A stretch of 64,000 nt of DNA from Solibacillus sp. FSL R5-0449. Its GTDB lineage: Bacteria > Bacillota > Bacilli > Bacillales_A > Planococcaceae. The stretch covers positions 658,001 to 722,000 of the forward strand of contig NZ_CP150239.1 in assembly GCF_037975215.1 (NCBI RefSeq), given 5' to 3'. Numbering within the stretch: the first letter of the stretch is position 1; each line of letters starts with the position of its first letter. A program made the translations under genes and the position numbers. The notes under the pieces were generated by a model that ran no database searches, was not told the origin of the DNA, and saw only the letters and a program-made list of their open reading frames with translations. Below, one piece after another: positions 1-64,000 of this stretch.

Positions 1-1
1 T

Positions 2-3000
2 ATAACAGGTGATGCAGGTACATTTTTAGAGACATTACTGTATTACGGTAAAAGTGATGAAAACGATGAAAAAAACTTCATCAATAAATACGTTACTGAA
101 ACTTCTATTAAATTTCTTGAATCATTGGAGACACAAACGGAAGCTATCGAACAATTTATAGAAGAAAATATTAGCCCGATCACGTCATTAACAAGCGAAG
201 GCATGTTAAGTAAGGAAAGCTACATAGATCTTGTTGTTAAAGCGCGGAATGAATTTAATAATATAACGGACCTTGCCTTGAAAAACCTATTGAAAATTCA
301 ATTAGTGGAAAATAATATTGGTCTTGAACAATTCATCAAAAATGCAGAATCGGATATCAAAAAAGCACAATCGGTAGAAGATAAAATTAAAAATTTAGTA
401 GAAAATCCACCTACCGCATCAACGTTTAATTCCAAAGTTAATACACTTGTAACTGAATATGAACAATTAACAGAATTACAGAAGAAATTAGTATCTAATG
501 CGGATGATTTACAGCCTTATGAAAGTGTCTTAATTGTCGTAAATGAGATTATTAGAATTTCAAAATTATCAGTGTACACAGAAGAGTTCCGTGAACAAGC
601 AATAAAAGTAGGTGAACTTTATGATGCACTTGATCCGCTTAATACACGCTTGGTTGTAAACTTTGATAAATTGTTTGAAATGCAACAGGCTATTGAAAAT
701 GCCAAAAAAGTCGAACTAGAAATCTCGAAAATTAATCAGGCTGCATTTGAAGAGAAAAGCACAATCGTTGCAGATGCAAGAGCAGCTTATAATGCATTAC
801 CGAGTAAAGATCGTAAATATGTATTAAAAGAATTAACAGATTTACTTTCATCATGGGAAAAGTCTACTGCAACAGCAGCAACAATCAATAAACAAATCGA
901 AGCGATTAAAACAGATGTATTTGTGAATATGAATGATGAAAAACAGACAGATTCGAAAAAGCGTTCAACTACGACATCATTTATAACAAAGGTTCGAACT
1001 GCAGAATCTTCTTATGCAAAAATTAAAGAAAATGAGCAGCAAAAAGCTTTAGTTACTAAAAGAGAGATTCTCGAGGCATTTATTCCAATTGTGAATATTG
1101 CAGATAAAGTAATTAATTTGAATGTATCAAGCACTACCTATGCAAAGGATTTAGAAGAAGCGGAAGATGAATTGAACAAGTGGGGTTCTTACAAAAATGC
1201 TATCCCTTCAAGCGATGCAGGAAATATTGAAAAGCTTTATCAATTTTTAACGACCTATTTGCAATTGCAAAAACAGGAGCAATCTGTTGCTGCTCAACTG
1301 GAAGCTGATATTTTAACATTCCAAAATGCTGAAACGATTGATTTACAGCAAATTAGTGCAGCTCGTGAAAAATATAATTCATTATCTTCAAATGCCAAGC
1401 GTTTAGTAAAAAATATAAAAACGTTAACAGAAATTGAAAAGGCCAATAAAACAGCATTAAATGCGATTCAGGCTATCGATAAAATTGACGTAAATGCAAA
1501 GGATTTTACACGTAAAACGACTACTGCCGAAACGTCTTTCAACAAACTGACAGAGCCAATGAAAACGAATGTCTATAATAAAGCCAAACTGGATGATTTT
1601 TTACCTATTGCAAAGTTAATGATAGAAATTGATGCAATACGTACGACTGCAAAAGATTTTAAAGAGAAATTATCAACTGCACAGAATAAGTTTATAGAAT
1701 TCTTAAAAGGATACACAGCACCAGAAAATCCTAAAACAGATTTAGATGTTATTAAATCGAAATTACAAACTGAATACGGTGAAAAGCTGGATGGTTTCAA
1801 TCAAGTTGTCAGTACTGCATTTTCTATCGAGCAAAGAATTGATGCACTGCAAACAAAATCAGGTGAAGCGTTCATCACTGATTTAGCAGAAGTCTCTGCT
1901 GCATACAAGAATCTTGATTCCGCAACGAAACGCAATGTCAGCAATGCCAAAGTTTTAACAGGCCTTGAACGGGACTACAAAGCATCATTGAAAGTAATCA
2001 ATCTTATTGAAAAGCTGCCTGTTCACACAGACCGTAATTATTCTTCAAAAGTAGCTGCTGCTCAAAAAGCATATGAACGGTTAACCGATAAGCAAAAACA
2101 GGATGTATATAATTATAGCTCTAAGCTGAGCAAAATTTTAAAAGTTGCGGATTTAATCAACCGGATAGAAAAACTGCGTGTCGGTTCCAAAACATATGAG
2201 GCGGATGTTGCGGCAATACGTGCTGAATATGCAGCACTCTCTGCTCAAGAGCAACAACTCGTGCATAATATTACGAAGCTTGCTACTGCAGAACAAGGTG
2301 TTTCAAATGCGAAGCAGGTAATGGCATTAATTGAAATAGCAATACCTACTGCAGATGGATATATTCAAAAACTGGTAGATGCACGAAACAGTTATGACAG
2401 CCTTGATAAAGCTGAACAGCGATTAGTAACGAACTATAAAGATTTAACAACCCGCGAGCGCGGTGTAAAACCGGTATTGAAGCTGGATAATAATATTTTA
2501 GCGTTGGATCCATCGAATGCACGTACATTTATTTCAAAGTATAAATCAGCTGAGAAAGCATATGAAAAACTGACGATGTCAGAACGCTCACTGCTCATCA
2601 ACAGTGAAAAGTTATTAGGAGATCTTTCGACAATTTATAATGTAGTAAATGCGATCAATTCAATTAAGCCATCGAGCAAAACGTTTGTAGAAGAGACAGC
2701 AGCAGCAAGAGCATTGTATAATACACTGCCGTCTGAATTAGCTGCACAAGTGTCGAACCTAAAGACATTGCAGGAACACGAACTGAATGTGGAGGGCGGC
2801 GCAAAAGTAGATGCGATGATTCGCGCATTAAATGCAGCACCGGCAAATGAATTTATCGCTAAAATTAAAGAGGCGCGCGAAGCCTATAAATCATTAAGCT
2901 CGGCTAACAAAAAAGGTGTGACACTCGAATCTGAACTAAAAGAGCAAGAAAAGTATATTAAGCCGATTGAAGCTGCGATTAAAGCAATTGATGGCTTAAG

Positions 3001-3616
3001 CAATCCCAAAAATGATTTGAGCCGTCAATTTAATACTGTCAATAATGCTTTGAAAAAATTGGATGACAAACAAAAAGAGTACGTGACAAATATGGATCAA
3101 TATTCGAATTTATCGAGTGTAATTCATGTTTATACATTGATTGATAGTTTAAAACCAAGCGACAAGTACTATCAGGGGAATATGGAAGCAGCAAAGCTGG
3201 CATATGATAAGTTGTCAGAAGCGGAAAAACTGAAGGTCACAAACTATTACAAGTTGCAGCAGGGTGTACTCGATATGACGGAAGTCCAAAAGGTGACGTC
3301 GATTATTGCTTCATTAAATGCTACATCTAGCAGTTTTGAAACAGATGTAACTAATGCAGTAGCAGCATATAAAGCACTTCCTTCCGGTTCCAAGCGCCAA
3401 GTACTGAACTACTCTGTTCTTCAGCAAGCCGAAAAGGATTTAAAGGCAGCAGAGCGTGTCGTGAAGCAAATAGAAGATCTTGATTCAACTTTAAGAACAT
3501 ATGCTTCAAGAGCGAAATCTGCGAAAACAGCTTATGATCGCCTGACAATCGAACAAAAATCTTTAGTGAAAAATTACAATAAACTGCAGGCCGCTATTTT
3601 TGAATTAGGGTTGTAA
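2..3616 (+). CDS. Giant helical-repeat surface-type protein, 5' truncated by window edge
   Basis: The reading frame is open from the first bases of the window, so the true start lies upstream and at least 1204 residues are present. The protein is built from many degenerate repeats of about 65-75 residues. Each has a helix with a pattern like AR.AY..L, followed by K..V.N...L...E. There is no SLH domain, sortase motif or membrane segment in the visible C-terminus, which ends in a last repeat. Repeats of this style occur in large secreted Bacillales proteins, often joined to SLH or wall-binding domains, so an anchor could sit in the missing N-terminal part. The five genes around it that face the cell surface fit an extracellular role. 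The specific function is unknown. A strong terminator follows. Confident as a gene, not as to role. Confidence 0.85.
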   Translation: MTGDAGTFLETLLYYGKSDENDEKNFINKYVTETSIKFLESLETQTEAIEQFIEENISPITSLTSEGMLSKESYIDLVVKARNEFNNITDLALKNLLKIQLVENNIGLEQFIKNAESDIKKAQSVEDKIKNLVENPPTASTFNSKVNTLVTEYEQLTELQKKLVSNADDLQPYESVLIVVNEIIRISKLSVYTEEFREQAIKVGELYDALDPLNTRLVVNFDKLFEMQQAIENAKKVELEISKINQAAFEEKSTIVADARAAYNALPSKDRKYVLKELTDLLSSWEKSTATAATINKQIEAIKTDVFVNMNDEKQTDSKKRSTTTSFITKVRTAESSYAKIKENEQQKALVTKREILEAFIPIVNIADKVINLNVSSTTYAKDLEEAEDELNKWGSYKNAIPSSDAGNIEKLYQFLTTYLQLQKQEQSVAAQLEADILTFQNAETIDLQQISAAREKYNSLSSNAKRLVKNIKTLTEIEKANKTALNAIQAIDKIDVNAKDFTRKTTTAETSFNKLTEPMKTNVYNKAKLDDFLPIAKLMIEIDAIRTTAKDFKEKLSTAQNKFIEFLKGYTAPENPKTDLDVIKSKLQTEYGEKLDGFNQVVSTAFSIEQRIDALQTKSGEAFITDLAEVSAAYKNLDSATKRNVSNAKVLTGLERDYKASLKVINLIEKLPVHTDRNYSSKVAAAQKAYERLTDKQKQDVYNYSSKLSKILKVADLINRIEKLRVGSKTYEADVAAIRAEYAALSAQEQQLVHNITKLATAEQGVSNAKQVMALIEIAIPTADGYIQKLVDARNSYDSLDKAEQRLVTNYKDLTTRERGVKPVLKLDNNILALDPSNARTFISKYKSAEKAYEKLTMSERSLLINSEKLLGDLSTIYNVVNAINSIKPSSKTFVEETAAARALYNTLPSELAAQVSNLKTLQEHELNVEGGAKVDAMIRALNAAPANEFIAKIKEAREAYKSLSSANKKGVTLESELKEQEKYIKPIEAAIKAIDGLSNPKNDLSRQFNTVNNALKKLDDKQKEYVTNMDQYSNLSSVIHVYTLIDSLKPSDKYYQGNMEAAKLAYDKLSEAEKLKVTNYYKLQQGVLDMTEVQKVTSIIASLNATSSSFETDVTNAVAAYKALPSGSKRQVLNYSVLQQAEKDLKAAERVVKQIEDLDSTLRTYASRAKSAKTAYDRLTIEQKSLVKNYNKLQAAIFELGL

Positions 3617-3648
3617 TTTTATTGGAAATACGATAATTTAATTACTGT

Positions 3649-3693
3649 ACCCCAAAAGGTAGAATGGAAAATCTGCCTTTTGGGGTATTTTTT
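3649..3693 (+). terminator. Rho-independent terminator after the giant repeat gene
   Basis: An 11-bp stem (ACCCCAAAAGG pairing with CCTTTTGGGGT) is followed by a T-rich run, 32 bases after the stop codon. Confidence 0.85.
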
Positions 3694-3869
3694 AGTGTAA
3701 ACTTAGATTAAAGAAAACCGTGTATTTATAGAAGATGCGAATGATTTCTATCGAATTTGGTATGAAAATTCTATTTCGTGGCTTTTAAGTTAGTTGCCAA
3801 GATTTATGTTCAAAGAAAAGTAATGATTCCATTGTATAATAATAGAAATGGACTGATAGGGGGGGTTTG

Positions 3870-4931
3870 ATGAAACGAGTTTTAATTATGGGGTCCATCA
3901 TTGCGTGTTTATTACATGCACCATCTTCAGAGGCATATGCAAAAACGTCTCCAACTTTCACCGATGTGAAAAGTACGTATTGGGCGGCACCCGTAATATA
4001 TGAGCTAGTTGAAAAAGGATATATGGAAGGCTATACAGATGGTACATTCAAACCAAACAGTACGACGACTCGTGCTGAAGCCGCTAGTATTATCGCAAGA
4101 ACGATGGGCATACCATTAACGACTGATTTTGTACCGAATTTTACGGATGTTCCTACAGATCACCGTTATTATAAAGAGATTTGTAAACTGGCAGAATTGG
4201 GGATAATTCAAAACGCGAGTGAGTTTCATCCTGAAGCCCCTTTAAAGCGTGCACATATTTCAAAAATGATCGCCCTTGCCTATGCGGTTGAAGTGGATCA
4301 GAAAAATAAGACATCCTTTAAGGATTTGCCAAAAAACTATTGGGCAAAAGACTATATTGAATCACTGGCGGATGTTGAAATTGTAAAAGGGAAGACAGCG
4401 AAAACCTTTGAACCGAATGAATTTGTTACCCGTGCGCATGTAGCTGCACTTACAATGCGCGGAATGGAGTTCAAGGATAAAGTTAAAAATTTAGATATAG
4501 TATACGATTTTTTACAAAAGGATTATATTGATACAGTAAATCATCATATACAGTGGGAGAAAAAAATATTGGAGCTTGTAAACAAGGAACGGGCTGCTAA
4601 AGGCCTTTCACCACTTCAACAAGACAAGAAGTTAACACAAATCGCCATCATTAAAGTGAAGGATATGCTGAAACGCAATTACTTCGAACATAATTCACCG
4701 TTTTATGGCAACCCTTGGGACTTGGCGACGTTATTTGATTATGAATATACAAGCTATGGAGAAAATTTAGCCCGAAACTTCGAGTCACCGGAAACTACGG
4801 TTAAAGCTTGGATGGCTTCACCGAAACATCGCGATAATATTTTAAAAGCTGTATATACACATATGGGCATCGGTATTGAGAAGTCGAAAAATGGAAAATA
4901 TTATGTAGTTCAACACTTTTCTAGTAAATAA
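3870..4931 (+). CDS. SLH-anchored CAP/SCP-domain protein
   Basis: A 353-residue exported protein. A signal peptide (about residues 1-25) is followed by three SLH domains at about 30-72, 90-135 and 150-195, with the usual F.DV...YWA and TRAE patterns. A YkwD-type CAP domain fills about 225-353 and shows FEHNSPF, SYGENLAR and SPKHRDNIL, the conserved CAP blocks. SLH domains bind pyruvylated secondary wall polysaccharide, so the protein should sit on the cell wall. The role of bacterial CAP domains is poorly known. ATG at 3870 is chosen over TTG at 3867 because it follows a G-rich ribosome site. The gene stands alone between two terminators. Confidence 0.9.
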   Translation: MKRVLIMGSIIACLLHAPSSEAYAKTSPTFTDVKSTYWAAPVIYELVEKGYMEGYTDGTFKPNSTTTRAEAASIIARTMGIPLTTDFVPNFTDVPTDHRYYKEICKLAELGIIQNASEFHPEAPLKRAHISKMIALAYAVEVDQKNKTSFKDLPKNYWAKDYIESLADVEIVKGKTAKTFEPNEFVTRAHVAALTMRGMEFKDKVKNLDIVYDFLQKDYIDTVNHHIQWEKKILELVNKERAAKGLSPLQQDKKLTQIAIIKVKDMLKRNYFEHNSPFYGNPWDLATLFDYEYTSYGENLARNFESPETTVKAWMASPKHRDNILKAVYTHMGIGIEKSKNGKYYVVQHFSSK

Positions 4932-5002
4932 ACTGGTAAATACTAGTGCCTTACATTACAGTAATGTTACAAGTTTTATTTCAATAATATAAAAATTCTA
5001 CA

Positions 5003-5051
5003 AAAAACACCAAATCTCCGCGTAAATATAGAGATTTGGTGTTTTTTGTTT
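5003..5051 (+). terminator. Terminator after CAP-SLH gene
   Basis: ACACCAAATCT pairs with AGATTTGGTGT and is followed by a run of T. A-rich sequence on the other side makes it potentially bidirectional. Confidence 0.8.
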
Positions 5052-5215
5052 TTATATCGAAATACTAGAAACTGTTACACAAGTGAAAAGTAATATCACA
5101 AATATATATGTTACCCTGTTATTAGGTTAAATAAACATGAACAAACAAGTTTTACGTTATGTTATACCTCGAATATTCATCACGAGGCCTATTTTGAAGG
5201 GAGTTCCATTTTAAA

Positions 5216-6157
5216 GTGAAAAAGAAAATCTTATTACCGATCTTTGCAATTTTCATGATTTTTTCAGGTGTAGGGATGGGTTCAAATAATACAGCACAAG
5301 CAGCATCAGTTTCAGAATTAACAGCAACAGCTTCTAAATATATCGGTGTACCATACGTTTATGGAGGAACAACAGCACGCGGGTTAGATTGCTCTGGATT
5401 TACTCAATTAGTATTCAAGCAATTAGGTTTTGACTTAAGCCGTACAGCTGCTGCTCAATATAAACAAGGTAGCTCTGTTTCAAAATCAGATTTACAACCA
5501 GGAGATTTAGTATTCTTCAATACAACTGGTAAAACGGCTTCACATGTTGGTATCTCATTAGGCGGTAATAAATTCGTTCACGCTGGTACAAGCACAGGCG
5601 TTACTGAAGCGAGTTTAAGTTCTTCTTACTGGGCAAAGCGATACAACGGAGCAAAACGCGTAGCGAGCTTTGGCGAAAGCAAAAAAGTAGTTGCAGCAGT
5701 TTCTTCAGTTGAAAAAGAAGAAGTAAAAGATTCAGCAATCGATTTCACGATTTATGCATCACGCGGTGAAGTAGCAATTCAATTAGCAGAAACATTAGGC
5801 TTAGATACATCTGATACAAACTCACCATTTACAGATATTAAATCATCATCAAAATATGCAGGTGCAGCAACTGCACTATATAAATTAGGTGTTTTCACTG
5901 GTGACGAAGGTAAATTCAATCCAGCTTCACCATTAACACGTGCACAAATGGCAAAAGTGTTAGTAAAAGCATTTGACTTAAAAATGAAACAAGATACTTT
6001 AAACTTCACAGATGTACCAGCATCTCACTGGGCACATAACGACATCTCGATCCTAGCATCGAACGGTATCACAGTAGGTAAAGGTGACGGCACATTCGGT
6101 ACAAACGATAACGTTATGTTAAAGCATTTAACAGCTTTCATTAACCGTTTACAATAA
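5216..6157 (+). CDS. SLH-anchored NlpC/P60 peptidoglycan endopeptidase
   Basis: 313 residues with a signal peptide ending near residue 30. The NlpC/P60 catalytic domain spans about 32-150, with Cys59 in GLDCSGF, His110 in SHVGI and His122 in FVHAG as the expected catalytic set. About two and a half SLH units follow (about 170-310), the first lacking its N-terminal half. The enzyme is expected to cut the stem peptide of peptidoglycan (D-Glu to diaminoacid bond) at the wall surface. The start is GTG, supported by GAAGGGAG upstream. Here the catalytic domain precedes the SLH units, the reverse of the neighbouring CAP and amidase proteins. The palindrome CCTCG...CGAGG at about 5167-5187 lies between promoter region and start. 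Confidence 0.92.
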   Translation: MKKKILLPIFAIFMIFSGVGMGSNNTAQAASVSELTATASKYIGVPYVYGGTTARGLDCSGFTQLVFKQLGFDLSRTAAAQYKQGSSVSKSDLQPGDLVFFNTTGKTASHVGISLGGNKFVHAGTSTGVTEASLSSSYWAKRYNGAKRVASFGESKKVVAAVSSVEKEEVKDSAIDFTIYASRGEVAIQLAETLGLDTSDTNSPFTDIKSSSKYAGAATALYKLGVFTGDEGKFNPASPLTRAQMAKVLVKAFDLKMKQDTLNFTDVPASHWAHNDISILASNGITVGKGDGTFGTNDNVMLKHLTAFINRLQ

Positions 6158-6262
6158 TAAGATTGGCAATACCAATACTTAATGAATAAATTAGTAACAT
6201 AGTAACTTCTACATATCTCAATAGATATCCACCTTGCAGGGAAGTACTTATTAATAGTAGTG

Positions 6263-6293
6263 AAACACAGACAAATTTGTCTGTGTTTATTTG
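6263..6293 (+). terminator. Terminator after NlpC-SLH gene
   Basis: AAACACAGAC and GTCTGTGTTT form a 10-bp stem with a 6-base loop, followed by ATTTGT. Confidence 0.7.
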
Positions 6294-6313
6294 TGGGTAG
6301 GGGTTGAGAGAAA

Positions 6314-6527
6314 GTAGAATCTTCTACGTCAATAGTAGAAAGATTACTAGTGAATGTGGAAGTTTCAGTTCGAAATGTAGAACAAGTCATGCCTAAAGTA
6401 GAAAGAGCTACTTTATTAGAAGTTCTATAAATGAAAGTAGAAACTTTTCAGGCCAAAGTAGAACGCTTGAGATATAAATTGGAAACTATTGGCGCTAATG
6501 TAGAACAATTACGGTTCAAAAGTAGAA
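6314..6527 (+). repeat. 21-bp-phased GTAGAA array, copy 1
   Basis: Cores start at 6314, 6335, 6356 (GTGGAA), 6377, 6398, 6416 (TTAGAA), 6437, 6458, 6479 (TTGGAA), 6500 and 6522. Steps are 21 bp except one of 18 and one of 22. Spacers of about 15 bases are unlike each other. The array lies between a terminator and the promoter region of the amidase gene. No credible reading frame covers it. Confidence 0.85.
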
Positions 6528-6678
6528 CGCATTAACTTTATTAGACAATCTTAAAAATTGAAAATCATTTTCTCATAAATAAGCCTAGAAAAATATTAAA
6601 TTTCTAGTTTGTTACATATTAATTTTATGAATAATTTGGTAAAATGGGAACTATCTAATAGAGGGGAGGATTTTAACA

Positions 6679-8652
6679 TTGTCTTTGCGCAATCTTGTCG
6701 TGACGGTGACAATCATCTTCATGGCAATGTTCCAATTGAATACGGCATATGCTAATACTAGCTTCGCCGATGTCCCTTCTTCAAACGGGGCGTATAATGA
6801 AATAAACTATTTAGTAAATGCTGGTGTCATAAAAGGGTATACGGAAAATGGTCAAACTCTTTATAAACCGAATACTCATGTAACCCGAGGACAAGCTGCT
6901 AAAATGGTCGTTGTTGCAACGAATAACAAGCCTTTAACTGTTACGAAGTCTTCTTTTTCTGATGTGACATTGGGGACAGAGCTGTCGGGTTATGTAGAAA
7001 GTGCCGTGGAGTTAGGATTTTTCTCTGAGCAATCTAAAGGGAAATTTGGACCGAACACGCCTTTGACTCGAGAAGAAATGAGTAAAGTGCTGGCCATTGC
7101 CTTTAAATTAAATACAGCTCAAACAGAAAAGCTGGAAATTCCTTTTAAAGATATTAAACCGACATATGGCTATTATCCATACATCGCGGCAATTTACTTT
7201 AATGGTATTACGGTGGAAGCTGAGAAATATAATCCGAAAAATTCGGTAACACGTGCGCAGTTTGCTTCATTTATCGCTCGTGCCTCTTCTGAAAAATATC
7301 GTTTGCCATTACCTGTTCAAGGTGTGAACGTACCGGATGTTTCAACAGCAATTGCTTCTGCTAAAGCGAATGTTAATGATTTAAATGTCCGTACGTCGGC
7401 ATCTTCTTCAAACGCATCAAATATTTTAGCGAAAGTAAATACAGGAGCATCGTTCGCCGTTTATGAAATCCAGAAGGACGGTTGGCTGAAGGTCTCCCAT
7501 GAAGGACGCTATGCCTATGTTTACAAGGATTATGTAGATTTTATAGATGAATCCGGTAAGCAACTTAATAAAATACAAAAACACGTTTATGCATCGGGAA
7601 ATATCCAGACATATGAAAAGCGTGATATTGCTTCAAATAGTGTAAGCACGATTGCAGCAAAAGAGAAAATTGCTGTATATAATACGATCGGCAATTGGTA
7701 TGTAACGTTAGTAAATGGTATCCCTGCGTATGTTCGTGTTTCTCAAACCGTGGATTCATTGCAGACAGAACCAGTTACCCCTCCGACAGTAGAGCCGGAA
7801 AAACCGGTAGTGGAAGAGGAAAATAATGTGCCGACGCCTCCTGCAAATGGCGGTGAAAACGAACAACCGGTTACCCCGCCGCAACAGCTATTGACGAATA
7901 CGGTTGGTAAAGCGACAGTTGATGCCCTGCACATTCGTGAGTCGGCTTCAGGTACTGCGCGTTCACTTGGTCAAATTAAGCGAGGAACACTAGTGGAAGT
8001 CCATTCATTAGCCGGCAGCTGGGCTAAAATCACATATAACGGTACTAACGGTTATATTAATAAAACGTATTTACAACTGCTTAATCAAAAAGGATCGGCT
8101 GTAAAAGATCGTATTATTGTTCTTGATCCTGGTCATGGCGGTAAAGACCCGGGTGCTGTTAGTAAAAATGCACGTGAAAAAGAAGTCGTTCTAAAAGTTG
8201 CGAATCTAGTAAAGCAAAAGCTTGAAAAAGATGGTGCAACAGTAAAAATGACGCGTTCTGGTGATACATATCCTAGCTTAGAGGATCGTGTTCGATACGC
8301 TAAAAATGAGAACGGTGAAATTTTTATCAGCCTTCATGCAAATGCAGCAGCAAAGGAATCGGCAAATGGTACGGAAACGTTCTACAGTGTTACTTCCAAT
8401 GCAAATGAAAAAGAAGATTTAGCGTTGGCAACAGCCATTAACAATGAAATCGTTAAAAATGCGAAAATGTACAACCGTGGTGTAAAGCGCGCAGACTATG
8501 TTGTTATTAAAGGAAACGTAATGCCTGCTGTTTTAGTGGAGCTTGGTTTCATTACAAATACTGCGGATAGAGAAAAGCTTATTTCTGACGAGTATGTCGA
8601 AATATTTGCCCAGTCTATTTATAACGGCATTGTGCAATATTATACGAAATGA
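6679..8652 (+). CDS. SLH-anchored N-acetylmuramoyl-L-alanine amidase with SH3 domains
   Basis: 657 residues. A signal peptide (about 1-25) precedes three SLH domains (about 28-200), bacterial SH3 domains at about 228-285 and probably 295-350, a Pro/Glu linker (about 365-405) and another SH3 at about 412-465. A C-terminal Amidase_3 domain spans about 473-655. Zinc ligands expected for this family are visible: DPGHGGKDPGA, the Glu in REKEVVL and the His in ISLHANA, with the catalytic Glu in VLVELGF. It should release stem peptides from glycan at the cell surface. The start is TTG, 8 bases after GGGGAGGA. It is convergent with the glucosaminidase gene, giving two wall lytic activities of different specificity side by side. 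Confidence 0.94.
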   Translation: MSLRNLVVTVTIIFMAMFQLNTAYANTSFADVPSSNGAYNEINYLVNAGVIKGYTENGQTLYKPNTHVTRGQAAKMVVVATNNKPLTVTKSSFSDVTLGTELSGYVESAVELGFFSEQSKGKFGPNTPLTREEMSKVLAIAFKLNTAQTEKLEIPFKDIKPTYGYYPYIAAIYFNGITVEAEKYNPKNSVTRAQFASFIARASSEKYRLPLPVQGVNVPDVSTAIASAKANVNDLNVRTSASSSNASNILAKVNTGASFAVYEIQKDGWLKVSHEGRYAYVYKDYVDFIDESGKQLNKIQKHVYASGNIQTYEKRDIASNSVSTIAAKEKIAVYNTIGNWYVTLVNGIPAYVRVSQTVDSLQTEPVTPPTVEPEKPVVEEENNVPTPPANGGENEQPVTPPQQLLTNTVGKATVDALHIRESASGTARSLGQIKRGTLVEVHSLAGSWAKITYNGTNGYINKTYLQLLNQKGSAVKDRIIVLDPGHGGKDPGAVSKNAREKEVVLKVANLVKQKLEKDGATVKMTRSGDTYPSLEDRVRYAKNENGEIFISLHANAAAKESANGTETFYSVTSNANEKEDLALATAINNEIVKNAKMYNRGVKRADYVVIKGNVMPAVLVELGFITNTADREKLISDEYVEIFAQSIYNGIVQYYTK

Positions 8653-8657
8653 TTGAG

Positions 8658-8694
8658 TGAGCAGCTTCCTTTATAAGGAGCTGCTCATTTTTTG
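8658..8694 (+). terminator. Terminator after amidase gene
   Basis: TGAGCAGCT pairs with AGCTGCTCA, followed by a T-run. Confidence 0.85.
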
Positions 8695-8703
8695 TTTCAG
8701 ATT

Positions 8704-8875
8704 TTCTAATATGTTCCTCAGAAGTTCTAATAACCTGAAAAATGTTCTAATAAAGGTGCGAAGTTCTAATATAATAGACGTTTCTTCTAATATGTCATCC
8801 GGATGTTCTAATATCATAATCAGAAGTTCAAATATCCGATCTCAATCTTCTAATATCGATCCCAACTCTTCTAAT
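8704..8875 (-). repeat. 21-bp-phased TTCTAAT array (reverse orientation), copy 2
   Basis: TTCTAA cores start at 8704, 8725, 8745, 8764, 8785, 8806, 8827 (TTCAAA), 8848 and 8869, with steps of 19-21 and mostly 21. Read on the minus strand the core is TTAGAA, the variant that also occurs inside the GTAGAA arrays. It fills the space between the convergent amidase and glucosaminidase terminators. The open frame it allows (Ser-Ser-Asn repeats) has no ribosome site and is taken as a by-product. Confidence 0.8.
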
Positions 8876-8911
8876 AAAAACCTCCGCTCGCGAAACCTCA
8901 GACCATAAACA

Positions 8912-8946
8912 CAAAAAAATCCAGCACTTCCGTAGAAGTACTGGAT
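8912..8946 (-). terminator. Terminator of the glucosaminidase gene
   Basis: On the minus strand a 12-bp stem with one mismatch (ATCCAGTACTTC with GAAGTGCTGGAT) and a 4-base loop is followed by seven T. Confidence 0.85.
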
Positions 8947-8952
8947 CAGAAA

Positions 8953-10953
8953 TTAATTTCCGGGAATTAACTGAACTAAATCAGAGCGGACCCAACCGTA
9001 TTTTGCAGGAGGATTGCTGTCTGACATAATTTTATACCAAACATAGCCATCCGTACCTTTCGTTTCTTCAACGATTGCTACAGGATAGCCGAACACACCT
9101 GTTTCACCTACATACTTCGCTTTATAAGTGAAGTGAATTGGCGATGAAGTTGATGGTTCGTTCCGGACATTTACTAATAGACCGTTTTCATATGATACGA
9201 AGGCCAACTTCGCTTGCTTGTAATCTTTTTTGCCGAAGCGGTTGTCCATGCGGTACATATGACCGGCGATTTTACTGCCCCAGAATGGATCTGATGCATA
9301 GTGCACGTTCATGCCGGCTGTTTTATTACCAGGGGCTGCACCTTTTGCATAGCTACCTGATTGAGGCGCATAGTTTAAGTTGACGTAACGGTTAATAAAG
9401 GCTAGAACACTATCGTCACGGGATTTATAAACTTCACCTAATGTCGGATCTGAATCGAATACTTTAATACCGAAAATATTGTTTTTCGTTAAAGCATTCG
9501 TACTAACACCGTAATCACCTTCGTGCATCGCTGCAGCCAGAATGAATAGGGCATTGACATGATATTGTGATTCCACCTGTTTTAAAAATTTCCCCATACC
9601 GATTAAACGAGATTCAATCGTTGCTTTTGCATATTGAGGAGAAGTTTTAATTGCCTGGCGCTCCGCTAATAATGTCATAATCATATTGTCCAGTTCCTCA
9701 GCTGTATAGTTAGATGGCTGACGGATTGACTGGAATTGGAAGTAAGGATAATGTGTTCCTACCTTTTTCGTTAATAGAACGTCAGAGTAGTAATTCACAC
9801 CATCTTGGCTATAGTATTGTGAACCTGGTTTCATAAAGACAGGTGCTTCACTTACTACATAATCCCAATTATATTTTTGTGTAGAATGGTTGTACGTACG
9901 ATGTGTTAAGTAACCACCATCAACAAAATAGAAATCTTGTCCTTTTATTAAACTTGTAGGTGTTAATGTAACTTCATCAATTTTTGCATAGCCTTTTGTA
10001 TCTGCTAATTGAACGATTGCGTACTCATCACTGCTTCCAATATATTTGAATTGGGAGCCTTTTGTAGCGTATGATAACGATTTTGTGAATTTTTTATCTG
10101 AATATACCGTTACTGTTGTAGCTGCTGCTGAAGCGATACCTGAAGACATTTTAATAATTTTGTCGCCTTTAATAATCAGGTTTGAACCAGAGCTTTTTAA
10201 CGCTGCTTCAGCTTGTTCATAGTTAAAGTAAACAGTAGCATTTTTCGTAATTACTCCATTTGAAATTTTACCCACATAATAGATATTAGGGTTCGGAGCA
10301 GGTGTTTCCGTCGGTTCTTCGCCTTCTTTTACAGCAAATGTTTCGATTGTCGTTTGCATCCGGAATAAAAATGCTGCGGCATGTGCGATTGTCGCATTCC
10401 CTTGAGGTTCAAAAAATACGCCATTTTTCGTATGTGATCCACGGATAATATTGTAGTAAACGTTAGTAGCTACAGCCGGTTTGAACTGATCACTAATTTT
10501 GTTGTTATCCTTAAACGTTAGTGGTTGTCCTTCCAACGGCACGTTTGAATAACGTAAAGCTTTTTCCAAAAGTGCTGCCATATGCTGACGCGTAATTTTT
10601 TCGTTCGGACGGAATGTGCCATCAGGATAGCCGCTTAAAATGTTCGAGCCTGCAGCTGCCTGGATTTCGCGTGTCAGTTCATTACCAGCTTTTAAATCCT
10701 TAAAAGTGTATGTAGACGAATCTGGTAATTCCAGTGCGCGTGTAATGTAAGAAGCAAATTCTCCACGCGTTACGGCACGGTTTGGATAGAAATTTCCTTT
10801 GCTGTCTGGTCGAATGACATTAAGATTAGACCAATACGTTAATTCATTAACCATCTGATGGTCTTTTATATCATTTGCATGAGAGGTTGATTGTGTTGTG
10901 AAAGACAGAGCAACGATAAATGCGAATGCTAGTCCTACTATTTTCTTTAACAC
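8953..10953 (-). CDS. SLH-anchored endo-beta-N-acetylglucosaminidase
   Basis: 666 residues from GTG at 10953, preceded by GGAAAGGAG nine bases upstream; a longer frame to 11010 lacks a ribosome site. A signal peptide is followed by three SLH domains (about 25-185), a middle region with SH3-like segments (about 215-330), a LytD-type glucosaminidase domain (about 450-590) and a C-terminal SH3-like domain (about 600-666). The glucosaminidase shows AAAMHEGDYG with the expected catalytic Glu, then NNIFGIK and YASDPFWGSKI. It would cleave the glycan chain, as B. anthracis BslO does for chain separation; that comparison is by architecture only. A perfect WalR-type box lies about 85 bases upstream. 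Confidence 0.9.
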   Translation of the reverse strand: MLKKIVGLAFAFIVALSFTTQSTSHANDIKDHQMVNELTYWSNLNVIRPDSKGNFYPNRAVTRGEFASYITRALELPDSSTYTFKDLKAGNELTREIQAAAGSNILSGYPDGTFRPNEKITRQHMAALLEKALRYSNVPLEGQPLTFKDNNKISDQFKPAVATNVYYNIIRGSHTKNGVFFEPQGNATIAHAAAFLFRMQTTIETFAVKEGEEPTETPAPNPNIYYVGKISNGVITKNATVYFNYEQAEAALKSSGSNLIIKGDKIIKMSSGIASAAATTVTVYSDKKFTKSLSYATKGSQFKYIGSSDEYAIVQLADTKGYAKIDEVTLTPTSLIKGQDFYFVDGGYLTHRTYNHSTQKYNWDYVVSEAPVFMKPGSQYYSQDGVNYYSDVLLTKKVGTHYPYFQFQSIRQPSNYTAEELDNMIMTLLAERQAIKTSPQYAKATIESRLIGMGKFLKQVESQYHVNALFILAAAMHEGDYGVSTNALTKNNIFGIKVFDSDPTLGEVYKSRDDSVLAFINRYVNLNYAPQSGSYAKGAAPGNKTAGMNVHYASDPFWGSKIAGHMYRMDNRFGKKDYKQAKLAFVSYENGLLVNVRNEPSTSSPIHFTYKAKYVGETGVFGYPVAIVEETKGTDGYVWYKIMSDSNPPAKYGWVRSDLVQLIPGN

Positions 10954-11036
10954 AGATTCACGCTCCTTTCCTATATGATGATATTTTACCAATATATGAG
11001 CGAGAATCATAGATGAATCCTATTACTTTAGATGTT

Positions 11037-11053
11037 TGTAATATAAATGTAAT
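11037..11053 (+). promoter_or_regulatory. Candidate WalR box upstream of the glucosaminidase gene
   Basis: TGTAAT, five bases, TGTAAT matches the two-hexamer WalR (YycF) consensus exactly, on the strand opposite to the gene. WalR controls autolysins in Bacillus and Staphylococcus. Site identity is by consensus only. Confidence 0.5.
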
Positions 11054-11238
11054 CAAAAAGTCCTTTGAAAATGAGTTTAATAATAGGGAGAAAAGAGCTC
11101 TATAATAGAAGAGTTGAAGATATAAAAAAGGTGAGCCAGATTAAAGCTCATAAAATAGAGGTTTCTGAAATTACGGGGCAGAGATGCGTGAATAGAATGC
11201 ATGACAAAGCATTGGGATATATTTTTATCGGAAAATAA

Positions 11239-11502
11239 TTACAGGTTTAATGCTTTTGATATTTTTTTTACTTCTTTCGTTAAGTAATGTAGTTGTTCAT
11301 GAACTTCCTGGAGATCCACATTATTTTGGCTGATATTACTGGCCTGCTGCTGTGCTTCCTGCAGTGCAAGAGCGGATGCAAATGTTGAAATCCCTTCCGC
11401 TAACGTAGCTAATAAACCGGCCAGCACCTCAAGTGAAGCGGCTTGAATTAATGGGTTGTTATCGATTGGCGGTTCAGTGTTTTTCTTACGGTTATTTTGC
11501 AA
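11239..11502 (-). CDS. Small hypothetical protein, 87 residues
   Basis: Not recognised. The start is taken as TTG at 11502, eight bases after GGAGG; the TTG at 11517 overlaps that site. The N-terminus is polar and basic. Residues about 24-50 are rich in Ala, Leu and Ser and could form an amphipathic or membrane-associated helix. The remainder (about 50-87) is a Gln/Glu/Lys-rich heptad-like helix with HEQLHYLTKEVKKI. There is no signal peptide. It sits alone between the glucosaminidase gene and a short peptide frame, on the minus strand. It could be a small structural or phage-like coiled-coil protein. Coding is likely because of the ribosome site and codon use. Confidence 0.6.
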   Translation of the reverse strand: MQNNRKKNTEPPIDNNPLIQAASLEVLAGLLATLAEGISTFASALALQEAQQQASNISQNNVDLQEVHEQLHYLTKEVKKISKALNL

Positions 11503-11664
11503 TACTACGACCTCCAAAATAGTGATGTATATATTTTATGGGTTTGAGGAGCAATTATGAATGGCTAGGTGGAATTCGTTGCGGAAAGTTTTAAAACGCT
11601 CTAGTCTATTTAATGGTAAATTATGTACTTATTTAGATGTGGGAAGTTAGGGAGGAATTTTGAA

Positions 11665-11715
11665 ATGAATAAAGCTTTTAAAACGGTTAAACATATTGTG
11701 GAGATGCAGATGTAA
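11665..11715 (+). CDS. Putative 16-residue peptide with ribosome site and terminator
   Basis: The frame MNKAFKTVKHIVEMQM starts at ATG 11665, preceded by GGGAGGAAT at good spacing, and ends in TAA. A hairpin with a T-run follows at once. The peptide is basic and amphipathic. This is a complete mini-gene layout in a stretch with no other gene, so it may be a small peptide or a leader. No known family is recognised. Confidence 0.4.
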   Translation: MNKAFKTVKHIVEMQM

Positions 11716-11744
11716 AGAGAGGCAAAAATTTTGTCTCTTTTTTT
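11716..11744 (+). terminator. Terminator after the 16-residue peptide frame
   Basis: AGAGGCAAAA pairs with TTTTGTCTCT and leads into seven T. It sits directly after the TAA. Confidence 0.65.
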
Positions 11745-11939
11745 AGTGCCCAAATATGGTTCCTGTTTTTTGGACTGAAAAACCATTGATCTGACAATTA
11801 TTCTAGTAATTTAGGGTGTGTTTTATACTCTCATTGAATTATAATTGTAACCATATTATACTTAAGTTCGTCTTAATCCACATGAGCAAAACTCATCTAA
11901 AAATAGAGAACTACATATAGGAAAGGGTTTGGGACATCT

Positions 11940-13430
11940 ATGAATGACATTTCTGTCAAAATGAATAAAAAAGAGTGGCTCGAAATTTTTGGGGCAATTC
12001 TTGTACTTGTGGCGGCCATACTGCTTCCGCCTTCGATAGCGCAAATCAGTACAGCGATTTTCTTTGTACTTTTCGCATTTTTTAAGCCATTTCAAAGTTT
12101 AGTAATTTTAGTACCGTACGTTATTTTCCGTACATTCTTTATTGAACTGAACCCTGGTCTTAAACTCATCGGCGATTTAATTACGATCGTCGTATTGCTG
12201 CGTTTATTTTTACTAAATACGAAGAAATTTAAAACTTGGTTTCATTTCAAACCATTTGAATACTTCTTCTTCGCCTTTTTAATCTTCGGTGCCATCATCG
12301 GTTATAAAAACGGTGTATCACTTGGTGCGATTGTCTTCCAATTACGTACATTCGGCGTCATGTATTTACTGTATTACATTTTAAGCCGCAGTGAATTGCC
12401 GAAAAACTTCCTTGTGAAAATAGCATGGGTTACGGTATTCTCGGGTGCCGTTATTTTCATTCAGGGGATTGTCGAAAAACTGTCGATGCGCCAGTTATTA
12501 ATGCCGGAAGTATGGACGGAAAAAATACTTTCTTCAACAAACTTCGTGCGCGTCTACGGTATGCTGAACAATCCAAACTCGTTGGCATTAGTTATGTTCT
12601 TTGCCATTGGCGCAGTATTTTTCCTGCGGTGGGCATATAAAAACAATGAATTTAAATGGACGTTCCGTATAGCCCAGGTCGCTTTCTTTGGAATGCTGTT
12701 ATTGACACTTTCCCGCGGTACATGGATTTCCGCTTTCGTATTCGTCTTATTCTTTATACTGCTATCACGTAATTGGCAGTTATTGAAGAGAATTGCCATT
12801 TCATTTGTTGTAGCAATTGCGCTTATTTATTTCCCGGTAAACTGGGGAGTATCGTTTCTACAGAACTTAGGCGTGGAAAGCGCGGTAGCACCTGAGGAAA
12901 TTTCAGGTGGAATCAGCAACCGCTTCACGGAAACATTCTCGGACGACACTTTGGAGCTAATGCAGGAAAGTGGTCGTATGTTCTATATTAAAAAAGGATT
13001 TGAAGTGCTGAAAGATTATCCGATTACAGGTGCCGGCTTTGGTACATTCGGTGGATCGGCGACTTTATCATATGACTCACCAATTTATGAGGAGTACGGT
13101 ATCCGTTCTGATATTTACGGAGGCAAAAACTTCTATTCCGATAACCAATATATCCAGGTTATTGCGGAGACAGGAGCAGTCGGTGTTCTATTGTTTGCCG
13201 GATTCCTTCTTGCGATGGTATGGATGTACTGGAAAGAACGCAAAACAGTCTTCGGACAATATTTATTTGGACTATGGTTTGCGACAGGTGTAGCAGGTTT
13301 CTTCTATAATATTTGGGAATTGAAAGTATATGTACTATTCTACTTTATTATCTTTGGAATATTTGCGAGTATGCGCACAATGTATCCAATGCTCAAGCTT
13401 AGCGATTACGAAAAACAAAAAGCAGAATAA
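11940..13430 (+). CDS. O-antigen ligase / Wzy-like polymerase family membrane protein
   Basis: 496 residues with about 10-12 hydrophobic membrane segments. A large loop (about 300-400) holds GRMFYIKKGFEVLKDYPITG and GAGFGTFGG. This is typical of the Wzy_C/WaaL family, where loop residues act in joining lipid-linked glycans. In the setting of SLH proteins, CsaB and a MurJ-like flippase, it probably polymerises or transfers the secondary wall polysaccharide or a related surface glycan. Substrate is inference. ATG at 11940 has only a weak AAAGGG upstream; ATG at 11961 is an alternative. It is transcribed alone and ends in a terminator. Confidence 0.8.
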   Translation: MNDISVKMNKKEWLEIFGAILVLVAAILLPPSIAQISTAIFFVLFAFFKPFQSLVILVPYVIFRTFFIELNPGLKLIGDLITIVVLLRLFLLNTKKFKTWFHFKPFEYFFFAFLIFGAIIGYKNGVSLGAIVFQLRTFGVMYLLYYILSRSELPKNFLVKIAWVTVFSGAVIFIQGIVEKLSMRQLLMPEVWTEKILSSTNFVRVYGMLNNPNSLALVMFFAIGAVFFLRWAYKNNEFKWTFRIAQVAFFGMLLLTLSRGTWISAFVFVLFFILLSRNWQLLKRIAISFVVAIALIYFPVNWGVSFLQNLGVESAVAPEEISGGISNRFTETFSDDTLELMQESGRMFYIKKGFEVLKDYPITGAGFGTFGGSATLSYDSPIYEEYGIRSDIYGGKNFYSDNQYIQVIAETGAVGVLLFAGFLLAMVWMYWKERKTVFGQYLFGLWFATGVAGFFYNIWELKVYVLFYFIIFGIFASMRTMYPMLKLSDYEKQKAE

Positions 13431-13434
13431 TCAA

Positions 13435-13469
13435 GGGACTATCTTCTTAGGGAGATAGTTCTTTTTTTA
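13435..13469 (+). terminator. Terminator after the O-antigen-ligase-like gene
   Basis: GGACTATCT pairs with AGATAGTTC, followed by seven T. Confidence 0.8.
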
Positions 13470-13509
13470 TTGATTAAAAGTTTACTGGAGGGTACTTATT
13501 CAAGCGAAT

Positions 13510-13590
13510 CAGACTCCTGCGGGAAAAGCGCGAGGGAGAGACTACAGGCTCGAGCCGCGGAAAGCGTCCGCCCGTAATGGAAATCAACGG
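13510..13590. repeat. GC-rich dispersed repeat, copy A
   Basis: On the minus strand this reads CCGTTGATTTCCATT, then a block like GGACGCTTTCCGCGG, then GCTTTTCCCGCAGGAGTC. The same blocks in the same order occur on the plus strand at 49056-49185 inside the IS element. It is far richer in GC than its surroundings and has no reading frame. It lies between the Wzy-like terminator and the promoter of the next gene. Confidence 0.7.
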
Positions 13591-13774
13591 ACTAAATAGA
13601 AAGTGTATTTATATTATACTTTTTTACAATATGTAATTTTATGTTGAATAAAACGGTATTTTGTAAAATGTAACAAAAGATTAATAGTCTCGCACGCGGA
13701 AATTTGTTAAGGTTATAGATAGGACAATTAGAAAGGAAGGTGACTTGCTTCAAGTTAACAAGGAAGCACAATTT

Positions 13775-16048
13775 ATGAAAACAAATAAATCTCTATTTAT
13801 TGCAGTGCTCATGGTGTTTGCACTAATTTTCAGTACACCGCAATTTACAAGTGCAGCACAATCGACAAATGACTCATACCCGCTTTCGACAGGGGTAAAA
13901 TATTCAAACTATACACATAAAGGTTCTAAAACAAGTATAGTTAACCATTTAGAAGTAGATTTAACAGACTCTTTCACAAAAATTGGGTTAGGTTTACCAT
14001 CTCCGGTTAATACCTTAATGACAACGACGCAGCATGCGAACAGTCATACAAAGGAAGGAAACCGGGTAGTTGGGGCGATCAACTCTAACTTTTATAATAT
14101 GGGGGACGGCTATCCTTTATATTTAATTTCTCAATATAATACGATCGTGACACCAAGCGTTATTTCTGATTCAAGTTCGAACTATGTCAGCCAGCCGATT
14201 GCATTCGGTATTACAAAGGACGGATTTGGAGAGATCGCTTACTACAATAGTAAGATTAACGTTACATATAACGGTCAAACGAATGAAGTAAATGGTCTTA
14301 ATGTAAAGCGTGGAACAGATGAAGCGATTGTTTATACACCGCAAAACCATAGTTCTATGACGCCGAACAACGGAAAAGGTATGGAATTTATCGTTGAAAC
14401 TGGCAATACAATCGGTGCAACGAAATTCGGACAAACATTAACAGGTAAAGTAACTGCCATCCGCGGCTATGATGATGAAACAAAAACGAAAATTCCGCGT
14501 AACGGTTTCGTGCTTTCTTTTAACGGCTCAGCATGGGGCGATAAATACCGTGGGATTAAAGTCGGGGAAGAAATTTCAGTAAACTTTGGTATCGATGATC
14601 GTTGGATGGATGCACAGTTTATGATGGCAAGTGGTCCATTACTCGTATTGGACGGCAAAAAAAATCTGACAATCAATGAATCAAGTTCACGTGCTAGAGA
14701 AGTGGCACCACGTACAGCGATTGCAATCAGCAAAGATAAGAAGAAAGTACACTTAATTACAGTGGACGGACGTATTAACTCAAGTGCTGGTATGACATTA
14801 CCACAATTTGCGGATTATCTAGTAAGCCTTGGCTTTGACCGTGCGATTAATTTAGATGGCGGCGGTTCAACAACAATGGGTATACGTAAATACGGCAGCA
14901 ATACAGTCGTTTTAGCCAATACACCATCTGGAGGTACGCAACGTCGCGTTTCTGCGATTATTGAGGCAATCAGTACAGCACCAACAACAAATGCACCTAA
15001 ATATATTCAAGTAAATCGTGATAAAGTAGGTACGCTGTTAGTCGGTGCAACAGTGAAACTTACACCGAATTATGTGCTGGATGAGTATTACAACCCATTG
15101 GCAGTAAATGCAGGTGACTTTGTAGTAACACCACAAAACAATACAGTAACAGTTAACGGCTTAAGCTATACAGCTGTAGCACCTGGCTCTGAACGTATTA
15201 CGGTTTCAAATAAAGGCGCAACACAAACAATTAGCTTCAATGTAGTGGATGCACCGGCTGGACTTTCTATTTCAGGTGTTTCGGGTCCAATTCAACCAAA
15301 TGCATCGCTTCAATTAAAAGCAAATGTAACAGGCGCAAATAATGAAACACTTATTTATAACGATTCGCAAATTAAATGGACTGTAGATGGAAACATGGGT
15401 ACAGTATCCAGCTCAGGTCTTTTCAAATCAAATGGTAAAGAAGGAACTGCCCGTGTAACGGCGACATTAGGAACAAAATCTGTTTCTAATGAAATTGTTA
15501 TAAAGGCTGTTGAACAACCATTATTTAAAGATATTTCCGTAAACAATGTTTATAAAACTGAAATAAAATATTTAGTTGATAATAACTTAATTAACGGTTA
15601 TCCGGATGGTACATTCAAACCAGATATAGCATTAAACCGTGGGCAGGCGGCGGTATTGCTGACTCGTGCATTAGGCTTATCGACTAAAGATGTGCCAAAT
15701 CCTGGATTTAGCGATCTATCAACAAAGAGCACATATTATGGTGCGGTTGCGGCAATTGTACAAGCAGGCATCATGAGTGGTACTGGTGATGGCAAGTACG
15801 AACCGGGCAAACCATTAACTCGTGCTCAAATGGCAAAAATTCTCGTTGAGGCCTATAAGTTAACAGGCACTACTACTTCGAAATTTAAAGATGTAAGTAC
15901 AAAACACTGGGCATACGATTACATTCATACGCTGGCAGCAAATGAAATTACGACAGGTTATGAAGATAATACGTACAAACCAAGTCAAGAAGTATCACGC
16001 GTGCACTTTAGCTTATTCTTATACCGCACAATTACACAAAATAAATAA
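13775..16048 (+). CDS. SLH-anchored phosphodiester glycosidase (NAGPA domain) protein
   Basis: 757 residues from ATG 13775, chosen because AAGGAAG lies eight bases upstream and a clean signal peptide follows; TTG 13745 would add a ten-residue extension. A NAGPA/DUF2233 domain covers about 90-325, with NLDGGGSTTM and the ARTAIAIS-like block APRTAIAIS seen in this family. Bacterial Ig-like segments follow (about 330-535), then three SLH domains (about 540-755). NAGPA-type enzymes remove sugars linked through phosphodiesters, so a role in trimming wall teichoic acid or phosphorylated surface glycan is plausible. It should be surface-bound. Confidence 0.88.
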   Translation: MKTNKSLFIAVLMVFALIFSTPQFTSAAQSTNDSYPLSTGVKYSNYTHKGSKTSIVNHLEVDLTDSFTKIGLGLPSPVNTLMTTTQHANSHTKEGNRVVGAINSNFYNMGDGYPLYLISQYNTIVTPSVISDSSSNYVSQPIAFGITKDGFGEIAYYNSKINVTYNGQTNEVNGLNVKRGTDEAIVYTPQNHSSMTPNNGKGMEFIVETGNTIGATKFGQTLTGKVTAIRGYDDETKTKIPRNGFVLSFNGSAWGDKYRGIKVGEEISVNFGIDDRWMDAQFMMASGPLLVLDGKKNLTINESSSRAREVAPRTAIAISKDKKKVHLITVDGRINSSAGMTLPQFADYLVSLGFDRAINLDGGGSTTMGIRKYGSNTVVLANTPSGGTQRRVSAIIEAISTAPTTNAPKYIQVNRDKVGTLLVGATVKLTPNYVLDEYYNPLAVNAGDFVVTPQNNTVTVNGLSYTAVAPGSERITVSNKGATQTISFNVVDAPAGLSISGVSGPIQPNASLQLKANVTGANNETLIYNDSQIKWTVDGNMGTVSSSGLFKSNGKEGTARVTATLGTKSVSNEIVIKAVEQPLFKDISVNNVYKTEIKYLVDNNLINGYPDGTFKPDIALNRGQAAVLLTRALGLSTKDVPNPGFSDLSTKSTYYGAVAAIVQAGIMSGTGDGKYEPGKPLTRAQMAKILVEAYKLTGTTTSKFKDVSTKHWAYDYIHTLAANEITTGYEDNTYKPSQEVSRVHFSLFLYRTITQNK

Positions 16049-16053
16049 GAGAG

Positions 16054-16104
16054 AACCTTTGTAAAGTTGCAGCGAGGAATCGCAACTTTTACAAAGGTTT
16101 TTTT
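16054..16104 (+). terminator. Terminator after NAGPA-SLH gene
   Basis: A long stem (AACCTTTGTAAAGTTGC with its complement, one bulge) is followed by a T-run. Confidence 0.88.
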
Positions 16105-16240
16105 ATGGGGAAAAAGAAGGCTTTGGGGAAGAGAGGGAGGAGAGCGTGAAGTGAAGTGAGGTTGGTACGGAGAGTTTTAGTGCGTGGAATGAGTTTTGAT
16201 GGGGAGATGTAAGTAATTGTTGCGCTGTTTTTGCGCGGAA

Positions 16241-16641
16241 GTAGAATGCTTAGACAAGAATGTAGAACCTAGCATCAGGAAAGTAGAATGTTTTACGAGT
16301 AAAGTAGAAAGTTTCACTCGAAAAGTAGAACGGGTTGCGAGTAATAGCCGAGTTGTCGCGGAAAGTAGAATATTGTGGCACGAAAGTAGAATAATGTGGC
16401 GCCAAAGTAGAATACTTACGTAATTAAGTAGAACTTCGCACCAAAAAAGTAGAACGATTTACCAGTAAAGTAGAAAGTTTTACTCGAAAAGTAGAATGGG
16501 TTGCGAGTAATAGCCGAGTTGTCGCTGAAAGTAGAATAATTTGGCACGAAAGTAGAATAGTTACGTAATAAAGTAGAACTTCGCACCAAAAAAGTAGAAC
16601 GATTTACCAGTAAAGTAGAAAGTTTCACTCGAAATGTAGAA
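16241..16641 (+). repeat. 21-bp-phased GTAGAA array, copy 3 (largest)
   Basis: Eighteen GTAGAA cores start at 16241, 16262, 16283, 16304, 16325, 16365, 16386, 16407, 16428, 16449, 16470, 16491, 16531, 16552, 16573, 16594, 16615 and 16636. Every step is 21 bp except two of 40 where a core has decayed. Most cores are preceded by AAA. Segments are duplicated at offsets of 166 bp (16304 onward) and 145 bp (16428 onward), showing growth by unequal exchange. It lies between convergent genes. Confidence 0.92.
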
Positions 16642-16793
16642 CACGTTGTGAGTATTCGCCAATTTCTCAGAGAAAATAGAGTGCATCAGAACTCCGCTCC
16701 AAAAAAGTTGAACTCTACCCCGAAAAATGAGAAAAATATACTTTTTAGGTAACTCATCACCTCCTTAAAGTAGAAATCACATAAGAAAATAAC

Positions 16794-17741
16794 CTATTCA
16801 TTTTTTCTTTCTAAAATATCTTCAGGAATTAAGTGATATACACCACGTCCTTTGCCAAATTGCTCGAATTTTAAGCGCTTCAGCAGTTTTGAAGTAACTG
16901 CTTTACAGTCGATCCCAACAAATTTCCTCAATTCACGATTAGTAATGCGGTCTCCGATTAATAGACGATATTGATGTAACGCTAAAAAGATAGCTTCTTT
17001 ACTTTTCACGCCGCAGTGTGGGCAAATCCACAATCCGTGATGATAATACATGACATGGTGAAAGTCACAATTCTGGCAAAGGACGCCATTTCGTAAACGA
17101 TCTCTTTCCACGTTCTTGCTATAGGGAAGCCGGCGCGAGATAGAGACTAATTTTCTTTCCAAATCCATTAAATTAACTGTTGATTCACCATTGGTTTCAT
17201 ATAATTTTTCTAAAAAATTTGGCAAGCCGCTTAAATGAATAATTGGGTAACCGTTTAAGGACGAATCCAATTTTGTCCTTATATTAGCATTGATCACAAT
17301 ATACAAAACAGGCAATGAGATCCCCCATTTTGATAATAAATACGATATATATAACTGGTGCCGATAAGCTTGATCAAATGGATTTTTGAAGTTTTCTATA
17401 ACCCCTTCCTCAGTTTGACGGGCGAATTCATGAAATGCGGGTTTATAAAATAATGTACCTGAAATTTGTTTGACCTCGACAACGAGAAGAAATCTTGTCG
17501 TAATTATAAGGGCGTCAATCTGATGAGAAAAACCCTTTTCATTTATACACTCAAAGTTATAGAAAATTTTATAGGGGCCAGGAAAATGGTAATCCGCTAA
17601 TGTTCTCTGCATTTTTAATTCACCTGCAAGTCCAGCTTGGGAGCGATAGTAAGCCTGTTGATAAGAGGAAAACTCTTCATCATCAACTTTTAATCTAGAA
17701 ATAAGGGCTTCCAAATAGACAAGTTTTTCAGTCCTATACAA
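16794..17741 (-). CDS. NERD-domain protein with C-terminal zinc ribbon
   Basis: 315 residues. The NERD (nuclease-related) domain spans about 30-150, with GLAGE near residue 35, QIDALIITTRFLLVVEVK and an E.K core as in the family. A four-Cys zinc ribbon (CQNC...CPHC) lies at about 225-250, and the last 60 residues look like a winged-helix or HTH-like tail. NERD proteins are thought to act on nucleic acid, but the activity is unproved. The start is TTG, five bases after GAGGTG. It is a single gene, convergent with the NAGPA gene and divergent from csaB. Confidence 0.8.
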   Translation of the reverse strand: MYRTEKLVYLEALISRLKVDDEEFSSYQQAYYRSQAGLAGELKMQRTLADYHFPGPYKIFYNFECINEKGFSHQIDALIITTRFLLVVEVKQISGTLFYKPAFHEFARQTEEGVIENFKNPFDQAYRHQLYISYLLSKWGISLPVLYIVINANIRTKLDSSLNGYPIIHLSGLPNFLEKLYETNGESTVNLMDLERKLVSISRRLPYSKNVERDRLRNGVLCQNCDFHHVMYYHHGLWICPHCGVKSKEAIFLALHQYRLLIGDRITNRELRKFVGIDCKAVTSKLLKRLKFEQFGKGRGVYHLIPEDILERKNE

Positions 17742-18104
17742 TAAATCACCTCTACTCGGGCATTGAGACGAAATCTCTATGACAGCAATGTATCCGAAAA
17801 TTTCAAAGCTTGCAAATGGACGGAAAAAGTCATTTATTGCATAAATTCCTCGTCAAAAAGTAAAAATGAAACTAATCTTATATATAAACCGTCTCATTAA
17901 CGAAAAACTACAAATTTAATATTATTTTTCTTGTTGGGAAATAGTGTGTTCTTGCCATTGGAAATATCGTTTCAAACAGACATTATGATATACTGAAAAT
18001 ACGAATCATAACGCAAAACACATCTACTATAGATGTTTTTTTCAAATGAAAAATGAAATAAGCCAAGCGCATCGATACGCTTGATTCAAAGGATGATTAA
18101 ATAA
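17742..18104. other. 363-bp divergent intergenic region, NERD gene to csaB
   Basis: AT-rich, presumably carrying promoters for both directions, none of which I can place with confidence. A short palindrome (AAGCG...CGCTT) lies at about 18067-18081, just before the csaB ribosome site, and a terminator-like hairpin lies at 18019-18043. Confidence 0.5.
18019..18043 (+). terminator. Short hairpin with T-run upstream of csaB
   Basis: ACATCT, six bases, AGATGT, then seven T. With no gene just upstream on this strand, it could attenuate the csaB operon leader or end an unseen small RNA. Confidence 0.4.
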
Positions 18105-19247
18105 ATGAAAATTGGTATTGTAGGAAATTACGGAAATGATAATAATGGAGACGAGGCGATTTTATTAAGTATTATTCGCCAGCTGCAGAAGGTATTTCAA
18201 ATAGATACAAAAAATATTACGGTTTTTAGTAATAATCCTAAACAAACTGCTGAACGTTATACTGTGCAAAGTTACCCTTTATACTACAAAAACGGTAATG
18301 CTGTGAAAACGTTTATGAAGACGTACAAAGAGAATTCCAACGTCGTGAAAAACCTTGATTTCGTCGTAATCGGCGGCGGCGGTATTTTAATGGACCATTA
18401 TAAACGCGAAGCACCGTTATATGGTTCGTACGCGATGATGGCGAAAAATAACAATGTACCGTATGTTGTCTATGGCTGTGGTGCCGGTCCGCTTAACACA
18501 GGTTTAGGGAAATGGTTTATCCGCTATATGGCCAAGCATGCACAAAATATTTCAGTGCGTGACCCGCAATCAAAACAGCTGCTTAAAACAATTGGTGTAA
18601 AACGTGATGTTCCTGTTATTGGAGACCCTGCATTTAGTTTAGAAGTAGAACGTTCAGATTATAGTGAAAAACCAAAATCGGTTGGGGTTACAGCAGTTCC
18701 CTACTATAATGCTTCATACTGGCCAACAGGCGATGTGACAAAATACGAAAACTATATTGATGGTATGGCGAAAAACCTGGACCGTCTAATTGAAGAGCAT
18801 AATGTCGATGTAACTTTTTTTGCGACTAAATATCCGCAAGATGCTGATGTGACAAAGGATATCCAAGCTAAAATGAAGCATCCGGAAAACACAAAAATTA
18901 TTGATGAAAACTTGCCGCCGCAGCGTATTTTACAAATTACGTCCACATTTGATGTGCTGATCGGTACAAGACTTCATTCATTAATATTGGCAACAGATGC
19001 GAAAACGCCGATTATCGGTGTGTCATATCATGTGAAGGTTAATGACTTTTTACAAATGGCAGGGCTAGGAAACTATTCATTACCGATTGATTCACTTCAT
19101 GAATCAGACGAGAAGTTTGCGATGCTTTTTAACGATATGGCAGTAGATTGGAACGGTGCACAAAACTTAGCGGCTCGTACAAATGCATCATTTAAAGAAA
19201 AATCAGCATTAGGGGAGCAGCTTTTAAAAGAAGGTGCGAAAAAGTAA
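18105..19247 (+). CDS. csaB: Polysaccharide pyruvyl transferase, CsaB type
   Basis: 380 residues of the polysaccharide pyruvyl transferase family. The N-terminus GIVGNYGNDNNGDEAILLSI matches the CsaB-like start, and TRLHSLILA with YHVK are conserved in the C-terminal half. CsaB adds a pyruvyl ketal to secondary wall polysaccharide, which is the ligand of SLH domains. The many SLH proteins in this window fit that role well. It acts in the cytoplasm on the lipid-linked precursor. It is the first gene of a tight three-gene operon and overlaps the next start by one base. Assignment to CsaB rather than another pyruvyl transferase rests on context. Confidence 0.85.
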   Translation: MKIGIVGNYGNDNNGDEAILLSIIRQLQKVFQIDTKNITVFSNNPKQTAERYTVQSYPLYYKNGNAVKTFMKTYKENSNVVKNLDFVVIGGGGILMDHYKREAPLYGSYAMMAKNNNVPYVVYGCGAGPLNTGLGKWFIRYMAKHAQNISVRDPQSKQLLKTIGVKRDVPVIGDPAFSLEVERSDYSEKPKSVGVTAVPYYNASYWPTGDVTKYENYIDGMAKNLDRLIEEHNVDVTFFATKYPQDADVTKDIQAKMKHPENTKIIDENLPPQRILQITSTFDVLIGTRLHSLILATDAKTPIIGVSYHVKVNDFLQMAGLGNYSLPIDSLHESDEKFAMLFNDMAVDWNGAQNLAARTNASFKEKSALGEQLLKEGAKK

Positions 19248-20335
19248 TGAAAAAAGTATTCGTCATTAGCAATATGTACCCTTCAAAGGAACATTTAGCT
19301 TACGGCATTTTCGTGAAAAATCAGGTTGAGCAACTGGAACGAGAAGGAATCGAAACAGTGCTAGCAGTAAATACCAATCCCGCAACAGGGAAGAAAAATG
19401 TTATTTTAAAATATTTAAAATGGGCACAGCAGTTTATGCGAGTTTTCCGTGCAAACAAGCGTAATATTTCGCTAACACATAGCCATTACGTTTTTCCGAG
19501 CGGGATGTTCAGCTACTATTTAAAAAAGCGTCACAATATACCGTATATCGTGACAGCACATGGTGGCGATATTAACAAAATGGCCAAAAAAGGCGGGCAA
19601 ATCCGTGAGTTTACGGAGAAGATTTTACAGTCTGCAGATCATGTCATTGCAGTAGGGGAAGAGCTTGCTGCAACGATTGAAACAACTTTCCATGTTGAAA
19701 ACGATAAAATTTCGGTGATGAGCATGGGAATTGATCGTACGGTTTTCAAAGAAGCGGACGATAAAAAACAATGTGCCAAAGAGTTAGGGATGGATCCCGA
19801 TAAGACAAACTTTTTATTCGTAGGTAACATCATACGGGAAAAAGGCGTTACAGAACTTGTGAGGGCATTCAATAAAGTAACGGAATCCCTTCCGGAACAA
19901 GCCGCTCTTTATTGTGTCGGATCGACAAAAGATAGTAATTTTACTAGTAAAGTAAAAGAGCTGGCTAAGGACAATACAGCAATTCACTTTATCGAACCGA
20001 TGCCGCAGCAGGAGTTGGCGCGTTATTTCCAGGCGGCAGATGTTTTCGTACTGCCTTCTTATATTGAAGGACTGGGATTAGTAGCTTTAGAGGCAATGAG
20101 CTGCGGCGTACCGGTCATTGCATCGGATGTCGGGGGACTGCATTATATGCTGGCGGATGGAGCAGGGGTATTAGTTCCTCCCAAAGACGAAATTTTACTT
20201 CAGCTGGCTCTTGAAAATGCAGTGAAAAAAGGGATTGCAGTGAATGAAGCGCGTGTAGCCGAGCTGCTTCATACACATGATGCAAAAAATATTATTGCGC
20301 GTTTAAAAGGGCTCTACACAACACATGCGAAATAA
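19247..20335 (+). CDS. GT4-family glycosyltransferase
   Basis: 362 residues with the two Rossmann-like domains of GT-B enzymes. The N-terminal half has PSKEHLAYGIFVKNQ and VTAHGGD, and the C-terminal half has FVGNIIREKG and PSYIEGLGLVALEAMSCG, the usual nucleotide-sugar site of family 4. It overlaps csaB by one base, so the two are translationally coupled. It probably adds a sugar to the same wall polysaccharide. Donor and acceptor cannot be read from the sequence. Confidence 0.85.
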   Translation: MKKVFVISNMYPSKEHLAYGIFVKNQVEQLEREGIETVLAVNTNPATGKKNVILKYLKWAQQFMRVFRANKRNISLTHSHYVFPSGMFSYYLKKRHNIPYIVTAHGGDINKMAKKGGQIREFTEKILQSADHVIAVGEELAATIETTFHVENDKISVMSMGIDRTVFKEADDKKQCAKELGMDPDKTNFLFVGNIIREKGVTELVRAFNKVTESLPEQAALYCVGSTKDSNFTSKVKELAKDNTAIHFIEPMPQQELARYFQAADVFVLPSYIEGLGLVALEAMSCGVPVIASDVGGLHYMLADGAGVLVPPKDEILLQLALENAVKKGIAVNEARVAELLHTHDAKNIIARLKGLYTTHAK

Positions 20336-20366
20336 AGTAATTGTAACTAAAGGAATGTGATAAGCG

Positions 20367-21884
20367 TTGAAAGGAATTTTAAAAATAATAGGGGCCGTCG
20401 CGGTTATTAATATTTTAGCGCGTCTGGTCGGCTTTGCCCGTGAAACATATATCGGGATTGAATTTGGTACAACTTTATATTCAGACAGTATTGTTAATGC
20501 TTATACAATTCCAAACTTTTTATATTTAGTTATTGGCGGAGCGTTTACGACGGCGTTTATATCCATTTACCATAAGACGTCATCGAGCATTACGGAATAT
20601 ATACAGCGAACGTTTACAACGATTGTTGTTTCGATTACGCTCATTGTCATTTTATTTATGGTGTTGGCTGATCCGATCTTAATGCAATTTTTCCAAGTTG
20701 ATAATCAGGCGGAATATGAAATACTGCGCTCGCTTTACTACTGGATGATGCCATCGACGATTATGCTCGTTTTATCGACATGGATGAGCGGTATTTTAAA
20801 TGTTCAGGGCCGCTATCATTTATCAGCATTTTCGGTGCTTATTTATAACGGTTCATTTTTACTTGTATCCGTAATCTTATCCATTACGATGGGTCCGATC
20901 GGAATGGGGATCGGGGCATTGGTCGGTGCAATCTGTATGTTCCTGTTCCTTGTATTCGGAGTTCGGAATGTGAAAGAAATGTCCTTCAAGCCCGACTTTA
21001 AACAGGCTGAAGATCAGAAAATGCTTTGGAAAGTAGCGTTGCCGATTATGCTTGGCGGTGCGACTGCACAGCTTTACATTTTAATTCAGCGATTCTTTAC
21101 GAATATGCTGGAAGCCGGTGTTCCGTCAGCGATGAACTATGCGACAAAAATGTCCCAGTTTCCGCAGGCAATTTTAATGACTGCTGTAACGACGGTTATT
21201 TTCCCGTTACTCAGTAAAAAAGAGGGAGAAGGGGACACAGAATCGGTCAAACAACTTTATGTTCGCGGGATGCGTTTATTATATATACTCGTATTGCCTG
21301 TTTCGGTGTTCTTCTACTTCCAGGCAGAAGGTGTTGTCCGCATCATATTTGAATATAAAGAATTTAATGCAGCATCTACAGCGATTACAGCACCATTGCT
21401 GCAAGTATTCAGTACGACGATGTTCTTCCTTGCTGCGAACACATACATTACGCGTTTCTACTATGCGAAGGGCAACTCCGTTTTACCGATGATTTTCAGT
21501 ATTTTAACGGTATTCGGTGTAAATATTGCGGTCGTTTTGGCGACCATCGATGAAATGGGTGCAAATGCGGTTGCTTTAGGAACGCTGATCAGTGCCATCA
21601 TAAACTTCCTGTTGCTTGTCATTGTGCTTCAAAGTAAGTATCAGTTGAAACTTTTGGACAAAAATGTTGGTCAGCTATTTAAGTTAGTTATAATCGGATT
21701 AATTTTTGTTGCAATTAACTGGGCGATTGCTCAATGGATTGTAATAGATCAGAAATGGCTTCATGTAATTGCTACATTTATTGTCGCATCGATCAGCTAT
21801 GTTGTATTGCTGTTTGCTTTCAAAATGGATGAGCTGCAGCAAATTACAAGCAAAGTAAAAGGTAAGATTTCACGAAAAAAATAA
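20367..21884 (+). CDS. MurJ-like lipid flippase of the MVF/MOP superfamily
   Basis: 505 residues, about 14 membrane segments. The start KGILKIIGAVAVINILARL with GFARE and the later NYATKMSQFPQAI are typical of the MurJ/MviN family. MurJ moves lipid II across the membrane. As the third gene of the csaB operon, this member may instead move the lipid-linked wall polysaccharide. That is inference, because flippases of both roles look alike. The start is TTG with AAAGGA about twelve bases upstream. A terminator follows. Confidence 0.82.
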   Translation: MKGILKIIGAVAVINILARLVGFARETYIGIEFGTTLYSDSIVNAYTIPNFLYLVIGGAFTTAFISIYHKTSSSITEYIQRTFTTIVVSITLIVILFMVLADPILMQFFQVDNQAEYEILRSLYYWMMPSTIMLVLSTWMSGILNVQGRYHLSAFSVLIYNGSFLLVSVILSITMGPIGMGIGALVGAICMFLFLVFGVRNVKEMSFKPDFKQAEDQKMLWKVALPIMLGGATAQLYILIQRFFTNMLEAGVPSAMNYATKMSQFPQAILMTAVTTVIFPLLSKKEGEGDTESVKQLYVRGMRLLYILVLPVSVFFYFQAEGVVRIIFEYKEFNAASTAITAPLLQVFSTTMFFLAANTYITRFYYAKGNSVLPMIFSILTVFGVNIAVVLATIDEMGANAVALGTLISAIINFLLLVIVLQSKYQLKLLDKNVGQLFKLVIIGLIFVAINWAIAQWIVIDQKWLHVIATFIVASISYVVLLFAFKMDELQQITSKVKGKISRKK

Positions 21885-21895
21885 TATGATGAAGC

Positions 21896-21930
21896 GCGTA
21901 TCCTAAAATTTAATAGGATACGCCTTTTTA
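21896..21930 (+). terminator. Terminator of the csaB operon
   Basis: GCGTATCCT pairs with AGGATACGC, followed by CTTTTTA. Confidence 0.85.
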
Positions 21931-22198
21931 GTACCTGCTTATTAAAGAAGAGATTAAAATTATAAAATCCCTTTTCGCTTAAAATTTTATATTTTACTAT
22001 CCGCAATTTGTCCTGATATAAGGATAAACCGCATTTTGCTAAGTTATGTCAATTGGTTGCTGATATTAATGAGAAATGTTAGTTATATGACAGAAAACTT
22101 TATTTTAAAAAAACTTTACTATATAATCATAAGTGGAATAATTGGAATTTAATATATAATTTACTAAACATCTAAAATAGAGATAAGGGTGGAGAAGT

Positions 22199-22795
22199 AT
22201 GGCAAGAGGACGACGTGTAAATTCATGCGGTGAAAAAAGTAAAAAATTATTATTGGAAAAAGCAATTGAGTTATTTTCTACATATGGTTATCATCAAACA
22301 AAAATCAGTGATATTGTGAAATCGGCAAATTTGACGCAGCCGACGTTTTATTTATATTTCCAAAGCAAGGAAACTTTATTTAACGATTTAAATGAGAAGT
22401 TTCACAATGAATTAACTGATATTTTTTCTAGTTCTGCAAATGGCATAAATGACGGGAAATTTGGAATCGATCTTATTCAGGGAAGTCTGACACATATTTT
22501 CAATTATTTTATCGAAAACCCTAACTTGACGAAAATCGGTTTTTACGAAGCAGAGCAATCAACGGCCGTGAAGGAAATGCTCGTTTCTAAATTGATACAT
22601 ATCCTTAACACACAACTAAAAGATTCCGACGTTGTAAAGCAGGTCGATGCTACTATTCTGGCAGAAAGTCTTGTTGGTTCGGTGGAACGACTGACATTGA
22701 CTAACCTGCTTACAAATAAATCGAATCCGGAACAGCTGGCAAAAGAGATTTGCATGATTTATTTTGCAACGGAGCTAAGTTTAGTACATTCATAA
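22199..22795 (+). CDS. TetR-family transcriptional regulator
   Basis: 198 residues. The N-terminal HTH (about 20-65) reads TKISDIVKSANLTQPTFYLY then FQSKETLF, as in TetR proteins. The C-terminal ligand domain is not matched to a known subtype. ATG follows GGGTGGAG. It is a single gene whose target is not evident; divergent partners are absent and the next gene (ctp) converges on it. The region 21931-22198 before it is AT-rich with a TATAAT-like hexamer near 22123 but no clear operator. Confidence 0.85.
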   Translation: MARGRRVNSCGEKSKKLLLEKAIELFSTYGYHQTKISDIVKSANLTQPTFYLYFQSKETLFNDLNEKFHNELTDIFSSSANGINDGKFGIDLIQGSLTHIFNYFIENPNLTKIGFYEAEQSTAVKEMLVSKLIHILNTQLKDSDVVKQVDATILAESLVGSVERLTLTNLLTNKSNPEQLAKEICMIYFATELSLVHS

Positions 22796-22799
22796 AATT

Positions 22800-22840
22800 G
22801 AAATGAGACGATTGCCTTTGTGCAAATCGTCTCATTTTCG
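22800..22840. terminator. Bidirectional terminator between tetR and ctp
   Basis: AAATGAGACGAT and ATCGTCTCATTT form a 12-bp stem with T-rich tails in both directions, serving the two convergent genes. Confidence 0.8.
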
Positions 22841-22841
22841 T

Positions 22842-24212
22842 TTACTGTTTTGTTGTTACGTGCAAATAAATACCGGATTTTAAATTTTTGCCTTTTTCGT
22901 TTTTAACTTTAGGATGAACGATCAGTGCATACTCTTTGCCGGCCGTTAACTCTTTTTCTGGTGTCACAACGAGCTGTTGACCCGATAATTTGTACGTTGT
23001 TTTTACAGTATCTGCGCCTAGCTCCACTAATTCAACGGAAGAAGTATCTAGCTCTTTCGCCAGTTTAGCGGAAAACTTGATTGTGAAAGTTTTGTTTAAT
23101 GGAACTTTCTTTAATACAGCAAGTTCTTTATAGTTTTTCAAGTTTGAAGCGATTATGTCGTAATGTGCTTTATAGAGCGGTTCACTTACTGTTTTAATAT
23201 GAGGTTTAACCCCGACTTCATTTATTTTCGTGTCGTTTGGACCATAAAAATGACCTACTGTTAATTTTAGGAAACTGCCATCTTCAAGCTCATAAAATGC
23301 CTGCATAGAGCCTTTACCATAAGTTGTTTCCCCGTAAAGCGTAACTGCTTTTTGATCGGCAAGTGCTGCTGCAGTCATTTCCGATGAACTTGCACTATAT
23401 CTATTTACTAGCATTTTCGTATTTTCAGGGAATGTTGTTGATTGCTTCATCGAACGTACAATAGATGTCCCCGAAGCTTCCTTCAGCTTGTAAGCATAGG
23501 TGGCGTTCGGAAACATTCCGATAAGCTGTTCTGCTGCTGTAACATAGCCCCCTCCGTTATTTTGCAAATCGAAAATAAATGATTTTGCCCCTTTATTTTT
23601 CAAATCGCGAATTGCTTTTGATACAAGGCTTGCCGTATCATTTGAAAATGAATTCAATGAAATATAGCCCGTATTTCCGTACAAAAGCTTTGTTTCCACA
23701 TTAGGAAGAGAGAAAGATTTACGTGTTAATTTTTTCGTTAAAACAGTGCCGTCTTCACGTGTAACCGTAATTGAGACTGTTGTATTTGCCGCTCCCTTTA
23801 TACGGGAAGAAGCCTGGTCGATAGTTAGATCAGCAACAGGTTTCCCATCGATCTCTGTGATGATATCGCCAACTTTTAAACCTGCATTTTTTGCACTGCC
23901 ACCATCAATCAGTTCGGAAATTTGAATACCGCTTTCTACTTTCTCAATGACGACACCGATACCTACAGTCGTAAGGTCCACACCATTAATAAACTCATCG
24001 AATTCTTCCGGCGTAAAATAAGCAGAATAGGGATCGAGCATTTCTGCCAGTTGCTCAAGGCTTGTGGCACGATTGATGTCGCCGCTAACATTCCCTACAT
24101 AGTTTTGCTTAACAATCTGTTTTGCCTCATCTAAAGGAGCACCTAGTACTGTTAAAGGTACAGCCAGGCACATGATGAAAAACAGCATTGCTGATAAATG
24201 TTTTTTTAGCAT
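22842..24212 (-). CDS. C-terminal processing peptidase, S41 family, with PDZ domain
   Basis: 456 residues. A signal peptide (about 1-24) is followed by a PDZ domain (about 90-160, with GIGVVIEKVESGIQ and AGLKVGDIITEIDG), an S41 protease domain (about 165-335) and a C-terminal Ig-like domain (about 355-455). The Ser/Lys pair is seen in YSASSSEM and GETTYGKGSMQ. Such Ctp proteases trim or degrade exported proteins. The Ig-like tail is unusual for CtpA/CtpB and may hold it near the wall. ATG 24212 follows AGGTGG. A monocistronic minus-strand gene. Confidence 0.88.
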   Translation of the reverse strand: MLKKHLSAMLFFIMCLAVPLTVLGAPLDEAKQIVKQNYVGNVSGDINRATSLEQLAEMLDPYSAYFTPEEFDEFINGVDLTTVGIGVVIEKVESGIQISELIDGGSAKNAGLKVGDIITEIDGKPVADLTIDQASSRIKGAANTTVSITVTREDGTVLTKKLTRKSFSLPNVETKLLYGNTGYISLNSFSNDTASLVSKAIRDLKNKGAKSFIFDLQNNGGGYVTAAEQLIGMFPNATYAYKLKEASGTSIVRSMKQSTTFPENTKMLVNRYSASSSEMTAAALADQKAVTLYGETTYGKGSMQAFYELEDGSFLKLTVGHFYGPNDTKINEVGVKPHIKTVSEPLYKAHYDIIASNLKNYKELAVLKKVPLNKTFTIKFSAKLAKELDTSSVELVELGADTVKTTYKLSGQQLVVTPEKELTAGKEYALIVHPKVKNEKGKNLKSGIYLHVTTKQ

Positions 24213-24407
24213 GAGTCCACCTCATCAATTTTATTTTTCTATAATGTAATGCGTAATACCATGATACGGATATTACCATATTTTATCATGAAAACTTCCC
24301 GGATTTATGGGAAGGATAAAAAATATTTTAAGCTATTATTAGTCAATAAAAGAGGATAAGCTACAAGTTTTTACACTTATAACTTACCCCCTAAAAGATA
24401 GTTAAAC

Positions 24408-25727
24408 TTATTTTCGTTTAGCTAAATACATAATGTAGCCGATAACACCGCCGACTAATGCAGGGACAACCCATGCAATGCCTTGCTCATAAAACGGGAA
24501 GATTGACAAAAAATTATCGTATGCTTCAATTTCAAAGCCGGCAGTTTTGATACCATCATAAATTGCAACAATACCTGTGAAAATTAAAGCCATACCATAT
24601 ACGCTCGGTGCGTGGTTGAATAAATTTCCGAATAGTGCAAAAACCATTAACACAATTGCGAACGGATAAATTGCAACTAACACAGGTAACGACAATTTAA
24701 TTAAATCAGCTAATCCGAAGTTTGATACCCCGAAGCTGAATAGTGCAAAAATCACTAAGTACACTTGGTAAGATATTTTCGGGAAGATCTTATTGAAAAA
24801 TGTTGCATTTGCAGATAAAAGACCTACAGATGTTGTTAAACAAGCTAAAATGATAACGGCAGATAAAATAATCTTACCGGCTTGTCCAAATAATTGTTGT
24901 GCTGCCAAGGAGATAATTGTACCGCCATCTTCATGGAAGCCGATTGCCGATGTACTTGTTACCCCAATGTAACCTAACGATACATAAACAAATGCTAAAC
25001 CAATTGCAGCGACAATCCCTGCGAAAATTGTAATTTTAACCTGTTTTGCTCTATCCGTTATGCCACGGCCAACTAATGATTGAACGATAACAATCCCGAA
25101 TACTAGTGATGCGAGTACGTCCATCGTTAAGTAACCTTGTATGAACGATTCTCCAAATGCGTTATTAATATATGGTCCCTGCGCTTCACCAGGTTCACCT
25201 AACGGAGTAATAACGGCTTTAATCGCAAGTAAACAAATAACGATTAAAAGAGCAGGTGTTAAAATTTTTCCGACACGGTCAACGATTTTTGTCGGATTAT
25301 ATGCTAAGTAGAATGTGATTCCAAAGAAGATAAGTGTTGTAACGAATAATGGAATCCAGCTACCTTTCATTGCTTCTGTTAAAAACGGTTCCACACCGAT
25401 TGAATATGATACAGCGCCAGTACGCGGAATTGCAAAGAATGGTCCGATCGACAAGTAAATAATTGAAGTGAAAATTATACCGAAATACGGATTAATTCGG
25501 CCGGCCAATATTTCTAAATCTCCGCCATTTTTTGCTACGGCAATAATACCTAATAGAGGCAGCCCGACTCCTGTTATTAAAAATCCGATCATGGATATTA
25601 CAATATTTTCCCCCGCCATTTGGCCTAATTGTGGTGGGAATATGATGTTACCTGCACCTAGGAATAATGCAAATAACATAAAACCTACCGCGATATTCTC
25701 ACGGAAAAAACTTGACTTGCTATTCAT
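24408..25727 (-). CDS. brnQ: Branched-chain amino acid transporter, BrnQ family
   Basis: 439 residues with about 12 membrane segments. The N-terminal FALFLGAGNIIFPPQLG is the BrnQ signature. These are cation-coupled importers of Leu, Ile and Val in the cytoplasmic membrane. ATG 25727 lies after a weak AGGAG-like site. It has no operon partners. No T-box or leucine leader was seen in the upstream 300 bases, though I cannot rule out a CodY site by eye. Confidence 0.92.
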   Translation of the reverse strand: MNSKSSFFRENIAVGFMLFALFLGAGNIIFPPQLGQMAGENIVISMIGFLITGVGLPLLGIIAVAKNGGDLEILAGRINPYFGIIFTSIIYLSIGPFFAIPRTGAVSYSIGVEPFLTEAMKGSWIPLFVTTLIFFGITFYLAYNPTKIVDRVGKILTPALLIVICLLAIKAVITPLGEPGEAQGPYINNAFGESFIQGYLTMDVLASLVFGIVIVQSLVGRGITDRAKQVKITIFAGIVAAIGLAFVYVSLGYIGVTSTSAIGFHEDGGTIISLAAQQLFGQAGKIILSAVIILACLTTSVGLLSANATFFNKIFPKISYQVYLVIFALFSFGVSNFGLADLIKLSLPVLVAIYPFAIVLMVFALFGNLFNHAPSVYGMALIFTGIVAIYDGIKTAGFEIEAYDNFLSIFPFYEQGIAWVVPALVGGVIGYIMYLAKRK

Positions 25728-26033
25728 GTTAACTAAACTCCTTTAATTTGAAAATACAAAGTTTTCTAAAAATTTAAATCTTTTAACAAGAACTAATTCT
25801 ATCATATAATTATTAAAATACAAGCTTATTTTCAGAAAACAATTTGCGCCAATTCAGTAACTATGAAATGTTTTTGAACTTCTATTTCATAATATTGATA
25901 TATAAGTATAATAATAAGGAAGAGAATGAATTTATCTGTAGAATTTTCTCCAAAAAAGAGGGTTGAATACTCTATTAAATATTAAGTAAAATAGAGTAAA
26001 ATTTAGTTTCATTGAAATGGGGGAGTTTTCATA
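25728..26033. other. 306-bp divergent intergenic region, brnQ to LysM-NlpC gene
   Basis: AT-rich. A sigma-A-like promoter for the rightward gene is marked separately. Nothing else structured was seen. Confidence 0.5.
25963..25992 (+). promoter_or_regulatory. Possible sigma-A promoter for the LysM-NlpC gene
   Basis: TTGAAT, 18 bases, TAAAAT. Spacing and hexamers are near consensus and it lies about 40 bases before the start codon. Confidence 0.4.
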
Positions 26034-27035
26034 TTGAATAAGAAATGGAAGGTAGTGTTGACAGGTTTAACGTTTTCACTAGCCTTATTCGTCGCACCAG
26101 ATGCCGAAGCGTCCACTTATACGGTGAAACATGGCGATACGTTAACAAAAATTGCGAAAGCGCACAATACGACGATCAATCAGCTTAAACAATGGAACAA
26201 CCTATCTCAGGATCGAATTTTTATCGCACAAAAACTGGTTGTTACGCCAGCAAAAAGTGCAGTAAATGCAGTGAGCAAATCACCGGCAGTAACCAAAGCG
26301 GCTGCTGCAACAACTGCACCAAAAACGACGGCAGTTTCTGTTGTAGAGGAAAAAGTTGAAAGTCCGCAAAATACAGTATCTCATACGGTTATAAAAGGGG
26401 ATAATTTAACAAAGATCGCTAAAAAGTACAGTATCTCGGTAGCAAGCATTAAACAGTTGAACAATTTAAAATCTGATGCGATTAAAGTTGGTCAAAAGCT
26501 GACAATCAGCCAGCAGGCAACTAAAGACTTGGCTGTTGAAGCTCCTTCTGCCAAAACAGTAGAGGCAGAAATTAATTTCAGTCAAACAGCAGACGAAGCG
26601 ATTGAAAAACAGTTAAAGAAGGAAGTTGCACTGCCGGGGAAGGTTTCCCAACAAACAGAGCGCCTATACGGACAAGCTATTCAAGCGGCTAACGCTGTAT
26701 TAGGTACACCTTATAAATATGGCGGAACAACAATAGAAGGATTTGACTGCAGCGGCTTTGTAAACTACATATTTAATTCAGTCGGAGTCCAGATGGATCG
26801 TAAAAGCAGCCTTATGTATTTCGAACAAGATACGACAAAAGTGACGCAACCTGTACCGGGTGATTTAGTATTTTTCAAAAATACATTTATCCCGACGATT
26901 TCACATATGGGTATCTATTTAGGGAACAATGAATTTATCCATGCGGGATCGAAAGGTATTACGATTTCTAATGTTCAGGAAAAATATTGGGCTGAGCGCT
27001 TTGTCGCGTATAAACGACTTAATAATTTAAAATAA
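26034..27035 (+). CDS. LysM-NlpC/P60 endopeptidase (LytE/CwlS type)
   Basis: 333 residues. A signal peptide ends near residue 27. Two LysM domains at about 28-72 and 116-160 (YTVKHGDTLTKIAKAHNTTI and HTVIKGDNLTKIAKKYSI) are joined by an Ala/Thr-rich linker. An NlpC/P60 domain occupies about 215-333 with FDCSGFVNYIF and ISHMGIYLG. It is a peptidoglycan D,L-endopeptidase held on glycan by LysM rather than SLH. The start is TTG with GGGGGAG upstream. It resembles B. subtilis LytE/LytF/CwlS in layout. Confidence 0.92.
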   Translation: MNKKWKVVLTGLTFSLALFVAPDAEASTYTVKHGDTLTKIAKAHNTTINQLKQWNNLSQDRIFIAQKLVVTPAKSAVNAVSKSPAVTKAAAATTAPKTTAVSVVEEKVESPQNTVSHTVIKGDNLTKIAKKYSISVASIKQLNNLKSDAIKVGQKLTISQQATKDLAVEAPSAKTVEAEINFSQTADEAIEKQLKKEVALPGKVSQQTERLYGQAIQAANAVLGTPYKYGGTTIEGFDCSGFVNYIFNSVGVQMDRKSSLMYFEQDTTKVTQPVPGDLVFFKNTFIPTISHMGIYLGNNEFIHAGSKGITISNVQEKYWAERFVAYKRLNNLK

Positions 27036-27042
27036 TATGATG

Positions 27043-27089
27043 AAGAACTAATGTGTGTTGTTGAAAAAGCACATATTAGTTCTTTTTTT
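27043..27089 (+). terminator. Terminator after LysM-NlpC gene
   Basis: AAGAACTAATGTGTG pairs with CACATATTAGTTCTT (one mismatch), followed by a T-run. The rest of the 27,036-27,352 gap holds the WalR-type box noted next. Confidence 0.85.
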
Positions 27090-27248
27090 GTTACAGGAAT
27101 TCATCGTAATATTACAAATGTTACGAAAAACGCTTTAAATATTGGTTAATATTACAAATAATAGCGGTAATTGTTTGGATGTTAGTTTAAAATCCCTTTT
27201 AAAAATAGGTTCTTTGGCAATGTTTGAAGTTATTTCAAAACGGGTAAA

Positions 27249-27265
27249 TGTAACTTTGTTGTTAC
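27249..27265 (+). promoter_or_regulatory. Candidate WalR box upstream of NlpC/P60 gene
   Basis: TGTAAC, five bases, TGTTAC matches the WalR two-hexamer consensus exactly. A TATAAAAT-like -10 lies a few bases downstream. It fits activation of a wall hydrolase gene by WalRK. Confidence 0.55.
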
Positions 27266-27352
27266 ATAACTGTAATGTTATAAAATAGAATCCCGTGTTA
27301 ACCTAATATCAATTAAGTTTTCAGAAAATTATTAATTGGTTGGAGGAACACG

Positions 27353-27901
27353 ATGGATTACTTGAAATTATTACGCAACACCGTACTAACTTTGGCAGCA
27401 GCCTTCGTAATTTTCTTCGCACCGGTAAATGAAAATGAAGCTTCTGCAGAAACGGCTTACTCAATTGATGAGTTAAAAGAAGTCTCTTCAAAATATTTAG
27501 GAGTTCGCTATTCATACGGCGGTACATCAGCAAAAGGCTTTGACTGCTCAGGCTATGTACGTCATGTATTTAAAGAACTAGGCATCACATCACTGAATCG
27601 CACATCTTCAGAAATGTATACACAAGGTACGAAAGTTAAGAAAGCCGACCTTGAGCCAGGCGATTTAGTATTTTTCAACACATCAGGCAAACGCATCTCT
27701 CATGTAGGGATTTACATTGGTTCAGGAAAATTCATTCATGCTTCTACAAGCAAGGGTGTTATTAAAACAAGCATTAACGACAAATATTACTGGGGGAAAA
27801 AGTACGTAGGTGCTAAACGTATCGCGAACTTCTCCACAGCAGAAGCGATTGTAGCGGCTGCAGACGATTCAGATGTAGACAATACACCAGAAGCAGAATA
27901 A
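27353..27901 (+). CDS. Secreted NlpC/P60 endopeptidase
   Basis: 182 residues with a signal peptide (about 1-33) and a single NlpC/P60 domain (about 40-160). Catalytic blocks are FDCSGYVRHVF, ISHVGIYIG and FIHAS. There is no LysM or SLH anchor; the tail is short and acidic. It is the third NlpC/P60 hydrolase in 23 kb and the catalytic domain is close in sequence to that of the SLH-linked one near 5.2 kb, suggesting duplication within the family. ATG follows GGAGG at good spacing. Confidence 0.9.
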   Translation: MDYLKLLRNTVLTLAAAFVIFFAPVNENEASAETAYSIDELKEVSSKYLGVRYSYGGTSAKGFDCSGYVRHVFKELGITSLNRTSSEMYTQGTKVKKADLEPGDLVFFNTSGKRISHVGIYIGSGKFIHASTSKGVIKTSINDKYYWGKKYVGAKRIANFSTAEAIVAAADDSDVDNTPEAE

Positions 27902-27947
27902 TACATAGATTATACACACTACTACATACTGCAAAATTCGTAATTAC

Positions 27948-27981
27948 AATCTCTCACCTTTTATAGGGTGGGGGATTTTTA
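27948..27981 (+). terminator. Terminator after NlpC/P60 gene
   Basis: AATCTCTCACC pairs with GGGTGGGGGATT, then a T-run. Confidence 0.7.
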
Positions 27982-28098
27982 GTTTGTTTTGAAATATAGA
28001 ATGGGTATTGATTGTGAGTTTGAGTTCTGCTTTTAAGTCAAGTGTTGGTAGATTAATAGGTGGAACTGTGATGAAGAGGGTACATTTTAAGTAAATAA

Positions 28099-28208
28099 TT
28101 CCACATTAGTTGATGTATTTTCCACATTAGCCTCGAAACATTCTACATAACCTCTGAAATTTCCACATTATTAGCGCTTCGTTCTATATATACAAAGAAA
28201 TGTTCTAC
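28099..28208 (-). repeat. 21-bp-phased TTCTAC/TTCCAC array (reverse orientation), copy 4
   Basis: Cores start at 28099 (TTCCAC), 28120 (TTCCAC), 28141 (TTCTAC), 28161 (TTCCAC), 28182 (TTCTAT) and 28203 (TTCTAC). Steps are 21 except one of 20. On the minus strand these read GTGGAA and GTAGAA. It lies between convergent genes. Confidence 0.8.
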
Positions 28209-28247
28209 TTTTCTCGTGAAAGTGTCAATTATAATCAGGATGCGCCA

Positions 28248-28293
28248 TAAAAAAACAGCATCCGGAAGCCAAATAAATAACTTCCAGATGCTG
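28248..28293 (-). terminator. Terminator of the secA2-slaP operon
   Basis: On the minus strand CAGCATCTGGAAG pairs with CTTCCGGATGCTG (one mismatch), then a T-run. Confidence 0.85.
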
Positions 28294-28303
28294 CATATTA
28301 AAA

Positions 28304-29209
28304 CTATTGTGGAACGCGAGCTGTCCAACGAGAAAGGTCAATACCTTTAACTGTTACTAATTCTTTAGGGAAGATGAATGTCCAAGGTTTTGTCGTATTA
28401 GGTTGTACTGATAAGACAGGATCTAATTTAAACGAACCTTTAGCAACTACGACATTGCGTGCATCCATAATTTCAAGAGGTAACTGTTCCAGGTTAATGG
28501 CTTTATCATGACCGTTACGGATAAAAATAGATGCGTGTAAGCTGCCATCATTATTCATCTTAGCCTGCAACCCTGTAAAGTTTACTTCTGTTTTTCCTAA
28601 TTTCGGTAAGCCTTTTACGATTTCTGCCAATTTTTCTTGTTGATCTTCTGGTAATTGCTTTTTCCATGTTTCATCCAAATCTAATTGGTGACCGCGTAAT
28701 GAAAGCAAATTGAATGAAATTTTCCAGCCTTCTTCAGGTACTTCGTCTGCTGTAATTGAAGATGCAGGGAAGGTGAATATCCAAGGGCGTGCACTTTCTG
28801 CTGGAATGACACCAAGTTCTTTGAAATCAAAGTAATGTGAAGCGATACGGTTATCGTCTTTATCTAAAATTAATAACTCGATTTCGCCTAATTCAATAGC
28901 CTCGGATAATGAAGAACGGAAAAATGCTTTTACATTCCATGATCCGTTTGCAAGTGATGGCTCAATATTAATTGCAGCCAATGATAATTGATTTGGCTTT
29001 AATGGTGCCAAATCATTTGCCAGGAAGTTAAATACATACTTTTGCTCTTGTGGAACATCCCATTCAGGATGGAATGACAATTTTGTTATGACATCACGGT
29101 CAGCACCTTTTTTAGAAGTTTCATCAGATGTTTTTACAACAGATGATGAATCTACAGCACTGTCTTTACCTACTTTGTCACCTTTTTTAAATAAATCAAA
29201 TAAACCCAT
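28304..29209 (-). CDS. slaP: Accessory Sec system S-layer assembly protein SlaP
   Basis: 301 residues with no signal peptide or membrane segment, so cytoplasmic. After a charged linker (about 1-40), two similar beta-rich domains at about 45-165 and 190-300 each end in a PW.F.FP motif (ARPWIFTFP and TKPWTFIFP). This matches the SLAP domain family first described with SecA2 in Bacillus anthracis, where SlaP and SecA2 are needed for efficient S-layer protein secretion. It lies three bases after secA2, in one operon. Confidence 0.92.
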   Translation of the reverse strand: MGLFDLFKKGDKVGKDSAVDSSSVVKTSDETSKKGADRDVITKLSFHPEWDVPQEQKYVFNFLANDLAPLKPNQLSLAAINIEPSLANGSWNVKAFFRSSLSEAIELGEIELLILDKDDNRIASHYFDFKELGVIPAESARPWIFTFPASSITADEVPEEGWKISFNLLSLRGHQLDLDETWKKQLPEDQQEKLAEIVKGLPKLGKTEVNFTGLQAKMNNDGSLHASIFIRNGHDKAINLEQLPLEIMDARNVVVAKGSFKLDPVLSVQPNTTKPWTFIFPKELVTVKGIDLSRWTARVPQ

Positions 29210-29212
29210 ATG

Positions 29213-31573
29213 CTATTCCTCCACATTCATCGTAATGTTTTTCATAAATGTTACAAGCTCTTCTACAATTGTGCGGCGAAGTTCCTGATAGTTTTTACCG
29301 AATAATTCTAATCCTTCGCGTTGATAAATACGCATTGGATCTTCCTGCTGATAATGACGTAACCCGATGCCTTCTTTTAAGTGAGCCATTTGTTCTAAAT
29401 GTTTTACCCACATATGATCGATGAAACTTAGCATTACCTTAGGAATAACCGCCATAATTTGTTCATTTTCCTCAAAGCTTTCAATTACCGCTTTTAATTG
29501 CTTAACTGGGGGATCCATTGTATCTAGTAAATTTTTGACCTTTGTTTCATCACGATCTACTTTGACTGGTTCAATAAATAAGGAATTGACGGTTTTCTCC
29601 ATTTTATCGAAGTCCCACTCAGCAACATCTTTATCCTCGGGTGCATTTTCACGAACAGCAAAGTCCACCGTTTCATACATCATTCGAACTAACAGAGGAA
29701 TAATATCCTCATTTCTCAAGACTCTGTCACGTAAATCATACACAATACGACGTTGTTCATTAATAACATCGTCCAGTTTTAAATTGTATTCACGCATTGA
29801 GAAGTGAGCGCCTTCAACGATACGTTGTGTACGTTCGATCAGCTCTGTCACTTCTTTATTTTGAATTAACCCGATTTCATTCGTTGTCATTTTCTTGCGG
29901 AACTTCTCGACATCATCTTTAGCAAAACGCTTGAACATGTCGTCTTCAATCGAAAGGATGAACTGACTTTCTCCTAAATCCCCTTGACGACCGGAGCGTC
30001 CACGCAACTGGTTATCTACACGACGGCTTTCATGCTTTTCAGTACCGATTACAAATAAACCGCCAAGCTCTTCAACGCCTTCACCTAATACGATATCCGT
30101 ACCACGTCCAGCCATATTTGTAGCAACGGTAATACGACTTTTTTGTCCTGCTTCCGAGATTAATTCAACCTCTTGTTCGACTGTTTTCGCATTTAATAAT
30201 TGGAACTGTAATCCGTGTTTTTTCAAGTAATCCGCTACTTTTTCGGATTGTAGAATAGAAGTTGTTCCTACTAGTACTGGCTGTCCATTTTTATGACGGC
30301 GCAATACTTCCTGAGCCACATATTCGTATTTTTGCTCGATTGTTTCAAATACGATATCCGGCTGGTCCAAGCGACGACGCGGACGGTTTGTCGGTATTTG
30401 AATAACACGCATACCGTAAACTTCTAAAATTTCTTTTTCCTGAGTTTTTGCAGTACCTGTCATCCCTGATAATTTAGGGTACATACGGAAATAGTTCTGA
30501 ATTGTTACTTGGGCCTGTGCTTTGTTTTCCTCAGTGATTGTCACGCCTTCTTTCGCTTCAATCGCCTGGTGTAAACCGTCCGAAAGGGAGCGTCCTTCCA
30601 TTATACGGCCAGTAAACATATCAACTAATTCAATTTTGTCTTCACGTACGATGTAATCAACGTCACGTTCAAACATAACGTGTGCACGTACTGCCTGAAT
30701 TACGTAATGGTATAGTGTTTGATGTTCCAAATCGTATAAGTTATCAACACCAAAAGCCGCTTCAACTTTTTCAATTCCTTGATCAGTTAACGAAGTTGCT
30801 TTTGTTTCGTCATCGAAATCATAATCTTCCTCAACTTTGAAACGTTTCGCTAACATTGCAGCAATGCGATGCAGTTCTTCGTTTGCCCCCATTTTACCAG
30901 CAATGATTAAAGGTGTTTTCGCTTCGTCGATCAATACAGAATCCACTTCATCGATAATTGCGAAGTGGTATGGTCGCTGTACTTTATCGCCAATTGTATG
31001 GGCCATATTATCACGTAAATAATCGAAACCGAATTCCGTCCCGACACCGTATGTAATATCCGCATTATACGCTTCCTTTTTATCTCCTGGTTCCATCATC
31101 GGAACATTCAGTCCGACTGTTAACCCTAGGAAACGGTGGATTTGACCGATTAATTCGAAGTCACGTTTTGCAAGGTAATCGTTTACCGTAATAACATGTA
31201 CACCTTTACCCTCCAATGCGCGGACATAAGATGGAAGTGAGGCAACAAGTGTTTTACCTTCACCAGTCGGCATTTCGGCAATATTACCTTCAGTAAGTAC
31301 AAGACCACCGATTAGCTGCACATCAAAGTGGCGCATGTTTAATACGCGTTTAGAAGCTTCACGGACAACAGCAAATGCGTCAGGAATAATATCAACAAGT
31401 TCTGTTCCGTTTTCTAGACGTTCTTTAAATGTAAATGTCATATTGCGAAGTTCTTCGTCAGACATGGGACTATATGTTGCTTCGAGGCTGTTGATCTGCT
31501 CTACTGTTTTGTAGTATCTCTTGAGCTCTCGAGCACTTGTTTGCTCTTTATTACGTTTGAAAATTGAGAACAT
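29213..31573 (-). CDS. secA2: Accessory Sec translocase ATPase SecA2
   Basis: 786 residues. Nucleotide-binding domain 1 has MPTGEGKTLVASL (Walker A) and IIDEVDSVLIDEA. The second helicase domain has ATNMAGRGTDIVLGEG and RGRSGRQGD. The C-terminus stops after the helical scaffold, without the Cys-rich zinc tail of housekeeping SecA, as usual for SecA2. Together with SlaP it drives S-layer export through SecYEG. No S-layer protein gene itself is in the window. ATG 31573 follows AAAGGAGAG. Confidence 0.95.
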   Translation of the reverse strand: MFSIFKRNKEQTSARELKRYYKTVEQINSLEATYSPMSDEELRNMTFTFKERLENGTELVDIIPDAFAVVREASKRVLNMRHFDVQLIGGLVLTEGNIAEMPTGEGKTLVASLPSYVRALEGKGVHVITVNDYLAKRDFELIGQIHRFLGLTVGLNVPMMEPGDKKEAYNADITYGVGTEFGFDYLRDNMAHTIGDKVQRPYHFAIIDEVDSVLIDEAKTPLIIAGKMGANEELHRIAAMLAKRFKVEEDYDFDDETKATSLTDQGIEKVEAAFGVDNLYDLEHQTLYHYVIQAVRAHVMFERDVDYIVREDKIELVDMFTGRIMEGRSLSDGLHQAIEAKEGVTITEENKAQAQVTIQNYFRMYPKLSGMTGTAKTQEKEILEVYGMRVIQIPTNRPRRRLDQPDIVFETIEQKYEYVAQEVLRRHKNGQPVLVGTTSILQSEKVADYLKKHGLQFQLLNAKTVEQEVELISEAGQKSRITVATNMAGRGTDIVLGEGVEELGGLFVIGTEKHESRRVDNQLRGRSGRQGDLGESQFILSIEDDMFKRFAKDDVEKFRKKMTTNEIGLIQNKEVTELIERTQRIVEGAHFSMREYNLKLDDVINEQRRIVYDLRDRVLRNEDIIPLLVRMMYETVDFAVRENAPEDKDVAEWDFDKMEKTVNSLFIEPVKVDRDETKVKNLLDTMDPPVKQLKAVIESFEENEQIMAVIPKVMLSFIDHMWVKHLEQMAHLKEGIGLRHYQQEDPMRIYQREGLELFGKNYQELRRTIVEELVTFMKNITMNVEE

Positions 31574-31942
31574 TATTTTACTCTCCTTTGAAATTGGCTA
31601 CTTTAATATAGTAGACACTTCGTTATTTTATCAAATAATGCACAAAAAGACTACTGACCAAAAGGGAATTCATAGGAGCAATATAAATAAACTGGATAGG
31701 AACCAAATTAATAATGGTACTTATTTGATAATTTGAAAGCTTTCAAAGAAATTAATAATGTAAGAGAAGATTAATAGATGTTAAATTTATGTGAGCTGAA
31801 TAAATAGTGGAAGGAATTTAAGCTATATTTTATGATTTGTTCATGCTATACTTATGGTGAATAAAAATGTAGAGTTTTTAATGAATCTCCAAAAGGCGAT
31901 TTATTGTAATGCTTTATACTACAAAAATTAAGGAGGAGAGAC
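31574..31942. other. 369-bp divergent intergenic region, secA2 to tagO
   Basis: AT-rich, with no gene, repeat or stable hairpin that I can support. Promoters for both directions must lie here. Confidence 0.5.
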
Positions 31943-32998
31943 ATGATTTACGTGTCTTTAATCGTAGCTTTTATTGCTGCTATTATACTAACTCCGCTTG
32001 TGAAGCGATTGGCTTTTCGCCTTGGAGCTGTAGATGCCCCGAACTATCGTAAAGTGCATGCTCGCATTATGCCACGATTAGGCGGTTTAGCAATTTTTGG
32101 TGCGTTTATGATCGGGATATTACTTTTAAAATTTGTCACGAACTTCGAAAGTGACTACTTATACGCGATTTTAATTGCCGCGACAATTATCGTAGCAACA
32201 GGTATCGTTGATGATATGCGTGAAATTTCCGCTAAAGCAAAATTGCTTGGCCAAGTGATCGCTGCCTGTATTGTTGTATTTGTCGGCGGTATTCAAATTG
32301 ATAATATTAACTTACCGTTTGGTGGGGAACTGGAATTCGGCTGGTTAGGAATTCCGTTCACAATTATTTGGATTGTCGGTATTACTAATGCAATTAACTT
32401 AATCGACGGTCTTGATGGACTAGCTGCAGGTGTATCAACAATTGCTCTAATGACATTAGCCGTAATGGCAATGATCATGGGGAATGGTATTGTGATCGCA
32501 ATGGCTGCCATTTTGGCTGCTGCAACAATCGGTTTCCTGTTTTTCAACTTCCACCCCGCGAAAATTTTCATGGGGGACACAGGTGCACTGTTTTTAGGAT
32601 TTATGATTTCAGTGCTCGCACTACTAGGATTTAAAAACGTAGCGGTTATTTCGTTCGTTATCCCGGTTATTATGTTAGGAGTTCCGATTTCTGATACGTT
32701 CTTCGCAATCGTTCGTCGTTTGCGCAGCGGTAAAAAGTGGTCGGATCCGGATAAATCGCATTTACACCACCGTTTATTGGATTTAGGATTCTCGCATCGT
32801 CAAACTGTGACGATTATTTATGCAATGGCTGCAATGTTCGGTCTCGCTGCTGTCATCTTCTCGATGGCAAAAGTTTGGGGCGCAATTTTACTCATTGCGG
32901 TAATATTAGTTGCGATTGAGCTGTTTGTAGAAATTATCGGCCTTGCCGGTAAAAACTATAAACCGTTACTCAACCTCGTAAGAATATTTAATAAGTGA
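31943..32998 (+). CDS. tagO: Undecaprenyl-phosphate GlcNAc-1-phosphate transferase (TagO/WecA)
   Basis: 351 residues, about ten membrane segments. Conserved cytoplasmic blocks of the MraY/WecA family are visible: GIVDDMREIS, NAINLIDGLDGLAAG, FFNFHPAKIFMGDTGALFLG and HLHHRLLDLG. It joins GlcNAc-1-P to undecaprenyl phosphate, the first step of teichoic acid and of secondary wall polysaccharide. It therefore would feed the CsaB-related pathway here. ATG follows AAGGAGGAG. Its location before the LCP/yvyE/degS block is as in Bacillus. Confidence 0.92.
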   Translation: MIYVSLIVAFIAAIILTPLVKRLAFRLGAVDAPNYRKVHARIMPRLGGLAIFGAFMIGILLLKFVTNFESDYLYAILIAATIIVATGIVDDMREISAKAKLLGQVIAACIVVFVGGIQIDNINLPFGGELEFGWLGIPFTIIWIVGITNAINLIDGLDGLAAGVSTIALMTLAVMAMIMGNGIVIAMAAILAAATIGFLFFNFHPAKIFMGDTGALFLGFMISVLALLGFKNVAVISFVIPVIMLGVPISDTFFAIVRRLRSGKKWSDPDKSHLHHRLLDLGFSHRQTVTIIYAMAAMFGLAAVIFSMAKVWGAILLIAVILVAIELFVEIIGLAGKNYKPLLNLVRIFNK

Positions 32999-33007
32999 AA
33001 TGACCGA

Positions 33008-33050
33008 AACAAGTAAATGGCTTAGTGCTGTTTGCTTGTTTTTTGTTTTG
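33008..33050 (+). terminator. Terminator after tagO
   Basis: AACAAGTAAA pairs with TTTGCTTGTT (one mismatch), then TTTTG. Confidence 0.7.
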
Positions 33051-33081
33051 GGGGATTTTTTTTGCAAAGCATAGGAGGAAT

Positions 33082-33192
33082 GTAGAAAGTTATGTGGGGA
33101 AAGTGGAACGGACTGAACTATAAGTAGAAAGTTTTGAAGCAAAAGTAGAAACTGTTCATGGAAAAGTAGAATAAATGGTCGAAAAAGAAGAA
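33082..33192 (+). repeat. 21-bp-phased GTAGAA array, copy 5
   Basis: Cores start at 33082, 33103 (GTGGAA), 33124, 33145, 33166 and 33187 (GAAGAA), every step exactly 21 bp. It lies between the convergent tagO and LCP genes. Confidence 0.85.
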
Positions 33193-33246
33193 AGTGTGAA
33201 TTTTAATGACGGATACACACACTTTATTATAGGTAGAAACACCAAA

Positions 33247-33286
33247 TAAAAAACCAACCCCCGCATCACTCGCGGAGATTGGTTTA
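33247..33286 (-). terminator. Terminator of the LCP gene
   Basis: On the minus strand AAACCAA and its complement flank an inner CCGC/GCGG stem, and the tail is T-rich. Confidence 0.75.
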
Positions 33287-33291
33287 TCAAA

Positions 33292-34341
33292 TTATTGTGT
33301 ATCTGTATCCGTTCTTGTTGTATAAGCTGAATTTGATTGTGAGCTTGTGCCTGAAATGTTTGTTGATTCAGGAGTAAGTCCTAAATGACTTTTTAAAATA
33401 TGGCTCGTTTCTTCAAGTGCTTCTTGATCCAACTTGTAATAATAAACGCCTGTCGACATATCGTCATAGCCTTCCAATGTCAATGTATCAATACGGGGCA
33501 TGCCGTTTGTTAAATAGCTGAAGAAAGATTTCATCTCTGTAAATGTCATATCTGTCTTCATATTGTTTCCGACAGCTGATAAAATATCATCGTATTTTGA
33601 AATGGATGTAAATGATGCTGCTTTTGTTGCAATCGCCTTAATGATTTCCTGTTGGCGTTTACCGCGTTCAATGTCATTGTCCTGTTTACGTGTACGTGCA
33701 AGTGCCAATGCTTGACGACCATCCAACGTTTGGAGACCAGGTTGCAGTCTTACTGTATTACGGTCGAATTCATCTTTTTCATTCATTACATATGGTACTT
33801 CTGCTTCAATTCCGCCTAATGCATCGACAATATCGATGAAGGCATTAAAGTTTACACGCATGTAGTAATCAATCGGAATATCAAATAATTCTTCTACAGT
33901 TTCAATTGAAGCTAGTGTGCCACCACGAGCGTGCGCATGGTTGATTTTATCGTTATATCCGATATGAGGGATGTAAACATATGAATCACGTGGGATACTC
34001 ACTAGTTTAACTGATTTAGTTTTATTGTTTAAAGTGGCAAGCAGGAGGGCATCTGTGCGGGAATTATCTGCACCTTGACCGCGCTTTTCACTATCATCGA
34101 CACCTAAAATTAAAATCGAAACATTGTCTTGGGCCGGTTCTACTTTTACTTCACGTTGTTCCGGAATTTTACGGTCTTCGATTACTTCATATGCACTGTT
34201 TGCAGCATGTTCGGCTTGCTTCGTCAAATAGACACCGTACGCTGTTGCACAAATTACGAGCGAAAGAGTCAAAAGCGTCGTAACTTTAAGAAACAATCTG
34301 AATTTCGAAGAGCCTTTCTTTTTATTTTGCCTTGTTTTCAT
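33292..34341 (-). CDS. LytR-CpsA-Psr (LCP) family wall glycopolymer transferase
   Basis: 349 residues. An N-terminal membrane anchor (about 17-38) is followed by the LCP domain (about 80-300), with RTDALLLATLN, SIPRDSYVYIPHIG and the Arg-rich ARTRKQDNDIERGKRQQ. LCP enzymes move glycopolymers from the undecaprenyl carrier to peptidoglycan outside the cell. In B. subtilis the gene next to yvyE and degS is yvhJ (tagV), so this is the positional counterpart. It may attach the secondary wall polysaccharide. ATG 34341 follows GAGGAG. Confidence 0.9.
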   Translation of the reverse strand: MKTRQNKKKGSSKFRLFLKVTTLLTLSLVICATAYGVYLTKQAEHAANSAYEVIEDRKIPEQREVKVEPAQDNVSILILGVDDSEKRGQGADNSRTDALLLATLNNKTKSVKLVSIPRDSYVYIPHIGYNDKINHAHARGGTLASIETVEELFDIPIDYYMRVNFNAFIDIVDALGGIEAEVPYVMNEKDEFDRNTVRLQPGLQTLDGRQALALARTRKQDNDIERGKRQQEIIKAIATKAASFTSISKYDDILSAVGNNMKTDMTFTEMKSFFSYLTNGMPRIDTLTLEGYDDMSTGVYYYKLDQEALEETSHILKSHLGLTPESTNISGTSSQSNSAYTTRTDTDTQ

Positions 34342-34479
34342 AAAGATTCTCCTCTAGTCTGGGGATAGGTTACTATATTAAATTGGGTATAATCATTGGT
34401 TCATAATCTTATCTAATATACTACAATCTACTTTTGTCGTAAAGTTACGAAATCATGTATTATATGACGCTTAATTACA

Positions 34480-35115
34480 CTATTCTTTCAAAAACTCGAT
34501 AAAAAGTGCATCTTCTTGTGTGATCACAGCCTGGCCATTTGTCAGTTCTGTAATCCAGTCAATGAAAGTTTGCTCATCTTCTTTTAAAACGTGTACATAA
34601 ATTTCTACATTTTCAGCATACTGAATATCATGAAGAGGGTAGTGGGAACCGCGTATCTCATTTTCTATTTTCCCCAACCACACATAATCAATCCCAATTT
34701 TCATTAAATAATGTAATTTTCGCTCAATAACTTGAGCAGCTGCGATACCTTCTGTCGTTGCTTTACTGTAGGCGCGGATTAAACCGCCTCCGCCTAGCTT
34801 TATGCCGCCGAAATAACGAGTGACGACAACGACCGTATCTTTTAAGCCCTGTTTTTTCAGAACTTCTAACATAGGGACGCCTGCAGTACCACTAGGTTCC
34901 CCGTCATCATTCGCTTTTTGGATCTGATCATGCTCCCCGATCATATAGCAGGAGCAGTTATGGGTAGCCGATGCATGCATCTTTTTTATTTTATCAATAA
35001 AGAGAATCGCTTCTTCTTCTGTTTCGACGCGTTCTACATAAGTTAAAAAACGCGATTTGGATATGATGATTTCTGATTCTCCGTAACCTTTTACTGTAAT
35101 GTAGTTATTTCTCAT
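34480..35115 (-). CDS. yvyE: YigZ/IMPACT family protein (YvyE)
   Basis: 211 residues. The N-terminal UPF0029/IMPACT domain contains SATHNCSCYMIGE, DDGEPSGTAGVPML and VVVTRYFGGIKLGGGGL, the family signature. A small C-terminal DUF1949 domain follows. The family is linked to translation or ribosome stress in other organisms, without a settled bacterial function. It is divergent from degS as in B. subtilis. ATG 35115 follows AAGGAGA. Confidence 0.9.
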   Translation of the reverse strand: MRNNYITVKGYGESEIIISKSRFLTYVERVETEEEAILFIDKIKKMHASATHNCSCYMIGEHDQIQKANDDGEPSGTAGVPMLEVLKKQGLKDTVVVVTRYFGGIKLGGGGLIRAYSKATTEGIAAAQVIERKLHYLMKIGIDYVWLGKIENEIRGSHYPLHDIQYAENVEIYVHVLKEDEQTFIDWITELTNGQAVITQEDALFIEFLKE

Positions 35116-35276
35116 TATCTATTCTCCTTAATATTACAATTTGATTTCAAATTTGTGGTTATAATTTAACTTAAAAAATGATTTACTAATGATATAATAT
35201 GTATGTACTATATTAGTAGGTTACAAAGTAAAAAGATAGAGTAGTTCGCATTCTGACTAAGTAAGGTGGGGAAAAA

Positions 35277-36440
35277 GTGCTAGAAAACAATCAAATAGAC
35301 ATCGCCTCGCTTGATGTAATATTTAATCGAATGTTGGAAACTATTACAAGTTCAAAAGATGATGTATTTATTATAAGCGAACAAAGCCGCAGAAACTTCG
35401 AAGAGATGCAACAAGAGCTGGAAGTTGTGCGTCATGAAATTAAGATTATAATAGATGAAAGTGATAACTTGGAAAAGTTGCTTCAATTATCTAGACAGCG
35501 ATTAGTCGTTGTAAGTAAGAGTTTCAATAATCATTCAGAAGAGCAAATACGTGCTGCTTATGAAAATACAAGTAATTTACAATTAAAGGTCTCTCTTTGC
35601 CGGGAGCGTGAAAAGCAGCTAAGAGATAAGCGTGATGATTTGGAAAGACGCCTGCGCACACTTTATGATACGATTGAAAGAGCGGATCATATCGTGAATC
35701 AAGTGAATGTTGTTATTAACTTTTTGACGACTGACCTGAAGAATGTCGGGGCAGCACTTGAACAGGCAAAAATCAAACAGGATTTTGGTATACGTATTAT
35801 CGCAGCCCAGGAAGAAGAACGAAAGCGTTTATCGCGCGAAATTCATGATGGGCCTGCACAGATGATGGCGAATGTACTGATGCGTTCGAATTTAATTGAC
35901 CGCACTTTCCGAGAAAAAGGATTCGACGCCGCTTTAAAAGAAATACATGATTTGAAAATAAGCGTACGCAACGCCTTATCCGAAGTACGCCGCATTATTT
36001 ATGATTTACGTCCAATGGCACTTGATGACCTAGGTATTGATCCAACATTGAAAAAGTATTTATCTACGATTATGGAGTACAATCCGGGTGTTGAGATTCA
36101 GTTCCTTTCATATAATAACGAGCGCAGAATCCCTTCAGATTATGAGGTGGCTGTTTTCCGTTTAGTGCAGGAAAGTGTAAACAATGCATTGAAACACGGA
36201 AAACCAAACCTGATTATTGTTAAACTAGAGTGGTTATGTGACGAAATTAATGTTGTAGTAAAAGATAATGGGGTTGGATTTGATGCAGAAAGCGTTCGTG
36301 AAGGATCTTTCGGTATTATGGGAATGAGAGAAAGAATTGAACTGCTGAAAGGTTCTTTGAAGATTAGCAGCAGCATCGGTAAGGGTACAACGATTTTAAT
36401 GAAAATACCATTGCCGACAAAAGATGAAGAGATTAGATAG
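35277..36440 (+). CDS. degS: Sensor histidine kinase DegS
   Basis: 387 residues, no membrane segments, so a cytoplasmic kinase. A long coiled-coil sensor region (about 30-175) leads to the HisKA_3 dimerisation domain with the phospho-accepting His in [13 protein letters not shown]. The ATPase domain follows with N-box [19 protein letters not shown] and [12 protein letters not shown]. DegS phosphorylates DegU, steering motility, competence and exoenzyme production. The start is GTG with AAGGTGGGG. It overlaps the frame of degU only at non-start codons; the true degU start is 22 bases after the degS stop. Confidence 0.95.
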
Positions 36441-36462
36441 CAGAATTCCAGGGGGTTTCGAA

Positions 36463-37137
36463 ATGACGAAAATTATTATTGTAGATGATCACCAATTATT
36501 CCGTGAAGGGGTAAAACGTATTTTAGATTTTGAAGATACATTCGAGGTTGTTGCTGAAGGTGATGACGGTACAGATATCGTAAACTTATATGAAAAAAAC
36601 GAACCGGATGTTGTATTAATGGATATTAATATGCCGGGCAAAAACGGTGTAGAGGCAACAGCCGATTTACTTGCTGTATATCCGGATGCGAAAGTAATGG
36701 TTTTATCGATTCATGATGACGAATCATATGTAACACACGCATTAAAATCAGGTGCACTTGGCTATATGCTGAAAGAAATGGATGCCGATGAAATCGTTGA
36801 AGCGATTAAAGTTGTTTCTAACGGTGGTTCTTACCTGCACCCGAAAGTAACAAAAAATCTGGTTGCGGAATTCCGTCGACTATCAGAGCACGAAAATAAA
36901 GGTAATTTCCATCAAACAGAAATTCGCCGCCCATTCCATTTATTAACGAAGCGTGAATGTGAAGTGCTTCAATTATTAACAGATGGCCAATCGAACCGTA
37001 CAATCGGTGAGACATTATTCATCTCGGAAAAAACAGTTAAAAACCATGTATCAAGTATTTTACAAAAAATGAATGTTAATGACCGTACACAAGCAGTAGT
37101 AACAGCCATCAAAAACGGCTGGGTAGAAGTACGTTAA
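36463..37137 (+). CDS. degU: Response regulator DegU
   Basis: 224 residues from ATG 36463, which has AGGGGG upstream; an in-frame ATG at 36424 lies inside degS and has no ribosome site. The receiver domain (about 1-120) has VDDHQLF, Asp54 in VLMDINMPG as the phosphorylation site, and the LuxR-type HTH lies at about 160-220 ([31 protein letters not shown]). DegU controls flagellar, competence and exoprotein genes. The competence and flagellar genes that follow are likely among its targets. Confidence 0.95.
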
Positions 37138-37155
37138 TTACATATTTAACGTTAA

Positions 37156-37193
37156 AACAAGGATTCGATTTTTGTATCCTTGTTTTTATTTTT
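37156..37193 (+). terminator. Terminator after degU
   Basis: AAACAAGGAT pairs with ATCCTTGTTT, followed by TTTATTTTT. The rest of the 300-bp gap to 37,437 is AT-rich with no other signal that I can support. Confidence 0.8.
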
Positions 37194-37437
37194 GCATATT
37201 ATTCCCGATTAATAAATAGACTTCCCGACCTAATCTATGAAACATCTGTGAACAAGTTTCGTCCTAATGTTTTGAAGGCAATAGCAAATAATTCGTGCAT
37301 CGAATTTTTTTGTTCATAAAGAAATTTAGGTTTTTAATGAAATTTGTATAAGAAAAAACATCATCACATGCTATGTTGTACAAGATGGGTTTTTCCAATA
37401 TTGTGTGCTAAAATGTTTTGCGGGAGGTTGTAAAATT

Positions 37438-37953
37438 ATGAAAAAATGGTTGGTAGCTGTACTAGCGGTTTTTGTACTGGCAGCTTGCGGGAATGAACAA
37501 GAAGCTTCACCTGAAAATCTGCAGAAAACGATCGACGAAGGTACTGTAGGCTTTGAAATGATGGGTGATTCAATTCAGGAAGAGGCAGATGTCCCGGAGG
37601 AAGAAAAAAATAATATTATATCTGCGTTTAATGAATATATTGCAGCCTTTAATGAAAAAGATTTAGAACGTTATAAAAATATAATTTCCAAAAATGCGTC
37701 AGGTTTTAATTATGACGAAGATATCGAAGCGGTCTCCGACGTGTTTAATCAATATGATGTAAAACGTACGGCCGAAGATATTACGATTGTAAAATACAGC
37801 GACGATGAAGCCCAAGTATTTTCCAATTTAACGACAGAAACGAAAGAAATCGATACAGGTGCAGAACTATCCGGTGTCGGCCGTCAAGTAACGGTTTTAA
37901 AGAAGGAAGACGGTTGGAAAGTTTCGAGCATCTATTATATCGGCAGTGAATAA
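37438..37953 (+). CDS. Putative lipoprotein with NTF2-like domain
   Basis: 171 residues from ATG 37438, preceded by GGGAGG; upstream in-frame ATG 37405 has no such site. A signal peptide with lipobox LAAC is followed by a short acidic linker, then about 110 residues (60-170) with AAFNEKDLERYKNII and KEDGWKVSSIYYIG, which fit a nuclear-transport-factor-2-like fold. It should be anchored on the outer face of the membrane. There is no counterpart at this place in B. subtilis. Substrate or partner is unknown. Confidence 0.75.
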   Translation: MKKWLVAVLAVFVLAACGNEQEASPENLQKTIDEGTVGFEMMGDSIQEEADVPEEEKNNIISAFNEYIAAFNEKDLERYKNIISKNASGFNYDEDIEAVSDVFNQYDVKRTAEDITIVKYSDDEAQVFSNLTTETKEIDTGAELSGVGRQVTVLKKEDGWKVSSIYYIGSE

Positions 37954-37980
37954 AATCTTATCTTCTATAATATATAGTAA

Positions 37981-38018
37981 AAACATCTTGCCCGAATGGA
38001 TGCCAAGATGTTTTTTTT
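37981..38018 (+). terminator. Terminator after lipoprotein gene
   Basis: AAACATCTTG pairs with CAAGATGTTT, then eight T. Confidence 0.88.
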
Positions 38019-38130
38019 CATATAGTGGTGAAGATGAGAATGTGTGGAGTTCCCTATAAGAAAGGCAAAATACCGTTCACAATTATAGTGAGTTCATGTA
38101 AACTAGTGAACATAGGAGAGTGGGAGAGCG

Positions 38131-38973
38131 ATGAAAACAGCAATTGTTACAGATAGTACAGCCTATTTAACACTTGAAGAACGAAATTCGTACAATGTCC
38201 ATATGATACCTCTAAGTGTAAACATTGAAGGAACATTTTACGATGAAGAGATTGATATTACAGCTTCAGAATTTTACGACCGTGTGCGCGGTGCAGCGGA
38301 GTTTCCGAAAACAACGCAACCGTCTGTCGGAAAATTTGTCGAGCTTTTTGAAACTTTAGGAAAAGATTATGATGAAATTGTAACGATTCACTTATCAAGC
38401 GGAATCAGCGGAACTTTCCAGGGTGCTGTCCAAGCGGGCGCAATGGTGGAAGGCGTAAACGTTCACGCATTTGATTCGGAAGTTGCAGCCTACTTGCAGG
38501 GCTTCTATGTAAAAGAAGCTGCTAAACTTGCATCGGAAGGCGCTTCAGGCGAGCAGATTATGGCACACTTGAATGATTTGAAAAATTCAATGGATGATTA
38601 TATTATTGTCGACGATTTACAGCATCTGCAGCGCGGCGGTCGTTTATCAGCAGCAGCCGCATTAATCGGCGGACTGCTTCAAGTAAAACCGATTTTAACA
38701 TTCCAGAACAAAGTCATCGTGCCATTCGAAAAAATCCGTACACGCAAAAAAGCACTACGCCGAGTGGAAGAACAACTCGCTTCAGCAGTCAAAAAGCACG
38801 GAGCTCTTCAAGCAACAGTTATTCACGCCAACTGCGAAGATGAAGCACGCGAATGGATGAAGTCTCTGGAAGCGGCTTATCCAACAGTCGATTTCACACT
38901 AAGCTACTTCGGTCCGGTAATTGGCACACACCTAGGTGAAGGTGCGATTGCGATGGGATGGATTAAGAAATAA
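38131..38973 (+). CDS. fakB: DegV family fatty-acid-binding protein (FakB)
   Basis: 280 residues. The DegV fold motifs are AIVTDSTAYLT at the start, TTQPSVGKF, HLSSGISGTFQGA and LQHLQRGGRLSAAAA. Family members bind a fatty acid and present it to the FakA kinase for phospholipid synthesis. In B. subtilis the gene yviA sits at this same place between degU and comFA. ATG follows GGAGAGTGGGAG. Fatty-acid specificity cannot be told from sequence. Confidence 0.9.
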   Translation: MKTAIVTDSTAYLTLEERNSYNVHMIPLSVNIEGTFYDEEIDITASEFYDRVRGAAEFPKTTQPSVGKFVELFETLGKDYDEIVTIHLSSGISGTFQGAVQAGAMVEGVNVHAFDSEVAAYLQGFYVKEAAKLASEGASGEQIMAHLNDLKNSMDDYIIVDDLQHLQRGGRLSAAAALIGGLLQVKPILTFQNKVIVPFEKIRTRKKALRRVEEQLASAVKKHGALQATVIHANCEDEAREWMKSLEAAYPTVDFTLSYFGPVIGTHLGEGAIAMGWIKK

Positions 38974-38989
38974 TTTTGTTTTTAGGCTT

Positions 38990-39027
38990 AACAGTCACTA
39001 CTTCTTAGGGAGAGTGGCTGTTTTTTT
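38990..39027 (+). terminator. Terminator after fakB
   Basis: AACAGTCACT pairs with AGTGGCTGTT, then seven T. Confidence 0.8.
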
Positions 39028-39062
39028 GTTTTTGGTGGGGAGGTGGGTCGCGGCGAGGGATA

Positions 39063-39407
39063 TTAGAAGTTTGTGGGTGGAAAGTAGAACACGGGCCGGG
39101 GAAAGTAGAAAATTTCCGGTAGAAAGTGGAATGTGAGCAGGGATAAGTAGAAGCGGCTGTCGTTATTAGAAGTTAGTGGGCGGAAAGTAGAAAGTTTTTC
39201 TCAGAAAGTAGACAGTTTTGAGTCGAAAGTAGAATGTGAACGGAGAGAAGTAGAAACGGTTGTCGGTATTAGAAGTTTTTGGCTGGAATGTGGAAACTTC
39301 TTCACGGAAAGTAGACAGTTTTAAGGTGAAAGTGGAACGTAAAGGGGAGAAAGTAGAACTTTTAGAGTGAAAAGTAGAAAGTTTTTTAAGTAATGTGGAA
39401 AGTAGAA
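39063..39407 (+). repeat. 21-bp-phased GTAGAA array, copy 6, with 103-bp higher-order period
   Basis: Seventeen cores start at 39063 (TTAGAA), 39084, 39105, 39126, 39147, 39166 (TTAGAA), 39187, 39208, 39229, 39250, 39269 (TTAGAA), 39290, 39311, 39332, 39353, 39374 and 39395, with a further GTAGAA at 39402. Steps are 21 bp, with 19 before each TTAGAA. The three TTAGAA cores are exactly 103 bp apart, giving a five-core block (four 21-bp steps plus one of 19) repeated three times with diverged spacers. The array fills the space between the fakB terminator and comFA. Confidence 0.92.
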
Positions 39408-39464
39408 TTTTTTATTGTTAGCTCAATATCGATATCATCAAAATCAAACAAAGGAGCGGAAATT

Positions 39465-40913
39465 ATGTCTGCAATCTCAAAGAAAAAACGCTATCGACTA
39501 ATCAACCCTTTCAATATTTCAGGCAAACAAAATTCGCCAACCCATATTAGATACTCTGGTCTGATTTTGGAACCAGCAATCACAAATTTCTTCACCGGCC
39601 GGATCTGGTCGCGAAACCATACCCCATTTCCTCGGCAAAAAATCGAAACCTATATCAATCGTGGCTTTTTTGAAACGGTCCCCGCCGTCACTACAAAACC
39701 AAAGTTGATTTGCCGTCGTTGTCTAAATGAGAAATCACATAAATTCGTTTCCTTTTTCTGTGCAAAGTGCCAAAAAATCTGTCACTATTGCCGGCACTGT
39801 ATTACGATGGGACGAATGTGCAGTTGTGATGAGCTGATTATCTGGAAAGGAACTGGCACCCGAAAACAAAAATCACAAGTTCAATTTGTATTGAACGGTA
39901 ACCTGACGTCTCACCAGAAAAAAGCAGCAGATGAACTTGCAGAAAGTATTTCACAAAACAGAAATCACCTATTAGAGGCGGTTTGTGGTGCTGGAAAAAC
40001 AGAGATTCTTTTTTCTGCAATATACGATTCACTTAAAGCAGGTAAAAGAGTTTGTGTGGCAACACCTAGGACAGATGTAGTCTTAGAGCTGTATCCACGT
40101 TTTCAAAAGGTGTTTCAAAAGATTACGATCCATGCACTTTACGGCGGCACGGAAACTAACTCTCAGTTCGCGCAACTTGTCCTGTCAACGACACATCAGC
40201 TATACCGGTTTGAGCAGGCATTTGATGTTATGATTGTCGATGAAGCGGATGCATTTCCGTACACGTATGATGAGGCGTTGCAGCGTGCAGTAATGAAAGC
40301 GAAAAAACCGGATGCCCCGATTGCATTCGTTACAGCCACTCCATCAAATAAATTGCTCCTGCAGCCAAAAATAGAAAACTGGGGCTACTCGTTTATTGCA
40401 AGAAGGTTCCATGGCCATCCTTTACCGATACCTCGATTCCAGGCCCTCTGGAATTATGAAAAGACACTTCAGAAAAATAAAATTCCACAAAAGCTCCAAG
40501 CCTGGCTGTACCAAAGACTTCAAAAAAACGAACCCTTTCTTATTTTCTTCCCGACAATCGAATTAATGGAACAAGCAAAACCGCTGATTCAAAAAATAGA
40601 ATCTACTATTGAAAGTGTCCATTCCGAAGACCCCGACCGGAAAGAAAAAGTTCTGCAATTGCGCAATGAACAACGAAAAGGTCTATTAACTACGACTATA
40701 TTGGAACGCGGAATAACAATTAAGAATGTTCAGGTTGCTGTAGTCGGTGCAGAAAATCCTATCTTCACCTCCAGTGCGCTTATTCAAATTAGCGGAAGAG
40801 TTGGACGGAATGTACAGTACCCTAAAGGTGATATCGTATTTTTCCATCATGGCATCACGATGGAAATGGACCGTGCACGCAAAAAAATCTTGGAGATGAA
40901 TCGCCATGAATAA
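39465..40913 (+). CDS. comFA: Competence DNA-uptake helicase ComFA
   Basis: 482 residues from ATG 39465, preceded by AAAGGAGCGG; an in-frame ATG at 39393 is inside the repeat array and is unlikely. An N-terminal Cys-rich zinc region (about 85-125, CRRC, CAKC, CHYC, CSC) precedes a DEAD-like motor with Walker A CGAGKTEIL, IVDEADAFPY, TATPS and QISGRVGRN. ComFA helps drive single-stranded DNA through ComEC. It overlaps comFC by eight bases. The usual comFB between them is absent here. Confidence 0.93.
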   Translation: MSAISKKKRYRLINPFNISGKQNSPTHIRYSGLILEPAITNFFTGRIWSRNHTPFPRQKIETYINRGFFETVPAVTTKPKLICRRCLNEKSHKFVSFFCAKCQKICHYCRHCITMGRMCSCDELIIWKGTGTRKQKSQVQFVLNGNLTSHQKKAADELAESISQNRNHLLEAVCGAGKTEILFSAIYDSLKAGKRVCVATPRTDVVLELYPRFQKVFQKITIHALYGGTETNSQFAQLVLSTTHQLYRFEQAFDVMIVDEADAFPYTYDEALQRAVMKAKKPDAPIAFVTATPSNKLLLQPKIENWGYSFIARRFHGHPLPIPRFQALWNYEKTLQKNKIPQKLQAWLYQRLQKNEPFLIFFPTIELMEQAKPLIQKIESTIESVHSEDPDRKEKVLQLRNEQRKGLLTTTILERGITIKNVQVAVVGAENPIFTSSALIQISGRVGRNVQYPKGDIVFFHHGITMEMDRARKKILEMNRHE

Positions 40914-41511
40914 GCCGATCCGGAATTGTCTCTTATGTGATCGTGAGCTTCAACAAAATATCGGATGGAAGGAACTGCTTCTAAATACACTGCCTCAAAC
41001 TATTTGTCCCCGCTGTGAACAGCGCTTTCAACGAATTGAGCACCAACAGGAAGAAAGCGTCGTATCTTTATTTACCTATAATGAAGCGATGAAAGATTAT
41101 CTGCACCGTTATAAGTTTCTGCACGATATACTCCTTGCGAAAGTATTCAGCAAAACCCTCCACGAACAGCTTAAAGACGAAACCCGCCTTATTATCCCGA
41201 TTCCAATGCACCCTGAAAACTTGAAACTTAGAACATTTGCGCATATCGATGAATTGCTAAAAGCGGCGAAAATCCCATTTGCCCACCAATTAATAAAGCT
41301 TTCGAAGGAACAGCAATCACTTAAAACAAGAGAAGAACGCCTAAAAACCCCGCAACTATTTAAAGTTATCAACCCGACTGCAATAAAAAATAAAAATTTA
41401 CTTGTAGTGGACGATATTTATACTACAGGGACGACTTTAAACCATGCGAAGAAGGCGCTTCTGGAAGCGGGAGCGAAAACAGTGAAAGGATTCACATTAA
41501 TTCATGGGTAA
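40906..41511 (+). CDS. comFC: Competence protein ComFC, phosphoribosyltransferase-like
   Basis: 201 residues. An N-terminal double-CxxC zinc finger (CLLCDREL and CPRCEQRF) is followed by a PRTase domain with LLVVDDIYTTGTTLNHA as the PRPP-binding loop. ComFC acts with ComFA during transformation. Translational coupling to comFA is indicated by the eight-base overlap. Length is slightly short for the family but complete. Confidence 0.92.
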   Translation: MNKPIRNCLLCDRELQQNIGWKELLLNTLPQTICPRCEQRFQRIEHQQEESVVSLFTYNEAMKDYLHRYKFLHDILLAKVFSKTLHEQLKDETRLIIPIPMHPENLKLRTFAHIDELLKAAKIPFAHQLIKLSKEQQSLKTREERLKTPQLFKVINPTAIKNKNLLVVDDIYTTGTTLNHAKKALLEAGAKTVKGFTLIHG

Positions 41512-41612
41512 AATCCGAACCTATTAAGATGTTGGGAAGTTGTCAATTTAAATTATCGAAGCATTTTGTATAATGAATGTAAAGTAGATTGTACGAAGAA
41601 GGAGGGCTCAAA

Positions 41613-42023
41613 ATGGCTGAATTAAGAAATTGCCCGGAATGTAATGCTTTTTTTAACTACACTGGCTTGAGGGAAGTTTGCCATAACTGTGCACAAAAAG
41701 AAGAGGATTTGTATCAGGAAGTATATCGTTTCCTTCGTAAGCGTGAAAACCGTGCAGCAAATGTTGACCGTATTGTAGAGGCGACAGGAGTTGAGCGTGA
41801 TTTGCTTTATAAATGGGTACGAAAAGGTCGTTTACACCCGGCGATGTTTCCAAACCTCGGATATCCATGCGATAACTGTGGAAGGATTACAAATTCAGGT
41901 AAGTTATGTGAAAAGTGTCAAAATGAATTAAAATCAGAGTTGCGAACTTTTGATGCCGCAAAAGAGTTTCGTGATGATATTGAACGTCGTGAACGTGGAA
42001 CATATCTTTCTGAGAAAAAATAA
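41613..42023 (+). CDS. yvyF: Flagellar operon protein YvyF
   Basis: 136 residues from ATG 41613 after GGAGGG. Two zinc-binding knuckle pairs are visible: CPEC and CHNC near the N-terminus, and CDNC with CEKC at about 90-105. The middle (about 40-80) is helix-rich with a short HTH-like stretch, DRIVEATGVERDLLYKWVRK. It is the positional and sequence counterpart of B. subtilis yvyF, which precedes flgM and is tied to FlgM-related control of flagellar genes. A terminator follows. Confidence 0.88.
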   Translation: MAELRNCPECNAFFNYTGLREVCHNCAQKEEDLYQEVYRFLRKRENRAANVDRIVEATGVERDLLYKWVRKGRLHPAMFPNLGYPCDNCGRITNSGKLCEKCQNELKSELRTFDAAKEFRDDIERRERGTYLSEKK

Positions 42024-42029
42024 TTGTCT

Positions 42030-42068
42030 AAAACGGAGTCGTTTAAATAGGACTTCGTTTTTATTTTC
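42030..42068 (+). terminator. Terminator after yvyF
   Basis: AAACGGAGTC pairs with GACTTCGTTT (one mismatch), then TTATTTT. Confidence 0.75.
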
Positions 42069-42229
42069 AGTAAAATGAACATAATAATATACTACATAAG
42101 TCCAGTTTTTTGTACTGAAGCATAAACAATTGGTAAAAGCAGTCGAAATAAAATGTAGACGAAGCTTTTAACTTTATTAGCTGAAAGAAGTTTAAGCCCC
42201 GCGCGTAAGTCGAAGGTTCGGTTATTTGA

Positions 42230-42270
42230 AGTTAACCTAAAATCGCCGCGTCGTGCGACAACGGTTAACT
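42230..42270 (+). promoter_or_regulatory. Structured leader element upstream of flgM
   Basis: AGTTAACC and GGTTAACT form an 8-bp outer stem enclosing an inner GTCG/CGAC hairpin, 67 bases before the flgM start. The sequence between the yvyF terminator and flgM is otherwise without a gene. It could be an RNA switch, a protein operator with dyad symmetry, or chance. Confidence 0.4.
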
Positions 42271-42336
42271 GATTCACATCGTGTGGACGTAAAGCCGAAT
42301 CGAGGCAAAAATGATTTTAAGAGGAGGTCTATAAAT

Positions 42337-42597
42337 ATGAAGATTAATCCAATAGGTTTACAAGCGATCAATAATTACAATAAGCAAGCACGACCTGTAA
42401 AAACAGAAGAAACTCAAAAAACATTTGCAGACCAGATCGAAATTTCAACAAAAGCAAAAGAAATGCAGGCAAATTCGACTTATGCAACTGAACGTGCAGA
42501 ACGTGTGAAAAAAATCAAAGAAGACATTGATTCAGGAAATTATAAAGTACATGCAAAGCAGGTTGCTGAAGACATGCTGAAATTCTACAAAGGTTAA
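42337..42597 (+). CDS. flgM: Anti-sigma-D factor FlgM
   Basis: 86 residues from ATG 42337, with GAGGAGG eight bases upstream. The C-terminal half has ERVKKIKEDIDSGNYKVHAK and AEDMLKFY, the conserved sigma-binding region of FlgM. It holds SigD inactive until the hook-basal body is complete. The position before flgN and flgK is as in B. subtilis. A longer in-frame start at 42253 has no ribosome site. Confidence 0.95.
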   Translation: MKINPIGLQAINNYNKQARPVKTEETQKTFADQIEISTKAKEMQANSTYATERAERVKKIKEDIDSGNYKVHAKQVAEDMLKFYKG

Positions 42598-42633
42598 TCA
42601 CAGAAAATTTATGAGCAAGGGAGCGCTTAATAC

Positions 42634-43137
42634 ATGTCAATTGCCAATATTGTCGTCACGCTGGAAAAGCTAGAGAAAATGCATAAAAGTCTACTGGAAC
42701 TAGCGCTTGCCAAAACGGAATATATTAAGCAAGGTGATATGGAAAAGCTTGATCAGCTCATCAAAAATGAGCAGTCACATGTAGCGGCGATTAACACAAT
42801 TGAGCAACAGCGTCAGGCGATGGTAACGGATTACCTCCGAGCAAAAGGAATTGCTCTCACTGGCACTCCGTCTGTTGCCGATGTGATAACGGCCGCTGAA
42901 AACAGCGAATCTACTCAAAGCCTGGTTAATGTACGGGAACGTTTAGTTGAGTTGCTCAACCAATTAAAGATGCAAAATGATTTGAATCAGAAGCTGGTTA
43001 TGAACTCACTGCAGTTTATTAACATTACACTGGATGCAATGCGCCCGCAGCAAACAGAGCAGTTCAATTATTCCGGTGCGCAAATACGCGGGAATGCAGA
43101 AGTAACGAAACGTTCATTCAATGAATTTAAAGCCTAA
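42634..43137 (+). CDS. flgN: Flagellar chaperone FlgN
   Basis: 167 residues, mostly alpha-helical, with L..LL.LA...Y...GD as in FlgN and LNQKLVMNSLQFINITL later. It is expected to be the export chaperone for the hook-junction proteins FlgK and FlgL, whose genes follow. ATG 42634 follows AAGGGAG. A hairpin with a T-run separates it from flgK. Confidence 0.9.
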   Translation: MSIANIVVTLEKLEKMHKSLLELALAKTEYIKQGDMEKLDQLIKNEQSHVAAINTIEQQRQAMVTDYLRAKGIALTGTPSVADVITAAENSESTQSLVNVRERLVELLNQLKMQNDLNQKLVMNSLQFINITLDAMRPQQTEQFNYSGAQIRGNAEVTKRSFNEFKA

Positions 43138-43188
43138 TCGCATGTAAGCTTCCGCATGCTGCGGGGGCGATACATGCGATTTTTTTTA
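43136..43188 (+). terminator. Terminator-like hairpin between flgN and flgK
   Basis: AATCGCATGTA pairs with TACATGCGATT, then eight T. It begins in the flgN stop codon and may lower transcription into flgK. Confidence 0.8.
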
Positions 43189-43228
43189 ATACTAAACAGA
43201 AATAACAAACTAAAAGGGAGGTCCTACA

Positions 43229-44962
43229 ATGCGTTCAACATTTATGGGACTTGAAGCAAGCAAGCGCGGTCTGTTCACGCAGCAATCGGCTCTTTATACA
43301 ACAGGACATAATATTTCAAATGCCAATACAGATGGCTATTCACGTCAACGAGTTAATATGGAAACAACACCAGGATTTCCGAGTCCGGGTTTAAATACAG
43401 GTAAATCGGCGGGGCATATCGGAACTGGGGTACAGGCACATTCAGTGCAACGTATCCGCGATGAATTCGTAGACCGTCAATACCGCCAAGAAACAAATAA
43501 GTTAGGATACTGGCAATCGACAACTAAATCGATTTCACAGATGGAAGATGTGATGTCAGAACCATCAGAGTTTGGGATTAACCAGGCGTTCACTGAATTT
43601 TGGAAGTCAATGGAAGATGTTGTAGCTGATCCAAAAGACACGGCAGCACGCCAAGTAATGATTTCAAAAGGGCAGTCCCTTGCTGAATCCTTTAATTATA
43701 TGGATACACAACTGAAGCAAATCCAAGGCAATATTGGTAATGAAGTTAACGTTATTACAGATAAAGTAAACAGTTTATTGAAACAAATTGCTGACCTGAA
43801 CAAGCAAATCCAAGCGGTTGAACCTAATGGATATATGCCAAATGATTTATATGATGCGCGTGACGTTTTAGTAGATCAGTTAAATGATATTATTCCTGTC
43901 TCAATTTCTTTTGAAAAGTCCGGCGGTAATGCATTGGAAATCGCTGAAGGAAGCATGACGATTACTTTTAAAGATACAAATGGTAATTCAATTGATTTAG
44001 TTCGTGGCAAAGAAGCAGGGAACTTGTCTGCTGTTGGTAAAGAATTGAATGCTGATGGTACGCCTATGCTAGATGCAAATGGTAACCAAATATATAAAAA
44101 AATTGATGGTGATGTAGACAACACTCAAACAGGAGAGTTTTCAGCATTTAGCCATATTACTATGACCAGTGCACTAATCCCTAACCCGGCTTACGATAAA
44201 AATGATCCGGCCATTTCTGATGATCCAAATGATCCGGCCTATGTCCCAAAACTGATTACAGTAACTAACAATATAAACCATAACGGACTTGAATCAAGCA
44301 AAGGTAAATTAGCAGCGCTGATTGATGCCTATGGTTATGAAAATCCAGCTGGTGAAGTAGTTGGTATTTATCCGGACATGTTAAATAAAATTGATAGTTT
44401 GGCTAAAGAGTTTATAACTGAGTTCAATTCAATTCACGGAAAAGGTGTAGATCTAAATGGTCTGCAAGGAGAGAACTTTTTCAGTGGTACAAATGCAAGA
44501 GATATAACAGTAGCTATAACAGACCCTAAAAAAATTGCAGCAGCGGGTGATTTGGAACCAATAATTGATCCGGCTACAAATACTCAAGCAACTGACCCGG
44601 TTACAGGTTTATTATTGTTTAAATCCGAGGAAGGGAACAATAAAAACATGTTGGCCTTGTCTAAATTACAATCTGCAGTACAAGGGAATCTGCAGGGCGG
44701 TACATTCCAATCGTTCTACAAATCATTAATTGGTGAATTAGGGGTAAAAGGTCAACAAGCAATAACGATGGAATATAATTCGACGACATTACGTCTACAA
44801 ATTGAAAATAACCGTGCGTCCCATAATTCTGTATCATTGGATGAAGAAATGACAAATATGATTACATTCCAGCAAGCATACAATGCGAACGCACGTATGA
44901 TTACCGTAATTGATGAAACATTAGATAAAATAATTAATGGCATGGGCCGCGTAGGTTTATAA
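43229..44962 (+). CDS. flgK: Flagellar hook-associated protein 1, FlgK
   Basis: 577 residues. The N-terminus has QQSALYTTGHNISNANTDGY and the C-terminus VSLDEEMTNMITFQQAYNAN, the standard rod/hook terminal helices. The centre (about 210-470) is variable. FlgK is the first junction protein between hook and filament. ATG follows AAGGGAGG. Confidence 0.95.
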   Translation: MRSTFMGLEASKRGLFTQQSALYTTGHNISNANTDGYSRQRVNMETTPGFPSPGLNTGKSAGHIGTGVQAHSVQRIRDEFVDRQYRQETNKLGYWQSTTKSISQMEDVMSEPSEFGINQAFTEFWKSMEDVVADPKDTAARQVMISKGQSLAESFNYMDTQLKQIQGNIGNEVNVITDKVNSLLKQIADLNKQIQAVEPNGYMPNDLYDARDVLVDQLNDIIPVSISFEKSGGNALEIAEGSMTITFKDTNGNSIDLVRGKEAGNLSAVGKELNADGTPMLDANGNQIYKKIDGDVDNTQTGEFSAFSHITMTSALIPNPAYDKNDPAISDDPNDPAYVPKLITVTNNINHNGLESSKGKLAALIDAYGYENPAGEVVGIYPDMLNKIDSLAKEFITEFNSIHGKGVDLNGLQGENFFSGTNARDITVAITDPKKIAAAGDLEPIIDPATNTQATDPVTGLLLFKSEEGNNKNMLALSKLQSAVQGNLQGGTFQSFYKSLIGELGVKGQQAITMEYNSTTLRLQIENNRASHNSVSLDEEMTNMITFQQAYNANARMITVIDETLDKIINGMGRVGL

Positions 44963-45003
44963 TATACATTCTAAATTAAACAATTAGGAAGAAGGCAATA
45001 TAA

Positions 45004-45891
45004 ATGCGTGTTACACAATCAATGTTGTCCAGCAATATGCTTCGTAACCTAAATACAAGCTATGGCAAAATGAGTAAATTGCAAGAGCAAATAAATTCTG
45101 GAAAAGTTATAAATCGTCCATCTGATGACCCGGTAATAGCGGTAAAAGGAATGGGTTATCGTGTAGATATAGATAAAATTGAGCAATTTCAACGTAATAT
45201 GAATACAGCGCATAATTGGCTGGATTCATCAGATGAAGCATTAGATCAGGTGGGGAATGCTTTACACCGTGTACAGGAACTAGTAACACAGGCTGCAAAT
45301 GATTCGAATACTGCAGATGAACGTCAAAAAATCCAAGTGGAAATCGAACAAATTCAACAGCAAATGCGTGATTTAGCGAATACAAAAATTGGTGAGAATT
45401 ATATTTTTTCAGGGACTAATACAAGTTCTCCCCTCTTTCCGGACTCTACATCAAATGTTATGTCTGCTGGAACGGGTTTAAATAAATCAGTAGAAATCAA
45501 TGTATTCGATGGAATTACAATGCAAGTCAATACACCGGGAGTAGGTTTATTCAAAGGTATAGATGATATGATGCAAAGTGTATCAGATGCATTAAATAAC
45601 CCAGCCTCAACAGGTCAAGAAATTGGCGATTTATTGGGGGATATTCAAGGACAAACAAATGTCGTTCTTGAACAACGGGCTATCATCGGTGCAAGACAAA
45701 ACCGAGCGGAACTGATGGAAAATCGATTGTCAATAAGTGAAGTAAATATCACAAAACAATTATCCCAAAATGAAGATACAGATTATGCAAAAGCTATTAC
45801 AGAAATGACAACTGCCGAATCAATTCACCAAGCATCACTATCAGTAGGGGCAAAGATTATTCAGCAAACACTAGTAGATTTCATCCGTTAG
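45004..45891 (+). CDS. flgL: Flagellar hook-associated protein 3, FlgL
   Basis: 295 residues, flagellin-like ends: MLRNLNTSYGKMSKLQEQI at the start and TTAESIHQASLSVGAKIIQ at the end. FlgL joins FlgK to the filament. The last six codons with the stop form half of a 14-bp inverted repeat and are copied in the 75-bp tandem array that follows. ATG follows AGGAAGAAGG. Confidence 0.95.
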   Translation: MRVTQSMLSSNMLRNLNTSYGKMSKLQEQINSGKVINRPSDDPVIAVKGMGYRVDIDKIEQFQRNMNTAHNWLDSSDEALDQVGNALHRVQELVTQAANDSNTADERQKIQVEIEQIQQQMRDLANTKIGENYIFSGTNTSSPLFPDSTSNVMSAGTGLNKSVEINVFDGITMQVNTPGVGLFKGIDDMMQSVSDALNNPASTGQEIGDLLGDIQGQTNVVLEQRAIIGARQNRAELMENRLSISEVNITKQLSQNEDTDYAKAITEMTTAESIHQASLSVGAKIIQQTLVDFIR

Positions 45892-46566
45892 ATGAAATCT
45901 ACTAGTGTTCTGCACCGAAAGCGAAGCGACAGGTGCAAACGATTTTAAAAAGATTTCATCCGTTAGATGAAATCTACTAGTGTTCTGCACCGAAAGCGAA
46001 GCGACAGGTGCAAACGATTTTAAAAAGACTTCATCCGTTAGATGAAATCTACTAGTGTTCTGCACCGAAAGCGAAGCGACAGGTGCAAACGATTTTAAAA
46101 AGATTTCATCCGTTAGATGAAATCTACTAGTGTTCTGCACCGAAAGCGAAGCGACAGGTGCAAACGATTTTAAAAAGATTTCATCCGTTAGATGAAATCT
46201 ACTAGTGTTCTGCACCGAAAGCGAAGCGACAGGTGCAAACGATTTTAAAAAGATTTCATCCGTTAGATGAAATCTACTAGTGTTCTGCACCGAAAGCGAA
46301 GCGACAGGTGCAAACGATTTTAAAAAGATTTCATCCGTTAGATGAAATCTACTAGTGTTCTGCACCGAAAGCGAAGCGACAGGTGCAAACGATTTTAAAA
46401 AGATTTCATCCGTTAGATGAAATCTACTAGTGTTCTGCACCGAAAGCGAAGCGACAGGTGCAAACGGATTAAAAAAGATTTCATCCGTTAGATGAAATCT
46501 ACTAGTGTTCTGCACCGAAAGCGAAGCGACAGGTGCAAACGATTTTAAAAAGATTTCATCCGTTAG
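45876..46566. repeat. Nine 75-bp tandem repeats after flgL, plus a partial tenth
   Basis: The unit starts AGATTTCATCCGTTAG and repeats at 45876, 45951, 46026, 46101, 46176, 46251, 46326, 46401 and 46476, with a 16-bp partial unit at 46551. Copies are almost identical; copy three has one change (AGACTT) and the junction before copy nine differs by a few bases. Each unit holds an AGATTTCAT/ATGAAATCT hairpin and a GCACC/GGTGC hairpin. The first unit includes the flgL stop codon. Since 75 is divisible by three, a long minus-strand frame arises, not taken as a gene. Confidence 0.95.
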
Positions 46567-46579
46567 TGAATATACTATA

Positions 46580-46608
46580 AAGCGTTTGGACATGTTCCAA
46601 GCGCTTTT
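46580..46608 (+). terminator. Hairpin with T-rich tail upstream of yviE
   Basis: AAGCGTTTGGA pairs with TCCAAGCGCTT (one mismatch), then TTATT. It directly follows the repeat array. Confidence 0.6.
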
Positions 46609-46633
46609 ATTGAACAGAAGGGAGATATTTAAA

Positions 46634-47200
46634 ATGCGAATCCCACAAATTCAAATCTCGACAACAGATATACAGATGGATTATACAATTACAAAGCCGT
46701 TCCAACAAATTAAGCAACCCAAAGCCAATTTACAGATTTCACAACCTGCGGCTACAGTCGAAATTAATACGACAAATGCGAAGCTGGATATTAATATGGA
46801 TCAATTGTGGCGTGATTTAGGGTTAAAGCCTAATCATGAGCTGATTAAAGAGTATGCACAAAAAGGAAATCAGGAAATGTTGAAAGGCATTTCAAAACGG
46901 GTTCGCGAAGGGGAACAACTGATGCAGAGTGCCGGTAAAAATCAAGGGCGCGCAACGATTCAGAATATAGCCAAGCAAAATCATGGCCCGCAACGTCCAG
47001 GTCCGTATAATATTAAATTTATACCTTCCTTTGGGGCTGTTAAAGTGAATATTATACCGGGGACAACGGATATAAATATTACTAAAAATGCACCGGAAAT
47101 TGACGTACAAGTGAACAAGCCGAAGCTGGACTTCACTTATGGTAAAGTTAATGGAAAAATGATGGTAAGGCCGGATGTCGAAATTGACGTTATCGGCTAA
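46634..47200 (+). CDS. yviE: DUF6470 family protein YviE
   Basis: 188 residues from ATG 46634 after AGGGAG; a longer frame into the repeat array is rejected. The protein alternates short beta-like segments ([17 protein letters not shown] near the start, [19 protein letters not shown] at the end) around a helical middle. It has no known domain with a set function. In B. subtilis yviE lies between flgL and fliW, as here, so a flagellar link is likely but unproved. Confidence 0.85.
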
Positions 47201-47214
47201 AAGGAGCGGAACCA

Positions 47215-47658
47215 ATGAACATTCAAACAAAATTTTTAGGCGAAGTAGAAATAGAGCAATCAGAAATACTTACATTCGAACAAGGCTTACCTGGGTTTCA
47301 ACAATATACGAAATACATCCTTTTAGGGTTAGATGCTGATTTACCTATTGCCTTATTACAATCGACTGAAGATGAGCAAATTGGTTTTGTTGTAGGGTAT
47401 CCATTTGCCTTTAAATCCGATTATACCTTTGATTTAAGCGAGGAAGACAAAGAACAGTTACAGCTAATGGAAGAAAGTGAAGTCGCAACATATACGGTCA
47501 TCACATTAAAAGAAAATTTCACGGATTCTACAATTAACTTACTTGCGCCAATTATCATCAATACGAAACAAAAGCTAGGCAAACAAATTGTCCTACAGGA
47601 TAGCGAGAAATACCCATTACGTTATCAAATCGCCATTTCTGAAGGAAGTGAAAAATAA
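47215..47658 (+). CDS. fliW: Flagellar assembly factor FliW
   Basis: 147 residues. The family blocks [32 protein letters not shown] and [12 protein letters not shown] are present. FliW binds either unassembled flagellin or CsrA, freeing or blocking CsrA control of hag mRNA. It ends one base before csrA, so the pair is coupled. ATG 47215 follows AAAGGAGCGG. Confidence 0.95.
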
Positions 47659-47880
47659 ATGCTAGTCTTAACACGAAAAAAAGGCGAAACAATTATGATT
47701 GGCGACCAAATTGAAGTGAAAGTTATTTCTGTTGATGGAGACCAAGTAAAGTTGGGGATTGTGGCTCCAAAGTCTGTTAAGGTTCATCGTTCTGAAGTAT
47801 TTGAAGCGATTCAGCAGCAAAATAAAGAGGCTATGGCTAGTTCAATTGATATGTTGAAGCAATTTAAAATAAAAAAATAA
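47659..47880 (+). CDS. csrA: Carbon storage / translation regulator CsrA
   Basis: 73 residues. The start [15 protein letters not shown] and [15 protein letters not shown] are the conserved RNA-binding strands. CsrA represses translation of flagellin by binding its leader, where matching sites are visible at 48077-48092 and 48109-48119. FliW relieves this. A terminator-like hairpin follows the gene. Confidence 0.96.
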
Positions 47881-47886
47881 ATGTAG

Positions 47887-47933
47887 AAGTCTTATGGTGG
47901 AAAATGATATTTTTCTACGATGAGGCTTTTTTA
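47887..47933 (+). terminator. Terminator after csrA
   Basis: A long imperfect stem with G-U pairs (AAGTCTTAT... with ...ATGAGGCTT) is followed by six T. Confidence 0.65.
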
Positions 47934-48010
47934 ATTTATATTTTTTCCATTTATAGTTTTGTCCGAATGGTCATTTTAAAAAAATATTAAATAATTTATT
48001 TAAAAACTAT

Positions 48011-48036
48011 TAAACATTTCAAACTAGTTACGATAT
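48011..48036 (+). promoter_or_regulatory. SigD-type promoter of hag
   Basis: TAAA at 48011 and TACGATAT at 48029-48036, separated by 14 bases, resemble the SigD consensus TAAA-N15-GCCGATAT. It lies about 90 bases before the flagellin start, leaving a leader that holds the CsrA sites. Confidence 0.65.
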
Positions 48037-48076
48037 ATATAATGTAAGGCAGAGGTACTAGCCAATGCCAAGCTTT

Positions 48077-48119
48077 CCCACAAGGATGTGGGTCATATAA
48101 AAACAATTCAAGGAGGAAT
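48077..48119 (+). promoter_or_regulatory. Two CsrA-binding sites in the hag leader
   Basis: CCCACAAGGATGTGGG (48077-48092) is a hairpin with GGA in the loop, the classic CsrA site. A second GGA site, CAAGGAGGAAT, overlaps the ribosome site at 48109-48119. This matches the two-site layout known for B. subtilis hag. Confidence 0.85.
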
Positions 48120-48124
48120 TCCAA

Positions 48125-48937
48125 ATGAGAATTCAACATAACATTTCAGCTTTAAACACACACCGTAACCTTTCTTTCAACAACACAGAGGCTTCTAAAA
48201 ACTTAGAGAAGTTATCTTCAGGTTACAAAATCAACCGTGCTGGCGATGACGCTGCAGGTCTTTCAATCTCTGAAAAAATGCGTGGACAAATTCGCGGTCT
48301 TGATATGGCGACTAAAAACGCTCAAGATTCAATCTCTTTAATCCAAACTGCTGAGGGTGCGTTAAACGAAACTCACTCAATCTTACAACGTATGCGTGAA
48401 TTAGCGGTACAATCTGCAAACGATACAAACGTTGATGCTGACCGTGGCGCATTACAAAAAGAAGTAACAGCACTTTTAAGTGAAGTTACTCGTATCGCAG
48501 AAGATACAGAGTTCAATACTCAAACATTATTAGCAGGTGCATTCACGGATAAAGTATTCCACATCGGTGCTAATGCTGATCAATCGATTGAATTAAGCAT
48601 TGAGAGCATGAAAGCTGCTGACTTAGGCATTGATGGTGTTGATATTGCAACTCAAGCTGGTGCTAACACTGCGATTACAACGGTTAATAATGCATTATCT
48701 ACAGTTTCAACTCAACGTTCTGCACTAGGTGCTGTTCAAAACCGTTTAGAGCACACTATCAACAACTTAGGTGCTACATCTGAAAACTTAACAGCTGCTG
48801 AGTCTCGTATCCGTGACACAGATATGGCTAAAGAAATGATGGGCTTCACTAAAAACAACATCTTAATGCAAGCAGCTCAATCTATGTTAGCTCAAGCTAA
48901 CCAACAACCACAAGGCGTATTACAATTATTAGGTTAA
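48125..48937 (+). CDS. hag: Flagellin
   Basis: 270 residues, a compact flagellin with D0/D1 ends only: MRIQHNISALNTHRNL and LSSGYKINRAGDDAAGLSIS at the N-terminus, ESRIRDTDMAKEMM and ILMQAAQSMLAQANQ at the C-terminus. The middle (about 140-200) is short. Ser and Thr residues in that middle are possible sites for pseudaminic acid added by the Maf/Pse genes downstream. AAGGAGG lies eight bases upstream and is covered by CsrA. Only one flagellin gene is in the window. Confidence 0.97.
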   Translation: MRIQHNISALNTHRNLSFNNTEASKNLEKLSSGYKINRAGDDAAGLSISEKMRGQIRGLDMATKNAQDSISLIQTAEGALNETHSILQRMRELAVQSANDTNVDADRGALQKEVTALLSEVTRIAEDTEFNTQTLLAGAFTDKVFHIGANADQSIELSIESMKAADLGIDGVDIATQAGANTAITTVNNALSTVSTQRSALGAVQNRLEHTINNLGATSENLTAAESRIRDTDMAKEMMGFTKNNILMQAAQSMLAQANQQPQGVLQLLG

Positions 48938-48950
48938 TTTTAATACCGTT

Positions 48951-48977
48951 AAACGGCCTCCTTTTTGGAGGCCGTTT
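48951..48977 (+). terminator. Flagellin terminator hairpin, left copy of 27-bp duplication
   Basis: AAACGGCCTCC with its complement and a short T loop makes an 11-bp stem 13 bases after the hag stop. In this copy the T-tail is cut off by the IS end. The identical 27 bases recur at 50701-50727 with the T-tail intact. Confidence 0.85.
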
Positions 48978-48978
48978 C

Positions 48979-49028
48979 AGACTGTAGACAAACTCGAAGA
49001 AATTCGAGTTTGCCTACAGTCTTTTTTG
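48979..49028 (+). terminator. Hairpin terminator at the IS left end
   Basis: AGACTGTAG.CAAACTCGAA pairs with the reverse complement across a 4-base loop and runs into TTTTTT. It restores a terminator for hag after the insertion and shields the transposase from flagellin transcription. Confidence 0.8.
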
Positions 49029-49055
49029 TTTTAAAATAAAGTTAACTGATGAAAA

Positions 49056-49185
49056 CCGTTGATTTCCATTCCAGGGGACGCGTTTCGCGGGCGGGTGCCA
49101 ATCCTCCTCGTCGCTATGCTCCTGCGGTGTATCGGCAGTCCCGCTTTTCCCGCAGAAGTCGCCCCTTCCATTCCAATCAACTTGA
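49056..49185. repeat. GC-rich dispersed repeat, copy B, inside the IS leader
   Basis: It contains CCGTTGATTTCCATT, GACGCGTTTCGCGG and GCTTTTCCCGCAGAAGTC, matching the minus strand of 13510-13590. Both ends carry GTTGATT in inverted orientation. It is non-coding. Confidence 0.7.
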
Positions 49186-49232
49186 TCTATTCTTTCTAAT
49201 ATAGTTTATCTAAATCAAAGAGGTGTCCCGAT

Positions 49233-50582
49233 ATGATGACTAAAAACCAAATGAATGAACGTAATCAATTAGAAATGTTGACGATTGAACAACTTGTCCC
49301 AGAAAATCATCTCGTACGTAAATTAGAGGCAGCCATTGACTTTTCGTTTGTATATCCATTAGTTGAAAACTTATATTCACCTTTCGGTAGACCAAGTATT
49401 GATCCTGTTGTCTTATTTAAAATGACAATGATTCAATACGTTTTTGGTATTCGTTCGATGCGTCAAACGATTAAGGAAATTGAAACGAATGTAGCGTACC
49501 GCTGGTTTTTAGGCTTCGGGTTTCATACAGAAGTGCCTCACTTCTCAACGTTTGGCAAAAATTATACACGGCGTTTTGAGGATACAGATGTATTTGAACA
49601 GATTTTCTATCGCATCTTGAAAGAAATTGTGGATGCGGGTTTATTATCAGCTGACCATATCTTTATTGATTCCACGCATGTGAAGGCAAGTGCGAATAAA
49701 CGAAAATTTGATAAGAAGATGGTTCGAAAAGAGACACGTGCTTATGAAGAAAAGCTACAAGAAGAGTTAAACATAGACCGTGAAAAGAACGGGAAAAAGC
49801 CGTTTCCACCGGAGAAGTTTGAAAAGGAAGAATGGAAAGAAATCAAAGAGAGCACAACGGACCCTGAAAGTGGTTACTATGTGAAGGACGAACGGACAAA
49901 ACAATTTGCCTATTCATTTCATGCAGCGACAGATGAACGTGGCTTTGTATTAGGAACGATTGTGACACCGGGCAATATCCATGATAGTCATATGCTGCAA
50001 CCGCTTGTTGAAAAGGTCATTCATCGTGTGAAAAAGCCTCTGGCTGTTGCTGCGGATGCGGCTTATAAAACACCTGCGATTACGAACTTTTTACTAGAAA
50101 ATCAAATGTTGCCTGTTCTTCCTTATACAAGACCGAAAACGAAAGATGGCTTCTTCCGTAAACATGAGTATGTCTATGATGAACATTATGATTGCTATAT
50201 TTGCCCGAATGACGAGATGTTGCGCTATACAACGACGACGAAAGAAGGCTATCGCCAATACAAATCGAATCCAGCGGTTTGTGCGGATTGCCCATTTCTA
50301 GCACAATGTACGGAAAGTAAAAATCATACGAAAATGATTCAGCGACATATTTGGGCAGATTATCTAGAAAAAGCCGAACATCTTCGTCATCATCATGAAA
50401 TTAAATCCATTTATGCAAAACGAAAAGAGACGGTTGAACGTGTCTTTGCGGATGCGAAAGAGAAGCATGGTATGCGATGGACAACGCTAAGAGGCATTAA
50501 AAAATTGTCCATGCAGGCGATGCTTACTTTTGCTGCCATGAATTTAAAGAAACTTGCCACATGGACTTGGCAAGGGGCTTAA
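49233..50582 (+). CDS. IS1182-family DDE transposase
   Basis: 449 residues, full length. The N-terminal DUF772-type region has TIEQLVPENHLVRKLE and SPFGRPSIDPVVLFKM. The DDE core is visible as FIDSTHVKASANK (Asp), AADAAYKTP (Asp) and ERVFADAKEKHGMRW (Glu). A Cys-rich stretch (CYICPNDE, CADCPFLAQC) lies between the second Asp and the Glu, as usual for this family. No frameshift is seen, so it may be active. ATG 49233 or 49236 follows AGAGGTG. Confidence 0.95.
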   Translation: MMTKNQMNERNQLEMLTIEQLVPENHLVRKLEAAIDFSFVYPLVENLYSPFGRPSIDPVVLFKMTMIQYVFGIRSMRQTIKEIETNVAYRWFLGFGFHTEVPHFSTFGKNYTRRFEDTDVFEQIFYRILKEIVDAGLLSADHIFIDSTHVKASANKRKFDKKMVRKETRAYEEKLQEELNIDREKNGKKPFPPEKFEKEEWKEIKESTTDPESGYYVKDERTKQFAYSFHAATDERGFVLGTIVTPGNIHDSHMLQPLVEKVIHRVKKPLAVAADAAYKTPAITNFLLENQMLPVLPYTRPKTKDGFFRKHEYVYDEHYDCYICPNDEMLRYTTTTKEGYRQYKSNPAVCADCPFLAQCTESKNHTKMIQRHIWADYLEKAEHLRHHHEIKSIYAKRKETVERVFADAKEKHGMRWTTLRGIKKLSMQAMLTFAAMNLKKLATWTWQGA

Positions 50583-50650
50583 TAGAGGGTATATTCCCTC
50601 GAAGAGGAGAACTTTTACAAAACTTCGGGACCTAATTTGATAAAAGAAAT

Positions 50651-50691
50651 GACAAAAGGCATCGAGAGACGAGCTCTCGATGCCTTTTGTC
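50651..50691. terminator. Perfect 17-bp hairpin near the IS right end
   Basis: GACAAAAGGCATCGAGA, a 7-base loop, then its exact complement. It overlaps the inverted repeat of the element and could stop transcription leaving or entering the IS. Confidence 0.7.
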
Positions 50692-50700
50692 GACAATCTG

Positions 50701-50727
50701 AAACGGCCTCCTTTTTGGAGGCCGTTT
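50701..50727 (+). terminator. Right copy of the duplicated hag terminator
   Basis: Identical to 48951-48977 and followed by TTCTTTT, which is the likely original T-tail. It marks the right boundary of the IS target duplication. From here to 50,887 only AT-rich sequence precedes the Maf gene. Confidence 0.85.
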
Positions 50728-50887
50728 TTCTTTTGCTTATAATAAGCAATGGATATACAAAAAGAACCATATGGTATTCACACATCCTCCATATTTTAAA
50801 ACTAAAACCAGTATAGTTTGATATCCTTTTAATAACAGTTAATTTACTATTCATTTTGTCGATACTATATATGAAAGAGGTGGCAAC

Positions 50888-52564
50888 ATGACTTTGGCAA
50901 TTGAGAAAGAAGTTTCGAAAGTTGGAACTGAAACTGTAAAAGTGAATGGATTTTACTTACATAGCAAATATAACCCTTTAAGAGAAGCAGAACAAATAGC
51001 AAAACAAGAATATAAACCACATCATTTACATATTGTTTTTGGTTATGGCTTAGGTTATATAGTGGATGCACTAATAAAAGAATTTCATTTTAATGAACCG
51101 ATTTTATTAATCGATCCCTTAATGGAGCATAATTATATAGATGTTTTTAATCCTACTTATAATAGATTTTATTCAGCAAAAGCGAATGATATAGCAAAAA
51201 TCGTTGATATGGTAGATAAATTATCTTCTTATTCGACAAATGTCCATATCATTACTTCGATAAATTACGATAAATTATTTCCTCTAGAATTAAAAAATGT
51301 GCTAGAAATTGTGAAAAATAACCATTATAAACAAGGTTCAAATATTGCCACAGCTAAACATTTCGCAGTAGCATGGCAAAAAAACTTGTTGCTTAATACT
51401 AATAATATTTTAAGCGATTATACTTTAGGAAAGTTAGAAAAAGTATATACAGCTCCAGTAGTAATTGCTGCAGGAGGCCCTTCTTTAACAAAGCAGTTAA
51501 GTTTATTAAAAGAATATCGAAATAAAATAATCTTAATTTGTGCGGGCTCGACAATTAATGCGTTAATAGCCAATAATATTATGCCTGATTATATCGTTTC
51601 CGTTGATGGTGGTGAACCGAATGCAAGACATTTTGAAAGCTTATCATTTAAAAAAGAAGTAAGTTTAATATATGGTCCAACAAATCATTATAAAGTAAGA
51701 GAATCTTTTGAAGGAAAGGGTTATGCTTTCATTCCTTCCGTAAAACCGAAGTATAAGGATTATTTCGAAAATCGTTTTTCTAAAAAGTTACCTTTAATAC
51801 ACGGTGGTGGTTCTGTTGCTCATTATGCTTTGTCAATTGCAAAATATATAACTACAGGCCCTATTGCTTTAATTGGGCAAGATTTAGCATTAACGAATGA
51901 TCAATCCCATGCAACAGGAGTGAAATGCAATAAAAGTGCGAAGGATTTGCCTACAAGTAAAAAGGTTCTAGTAGAAGGGTATTATGGAGAAATGGTAACT
52001 ACTACCCAAACTTTGAAAATCATGATGAACTCATTCAATGAGCCCCCTCTATTAGATACTGAAAGAAAAAATGTTTGGAATTGTACTGAAGGTGGAGCAA
52101 AAATTCATAGCATTGATCAATTAACTTTTGAAGAATTTTTAGAGAAATTTACGAATGAAGAGGCTCCTAAAATTGTTGGAGAAGTTCTAGATCAATCTAC
52201 ACATATAGAAGAAGAGTTTTTTAATACAGAAATTAATAATTATAATAAAATATTAAAATTATTAAAAGAAGGTAGTCAAGTAATCAATAATTCTATAGGA
52301 TTAAAGCTAACAAGTAATGAGGTAAATAAAATTGGTAAAATAGAAAAAGAACTAAATAACCTATATAAGAAATATAGTTTAGAGACGTTACTTGAACCAA
52401 TTTTTGATCGTTGTAGTCATGAATATTTACCAAAAGTCAATGAAACGAGCGTAGAGTCAAATCTTAGAGCCAAAAACTATGCACTAGATTTATATACATC
52501 TTGTTATCAACAAATTGAGTATTTTATAGAACAGCTCATGTCAAAGGAGAATAAAACAATATGA
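50888..52564 (+). CDS. Motility accessory factor (Maf), DUF115 flagellin glycosyltransferase
   Basis: 558 residues. N-terminal HIVFGYGLGYIVDALI is followed by the central 6-hydroxymethylpterin-kinase-like (MAF_flag10) domain at about 185-360, with VVIAAGGPSLTKQL, IMPDYIVSVDGGEP and GQDLALTNDQSHATG. The C-terminal part (about 400-555) is helical. Maf proteins transfer nonulosonic acids such as pseudaminic acid to flagellin. It sits downstream of hag and heads the pse gene run, which supports that role. GAAAGAGG precedes the ATG. It overlaps the next gene by four bases. Confidence 0.92.
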   Translation: MTLAIEKEVSKVGTETVKVNGFYLHSKYNPLREAEQIAKQEYKPHHLHIVFGYGLGYIVDALIKEFHFNEPILLIDPLMEHNYIDVFNPTYNRFYSAKANDIAKIVDMVDKLSSYSTNVHIITSINYDKLFPLELKNVLEIVKNNHYKQGSNIATAKHFAVAWQKNLLLNTNNILSDYTLGKLEKVYTAPVVIAAGGPSLTKQLSLLKEYRNKIILICAGSTINALIANNIMPDYIVSVDGGEPNARHFESLSFKKEVSLIYGPTNHYKVRESFEGKGYAFIPSVKPKYKDYFENRFSKKLPLIHGGGSVAHYALSIAKYITTGPIALIGQDLALTNDQSHATGVKCNKSAKDLPTSKKVLVEGYYGEMVTTTQTLKIMMNSFNEPPLLDTERKNVWNCTEGGAKIHSIDQLTFEEFLEKFTNEEAPKIVGEVLDQSTHIEEEFFNTEINNYNKILKLLKEGSQVINNSIGLKLTSNEVNKIGKIEKELNNLYKKYSLETLLEPIFDRCSHEYLPKVNETSVESNLRAKNYALDLYTSCYQQIEYFIEQLMSKENKTI

Positions 52565-52911
52565 CGGAAAACATTGAAATCGATGAACTAATTGAAGATT
52601 TTAATCAATATATTAAACTGGTTGCAACAGGCTCTATAACGATAGCTGAGAGCTTTAGAAATAAACAAGTTGAAATTGCATTGAAAGAAGTAACAAATTT
52701 TGTTGAAGGAATGAATTGGTTAATTACGGCAAATAATTATTTCAAAACACAAAATGTGATTTCAATGTTTAATGAACAAAAAATTGTAGGCTTTTTTGAA
52801 GAAATTAATGAAGGTTTAACTATGCAAGATTACTTTTTAGTTGCGGATTTATTTGAATATGAAATAGCGCAGTATTTTGCAGACATACCAGTTGTAACAG
52901 TAAAAAATTAA
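52561..52911 (+). CDS. Small unknown protein between Maf and pseB
   Basis: 116 residues, acidic, predicted mostly helical, with no signal peptide, membrane segment or Cys. It starts in the ATGA overlap with the Maf stop codon and ends 13 bases before pseB. Segments like EEINEGLTMQDYFLVADLFE are reminiscent of chaperone-like helical proteins, but I recognise no family. Coupled translation suggests it works with Maf, for example as a partner that brings flagellin to it. That is inference. Confidence 0.8.
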   Translation: MTENIEIDELIEDFNQYIKLVATGSITIAESFRNKQVEIALKEVTNFVEGMNWLITANNYFKTQNVISMFNEQKIVGFFEEINEGLTMQDYFLVADLFEYEIAQYFADIPVVTVKN

Positions 52912-52924
52912 AAGAGGTATAGAC

Positions 52925-53887
52925 ATGAAAGATAAAGTTGTATTAGTTACAGGTGGCACAGGTTCTTTCGGGAAAAAGTTTACTAAAAAAGCTTTGGAGC
53001 TAGGTGTAAAGAAATTAATTATTTTTAGTCGAGATGAGTTAAAACAATATGAAATGAAACAGGAGTTCCAAGATGATAGAATTCGATTCTTCATTGGTGA
53101 CGTTCGTGATAAAGAGCGTTTATACCGTGCATTTGATGGAGTAGATATTGTTATCCATGCTGCTGCAATGAAGCACGTAGATGCATGTGAATATAATCCA
53201 TTTGAAGCAATTAAAACTAATATACATGGTGCACAAAATATTGTAGAAGCAGCAATTGATCGTGGAGTAGAGAAGGTAATTGCATTATCTACTGATAAAG
53301 CATGTTCGCCTGTAAACTTGTATGGTGCAACAAAATTAGCATCGGATAAGTTATTCGTAGCTGCCAACGCGTATGTTGGGGAAAAGAAAACACAGTTCTC
53401 GGTAGTTAGGTATGGTAACGTGGTGGGGAGTAGAGGTAGTGTAGTACCATTCTTCCAAAAAATTAAGCATACTGGTCGAGTGCCAATAACTGATGAGCGT
53501 ATGACTCGCTTCTGGATTACGCTAGATCAAGGAGTTCAGTTTGTGTTCGATAATTTAGAACGTATGAAGGGCGGCGAAATTTTCGTCCCTAAAATTCCAA
53601 GTATGAATATTATGGATTTAGCAAAAGCTATTGCGCCTGAATGTGATATTGACTTTATTGGTATTCGTCCGGGTGAAAAATTACATGAGGCAATGATTAT
53701 GGAAGATGATGCGCGTCATACGGTTGAATATGATACGTATTATGCAATTTTACCTGAGTTGTCTTGGTGGGAAGAAGAAAATAATGGTGAAGGTAAATCA
53801 TTACCAGAAGGCTTTGCATATACTAGTGATAATAATACGGAATGGCTAAAAGTTGATGAATTAAAGGAATTAGTTGGTGAAATGTAG
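52925..53887 (+). CDS. pseB: UDP-GlcNAc 4,6-dehydratase (inverting), PseB
   Basis: 320 residues of the extended SDR family. NAD site TGGTGSFGKKF, IHAAAMKHVDACEYNPFEAI, the SxTDK block STDKACSPVNLYGATK and IRPGEKLHE are all present. It makes the 4-keto-6-deoxy altro sugar that begins pseudaminic acid synthesis. ATG follows AAGAGGT. Confidence 0.95.
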   Translation: MKDKVVLVTGGTGSFGKKFTKKALELGVKKLIIFSRDELKQYEMKQEFQDDRIRFFIGDVRDKERLYRAFDGVDIVIHAAAMKHVDACEYNPFEAIKTNIHGAQNIVEAAIDRGVEKVIALSTDKACSPVNLYGATKLASDKLFVAANAYVGEKKTQFSVVRYGNVVGSRGSVVPFFQKIKHTGRVPITDERMTRFWITLDQGVQFVFDNLERMKGGEIFVPKIPSMNIMDLAKAIAPECDIDFIGIRPGEKLHEAMIMEDDARHTVEYDTYYAILPELSWWEEENNGEGKSLPEGFAYTSDNNTEWLKVDELKELVGEM

Positions 53888-53928
53888 TCTTTTGACTACA
53901 TTTTTTTTAAATGAAAGAAGGCATACAT

Positions 53929-54471
53929 ATGAAAAAAAATCTAATGAAGCTTATAGATGTAACTGAAGAACATATAGAGTTAATTTATAATTGGAGAAAC
54001 CAACCTAACATCCGTTCGGTTATGTACGATAGCGAACCTATAAATTGGGATAAGCATGTAGCTTGGTTTAACTCCATTTTAAAAAATGATATGAAATATG
54101 TAAAAATATTTATCTATGATCAAGTACCGTATGGAGTGGGCAATTTCAGCCTTAAAAATAAAAAAAACGAGATCGGTGAGTGGGGCTTTTATATTGGAGA
54201 ACAAAATGCCCCTAAGGGAATGGGAACAGCTTTAGCTTACAAAATGTTAGAATATATTTTTGAAGATTTAAATATTCGGAAATTATGTGCTGAAGTACTT
54301 GAATTTAATGAGAAAAGTATAAGATTCCATGAAAAAGTTGGTTTTCAAAAAGAGGGCATATTAAGAGAACATATATATCTAAACAATTGCTACTGTAATA
54401 TACATTTATTTAGTTACTTTAAAAAAGACTGGAATAAATCAAAAGCTCAGCTAGAGAAATATTTTAATTAA
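53929..54471 (+). CDS. pseH: PseH-like GNAT N-acetyltransferase
   Basis: 180 residues from ATG 53929 after AAGAAGG; ATG 53911 is less suited. A GNAT fold is shown by LIYNWRNQPNIRSVMYD near the start, GEWGFYIGEQNAPKGMGTAL (acetyl-CoA loop) and NEKSIRFHEKVGFQKEGILR. It should acetylate N-4 of the amino sugar made by PseC. Its placement within the pse run supports this over a ribosomal RimJ-type role. Confidence 0.88.
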   Translation: MKKNLMKLIDVTEEHIELIYNWRNQPNIRSVMYDSEPINWDKHVAWFNSILKNDMKYVKIFIYDQVPYGVGNFSLKNKKNEIGEWGFYIGEQNAPKGMGTALAYKMLEYIFEDLNIRKLCAEVLEFNEKSIRFHEKVGFQKEGILREHIYLNNCYCNIHLFSYFKKDWNKSKAQLEKYFN

Positions 54472-54483
54472 GGAGGGGTCTTA

Positions 54484-55206
54484 ATGGAAACTATTACGAT
54501 TATCCAGGCGAGAATGGGCTCGACACGTTTGCCTGGAAAAATTTTAAAACCTCTTGGTGATGTCGATGTACTAAGCTATAACGTTGCACGTTGTCGAGCG
54601 ATTAAAGGAGTGAGTGAAGTTATAGTTGCTACAAGTTGTCTATTACAAGATGATGAGATAGCAGGGTGGTGTGAAAAAAACGGAGTAAAATACTTTAGAG
54701 GTTCGGAAGATGACGTTTTAGAACGCTATGTGCAGTGTGCACAAGTATATAACCCGGATTATATTATGCGAGTTACATCTGACTGTCCATTTGTTGATTA
54801 CGAGGTGGCTAGTGAAATTGTTGAATTGATGGAACGTGAACGTAAAGATGTAGTAATTCTTGAAGGTGAATTACCTCGAGGATTGGCGGTTGAACTTATT
54901 TCATATGAAGCGCTACTTCGAATAAACGAGCAAGGTAAAGAATCGAGGCATAGAGAACATGTTACTTATTATGCATATGAATTTAAAGAGCAATTTGAAA
55001 CAGCAATTTATAAAACACCTTTAAATCGCCGTTCTCCGGAGCTTCGTATAACGCTTGATACAGAAGAAGATTATGACTTGCTAGTTGAAGTAGCGAACCA
55101 TTTTAATGACCCACTCATTTCAAGTGCTGAAGTAATCTATTTTTTAAAAAATACACCAAAAGTGGCTAGTATCAATGCCCATATAGAGCAAAAGCCGGTG
55201 GTATAA
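54484..55206 (+). CDS. SpsF-like cytidylyltransferase, probable CMP-pseudaminate synthase
   Basis: 240 residues. The N-terminus IIQARMGSTRLPGKILKPLG is the SpsF nucleotidyltransferase type, unlike the ARGGSK start of classical PseF. RVTSDCPFVD and LRITLDTEEDYDLL follow. In this operon it occupies the place of PseF and should activate pseudaminic acid with CTP. AAGGAGGGG precedes the ATG. It overlaps pseG by one base. Confidence 0.85.
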   Translation: METITIIQARMGSTRLPGKILKPLGDVDVLSYNVARCRAIKGVSEVIVATSCLLQDDEIAGWCEKNGVKYFRGSEDDVLERYVQCAQVYNPDYIMRVTSDCPFVDYEVASEIVELMERERKDVVILEGELPRGLAVELISYEALLRINEQGKESRHREHVTYYAYEFKEQFETAIYKTPLNRRSPELRITLDTEEDYDLLVEVANHFNDPLISSAEVIYFLKNTPKVASINAHIEQKPVV

Positions 55207-56165
55207 TGATGAATATTATTATTCGAACAGATGCTTCAATTGAAATTGGTAGTGGACATGTAATGCGTTGTTTGACAATCGCAAAAAAATTACGTGAAAA
55301 AGGATGTCGTGTAAAGTTCTGGATGAAACCATTAGTAGGTAACTTAATTGATTATGTTATGCAAGAAGGTTTTGAGAACTTGGAGGAAGCAACGTTAGCT
55401 GATATGTATATTATAGACCATTATGAGTTAGGGATAGAATGGGAGCAAAATATACGACCATTTACAAAAAAAATAATTGTTATTGACGATTTAGCCAGAA
55501 CACATGATTGCGATTTATTACTTGATCAAAATATCGTGCCTAATTACGAAACACGTTACGACGGTAAAGTTCCTTCCCATTGTGTAAAGCTATTAGGTCC
55601 AAAATATTTAATTATGAGAGATGAATTTATTGAGGCCCGGGCAAAATTACGAACACGTTCAAGTGATGTAAGACGATTACTTATATTTATGGGAGGATCT
55701 GATCCGACAAATGAAACATTAAAAGTATTAGAAGCATTGCGAACAATTCAATTCGAAAGAATTGATGTAATAGTAGGAAACAGTAATCCTATGAAAGATA
55801 CTATACGTAAAATTTGCTGGGAACGTGGATATTCGTATCATTGTCAAATAGATTATATGGCAAAACTTATGCAATTGGCAGATTTTGCTGTCGGTGCCGG
55901 TGGAGGAACAACTTGGGAACGTTGTTATGTAGGTCTCCCTTCAAGTGCGACAATTGTAGCCGATAATCAAAGAGAGACGACCGCTTATGCTGCGAGCCTA
56001 GGTGTTGTAAAAAATATAGGATGGCATGAGCAAGTAACGGTAGATACATATAAACAATTATTAGGAAATTTACTCATTGATAATATGAGTAAAAGAGGGA
56101 TTGAATTAACCGCTACTAAAAGGTCGAATGCATGGATATATGAAATATTGGAGTTGAAAACATGA
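55206..56165 (+). CDS. pseG: UDP-sugar hydrolase PseG
   Basis: 319 residues of the GT-B-like PseG family. IGSGHVMRCLTIAKKLREKG near the start carries the His used in catalysis, with IDDLARTHDCDLLLDQN, FMGGSDPTNETLKVLEAL and VGAGGGTTWERCYVGLPS following. It removes UDP from the diacetamido sugar in pseudaminic acid synthesis. Four-base overlap with pseI. Confidence 0.93.
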   Translation: MMNIIIRTDASIEIGSGHVMRCLTIAKKLREKGCRVKFWMKPLVGNLIDYVMQEGFENLEEATLADMYIIDHYELGIEWEQNIRPFTKKIIVIDDLARTHDCDLLLDQNIVPNYETRYDGKVPSHCVKLLGPKYLIMRDEFIEARAKLRTRSSDVRRLLIFMGGSDPTNETLKVLEALRTIQFERIDVIVGNSNPMKDTIRKICWERGYSYHCQIDYMAKLMQLADFAVGAGGGTTWERCYVGLPSSATIVADNQRETTAYAASLGVVKNIGWHEQVTVDTYKQLLGNLLIDNMSKRGIELTATKRSNAWIYEILELKT

Positions 56166-57208
56166 TTAAAATTGGACATAAAGAAATAGGTAGTCATACT
56201 AAGCCGTTTATTATTGCGGAAATGTCAGGAAATCACAATCAATCGCTTGATCGTGCACTACGATTAGTAGAGTTAGCTGCCGAAGCAGGCGTCGATGCTT
56301 TAAAATTACAAACTTATACACCAGATACAATTACATTAGATGTTCACTCAGGTGAATTTTATATCGAAGATGATCAAAATCTTTGGAAAGGTAATTCTCT
56401 TTATAATTTATATAAAGAAGCTCACACTCCATGGGAATGGCATAAAGCTATTTTTGATAAAGCTGCAGAACTAGGATTACTAGCATTTAGTTCTCCTTTT
56501 GATGAAACAGCTGTAGATTTTTTAGAAACATTAAATGTTCCTGCATATAAAATTGCCTCTTTTGAAAATGTTGATTTACCACTTATTCGGAAAGTGGCAC
56601 GAACTGGTAAACCTACAATTATTTCAACTGGAATGGCAACTGCAGCCGAACTTGATGAAGCAGTTAAAACTTTCCGGAAAGAAGGTAATAACCAGCTCAT
56701 TCTTTTAAAATGTACAAGTACTTATCCAGCTACACCTTTAAACTCTAACTTAGCAACTATCCCACATATGCGTGAATTATTTGGTACGGAAATTGGTTTA
56801 TCAGATCATACAATGGGCGTTGGTGTTTCTGTCGCAGCTGTTACACTAGGCGCTACAGTAATAGAAAAGCACTTTACTACAGCACGTGCGGATGGTGGGG
56901 TAGACTCAGCATTCTCAATGGAACCACATGAACTAAAAATGCTTGTAGAGGAAACAGAGCGAGCTTGGCAAAGTTTAGGACATATTCAATATGGACCGAC
57001 AGATGCAGAAAAAGATTCTACTAAGTTCCGTCGTTCATTATATATTGGGGAAGATTTAAAAGCAGGTGACATTTTAACAAAGGATAATTTACGAAATGTT
57101 CGGCCTGGATTAGGTTTACCCACAAAATATTATGATCTAGTGTTAGGTAAGGAGATTAAACATAATGTGAAAAAAGGGACTCCCCTCAGTTGGGACCTTT
57201 TAATATAA
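56162..57208 (+). CDS. pseI: Pseudaminic acid synthase PseI
   Basis: 348 residues. A NeuB-type TIM barrel (about 1-275), with AEMSGNHNQSLDRAL, DALKLQTYTPDTITLD, CTSTYPATPLNSNL and LSDHTMG, is followed by a C-terminal SAF (antifreeze-like) domain (about 285-345, RSLYIGEDLKAGDILTKDN). It condenses the hexose with phosphoenolpyruvate. The gene ends in TAA, then decayed sequence lies before pseC. Confidence 0.95.
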   Translation: MIKIGHKEIGSHTKPFIIAEMSGNHNQSLDRALRLVELAAEAGVDALKLQTYTPDTITLDVHSGEFYIEDDQNLWKGNSLYNLYKEAHTPWEWHKAIFDKAAELGLLAFSSPFDETAVDFLETLNVPAYKIASFENVDLPLIRKVARTGKPTIISTGMATAAELDEAVKTFRKEGNNQLILLKCTSTYPATPLNSNLATIPHMRELFGTEIGLSDHTMGVGVSVAAVTLGATVIEKHFTTARADGGVDSAFSMEPHELKMLVEETERAWQSLGHIQYGPTDAEKDSTKFRRSLYIGEDLKAGDILTKDNLRNVRPGLGLPTKYYDLVLGKEIKHNVKKGTPLSWDLLI

Positions 57209-57229
57209 ATGTATTTAAGCTAATTGTGG

Positions 57230-57530
57230 CGGCGAATTAAATTCTACAGAAATTAATGAATTAATGGGTAATGAAGTCTATATCGACATATTTAGATTTA
57301 CTCTAACCTTGAAAAAGTCAAGTAGAAGGAAAATACTTTAAAAGACTTTGGGGTGAAGGCAGATCTTATACAATAATTGAACTTAATATCCTAAATAAAG
57401 CATATCTACTGAATATTCTTTAGAAACAATAATTCAATCAAGCAAAATTGAAAAAGAAAAACAAATTATTTTGGATTGGATATCTGAGAATAGATTATAT
57501 TTACATCATAGTTTGGAGCGAATTAAATGA
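57230..57530 (+). pseudogene. Frameshifted gene remnant before pseC
   Basis: Three frames carry coding-like pieces in order: ELNSTEINELMGNEVYIDIF, then KYFKRLWGEGRSYTIIELN, then TEYSLETIIQSSKIEKEKQ to LYLHHSLERIK and a stop. At least two frameshifts separate them. The final TGA (57528-57530) overlaps the pseC ATG as ATGA, a layout typical of coupled operon genes. I take it as the tail of a lost gene of unknown family. No intact start remains. Confidence 0.65.
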
Positions 57531-58660
57531 CTATCCAAAATTTCATCTCGTATGGTAAACAGAATATAGATGAGGAAGACATCCAAGCAGTAATTGAAAC
57601 CCTTCGTTCACCTTATTTAACACAGGGGCCTAAAATCGCAGAATTTGAAAGTGCTATTGCAGAATATGTTGGTACAAAATATGCGGTTGCTTTTACAAAC
57701 GGCACGGCAGCACTGCATGGGGCGTGCTATGCAGCAGGAATTGGAGTAGGTGATGAAGTAATTACTTCCCCTATAACTTTTGCAGCGAGTGCAAACTGTG
57801 TACGATACGTAGGAGGATCGGTTGTTTTTGCTGATATCGATAAATATACGTATAACATTAATCCGAAAGAAATACGAAAAAAAATAACTTCTGAAACGAA
57901 AGCAATTATTCCTGTAGATTTCACAGGTCAACCAGTTGATATCGATGAAATTATGCAAATTGCTAAAGAACATAATTTAGTAGTAATTGAAGACGGTGCT
58001 CACTCTTTAGGAGCTACATATAAAGAGCGAAAAGTTGGTCAAACAGCTGACATGACAATGTTTAGTTTTCATCCTGTAAAGCCAGTAACAACTGCTGAGG
58101 GGGGAATAATTGTTACAAATAATGAGGAGTTCTACAAAAAATTAATGCAATTTAGAAGCCATGGTATTGAAGCGACACAGTATGCCTCAGAACAAGGAGC
58201 TTGGTATTATGAAATGACAGATTTAGGTTATAACTATCGCATGACAGACATGCAAGCTGCTTTAGGCTTATCACAAATTAAGAAGCTGGATTCATTCATA
58301 GAACGCCGTCAAGAAATTGCAAAAAAATATAATTTAGAATTTCAAAAACATTCACGTGTAACTACACCAAAGCTATTAGTTGAAACAAACTCTGGCTGGC
58401 ATCTATATATACTTCAATTAAACGATTTAAATAGAAAAGAAGTTTTTGATTTAATGCGTGCGGCAAATATAGGGGTACATGTCCATTATATTCCTGTTTA
58501 CTGGCATCCCTATTATCGAAACATCGGTTATGAAAAAGGTTTATGTCCAGTTGCAGAAGCTTGGTATGAAAAAGCGTTAACGCTTCCTATTCACCCTAGT
58601 TTAACGGACGAGCAAATCAATTATATTGTAGATACATTAAAAAGTATTTTAAAGAAATAA
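57527..58660 (+). CDS. pseC: UDP-4-amino-sugar aminotransferase PseC
   Basis: 377 residues of the DegT/DnrJ/EryC1 PLP aminotransferases. FTNGTAALHGACYAAGIG, VIEDGAHSLGATY, the PLP lysine in FSFHPVKPVTTAEGG, and MTDMQAALGLSQ are present. It transfers an amino group to C-4 of the PseB product. In most pse operons pseC follows pseB; here it is last, after a decayed gene, with no good ribosome site of its own (GGAGCG only), in line with former coupling. Confidence 0.93.
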   Translation: MTIQNFISYGKQNIDEEDIQAVIETLRSPYLTQGPKIAEFESAIAEYVGTKYAVAFTNGTAALHGACYAAGIGVGDEVITSPITFAASANCVRYVGGSVVFADIDKYTYNINPKEIRKKITSETKAIIPVDFTGQPVDIDEIMQIAKEHNLVVIEDGAHSLGATYKERKVGQTADMTMFSFHPVKPVTTAEGGIIVTNNEEFYKKLMQFRSHGIEATQYASEQGAWYYEMTDLGYNYRMTDMQAALGLSQIKKLDSFIERRQEIAKKYNLEFQKHSRVTTPKLLVETNSGWHLYILQLNDLNRKEVFDLMRAANIGVHVHYIPVYWHPYYRNIGYEKGLCPVAEAWYEKALTLPIHPSLTDEQINYIVDTLKSILKK

Positions 58661-58665
58661 TCAGG

Positions 58666-58703
58666 GGGACTTCAGTATAAAATACTGAAGTCCTCTCTTT
58701 TTT
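58666..58703 (+). terminator. Terminator of the pse operon
   Basis: GGACTTCAGTAT, three bases, ATACTGAAGTCC, then a T-rich tail. The following gap to 59,068 is AT-rich and holds the SigD-type promoter noted next and nothing else I can support. Confidence 0.9.
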
Positions 58704-58994
58704 GACGATATTAAATATACAAATAAACCCAAATGAAAATTGGCAATATATCGAAAGAATATTTATTATTTTATGATGTGCATAAAACCCATAAGTTTTT
58801 TCGATATTATGAAGAGTCTATCCTTTCAAAGTAATTTTAACAATCGGCATTTACATATTCATGAACAATATAATTAGCAGAGAAAGTTGTACGTAATTAG
58901 CCATTACTCAAAGGTGAAAAATAATAAATGCGTATTGGCTGGTGAGGTAAAACTAAACGTTCCTTATTAAAATCCATACCAATCTATAAAAAAC

Positions 58995-59021
58995 TGAAAT
59001 TCCCTTATTATTGTCCGATAT
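58995..59021 (+). promoter_or_regulatory. SigD-type promoter upstream of flaG-fliD
   Basis: TCCGATAT at 59014-59021 differs by one base from the SigD -10 GCCGATAT. TGAA at 58995, exactly 15 bases before it, is one base off the -35 TAAA. It lies 47 bases before flaG, as expected for a late flagellar operon. Confidence 0.65.
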
Positions 59022-59068
59022 AAATAACAATAATAACGGTTGCATTGAATTGAAGGAGGATGAACAAC

Positions 59069-59452
59069 ATGCGTATTTCAGGAAGTTCAAATTTAGAAGT
59101 GACGAATCAGATAACCTTATCAAATATTACAACAAAGGAATCAGTAGAAAAGTCAGGAAGCGACACTACTACCAGAAAAGAAACGGCAACGATTGAGCCG
59201 ATGTTTCAACTAAAAAATGGCGATGAAACGAAGGCAAAAGTCCAAGAGGCTGTTAATAAGATGAACGAGATGCTCGATGTAAATAACAGTACATCTAAAT
59301 TTATGTTCCACGAAGGTCTTGAACGCTACTATGTTACAGTGGTAAATCGTGATACGGAGGAAGTAGTTAAAGAAATACCTCCTAAAAAATTACTAGATGC
59401 TTTTTATGAAATGCAAAAAATGTTAGGTATGGTTGTAGACGAAAAAATTTAA
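59069..59452 (+). CDS. flaG: FlaG family flagellar protein
   Basis: 127 residues from ATG 59069, eight bases after AAGGAGG; ATG 59060 overlaps the ribosome site. The C-terminal half carries the FlaG domain, with LERYYVTVVNRDTEEVVKEI and PPKKLLDAFYEMQKMLG. FlaG affects filament length in some species. It precedes fliD as in B. subtilis (yvyC). Confidence 0.92.
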   Translation: MRISGSSNLEVTNQITLSNITTKESVEKSGSDTTTRKETATIEPMFQLKNGDETKAKVQEAVNKMNEMLDVNNSTSKFMFHEGLERYYVTVVNRDTEEVVKEIPPKKLLDAFYEMQKMLGMVVDEKI

Positions 59453-59476
59453 GTAGTAACCAGGGAGGAAATATAT

Positions 59477-62008
59477 ATGGTAATGCGAGTTGGTGGATTA
59501 GCATCAGGTATGGATATCGATGCTTTGGTAGAAAAATTAATGAATGCCGAACGGGCACCTTTAAATAAATTGACACAAAAGAAACAAACATATGAATGGC
59601 AACGCGATGCTTATCGTGGTGTAAATACAAAATTAAAAACTTTTGATACGTATATTGCAGATAATTTAGTATTAAAATCCTTAAATTCCAAAACGGCTTC
59701 GACTTCAAATTCTAATCTTGTTAGTGCGACAGCAACAGGTTCAGCAACAGGTTCACTTTCGATTGAAGGGGTTTCACAATTAGCAACTTCAGCACGGGCT
59801 GTAGGAAATCAAGTAAGTGCAGCTGGGTCTACAAAAATGAGCGACTTAATTGGTGGTGGAACTAAAACAATCGAATTGAAAGCAATTAAAGCTGATGGGA
59901 CAATGCCTTCTGAAGCAACGAAAATTGAAATCACTGATGGAATGACGGTTAATCAATTTGTAAGTAAGGTAAATGCGAGTAATGCGGGAGTATCGGCTGT
60001 ATTTGAAAATGGTCGTTTCTCATTTACAGCCAAAAATTCCGGGGATAACAAAGCCGGAGAAGAAATTGAAGTTATGAGTGGGAAAGATATTTTCACGAGT
60101 TTAGGTTTTTTCCAGCAAAAGGATGAATTAGGTAATGTAATCGATAAATTTCAAACAACAGCTGGAAAAAATGCGATTTTCCAAGTAAACGGTATTGCGA
60201 CAGAACGCTCTTCAAATACATTCAGTCTTTCAGGATATAACGTTACATTAAAAGAGACGTTCAATACCACTCAAACAATTGCTGACAAATATAAATCGGC
60301 ACAAAAGGAAATGCAATTGGCGACAGAAAATGAAGCAAACAAAGCTGTAGCTCTCGCAAATGCGCTTTCTGCCTATTATGGAAATGGTACAAGTGATACA
60401 CCAAACTATACGAGCACGCATAACAATATATACAATGCAGCATTTGGAAATACTTTATCATTAACAGAACAAGCAGAATATCGTAAACTAACTACTTCAG
60501 ACTGGAAAAACCTTACGGCTGAAGAATTTGAAACAATCAAATTGGCAAGCTCCAATAGTAAAGAAGATGTAATAGCAGTAATAGATGCAAGTAGCTTATC
60601 AGATGAATCGAAAACAAAATTAAAAGCGTTATCTGCAGAAAAAATGTCAACAGTCTACAATACTTCAGAAAATGAATTTAGTCATTTTAAAGTACAGGCA
60701 GATTATGTTTCATATGGCGGCTCAAAATTAAAGGATTTATCGGGTGATGCTATTACTGCTTTAAAAGGTTTAACAATAGATGAAACAACCGAATTAAGTG
60801 CAATTCGTACATCTATAGATGAAAATGGATATTTCTCTGATGAACTAAAGTCAGCTTTAAAGTCATTGGATAAAGAAACGCTAACGTCCTTACAAAACTT
60901 AGATGCGACAACTTTGAATGAATATGCTGAAAAAGCGCAGTCTGATGAATTAAAGTCTAACTACAGTAAATTAGGGGATGCAAAAATTTTAGAAGTGTTT
61001 GCAGATCCTTCAAAAGTTTCTTCATTAACAGATGAACAACAAGCAATTTGGAATGGCTTATCTGGAACTGAGCAAACAGCATTTAAAAATCTTGCAGACC
61101 AAAACCAATTACGTTCTGCTTATAATACTGCCAAAGCTGAAGATGTTGCGGCGGATGAACGATTGGCAAATGCAGAAAATTCTTTAAACACGGCAAAGGC
61201 AGATGCTCAAAACGAAGGAGTACTTAATGGGGACGGTACGGTTAAAGATGATTTAGTGAATGCAGCGCCATCAGCTCAGTCGGTATCCTTGTCATCCACT
61301 ACAAACGTAGACGAAATGATGAATAAAATTAAAGAATTTGTAACGACATATAACGGTCTTATTAAAGATTTAAATGATCAAACAAAAGAAACTAAATATC
61401 GTGATTATGCACCACTAACTGCTGAGCAGAAAAACGATATGGAAGAAAGTGAAATTAAGCTTTGGGAAGAAAAAGCGAAAAGTGGTTTACTTCGAAATGA
61501 TTCGTTAGTGCGTAATGGCTTATCGAATATGCGCTCGCTAATTTATCAATCGAATCCTGGATTAGAGGGTTCTAAATATAACACTCTATTTAATGTGGGG
61601 ATTACGACATCTAAAAGCTATAATGATGGCGGAACACTAGAAATTGATGAAGCGAAGTTAAGAAAAGCAATAGAGGAAGATCCAGATGCAGTAGAGCGAT
61701 TATTTAAAAATAGTGGTGGGCAAAAGTCGGATCCTGCTTATGGTGGTTCAGATACTCGTGGCTATCTTGAAAAACTACGTGAATCTATGAAATCATTAGA
61801 AGTTAATATAGATAAAAAAGCTGGTCGTTCTACAATGACAGATGCACAATATGCAATTGGTAAAAGCTTGATTGATAACGAAAAGCGAATTGATACATGG
61901 CAAAGTAAATTGAAAAATATTGAAGCCAGATACTGGAAACAATTTACAGCTATGGAGACAGCAATCAATAAAGCGAATCAACAGTCTTCTATGTTCATGC
62001 AAGGATAA
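59477..62008 (+). CDS. fliD: Filament cap protein FliD, enlarged
   Basis: 843 residues, against about 500 in B. subtilis. The FliD_N domain (about 5-105) has RVGGLASGMDIDALVEKLMN. The FliD_C domain returns at about 615-840 with FVTTYNGLIKDLNDQT, LNDQTKETKYRDYAPLT and a helical end. Between about 275 and 610 lies a long helix-rich insertion with LSDESKTKLKAL and LDKETLTSLQNLDATTLNEY style repeats. The cap guides flagellin folding; the insertion is probably surface-exposed and could act in adhesion. GGGAGGAAAT precedes the ATG. Confidence 0.93.
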   Translation: MVMRVGGLASGMDIDALVEKLMNAERAPLNKLTQKKQTYEWQRDAYRGVNTKLKTFDTYIADNLVLKSLNSKTASTSNSNLVSATATGSATGSLSIEGVSQLATSARAVGNQVSAAGSTKMSDLIGGGTKTIELKAIKADGTMPSEATKIEITDGMTVNQFVSKVNASNAGVSAVFENGRFSFTAKNSGDNKAGEEIEVMSGKDIFTSLGFFQQKDELGNVIDKFQTTAGKNAIFQVNGIATERSSNTFSLSGYNVTLKETFNTTQTIADKYKSAQKEMQLATENEANKAVALANALSAYYGNGTSDTPNYTSTHNNIYNAAFGNTLSLTEQAEYRKLTTSDWKNLTAEEFETIKLASSNSKEDVIAVIDASSLSDESKTKLKALSAEKMSTVYNTSENEFSHFKVQADYVSYGGSKLKDLSGDAITALKGLTIDETTELSAIRTSIDENGYFSDELKSALKSLDKETLTSLQNLDATTLNEYAEKAQSDELKSNYSKLGDAKILEVFADPSKVSSLTDEQQAIWNGLSGTEQTAFKNLADQNQLRSAYNTAKAEDVAADERLANAENSLNTAKADAQNEGVLNGDGTVKDDLVNAAPSAQSVSLSSTTNVDEMMNKIKEFVTTYNGLIKDLNDQTKETKYRDYAPLTAEQKNDMEESEIKLWEEKAKSGLLRNDSLVRNGLSNMRSLIYQSNPGLEGSKYNTLFNVGITTSKSYNDGGTLEIDEAKLRKAIEEDPDAVERLFKNSGGQKSDPAYGGSDTRGYLEKLRESMKSLEVNIDKKAGRSTMTDAQYAIGKSLIDNEKRIDTWQSKLKNIEARYWKQFTAMETAINKANQQSSMFMQG

Positions 62009-62025
62009 TAGTTGGAGATGAGTTT

Positions 62026-62385
62026 ATGGAAAATATACAGCAGTTACTGCAAATCTCAGCAAAACTTTACCAACATTTGGTAGTCCTTCCGGAGGGGGAA
62101 CAGAGAGATGCTTATATCGATAAAACGAATGACTTATTAGATGAGCGGGGTATTATCATTGAAAAGATGCAACGTGATGGTTTTCAAGTTGATATGCAAC
62201 AGAAATCCCATGCCATGCTAGTTGAGTTAGATAAAGGAATTCGCGAGCGTTTAAATAGTAATATGAAAGTAATTAAGAACGATTTAAAAGATCTGCAATA
62301 TTCGAAAAAAAATGAGCAACAATATATGAATCCGTATGCAAATGTTCAAGTCATGGACGGTCGCTATTATGATAAAAAGAAGTAA
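62026..62385 (+). CDS. FliT-like flagellar chaperone
   Basis: 119 residues, helical and charged, with LNSNMKVIKNDLKDLQYSKK and a tail ending in GRYYDKKK. It sits between fliD and fliS, where B. subtilis carries fliT (yvyD/fliT region), so it is the likely FliD export chaperone. Sequence conservation in this family is low. GTTGGAGATG precedes the ATG. Confidence 0.75.
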   Translation: MENIQQLLQISAKLYQHLVVLPEGEQRDAYIDKTNDLLDERGIIIEKMQRDGFQVDMQQKSHAMLVELDKGIRERLNSNMKVIKNDLKDLQYSKKNEQQYMNPYANVQVMDGRYYDKKK

Positions 62386-62414
62386 TACTAACAGCAATAA
62401 AAGGAGTGTCAACA

Positions 62415-62819
62415 TTGACAACACAAACAAATGCTTTCAACGCATACAAACAAAACAGTGTGACAACTGCTTCCCCTGGGGAACTAACGCTAATGTTATA
62501 TAACGGGTGCTTAAAGTTTTTGAATAAAGCGAAGCAGTCTATTACCGATAAAAATATAGAAGAGCGCAACCATTATATCCAGAGATCACAAGCAATTATT
62601 GGAGAATTAATGTCTACACTTAATATGGACATCGAAATTTCAAAACAAATGTTACCGCTATATGGATATATGAATCGTCGTCTTACGGAAGCAAACATCA
62701 AAAACGACCCTTCAATCATCACAGAAGTCGAAGGCCTAGTAACAGAATTCCGTGACACATGGAAAGAAGTTATCAAAATTACTCGCCAGCAGCAATACGG
62801 TACAGCTGGACAAGTATAA
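62415..62819 (+). CDS. fliS: Flagellin export chaperone FliS
   Basis: 134 residues from TTG 62415, eight bases after AAAGGAG; the GTG at 62406 overlaps that site. NAFNAYKQNSVTTASPGELT, LMLYNGCLKFLNKAKQSI and YGYMNRRLTEANIKND are the FliS signature. It binds the flagellin C-terminus before export. Last gene of the flaG-fliD-fliT-fliS operon. Confidence 0.95.
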   Translation: MTTQTNAFNAYKQNSVTTASPGELTLMLYNGCLKFLNKAKQSITDKNIEERNHYIQRSQAIIGELMSTLNMDIEISKQMLPLYGYMNRRLTEANIKNDPSIITEVEGLVTEFRDTWKEVIKITRQQQYGTAGQV

Positions 62820-62830
62820 AATATAAATAC

Positions 62831-62877
62831 AGAAGCCGATGTGAGGAGTTTTTAATCTTCCTACATCGGCTTTTTTA
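62831..62877 (+). terminator. Terminator after fliS
   Basis: AAGCCGATGTGAGGA pairs with TTCCTACATCGGCTT (imperfect), then six T. Confidence 0.85.
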
Positions 62878-63204
62878 ATTATAACTTTTCTCTCAAATTT
62901 CCACTTCTTAATTTATAAAATTTAAAATAGTCAAAATAGTATTGATTATATTGTACTATTTTGTATAATGTAAATAATTAGCAAATTTTGCTTGATACCA
63001 TTTGGTTTAGTTTAACCATACATAACCAATGGACCTACATAAATCTAAAAACATCCTACGAACTTCAGCATCAATAAATTAATATTCGCCTTTTGCTAAA
63101 TAGAAAACGGTAATATTAAACCCCTAGATGCCACTATACTCCAAGATTCCAAAACTTTCATCCGTTTTCCTAATACATAATAATTCGTTTAGTCATCTAT
63201 TCAA

Positions 63205-63415
63205 CTTTGTTCCGTTGCGGTATTGTTTTTGGCTGGAAAATTCTATTACTTTTATTCATCGAAGAAAGCGGTTACCAAATTAAGCTAACCGTAAAGGGGG
63301 TGAGTGAGTATGTGAAATGGCAAAATAAAAAACCCCAAGTGAAGATCCTGCATAGACATCACCTGAGGTTTGGACGCCGGAGTATACCGACATATTATAA
63401 GTATACTCCTTTTTA
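63205..63415. ncRNA. Possible type I toxin-antitoxin-like convergent RNA locus
   Basis: On the plus strand a CGGTTA/TAACCG hairpin (about 63269-63291) and a second hairpin (63330-63371, AAACC...GGTTT) precede a terminator at 63379-63415. On the minus strand the second hairpin is itself followed by a T-run (63322-63332), and TATAAT lies on that strand at about 63393-63398. Two converging RNAs would overlap by tens of bases, as in TxpA/RatA. Any toxin frame is poor; a short hydrophobic frame starts at 63207. Low certainty. Confidence 0.35.
63379..63415 (+). terminator. Terminator of the convergent RNA locus before comK
   Basis: GGAGTATA and TATACTCC form the stem, followed by five T. Confidence 0.75.
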
Positions 63416-63453
63416 CTGAAAATGATAACTATAAATTGGAAGGAGTATGGAAA

Positions 63454-63996
63454 ATGTATAGAAATTCCTTGTATGATGCCTGTGTATTAAAGCCTGAATT
63501 TGATCAGCTTAATAATCTTTATACGCTAATGATTACTCCGAATAGTTATAAAAAAGTCCCGTTCACTCCGATGCAATTCCTGGATATGGAGCTGAAACAA
63601 TATGGTTCAAGCTTAAAAGGGGCGAAGGAAGCGGCAAAAGCGGTCCTTAAGTCCAATTCGGTCAACCCGATTATGATTCCGAGGACTCCGCTTGTTCATA
63701 TTTGGTTTCCGACAGAGGCGATGCGCAATAGTGAGAATTGTATGTACTTTGCATTGCATCATGTCGAAGATGTTAAACCGTATACGGAAAATCATTCTAT
63801 TGCCGTTTTAATGAATTACGAAGAAATAATAGTTCCTGTACCGCATAGTAAACTGAAAAAACAATGGAGTAAGGCGAAAGATTACTTATCGACTGCCTTA
63901 TTAAAACAATTTTACAAGGATCCTTTATATTCCAAAGCCGAGCAACAAATAATGTTAAAATGTGCAGAACTAAATGAACCATATGTAATCAATTAA
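63454..63996 (+). CDS. comK: Competence transcription factor ComK family
   Basis: 180 residues from ATG 63454, eight bases after AAGGAGTATGG-type site; a longer frame from 63370 runs through the terminator before it and is rejected. ComK blocks are recognisable: NPIMIPRTPLVHIWFPT, MYFALHHVEDV (compare WISHVHV in B. subtilis ComK) and EIIVPVPHSKLKKQWSKAK. ComK activates late competence genes such as comFA and comFC, both in this window. The gene is slightly short for the family. Some relatives carry two ComK paralogues, so activity should not be assumed. Confidence 0.85.
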   Translation: MYRNSLYDACVLKPEFDQLNNLYTLMITPNSYKKVPFTPMQFLDMELKQYGSSLKGAKEAAKAVLKSNSVNPIMIPRTPLVHIWFPTEAMRNSENCMYFALHHVEDVKPYTENHSIAVLMNYEEIIVPVPHSKLKKQWSKAKDYLSTALLKQFYKDPLYSKAEQQIMLKCAELNEPYVIN

Positions 63997-64000
63997 TAAG

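What the first reader, a model, noticed from the sequence alone, without database searches (positions are those of the whole stretch)
16241..16680. A family of 21-bp-phased GTAGAA arrays in six intergenic regions
About 67 copies of a six-base core (GTAGAA, less often GTGGAA or TTAGAA), usually after AAA, recur at steps of 21 bp at 6314-6527, 8704-8875, 16241-16641, 28099-28208, 33082-33192 and 39063-39407. In the largest array 15 of 17 steps are exactly 21 and the other two are 40, where one core has decayed. Spacers of 15 bases are mostly unlike, so the phase is held more strictly than the sequence. Twenty-one bases equal two helical turns, which puts every core and its A-tract on one DNA face. 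That suggests binding of a multimeric protein, intrinsic bending, or a nucleoid or chromosome-organising site. I know of no named element with this form.
Basis: seen in the sequence. Interest (0 to 1): 0.88.

Follow-up and report, generated by a model that had tools for sequence, protein, structure and literature searches.

The report
Two-turn DNA arrays with changing words
Behind many genes of these soil bacteria lie rows of a short DNA word repeated every two turns of the double helix; related species keep the spacing and often the place but use a different word, which points to an undescribed kind of protein-binding platform on the chromosome.

Summary
In the window's noncoding DNA, 54 positions start a 6-mer repeated exactly at lag 21; lags 19, 20, 22 and 23 give none, and shuffles average 0.017. 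The genome (nearest named relatives: Solibacillus) has at least 37 such loci.

Two families exist. AAAGTAGAA arrays consist of modules of n x 21 - 2 bp. ATATTAGAA elements share one plan, 21,21,21,81,21,21,42,21,19,20,20, with an unconserved insert of fixed length.

In 18 arrays shared with a sister species, core positions differ by 2.8-3.4% and spacers by 23%; 164 of 182 steps are unchanged. Core and step therefore look selected.

A terminator-like hairpin precedes 28 of 44 sampled arrays. Arrays mostly point with the upstream gene, and 1 of 44 lies between divergent genes. RNA folding is no better than shuffled.

Other Planococcaceae and some Bacillaceae have arrays with the same 20-21 bp step but other words, repeatedly before ComFA (9 of 50 stretches, 8 words).

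Best reading: head-to-tail binding sites on one DNA face for an unidentified protein, probably a boundary behind terminators. The binder was not found and the function is inferred. Nine literature searches found no description.

The parts
6314..6527 (+). GTAGAA-family array between an NlpC/P60-SLH gene and an amidase-SLH gene, same direction as both
8704..8875 (-). TTAGAA-family array (steps 21,42,21,21,19,20,21 read on the minus strand), between convergent genes
16241..16641 (+). largest GTAGAA-family array, 18 cores, steps 21 (15) and 40 (2), module period 166, between convergent genes (SLH-NAGPA and NERD)
16325..16370 (+). module boundary (40-bp step) with TAATAGCC-like word; repeated at 16491-16536
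28099..28208 (-). GTAGAA/GTGGAA-family array, partly decayed, between convergent genes; same intergene carries 21-bp arrays with other words in Ureibacillus and Lysinibacillus loci
33082..33192 (+). GTAGAA-family array between a tagO-like gene and a LytR-cpsA-psr gene (convergent); same intergene carries arrays with other words in three Lysinibacillus loci
39063..39407 (+). GTAGAA-family array of 103-bp modules, each opening with a TTAGAA unit and closing with a 19-bp step, between DegV and a ComFA-like helicase

Best explanation
Each array is a stretch of double-stranded DNA that carries 4 to about 25 head-to-tail binding sites (core of 6-9 bp) for a sequence-specific protein. A step of 21 bp (20 in some species) puts every site on the same face of the helix, so that bound subunits touch their neighbours and make a filament or a wrapped complex of about 100-570 bp. 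The arrays sit just behind transcription terminators and mostly point the way the upstream gene is read. I think it most likely that they act as local boundaries at gene ends: a polar roadblock that stops transcription escaping the terminator, and/or an insulator of supercoiling, between neighbours. The protein's recognised word drifts between species and the arrays follow. SHOWN: arrays, period, selection on core and step, place and orientation, change of word at a kept place. INFERRED: that a protein binds, that it multimerises, that the function is a boundary.
For: Core differs at 51/1807 (2.8%) or 63/1857 (3.4%) positions against 772/3325 or 800/3447 (23%) in spacers in 18 orthologous arrays; even with spacer change halved to allow for choosing cores by motif, p = 3e-31 and 5e-27; 164/182 steps equal. 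Unconserved insert kept at 81-82 bp at 18 of 24 loci, the rest 71-72 (3), 92-93 (2), 79 (1). Step 20 or 21 for unrelated words, none at control lags 16, 17, 24, 25 in 46 loci; none outside 20, 21, 40-42 among lags 12-49 in 50 stretches. A/T content recurs at the second harmonic (10-10.5 bp) more than at the first and third in 12 of 18 word families (rough p 0.005). Terminator-like hairpin before 28 of 44 arrays against 43 of 880 shuffles. Of 44 sampled arrays 22 are tandem and co-directed, 5 tandem and opposed, 16 convergent, 1 divergent, against 31 tandem, 12 convergent and 10 divergent among 53 intergenes of 200 bp or more. In the 16 convergent cases orientation does not follow replication (9 with, 7 against, taking the terminus at mid-chromosome). 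RNA folds no better than shuffles.
Against: No binding protein was identified and no binding or transcription data exist. Five tandem arrays face the wrong way for a polar block, and 16 of 44 show no terminator-like hairpin by my simple rule. One array lies between DnaK and the next gene of the same direction, where a strict block might harm. Arrays come and go: A33082 is absent from two named Solibacillus species and 5 of 16 genomes of the genus show none before ComFA. Many Planococcaceae stretches have none (1 of 16 random stretches).
Confidence: 0.42

Rival explanations
1. Chromosome-organising sites: the bound protein nucleates a nucleoid complex (parS- or matS-like or centromere-like), and gene ends are only the tolerated places.
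For: At least 37 dispersed loci with 4 or more exact cores, no preference for one gene function, same-face phasing; ParR-type centromeres are also iteron arrays (recalled).
Against: Only a weak relation to ori/ter (26 against 11 loci by half); orientation in convergent intergenes is 9 with and 7 against replication; no partner gene found.
Confidence: 0.22
2. Interspersed repeat family without host function (STAR-like or MITE-like): the core is kept because the element's own spreading factor needs it.
For: Many dispersed copies, shared plan across loci, fixed leader and tail in genera g4 and g12, turnover between species.
Against: Orthologous copies stay in place in the sister species while spacers diverge by 23%, yet cores and steps are held, which means selection on resident copies; no coding autonomous copy was seen in the stretches read.
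Confidence: 0.2
3. RNA element: the array works in a read-through transcript, bound by a multimeric RNA-binding protein.
For: Arrays are oriented with the upstream gene in 22 of 27 tandem cases.
Against: They lie behind terminators; folds are no better than shuffles (z -0.62, -1.52, -0.14, -0.94); an unconserved 60-nt insert of fixed length with one-turn variants is a helical, not a single-strand, constraint; no Rfam match at the arrays.
Confidence: 0.08
4. Intrinsically curved DNA, with no specific binder.
For: 9 of 22 arrays more curved than shuffles in a wedge model; A/T wave near 10.5 bp in 12 of 18 word families.
Against: None of the 6 TTAGAA-type arrays tested is curved beyond shuffles, though they have the best conserved plan; the exact core letters are selected. 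Model values recalled from memory.
Confidence: 0.05
5. By-product of a Type IIL (MmeI-like) restriction enzyme that reads 6-7 asymmetric bases and cuts about 20 bp away.
For: Matching geometry (recalled).
Against: The MmeI methylase family PF20473 is absent from this genome and from 11 others of the 16 searched in the genus, including array-rich G154, G155 and G156.
Confidence: 0.01

Closest known systems
STAR elements of Staphylococcus (PMC3532100; parts 1 and 2 of 5 of the text read)
   Same: Dispersed intergenic direct repeats with a start signature, dozens of loci per genome, unknown function, stable places within a species, uneven distribution among species.
   Different: STAR: a 14-bp GC-rich motif with 40-44 bp spacers; one word; no shared place between species. 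Here: core of 6-9 bp, step of 20-21 bp, many words, shared places between genera.
Plasmid iterons (recalled)
   Same: Direct repeats about two turns apart, bound on one DNA face by a protein.
   Different: No replication gene next to the arrays examined; dozens of chromosomal copies; spacers vary freely.
ParR-type plasmid centromeres such as pSK41 parC (recalled)
   Same: Two sets of about 20-bp direct repeats separated by a gap, wrapped into one complex.
   Different: No parM/parR beside the arrays examined; many copies per chromosome.
REP/BIME elements (recalled)
   Same: Between terminators and gene ends, avoiding promoters.
   Different: REPs are palindromic stem-loops; these are asymmetric direct repeats with no significant fold.

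Membership tests
STAR elements | TNTGTTGNGGCCC motif | tested here: not met
   Cores are KTRGAA in this genome; definition from PMC3532100.
STAR elements | 40-44 bp spacers between motifs | tested here: not met
   Dominant step 21 (147 of TTAGAA-type and 101 of GTAGAA-type nearest distances).
Plasmid iterons | Direct repeats about two helical turns apart | tested here: met
Plasmid iterons | Adjacent replication-initiator gene | tested here: not met
   Pfam of 22 neighbouring proteins shows none; not all neighbours were examined.
ParMRC centromere | Adjacent parM/parR genes | tested here: not met
   same 22 neighbours
REP/BIME | Palindromic units folding into stem-loops | tested here: not met
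   fold z -0.14 to -1.52 for 4 arrays
CRISPR | Long identical repeats with unrelated spacers beside cas genes | tested here: not met
   Conserved part is about 9 bp, spacers are homologous between sister species; cas genes were not searched for.
Known RNA family | Rfam match | tested here: not met
   Only Bacillaceae-1 at 42221-42287 in the window.
Protein-binding array | A protein that binds the core | not testable with these tools
   needs pull-down or DAP-seq

The most novel reading that the evidence does not exclude
A chromosome-wide system of same-face protein arrays in Planococcaceae and Bacillaceae whose architecture (20-21 bp step, gene-end addresses) is kept while the recognition word has been rewritten many times, with the binding protein and dozens of arrays per genome changing together.
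Probability: 0.4. Interest if true: 0.93.

Novelty: categorically new. Interest (0 to 1): 0.85.

Why it matters
It would be a new class of bacterial chromosomal site with a clear physical rule, in bacteria that are easy to grow. It also offers a natural experiment on how a DNA-binding protein and a whole set of its sites can change specificity together: more than a dozen words with one geometry, and one array that seems caught between two words. If the arrays are boundaries, they address how bacteria with many closely packed genes keep neighbours apart.

Tried and rejected
RNA structure: folds of four arrays are not better than shuffles; the G-rich start and C-rich end of some elements suggested a closing stem, but convergent genes give the same pattern and the folds did not support it. 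Protein-coding repeat: steps of 19, 20 and 40 break the frame, and four of the six window arrays have no stop-free frame over their length; some short arrays elsewhere have open frames, so coding is not excluded for each of them, and L205, L209 and L227 are left out of the DegV/ComFA count. MmeI-like enzyme: rejected. Curvature alone: not general. Plasmid origin: a distant search of the array in PLSDB gave no match.

Results that weaken or qualify: the family pattern search rang in 59 of 261 genomes, but some of those are identical tandem repeats that look coding (G040, G044, G051, G057); the reversed control rang in 17 of 261 genomes, strongest in G135 and G136 (15+14 and 11+29), probably another word or coding repeats, not followed. 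The first relative scan used a looser word length at lag 21 than at other lags; I rely, which treat the compared lags alike. Random 20-kb stretches from other genera: 1 of 16 has a lag-21 array, so density is high only in some species. Recurrence at the same intergenes near tagO: outside the genus, 8 of the 13 arrays of Planococcaceae loci fall in the three intergenes that carry window arrays (by coordinates), against 3 of 12 intergenes of 150 bp or more in that part of the window (my count); the species are not independent and those intergenes are long. For the core/spacer test 21 sister stretches were matched; three (L174, L177, L179) were dropped because their counterparts were not among my fetched stretches, and two (L175, L176) were re-windowed. 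The stretches were mostly chosen because they hold arrays (six 20-kb stretches and the first 6 kb were not); together about 349 kb of 3.58 Mb. The ORF caller is simple and replication arms assume a terminus opposite dnaA.

Literature: nine searches of the open library; only PMC3532100 was opened (two of five parts); the others were seen as listings with abstract openings. Subscription papers are not covered.

Full report
WHAT WAS CLAIMED AND WHETHER IT IS THERE. The six arrays are real. A scan that names no word (any 6-mer exact at three places, lags 7-79) rings at lag 21 (54 positions), 42 (24), 63 (3), 50 (2) and 75 (500, one unrelated tandem repeat) and nowhere else; shuffled noncoding DNA gives 0.017 at lag 21. 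The window is part of a one-contig, 3.58-Mb genome. Its tagO-like protein is 97% identical to those of Solibacillus merdavium and S. faecavium, so it is a Solibacillus relative. In the whole genome, three cores KTRGAA at steps of 21 occur 170 times (114 and 56 by strand) against 0 for the pattern read backwards; four cores occur 88 times at 37 distinct loci.

ANATOMY. There are two families. GTAGAA units read AAAGT(A/G)GAA plus 12 variable bases, T-rich at +8 to +10; TTAGAA units read (A/T)TATTAGAA plus 12. GTAGAA arrays are chains of modules of 103, 124 or 166 bp, i.e. n x 21 - 2, because each module has one 19-bp step, often at a TTATTAGCC-like word. The TTAGAA family has a fixed plan. Of 29 chains in my own-genome stretches, 26 contain the 19-bp step followed by 20, 21 or 40, and 24 contain one long step. 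The full plan is 21,21,21,81,21,21,42,21,19,20,20. In the seven loci laid out the sequence inside the 81 step shows no shared letters to the eye, yet its length is 81-82 at 18 of the 24 loci, 71-72 at three, 92-93 at two and 79 at one. Length kept in units of about one turn, without kept sequence, is what a loop or wrap of double-stranded DNA would need.

SELECTION. The sister genome G163 lists arrays whose sequences match most of those in G000, in synteny (compared by eye). For 18 pairs that could be aligned, core positions differ at 2.8% (cores defined in G000) or 3.4% (defined in G163) and spacers at 23.2% in both; with spacer change halved to correct for choosing intact cores, the odds ratios are 0.22 and 0.27 (p 3e-31 and 5e-27). 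Core differences are most frequent at columns 0, 2 and 5 (82 of 114 differences), which also vary within the genome. Of 182 steps 164 are identical; 7 of the 18 changed steps differ by one base and most of the rest by whole units or modules. A tandem duplicate of a whole TTAGAA element inside L088 shows the same contrast by eye.

PLACE. Of 44 sampled arrays, 16 lie between convergent genes, 22 between tandem genes in the same direction, 5 in tandem but opposed and 1 between divergent genes with doubtful ORFs; 53 intergenes of 200 bp or more in 184 kb of the same genome are 31 tandem, 12 convergent and 10 divergent. In 28 of 44 a terminator-like hairpin with a T run lies within 130 nt before the array on the same strand, ending 14-91 nt before the first core; shuffled upstream DNA gives 43 of 880. 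Neighbouring genes are of many kinds: wall enzymes, a sugar kinase, DnaK, permeases, a peptidase. With dnaA at position 1, 26 loci lie in the first half of the chromosome and 11 in the second.

OTHER SPECIES, OTHER WORDS. Genera of the family show 21-bp arrays with other units: GTGGAATAAA (g11), CCAAGTTGGAA with a fixed leader and tail and mostly 4-5 units (g12), TCGGTAGAATAAA with its own leader and tail (g4). In 46 relatives' loci around tagO, 21 noncoding arrays were found at lags 20 or 21 and none at lags 16, 17, 24 or 25. Words include AATCGCCAC, TTAGCGGCG, AATACTCGCGG and GCTGATAG (Lysinibacillus), ATTCCGG and GACCGATA (Robertmurraya), GCGAATAAA (Cytobacillus, step 20) and CGCAAATAAA (Metasolibacillus, step 20). 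The same places recur: arrays with other words lie in the intergenes of window arrays 28099 (L035, L049, L051), 33082 (L038, L040, L043) and 39063 (L044, L051).

THE DEGV/COMFA INTERGENE. Window array 39063 lies between DegV and a ComFA-like helicase. Among 16 genomes of the genus GTAGAA arrays are seen there in six (G000, G152, G154, G155, G156, G163), CTAGCCA in G160, ATAGACA in G157, 41-bp lags with other words in G150, G151 and G162 (not followed), and none in five at this sensitivity. In 50 stretches upstream of ComFA, 12 ring, only at lags 20, 21 and 40-42 among 12-49. Nine of the 12 are directly before ComFA, with DegV's end seen upstream in eight, and carry eight words. One (L210) holds ATCGCTGATAAA units followed by ATCGCCGGTAAA units, as if caught in transition. 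In Robertmurraya and Cytobacillus, another family, arrays also lie between DegV and a following gene whose start I take to be ComFA (that gene was not put through Pfam).

HOW IT PROBABLY WORKS. Cores and steps are kept while spacers drift, steps are two turns, the long gap is quantised near one turn, and an A/T wave of about 10.5 bp is shared by 12 of 18 word families. This points to proteins bound side by side on one face, possibly wrapped. Intrinsic curvature is not shared by all arrays and RNA folding is unsupported. The place behind terminators, the orientation with the upstream gene and the near absence from divergent promoters suggest a boundary at gene ends; this last step is inference. 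Orientation in convergent pairs does not follow replication (9 with, 7 against), which speaks against a replication-polar site.

NOVELTY. It works somewhat like plasmid iterons and resembles STAR elements as a genomic object, but fails defining features of each. Nine searches of the open library found no description; two parts of one paper (PMC3532100) were read. I call it categorically new because I know of no named element that combines a conserved two-turn step, selected cores and a word that changes between species at kept places. A cautious reader may prefer to call it a new variant of interspersed intergenic repeats.

Noticed in passing
window 45876-46577: A 75-bp tandem repeat, 9.4 copies, 98% alike, whose unit contains an inverted repeat; unrelated to the 21-bp arrays.
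   Followed up: no
window 42221-42287: Bacillaceae-1 RNA, the only Rfam match of the window.
   Followed up: no
G135 and G136 (genus g14): The reversed control pattern (AAGRTK four times at 21 bp) rings 29 and 40 times, probably one more word family.
   Followed up: no
L145, L146, L147 (G150, G162, G151): Repeats at lag 41 with words CGCACG, CGAGCA, TCGCAC in stretches around ComFA.
   Followed up: no
L205 1-449 and L209 95-330: Long 21/42-bp repeats more than 1 kb upstream of ComFA in genus g18; coding status unresolved.
   Followed up: partly
L089 2759-3285: A 520-bp GTAGAA array directly behind dnaK, before the next gene in the same direction.
   Followed up: no
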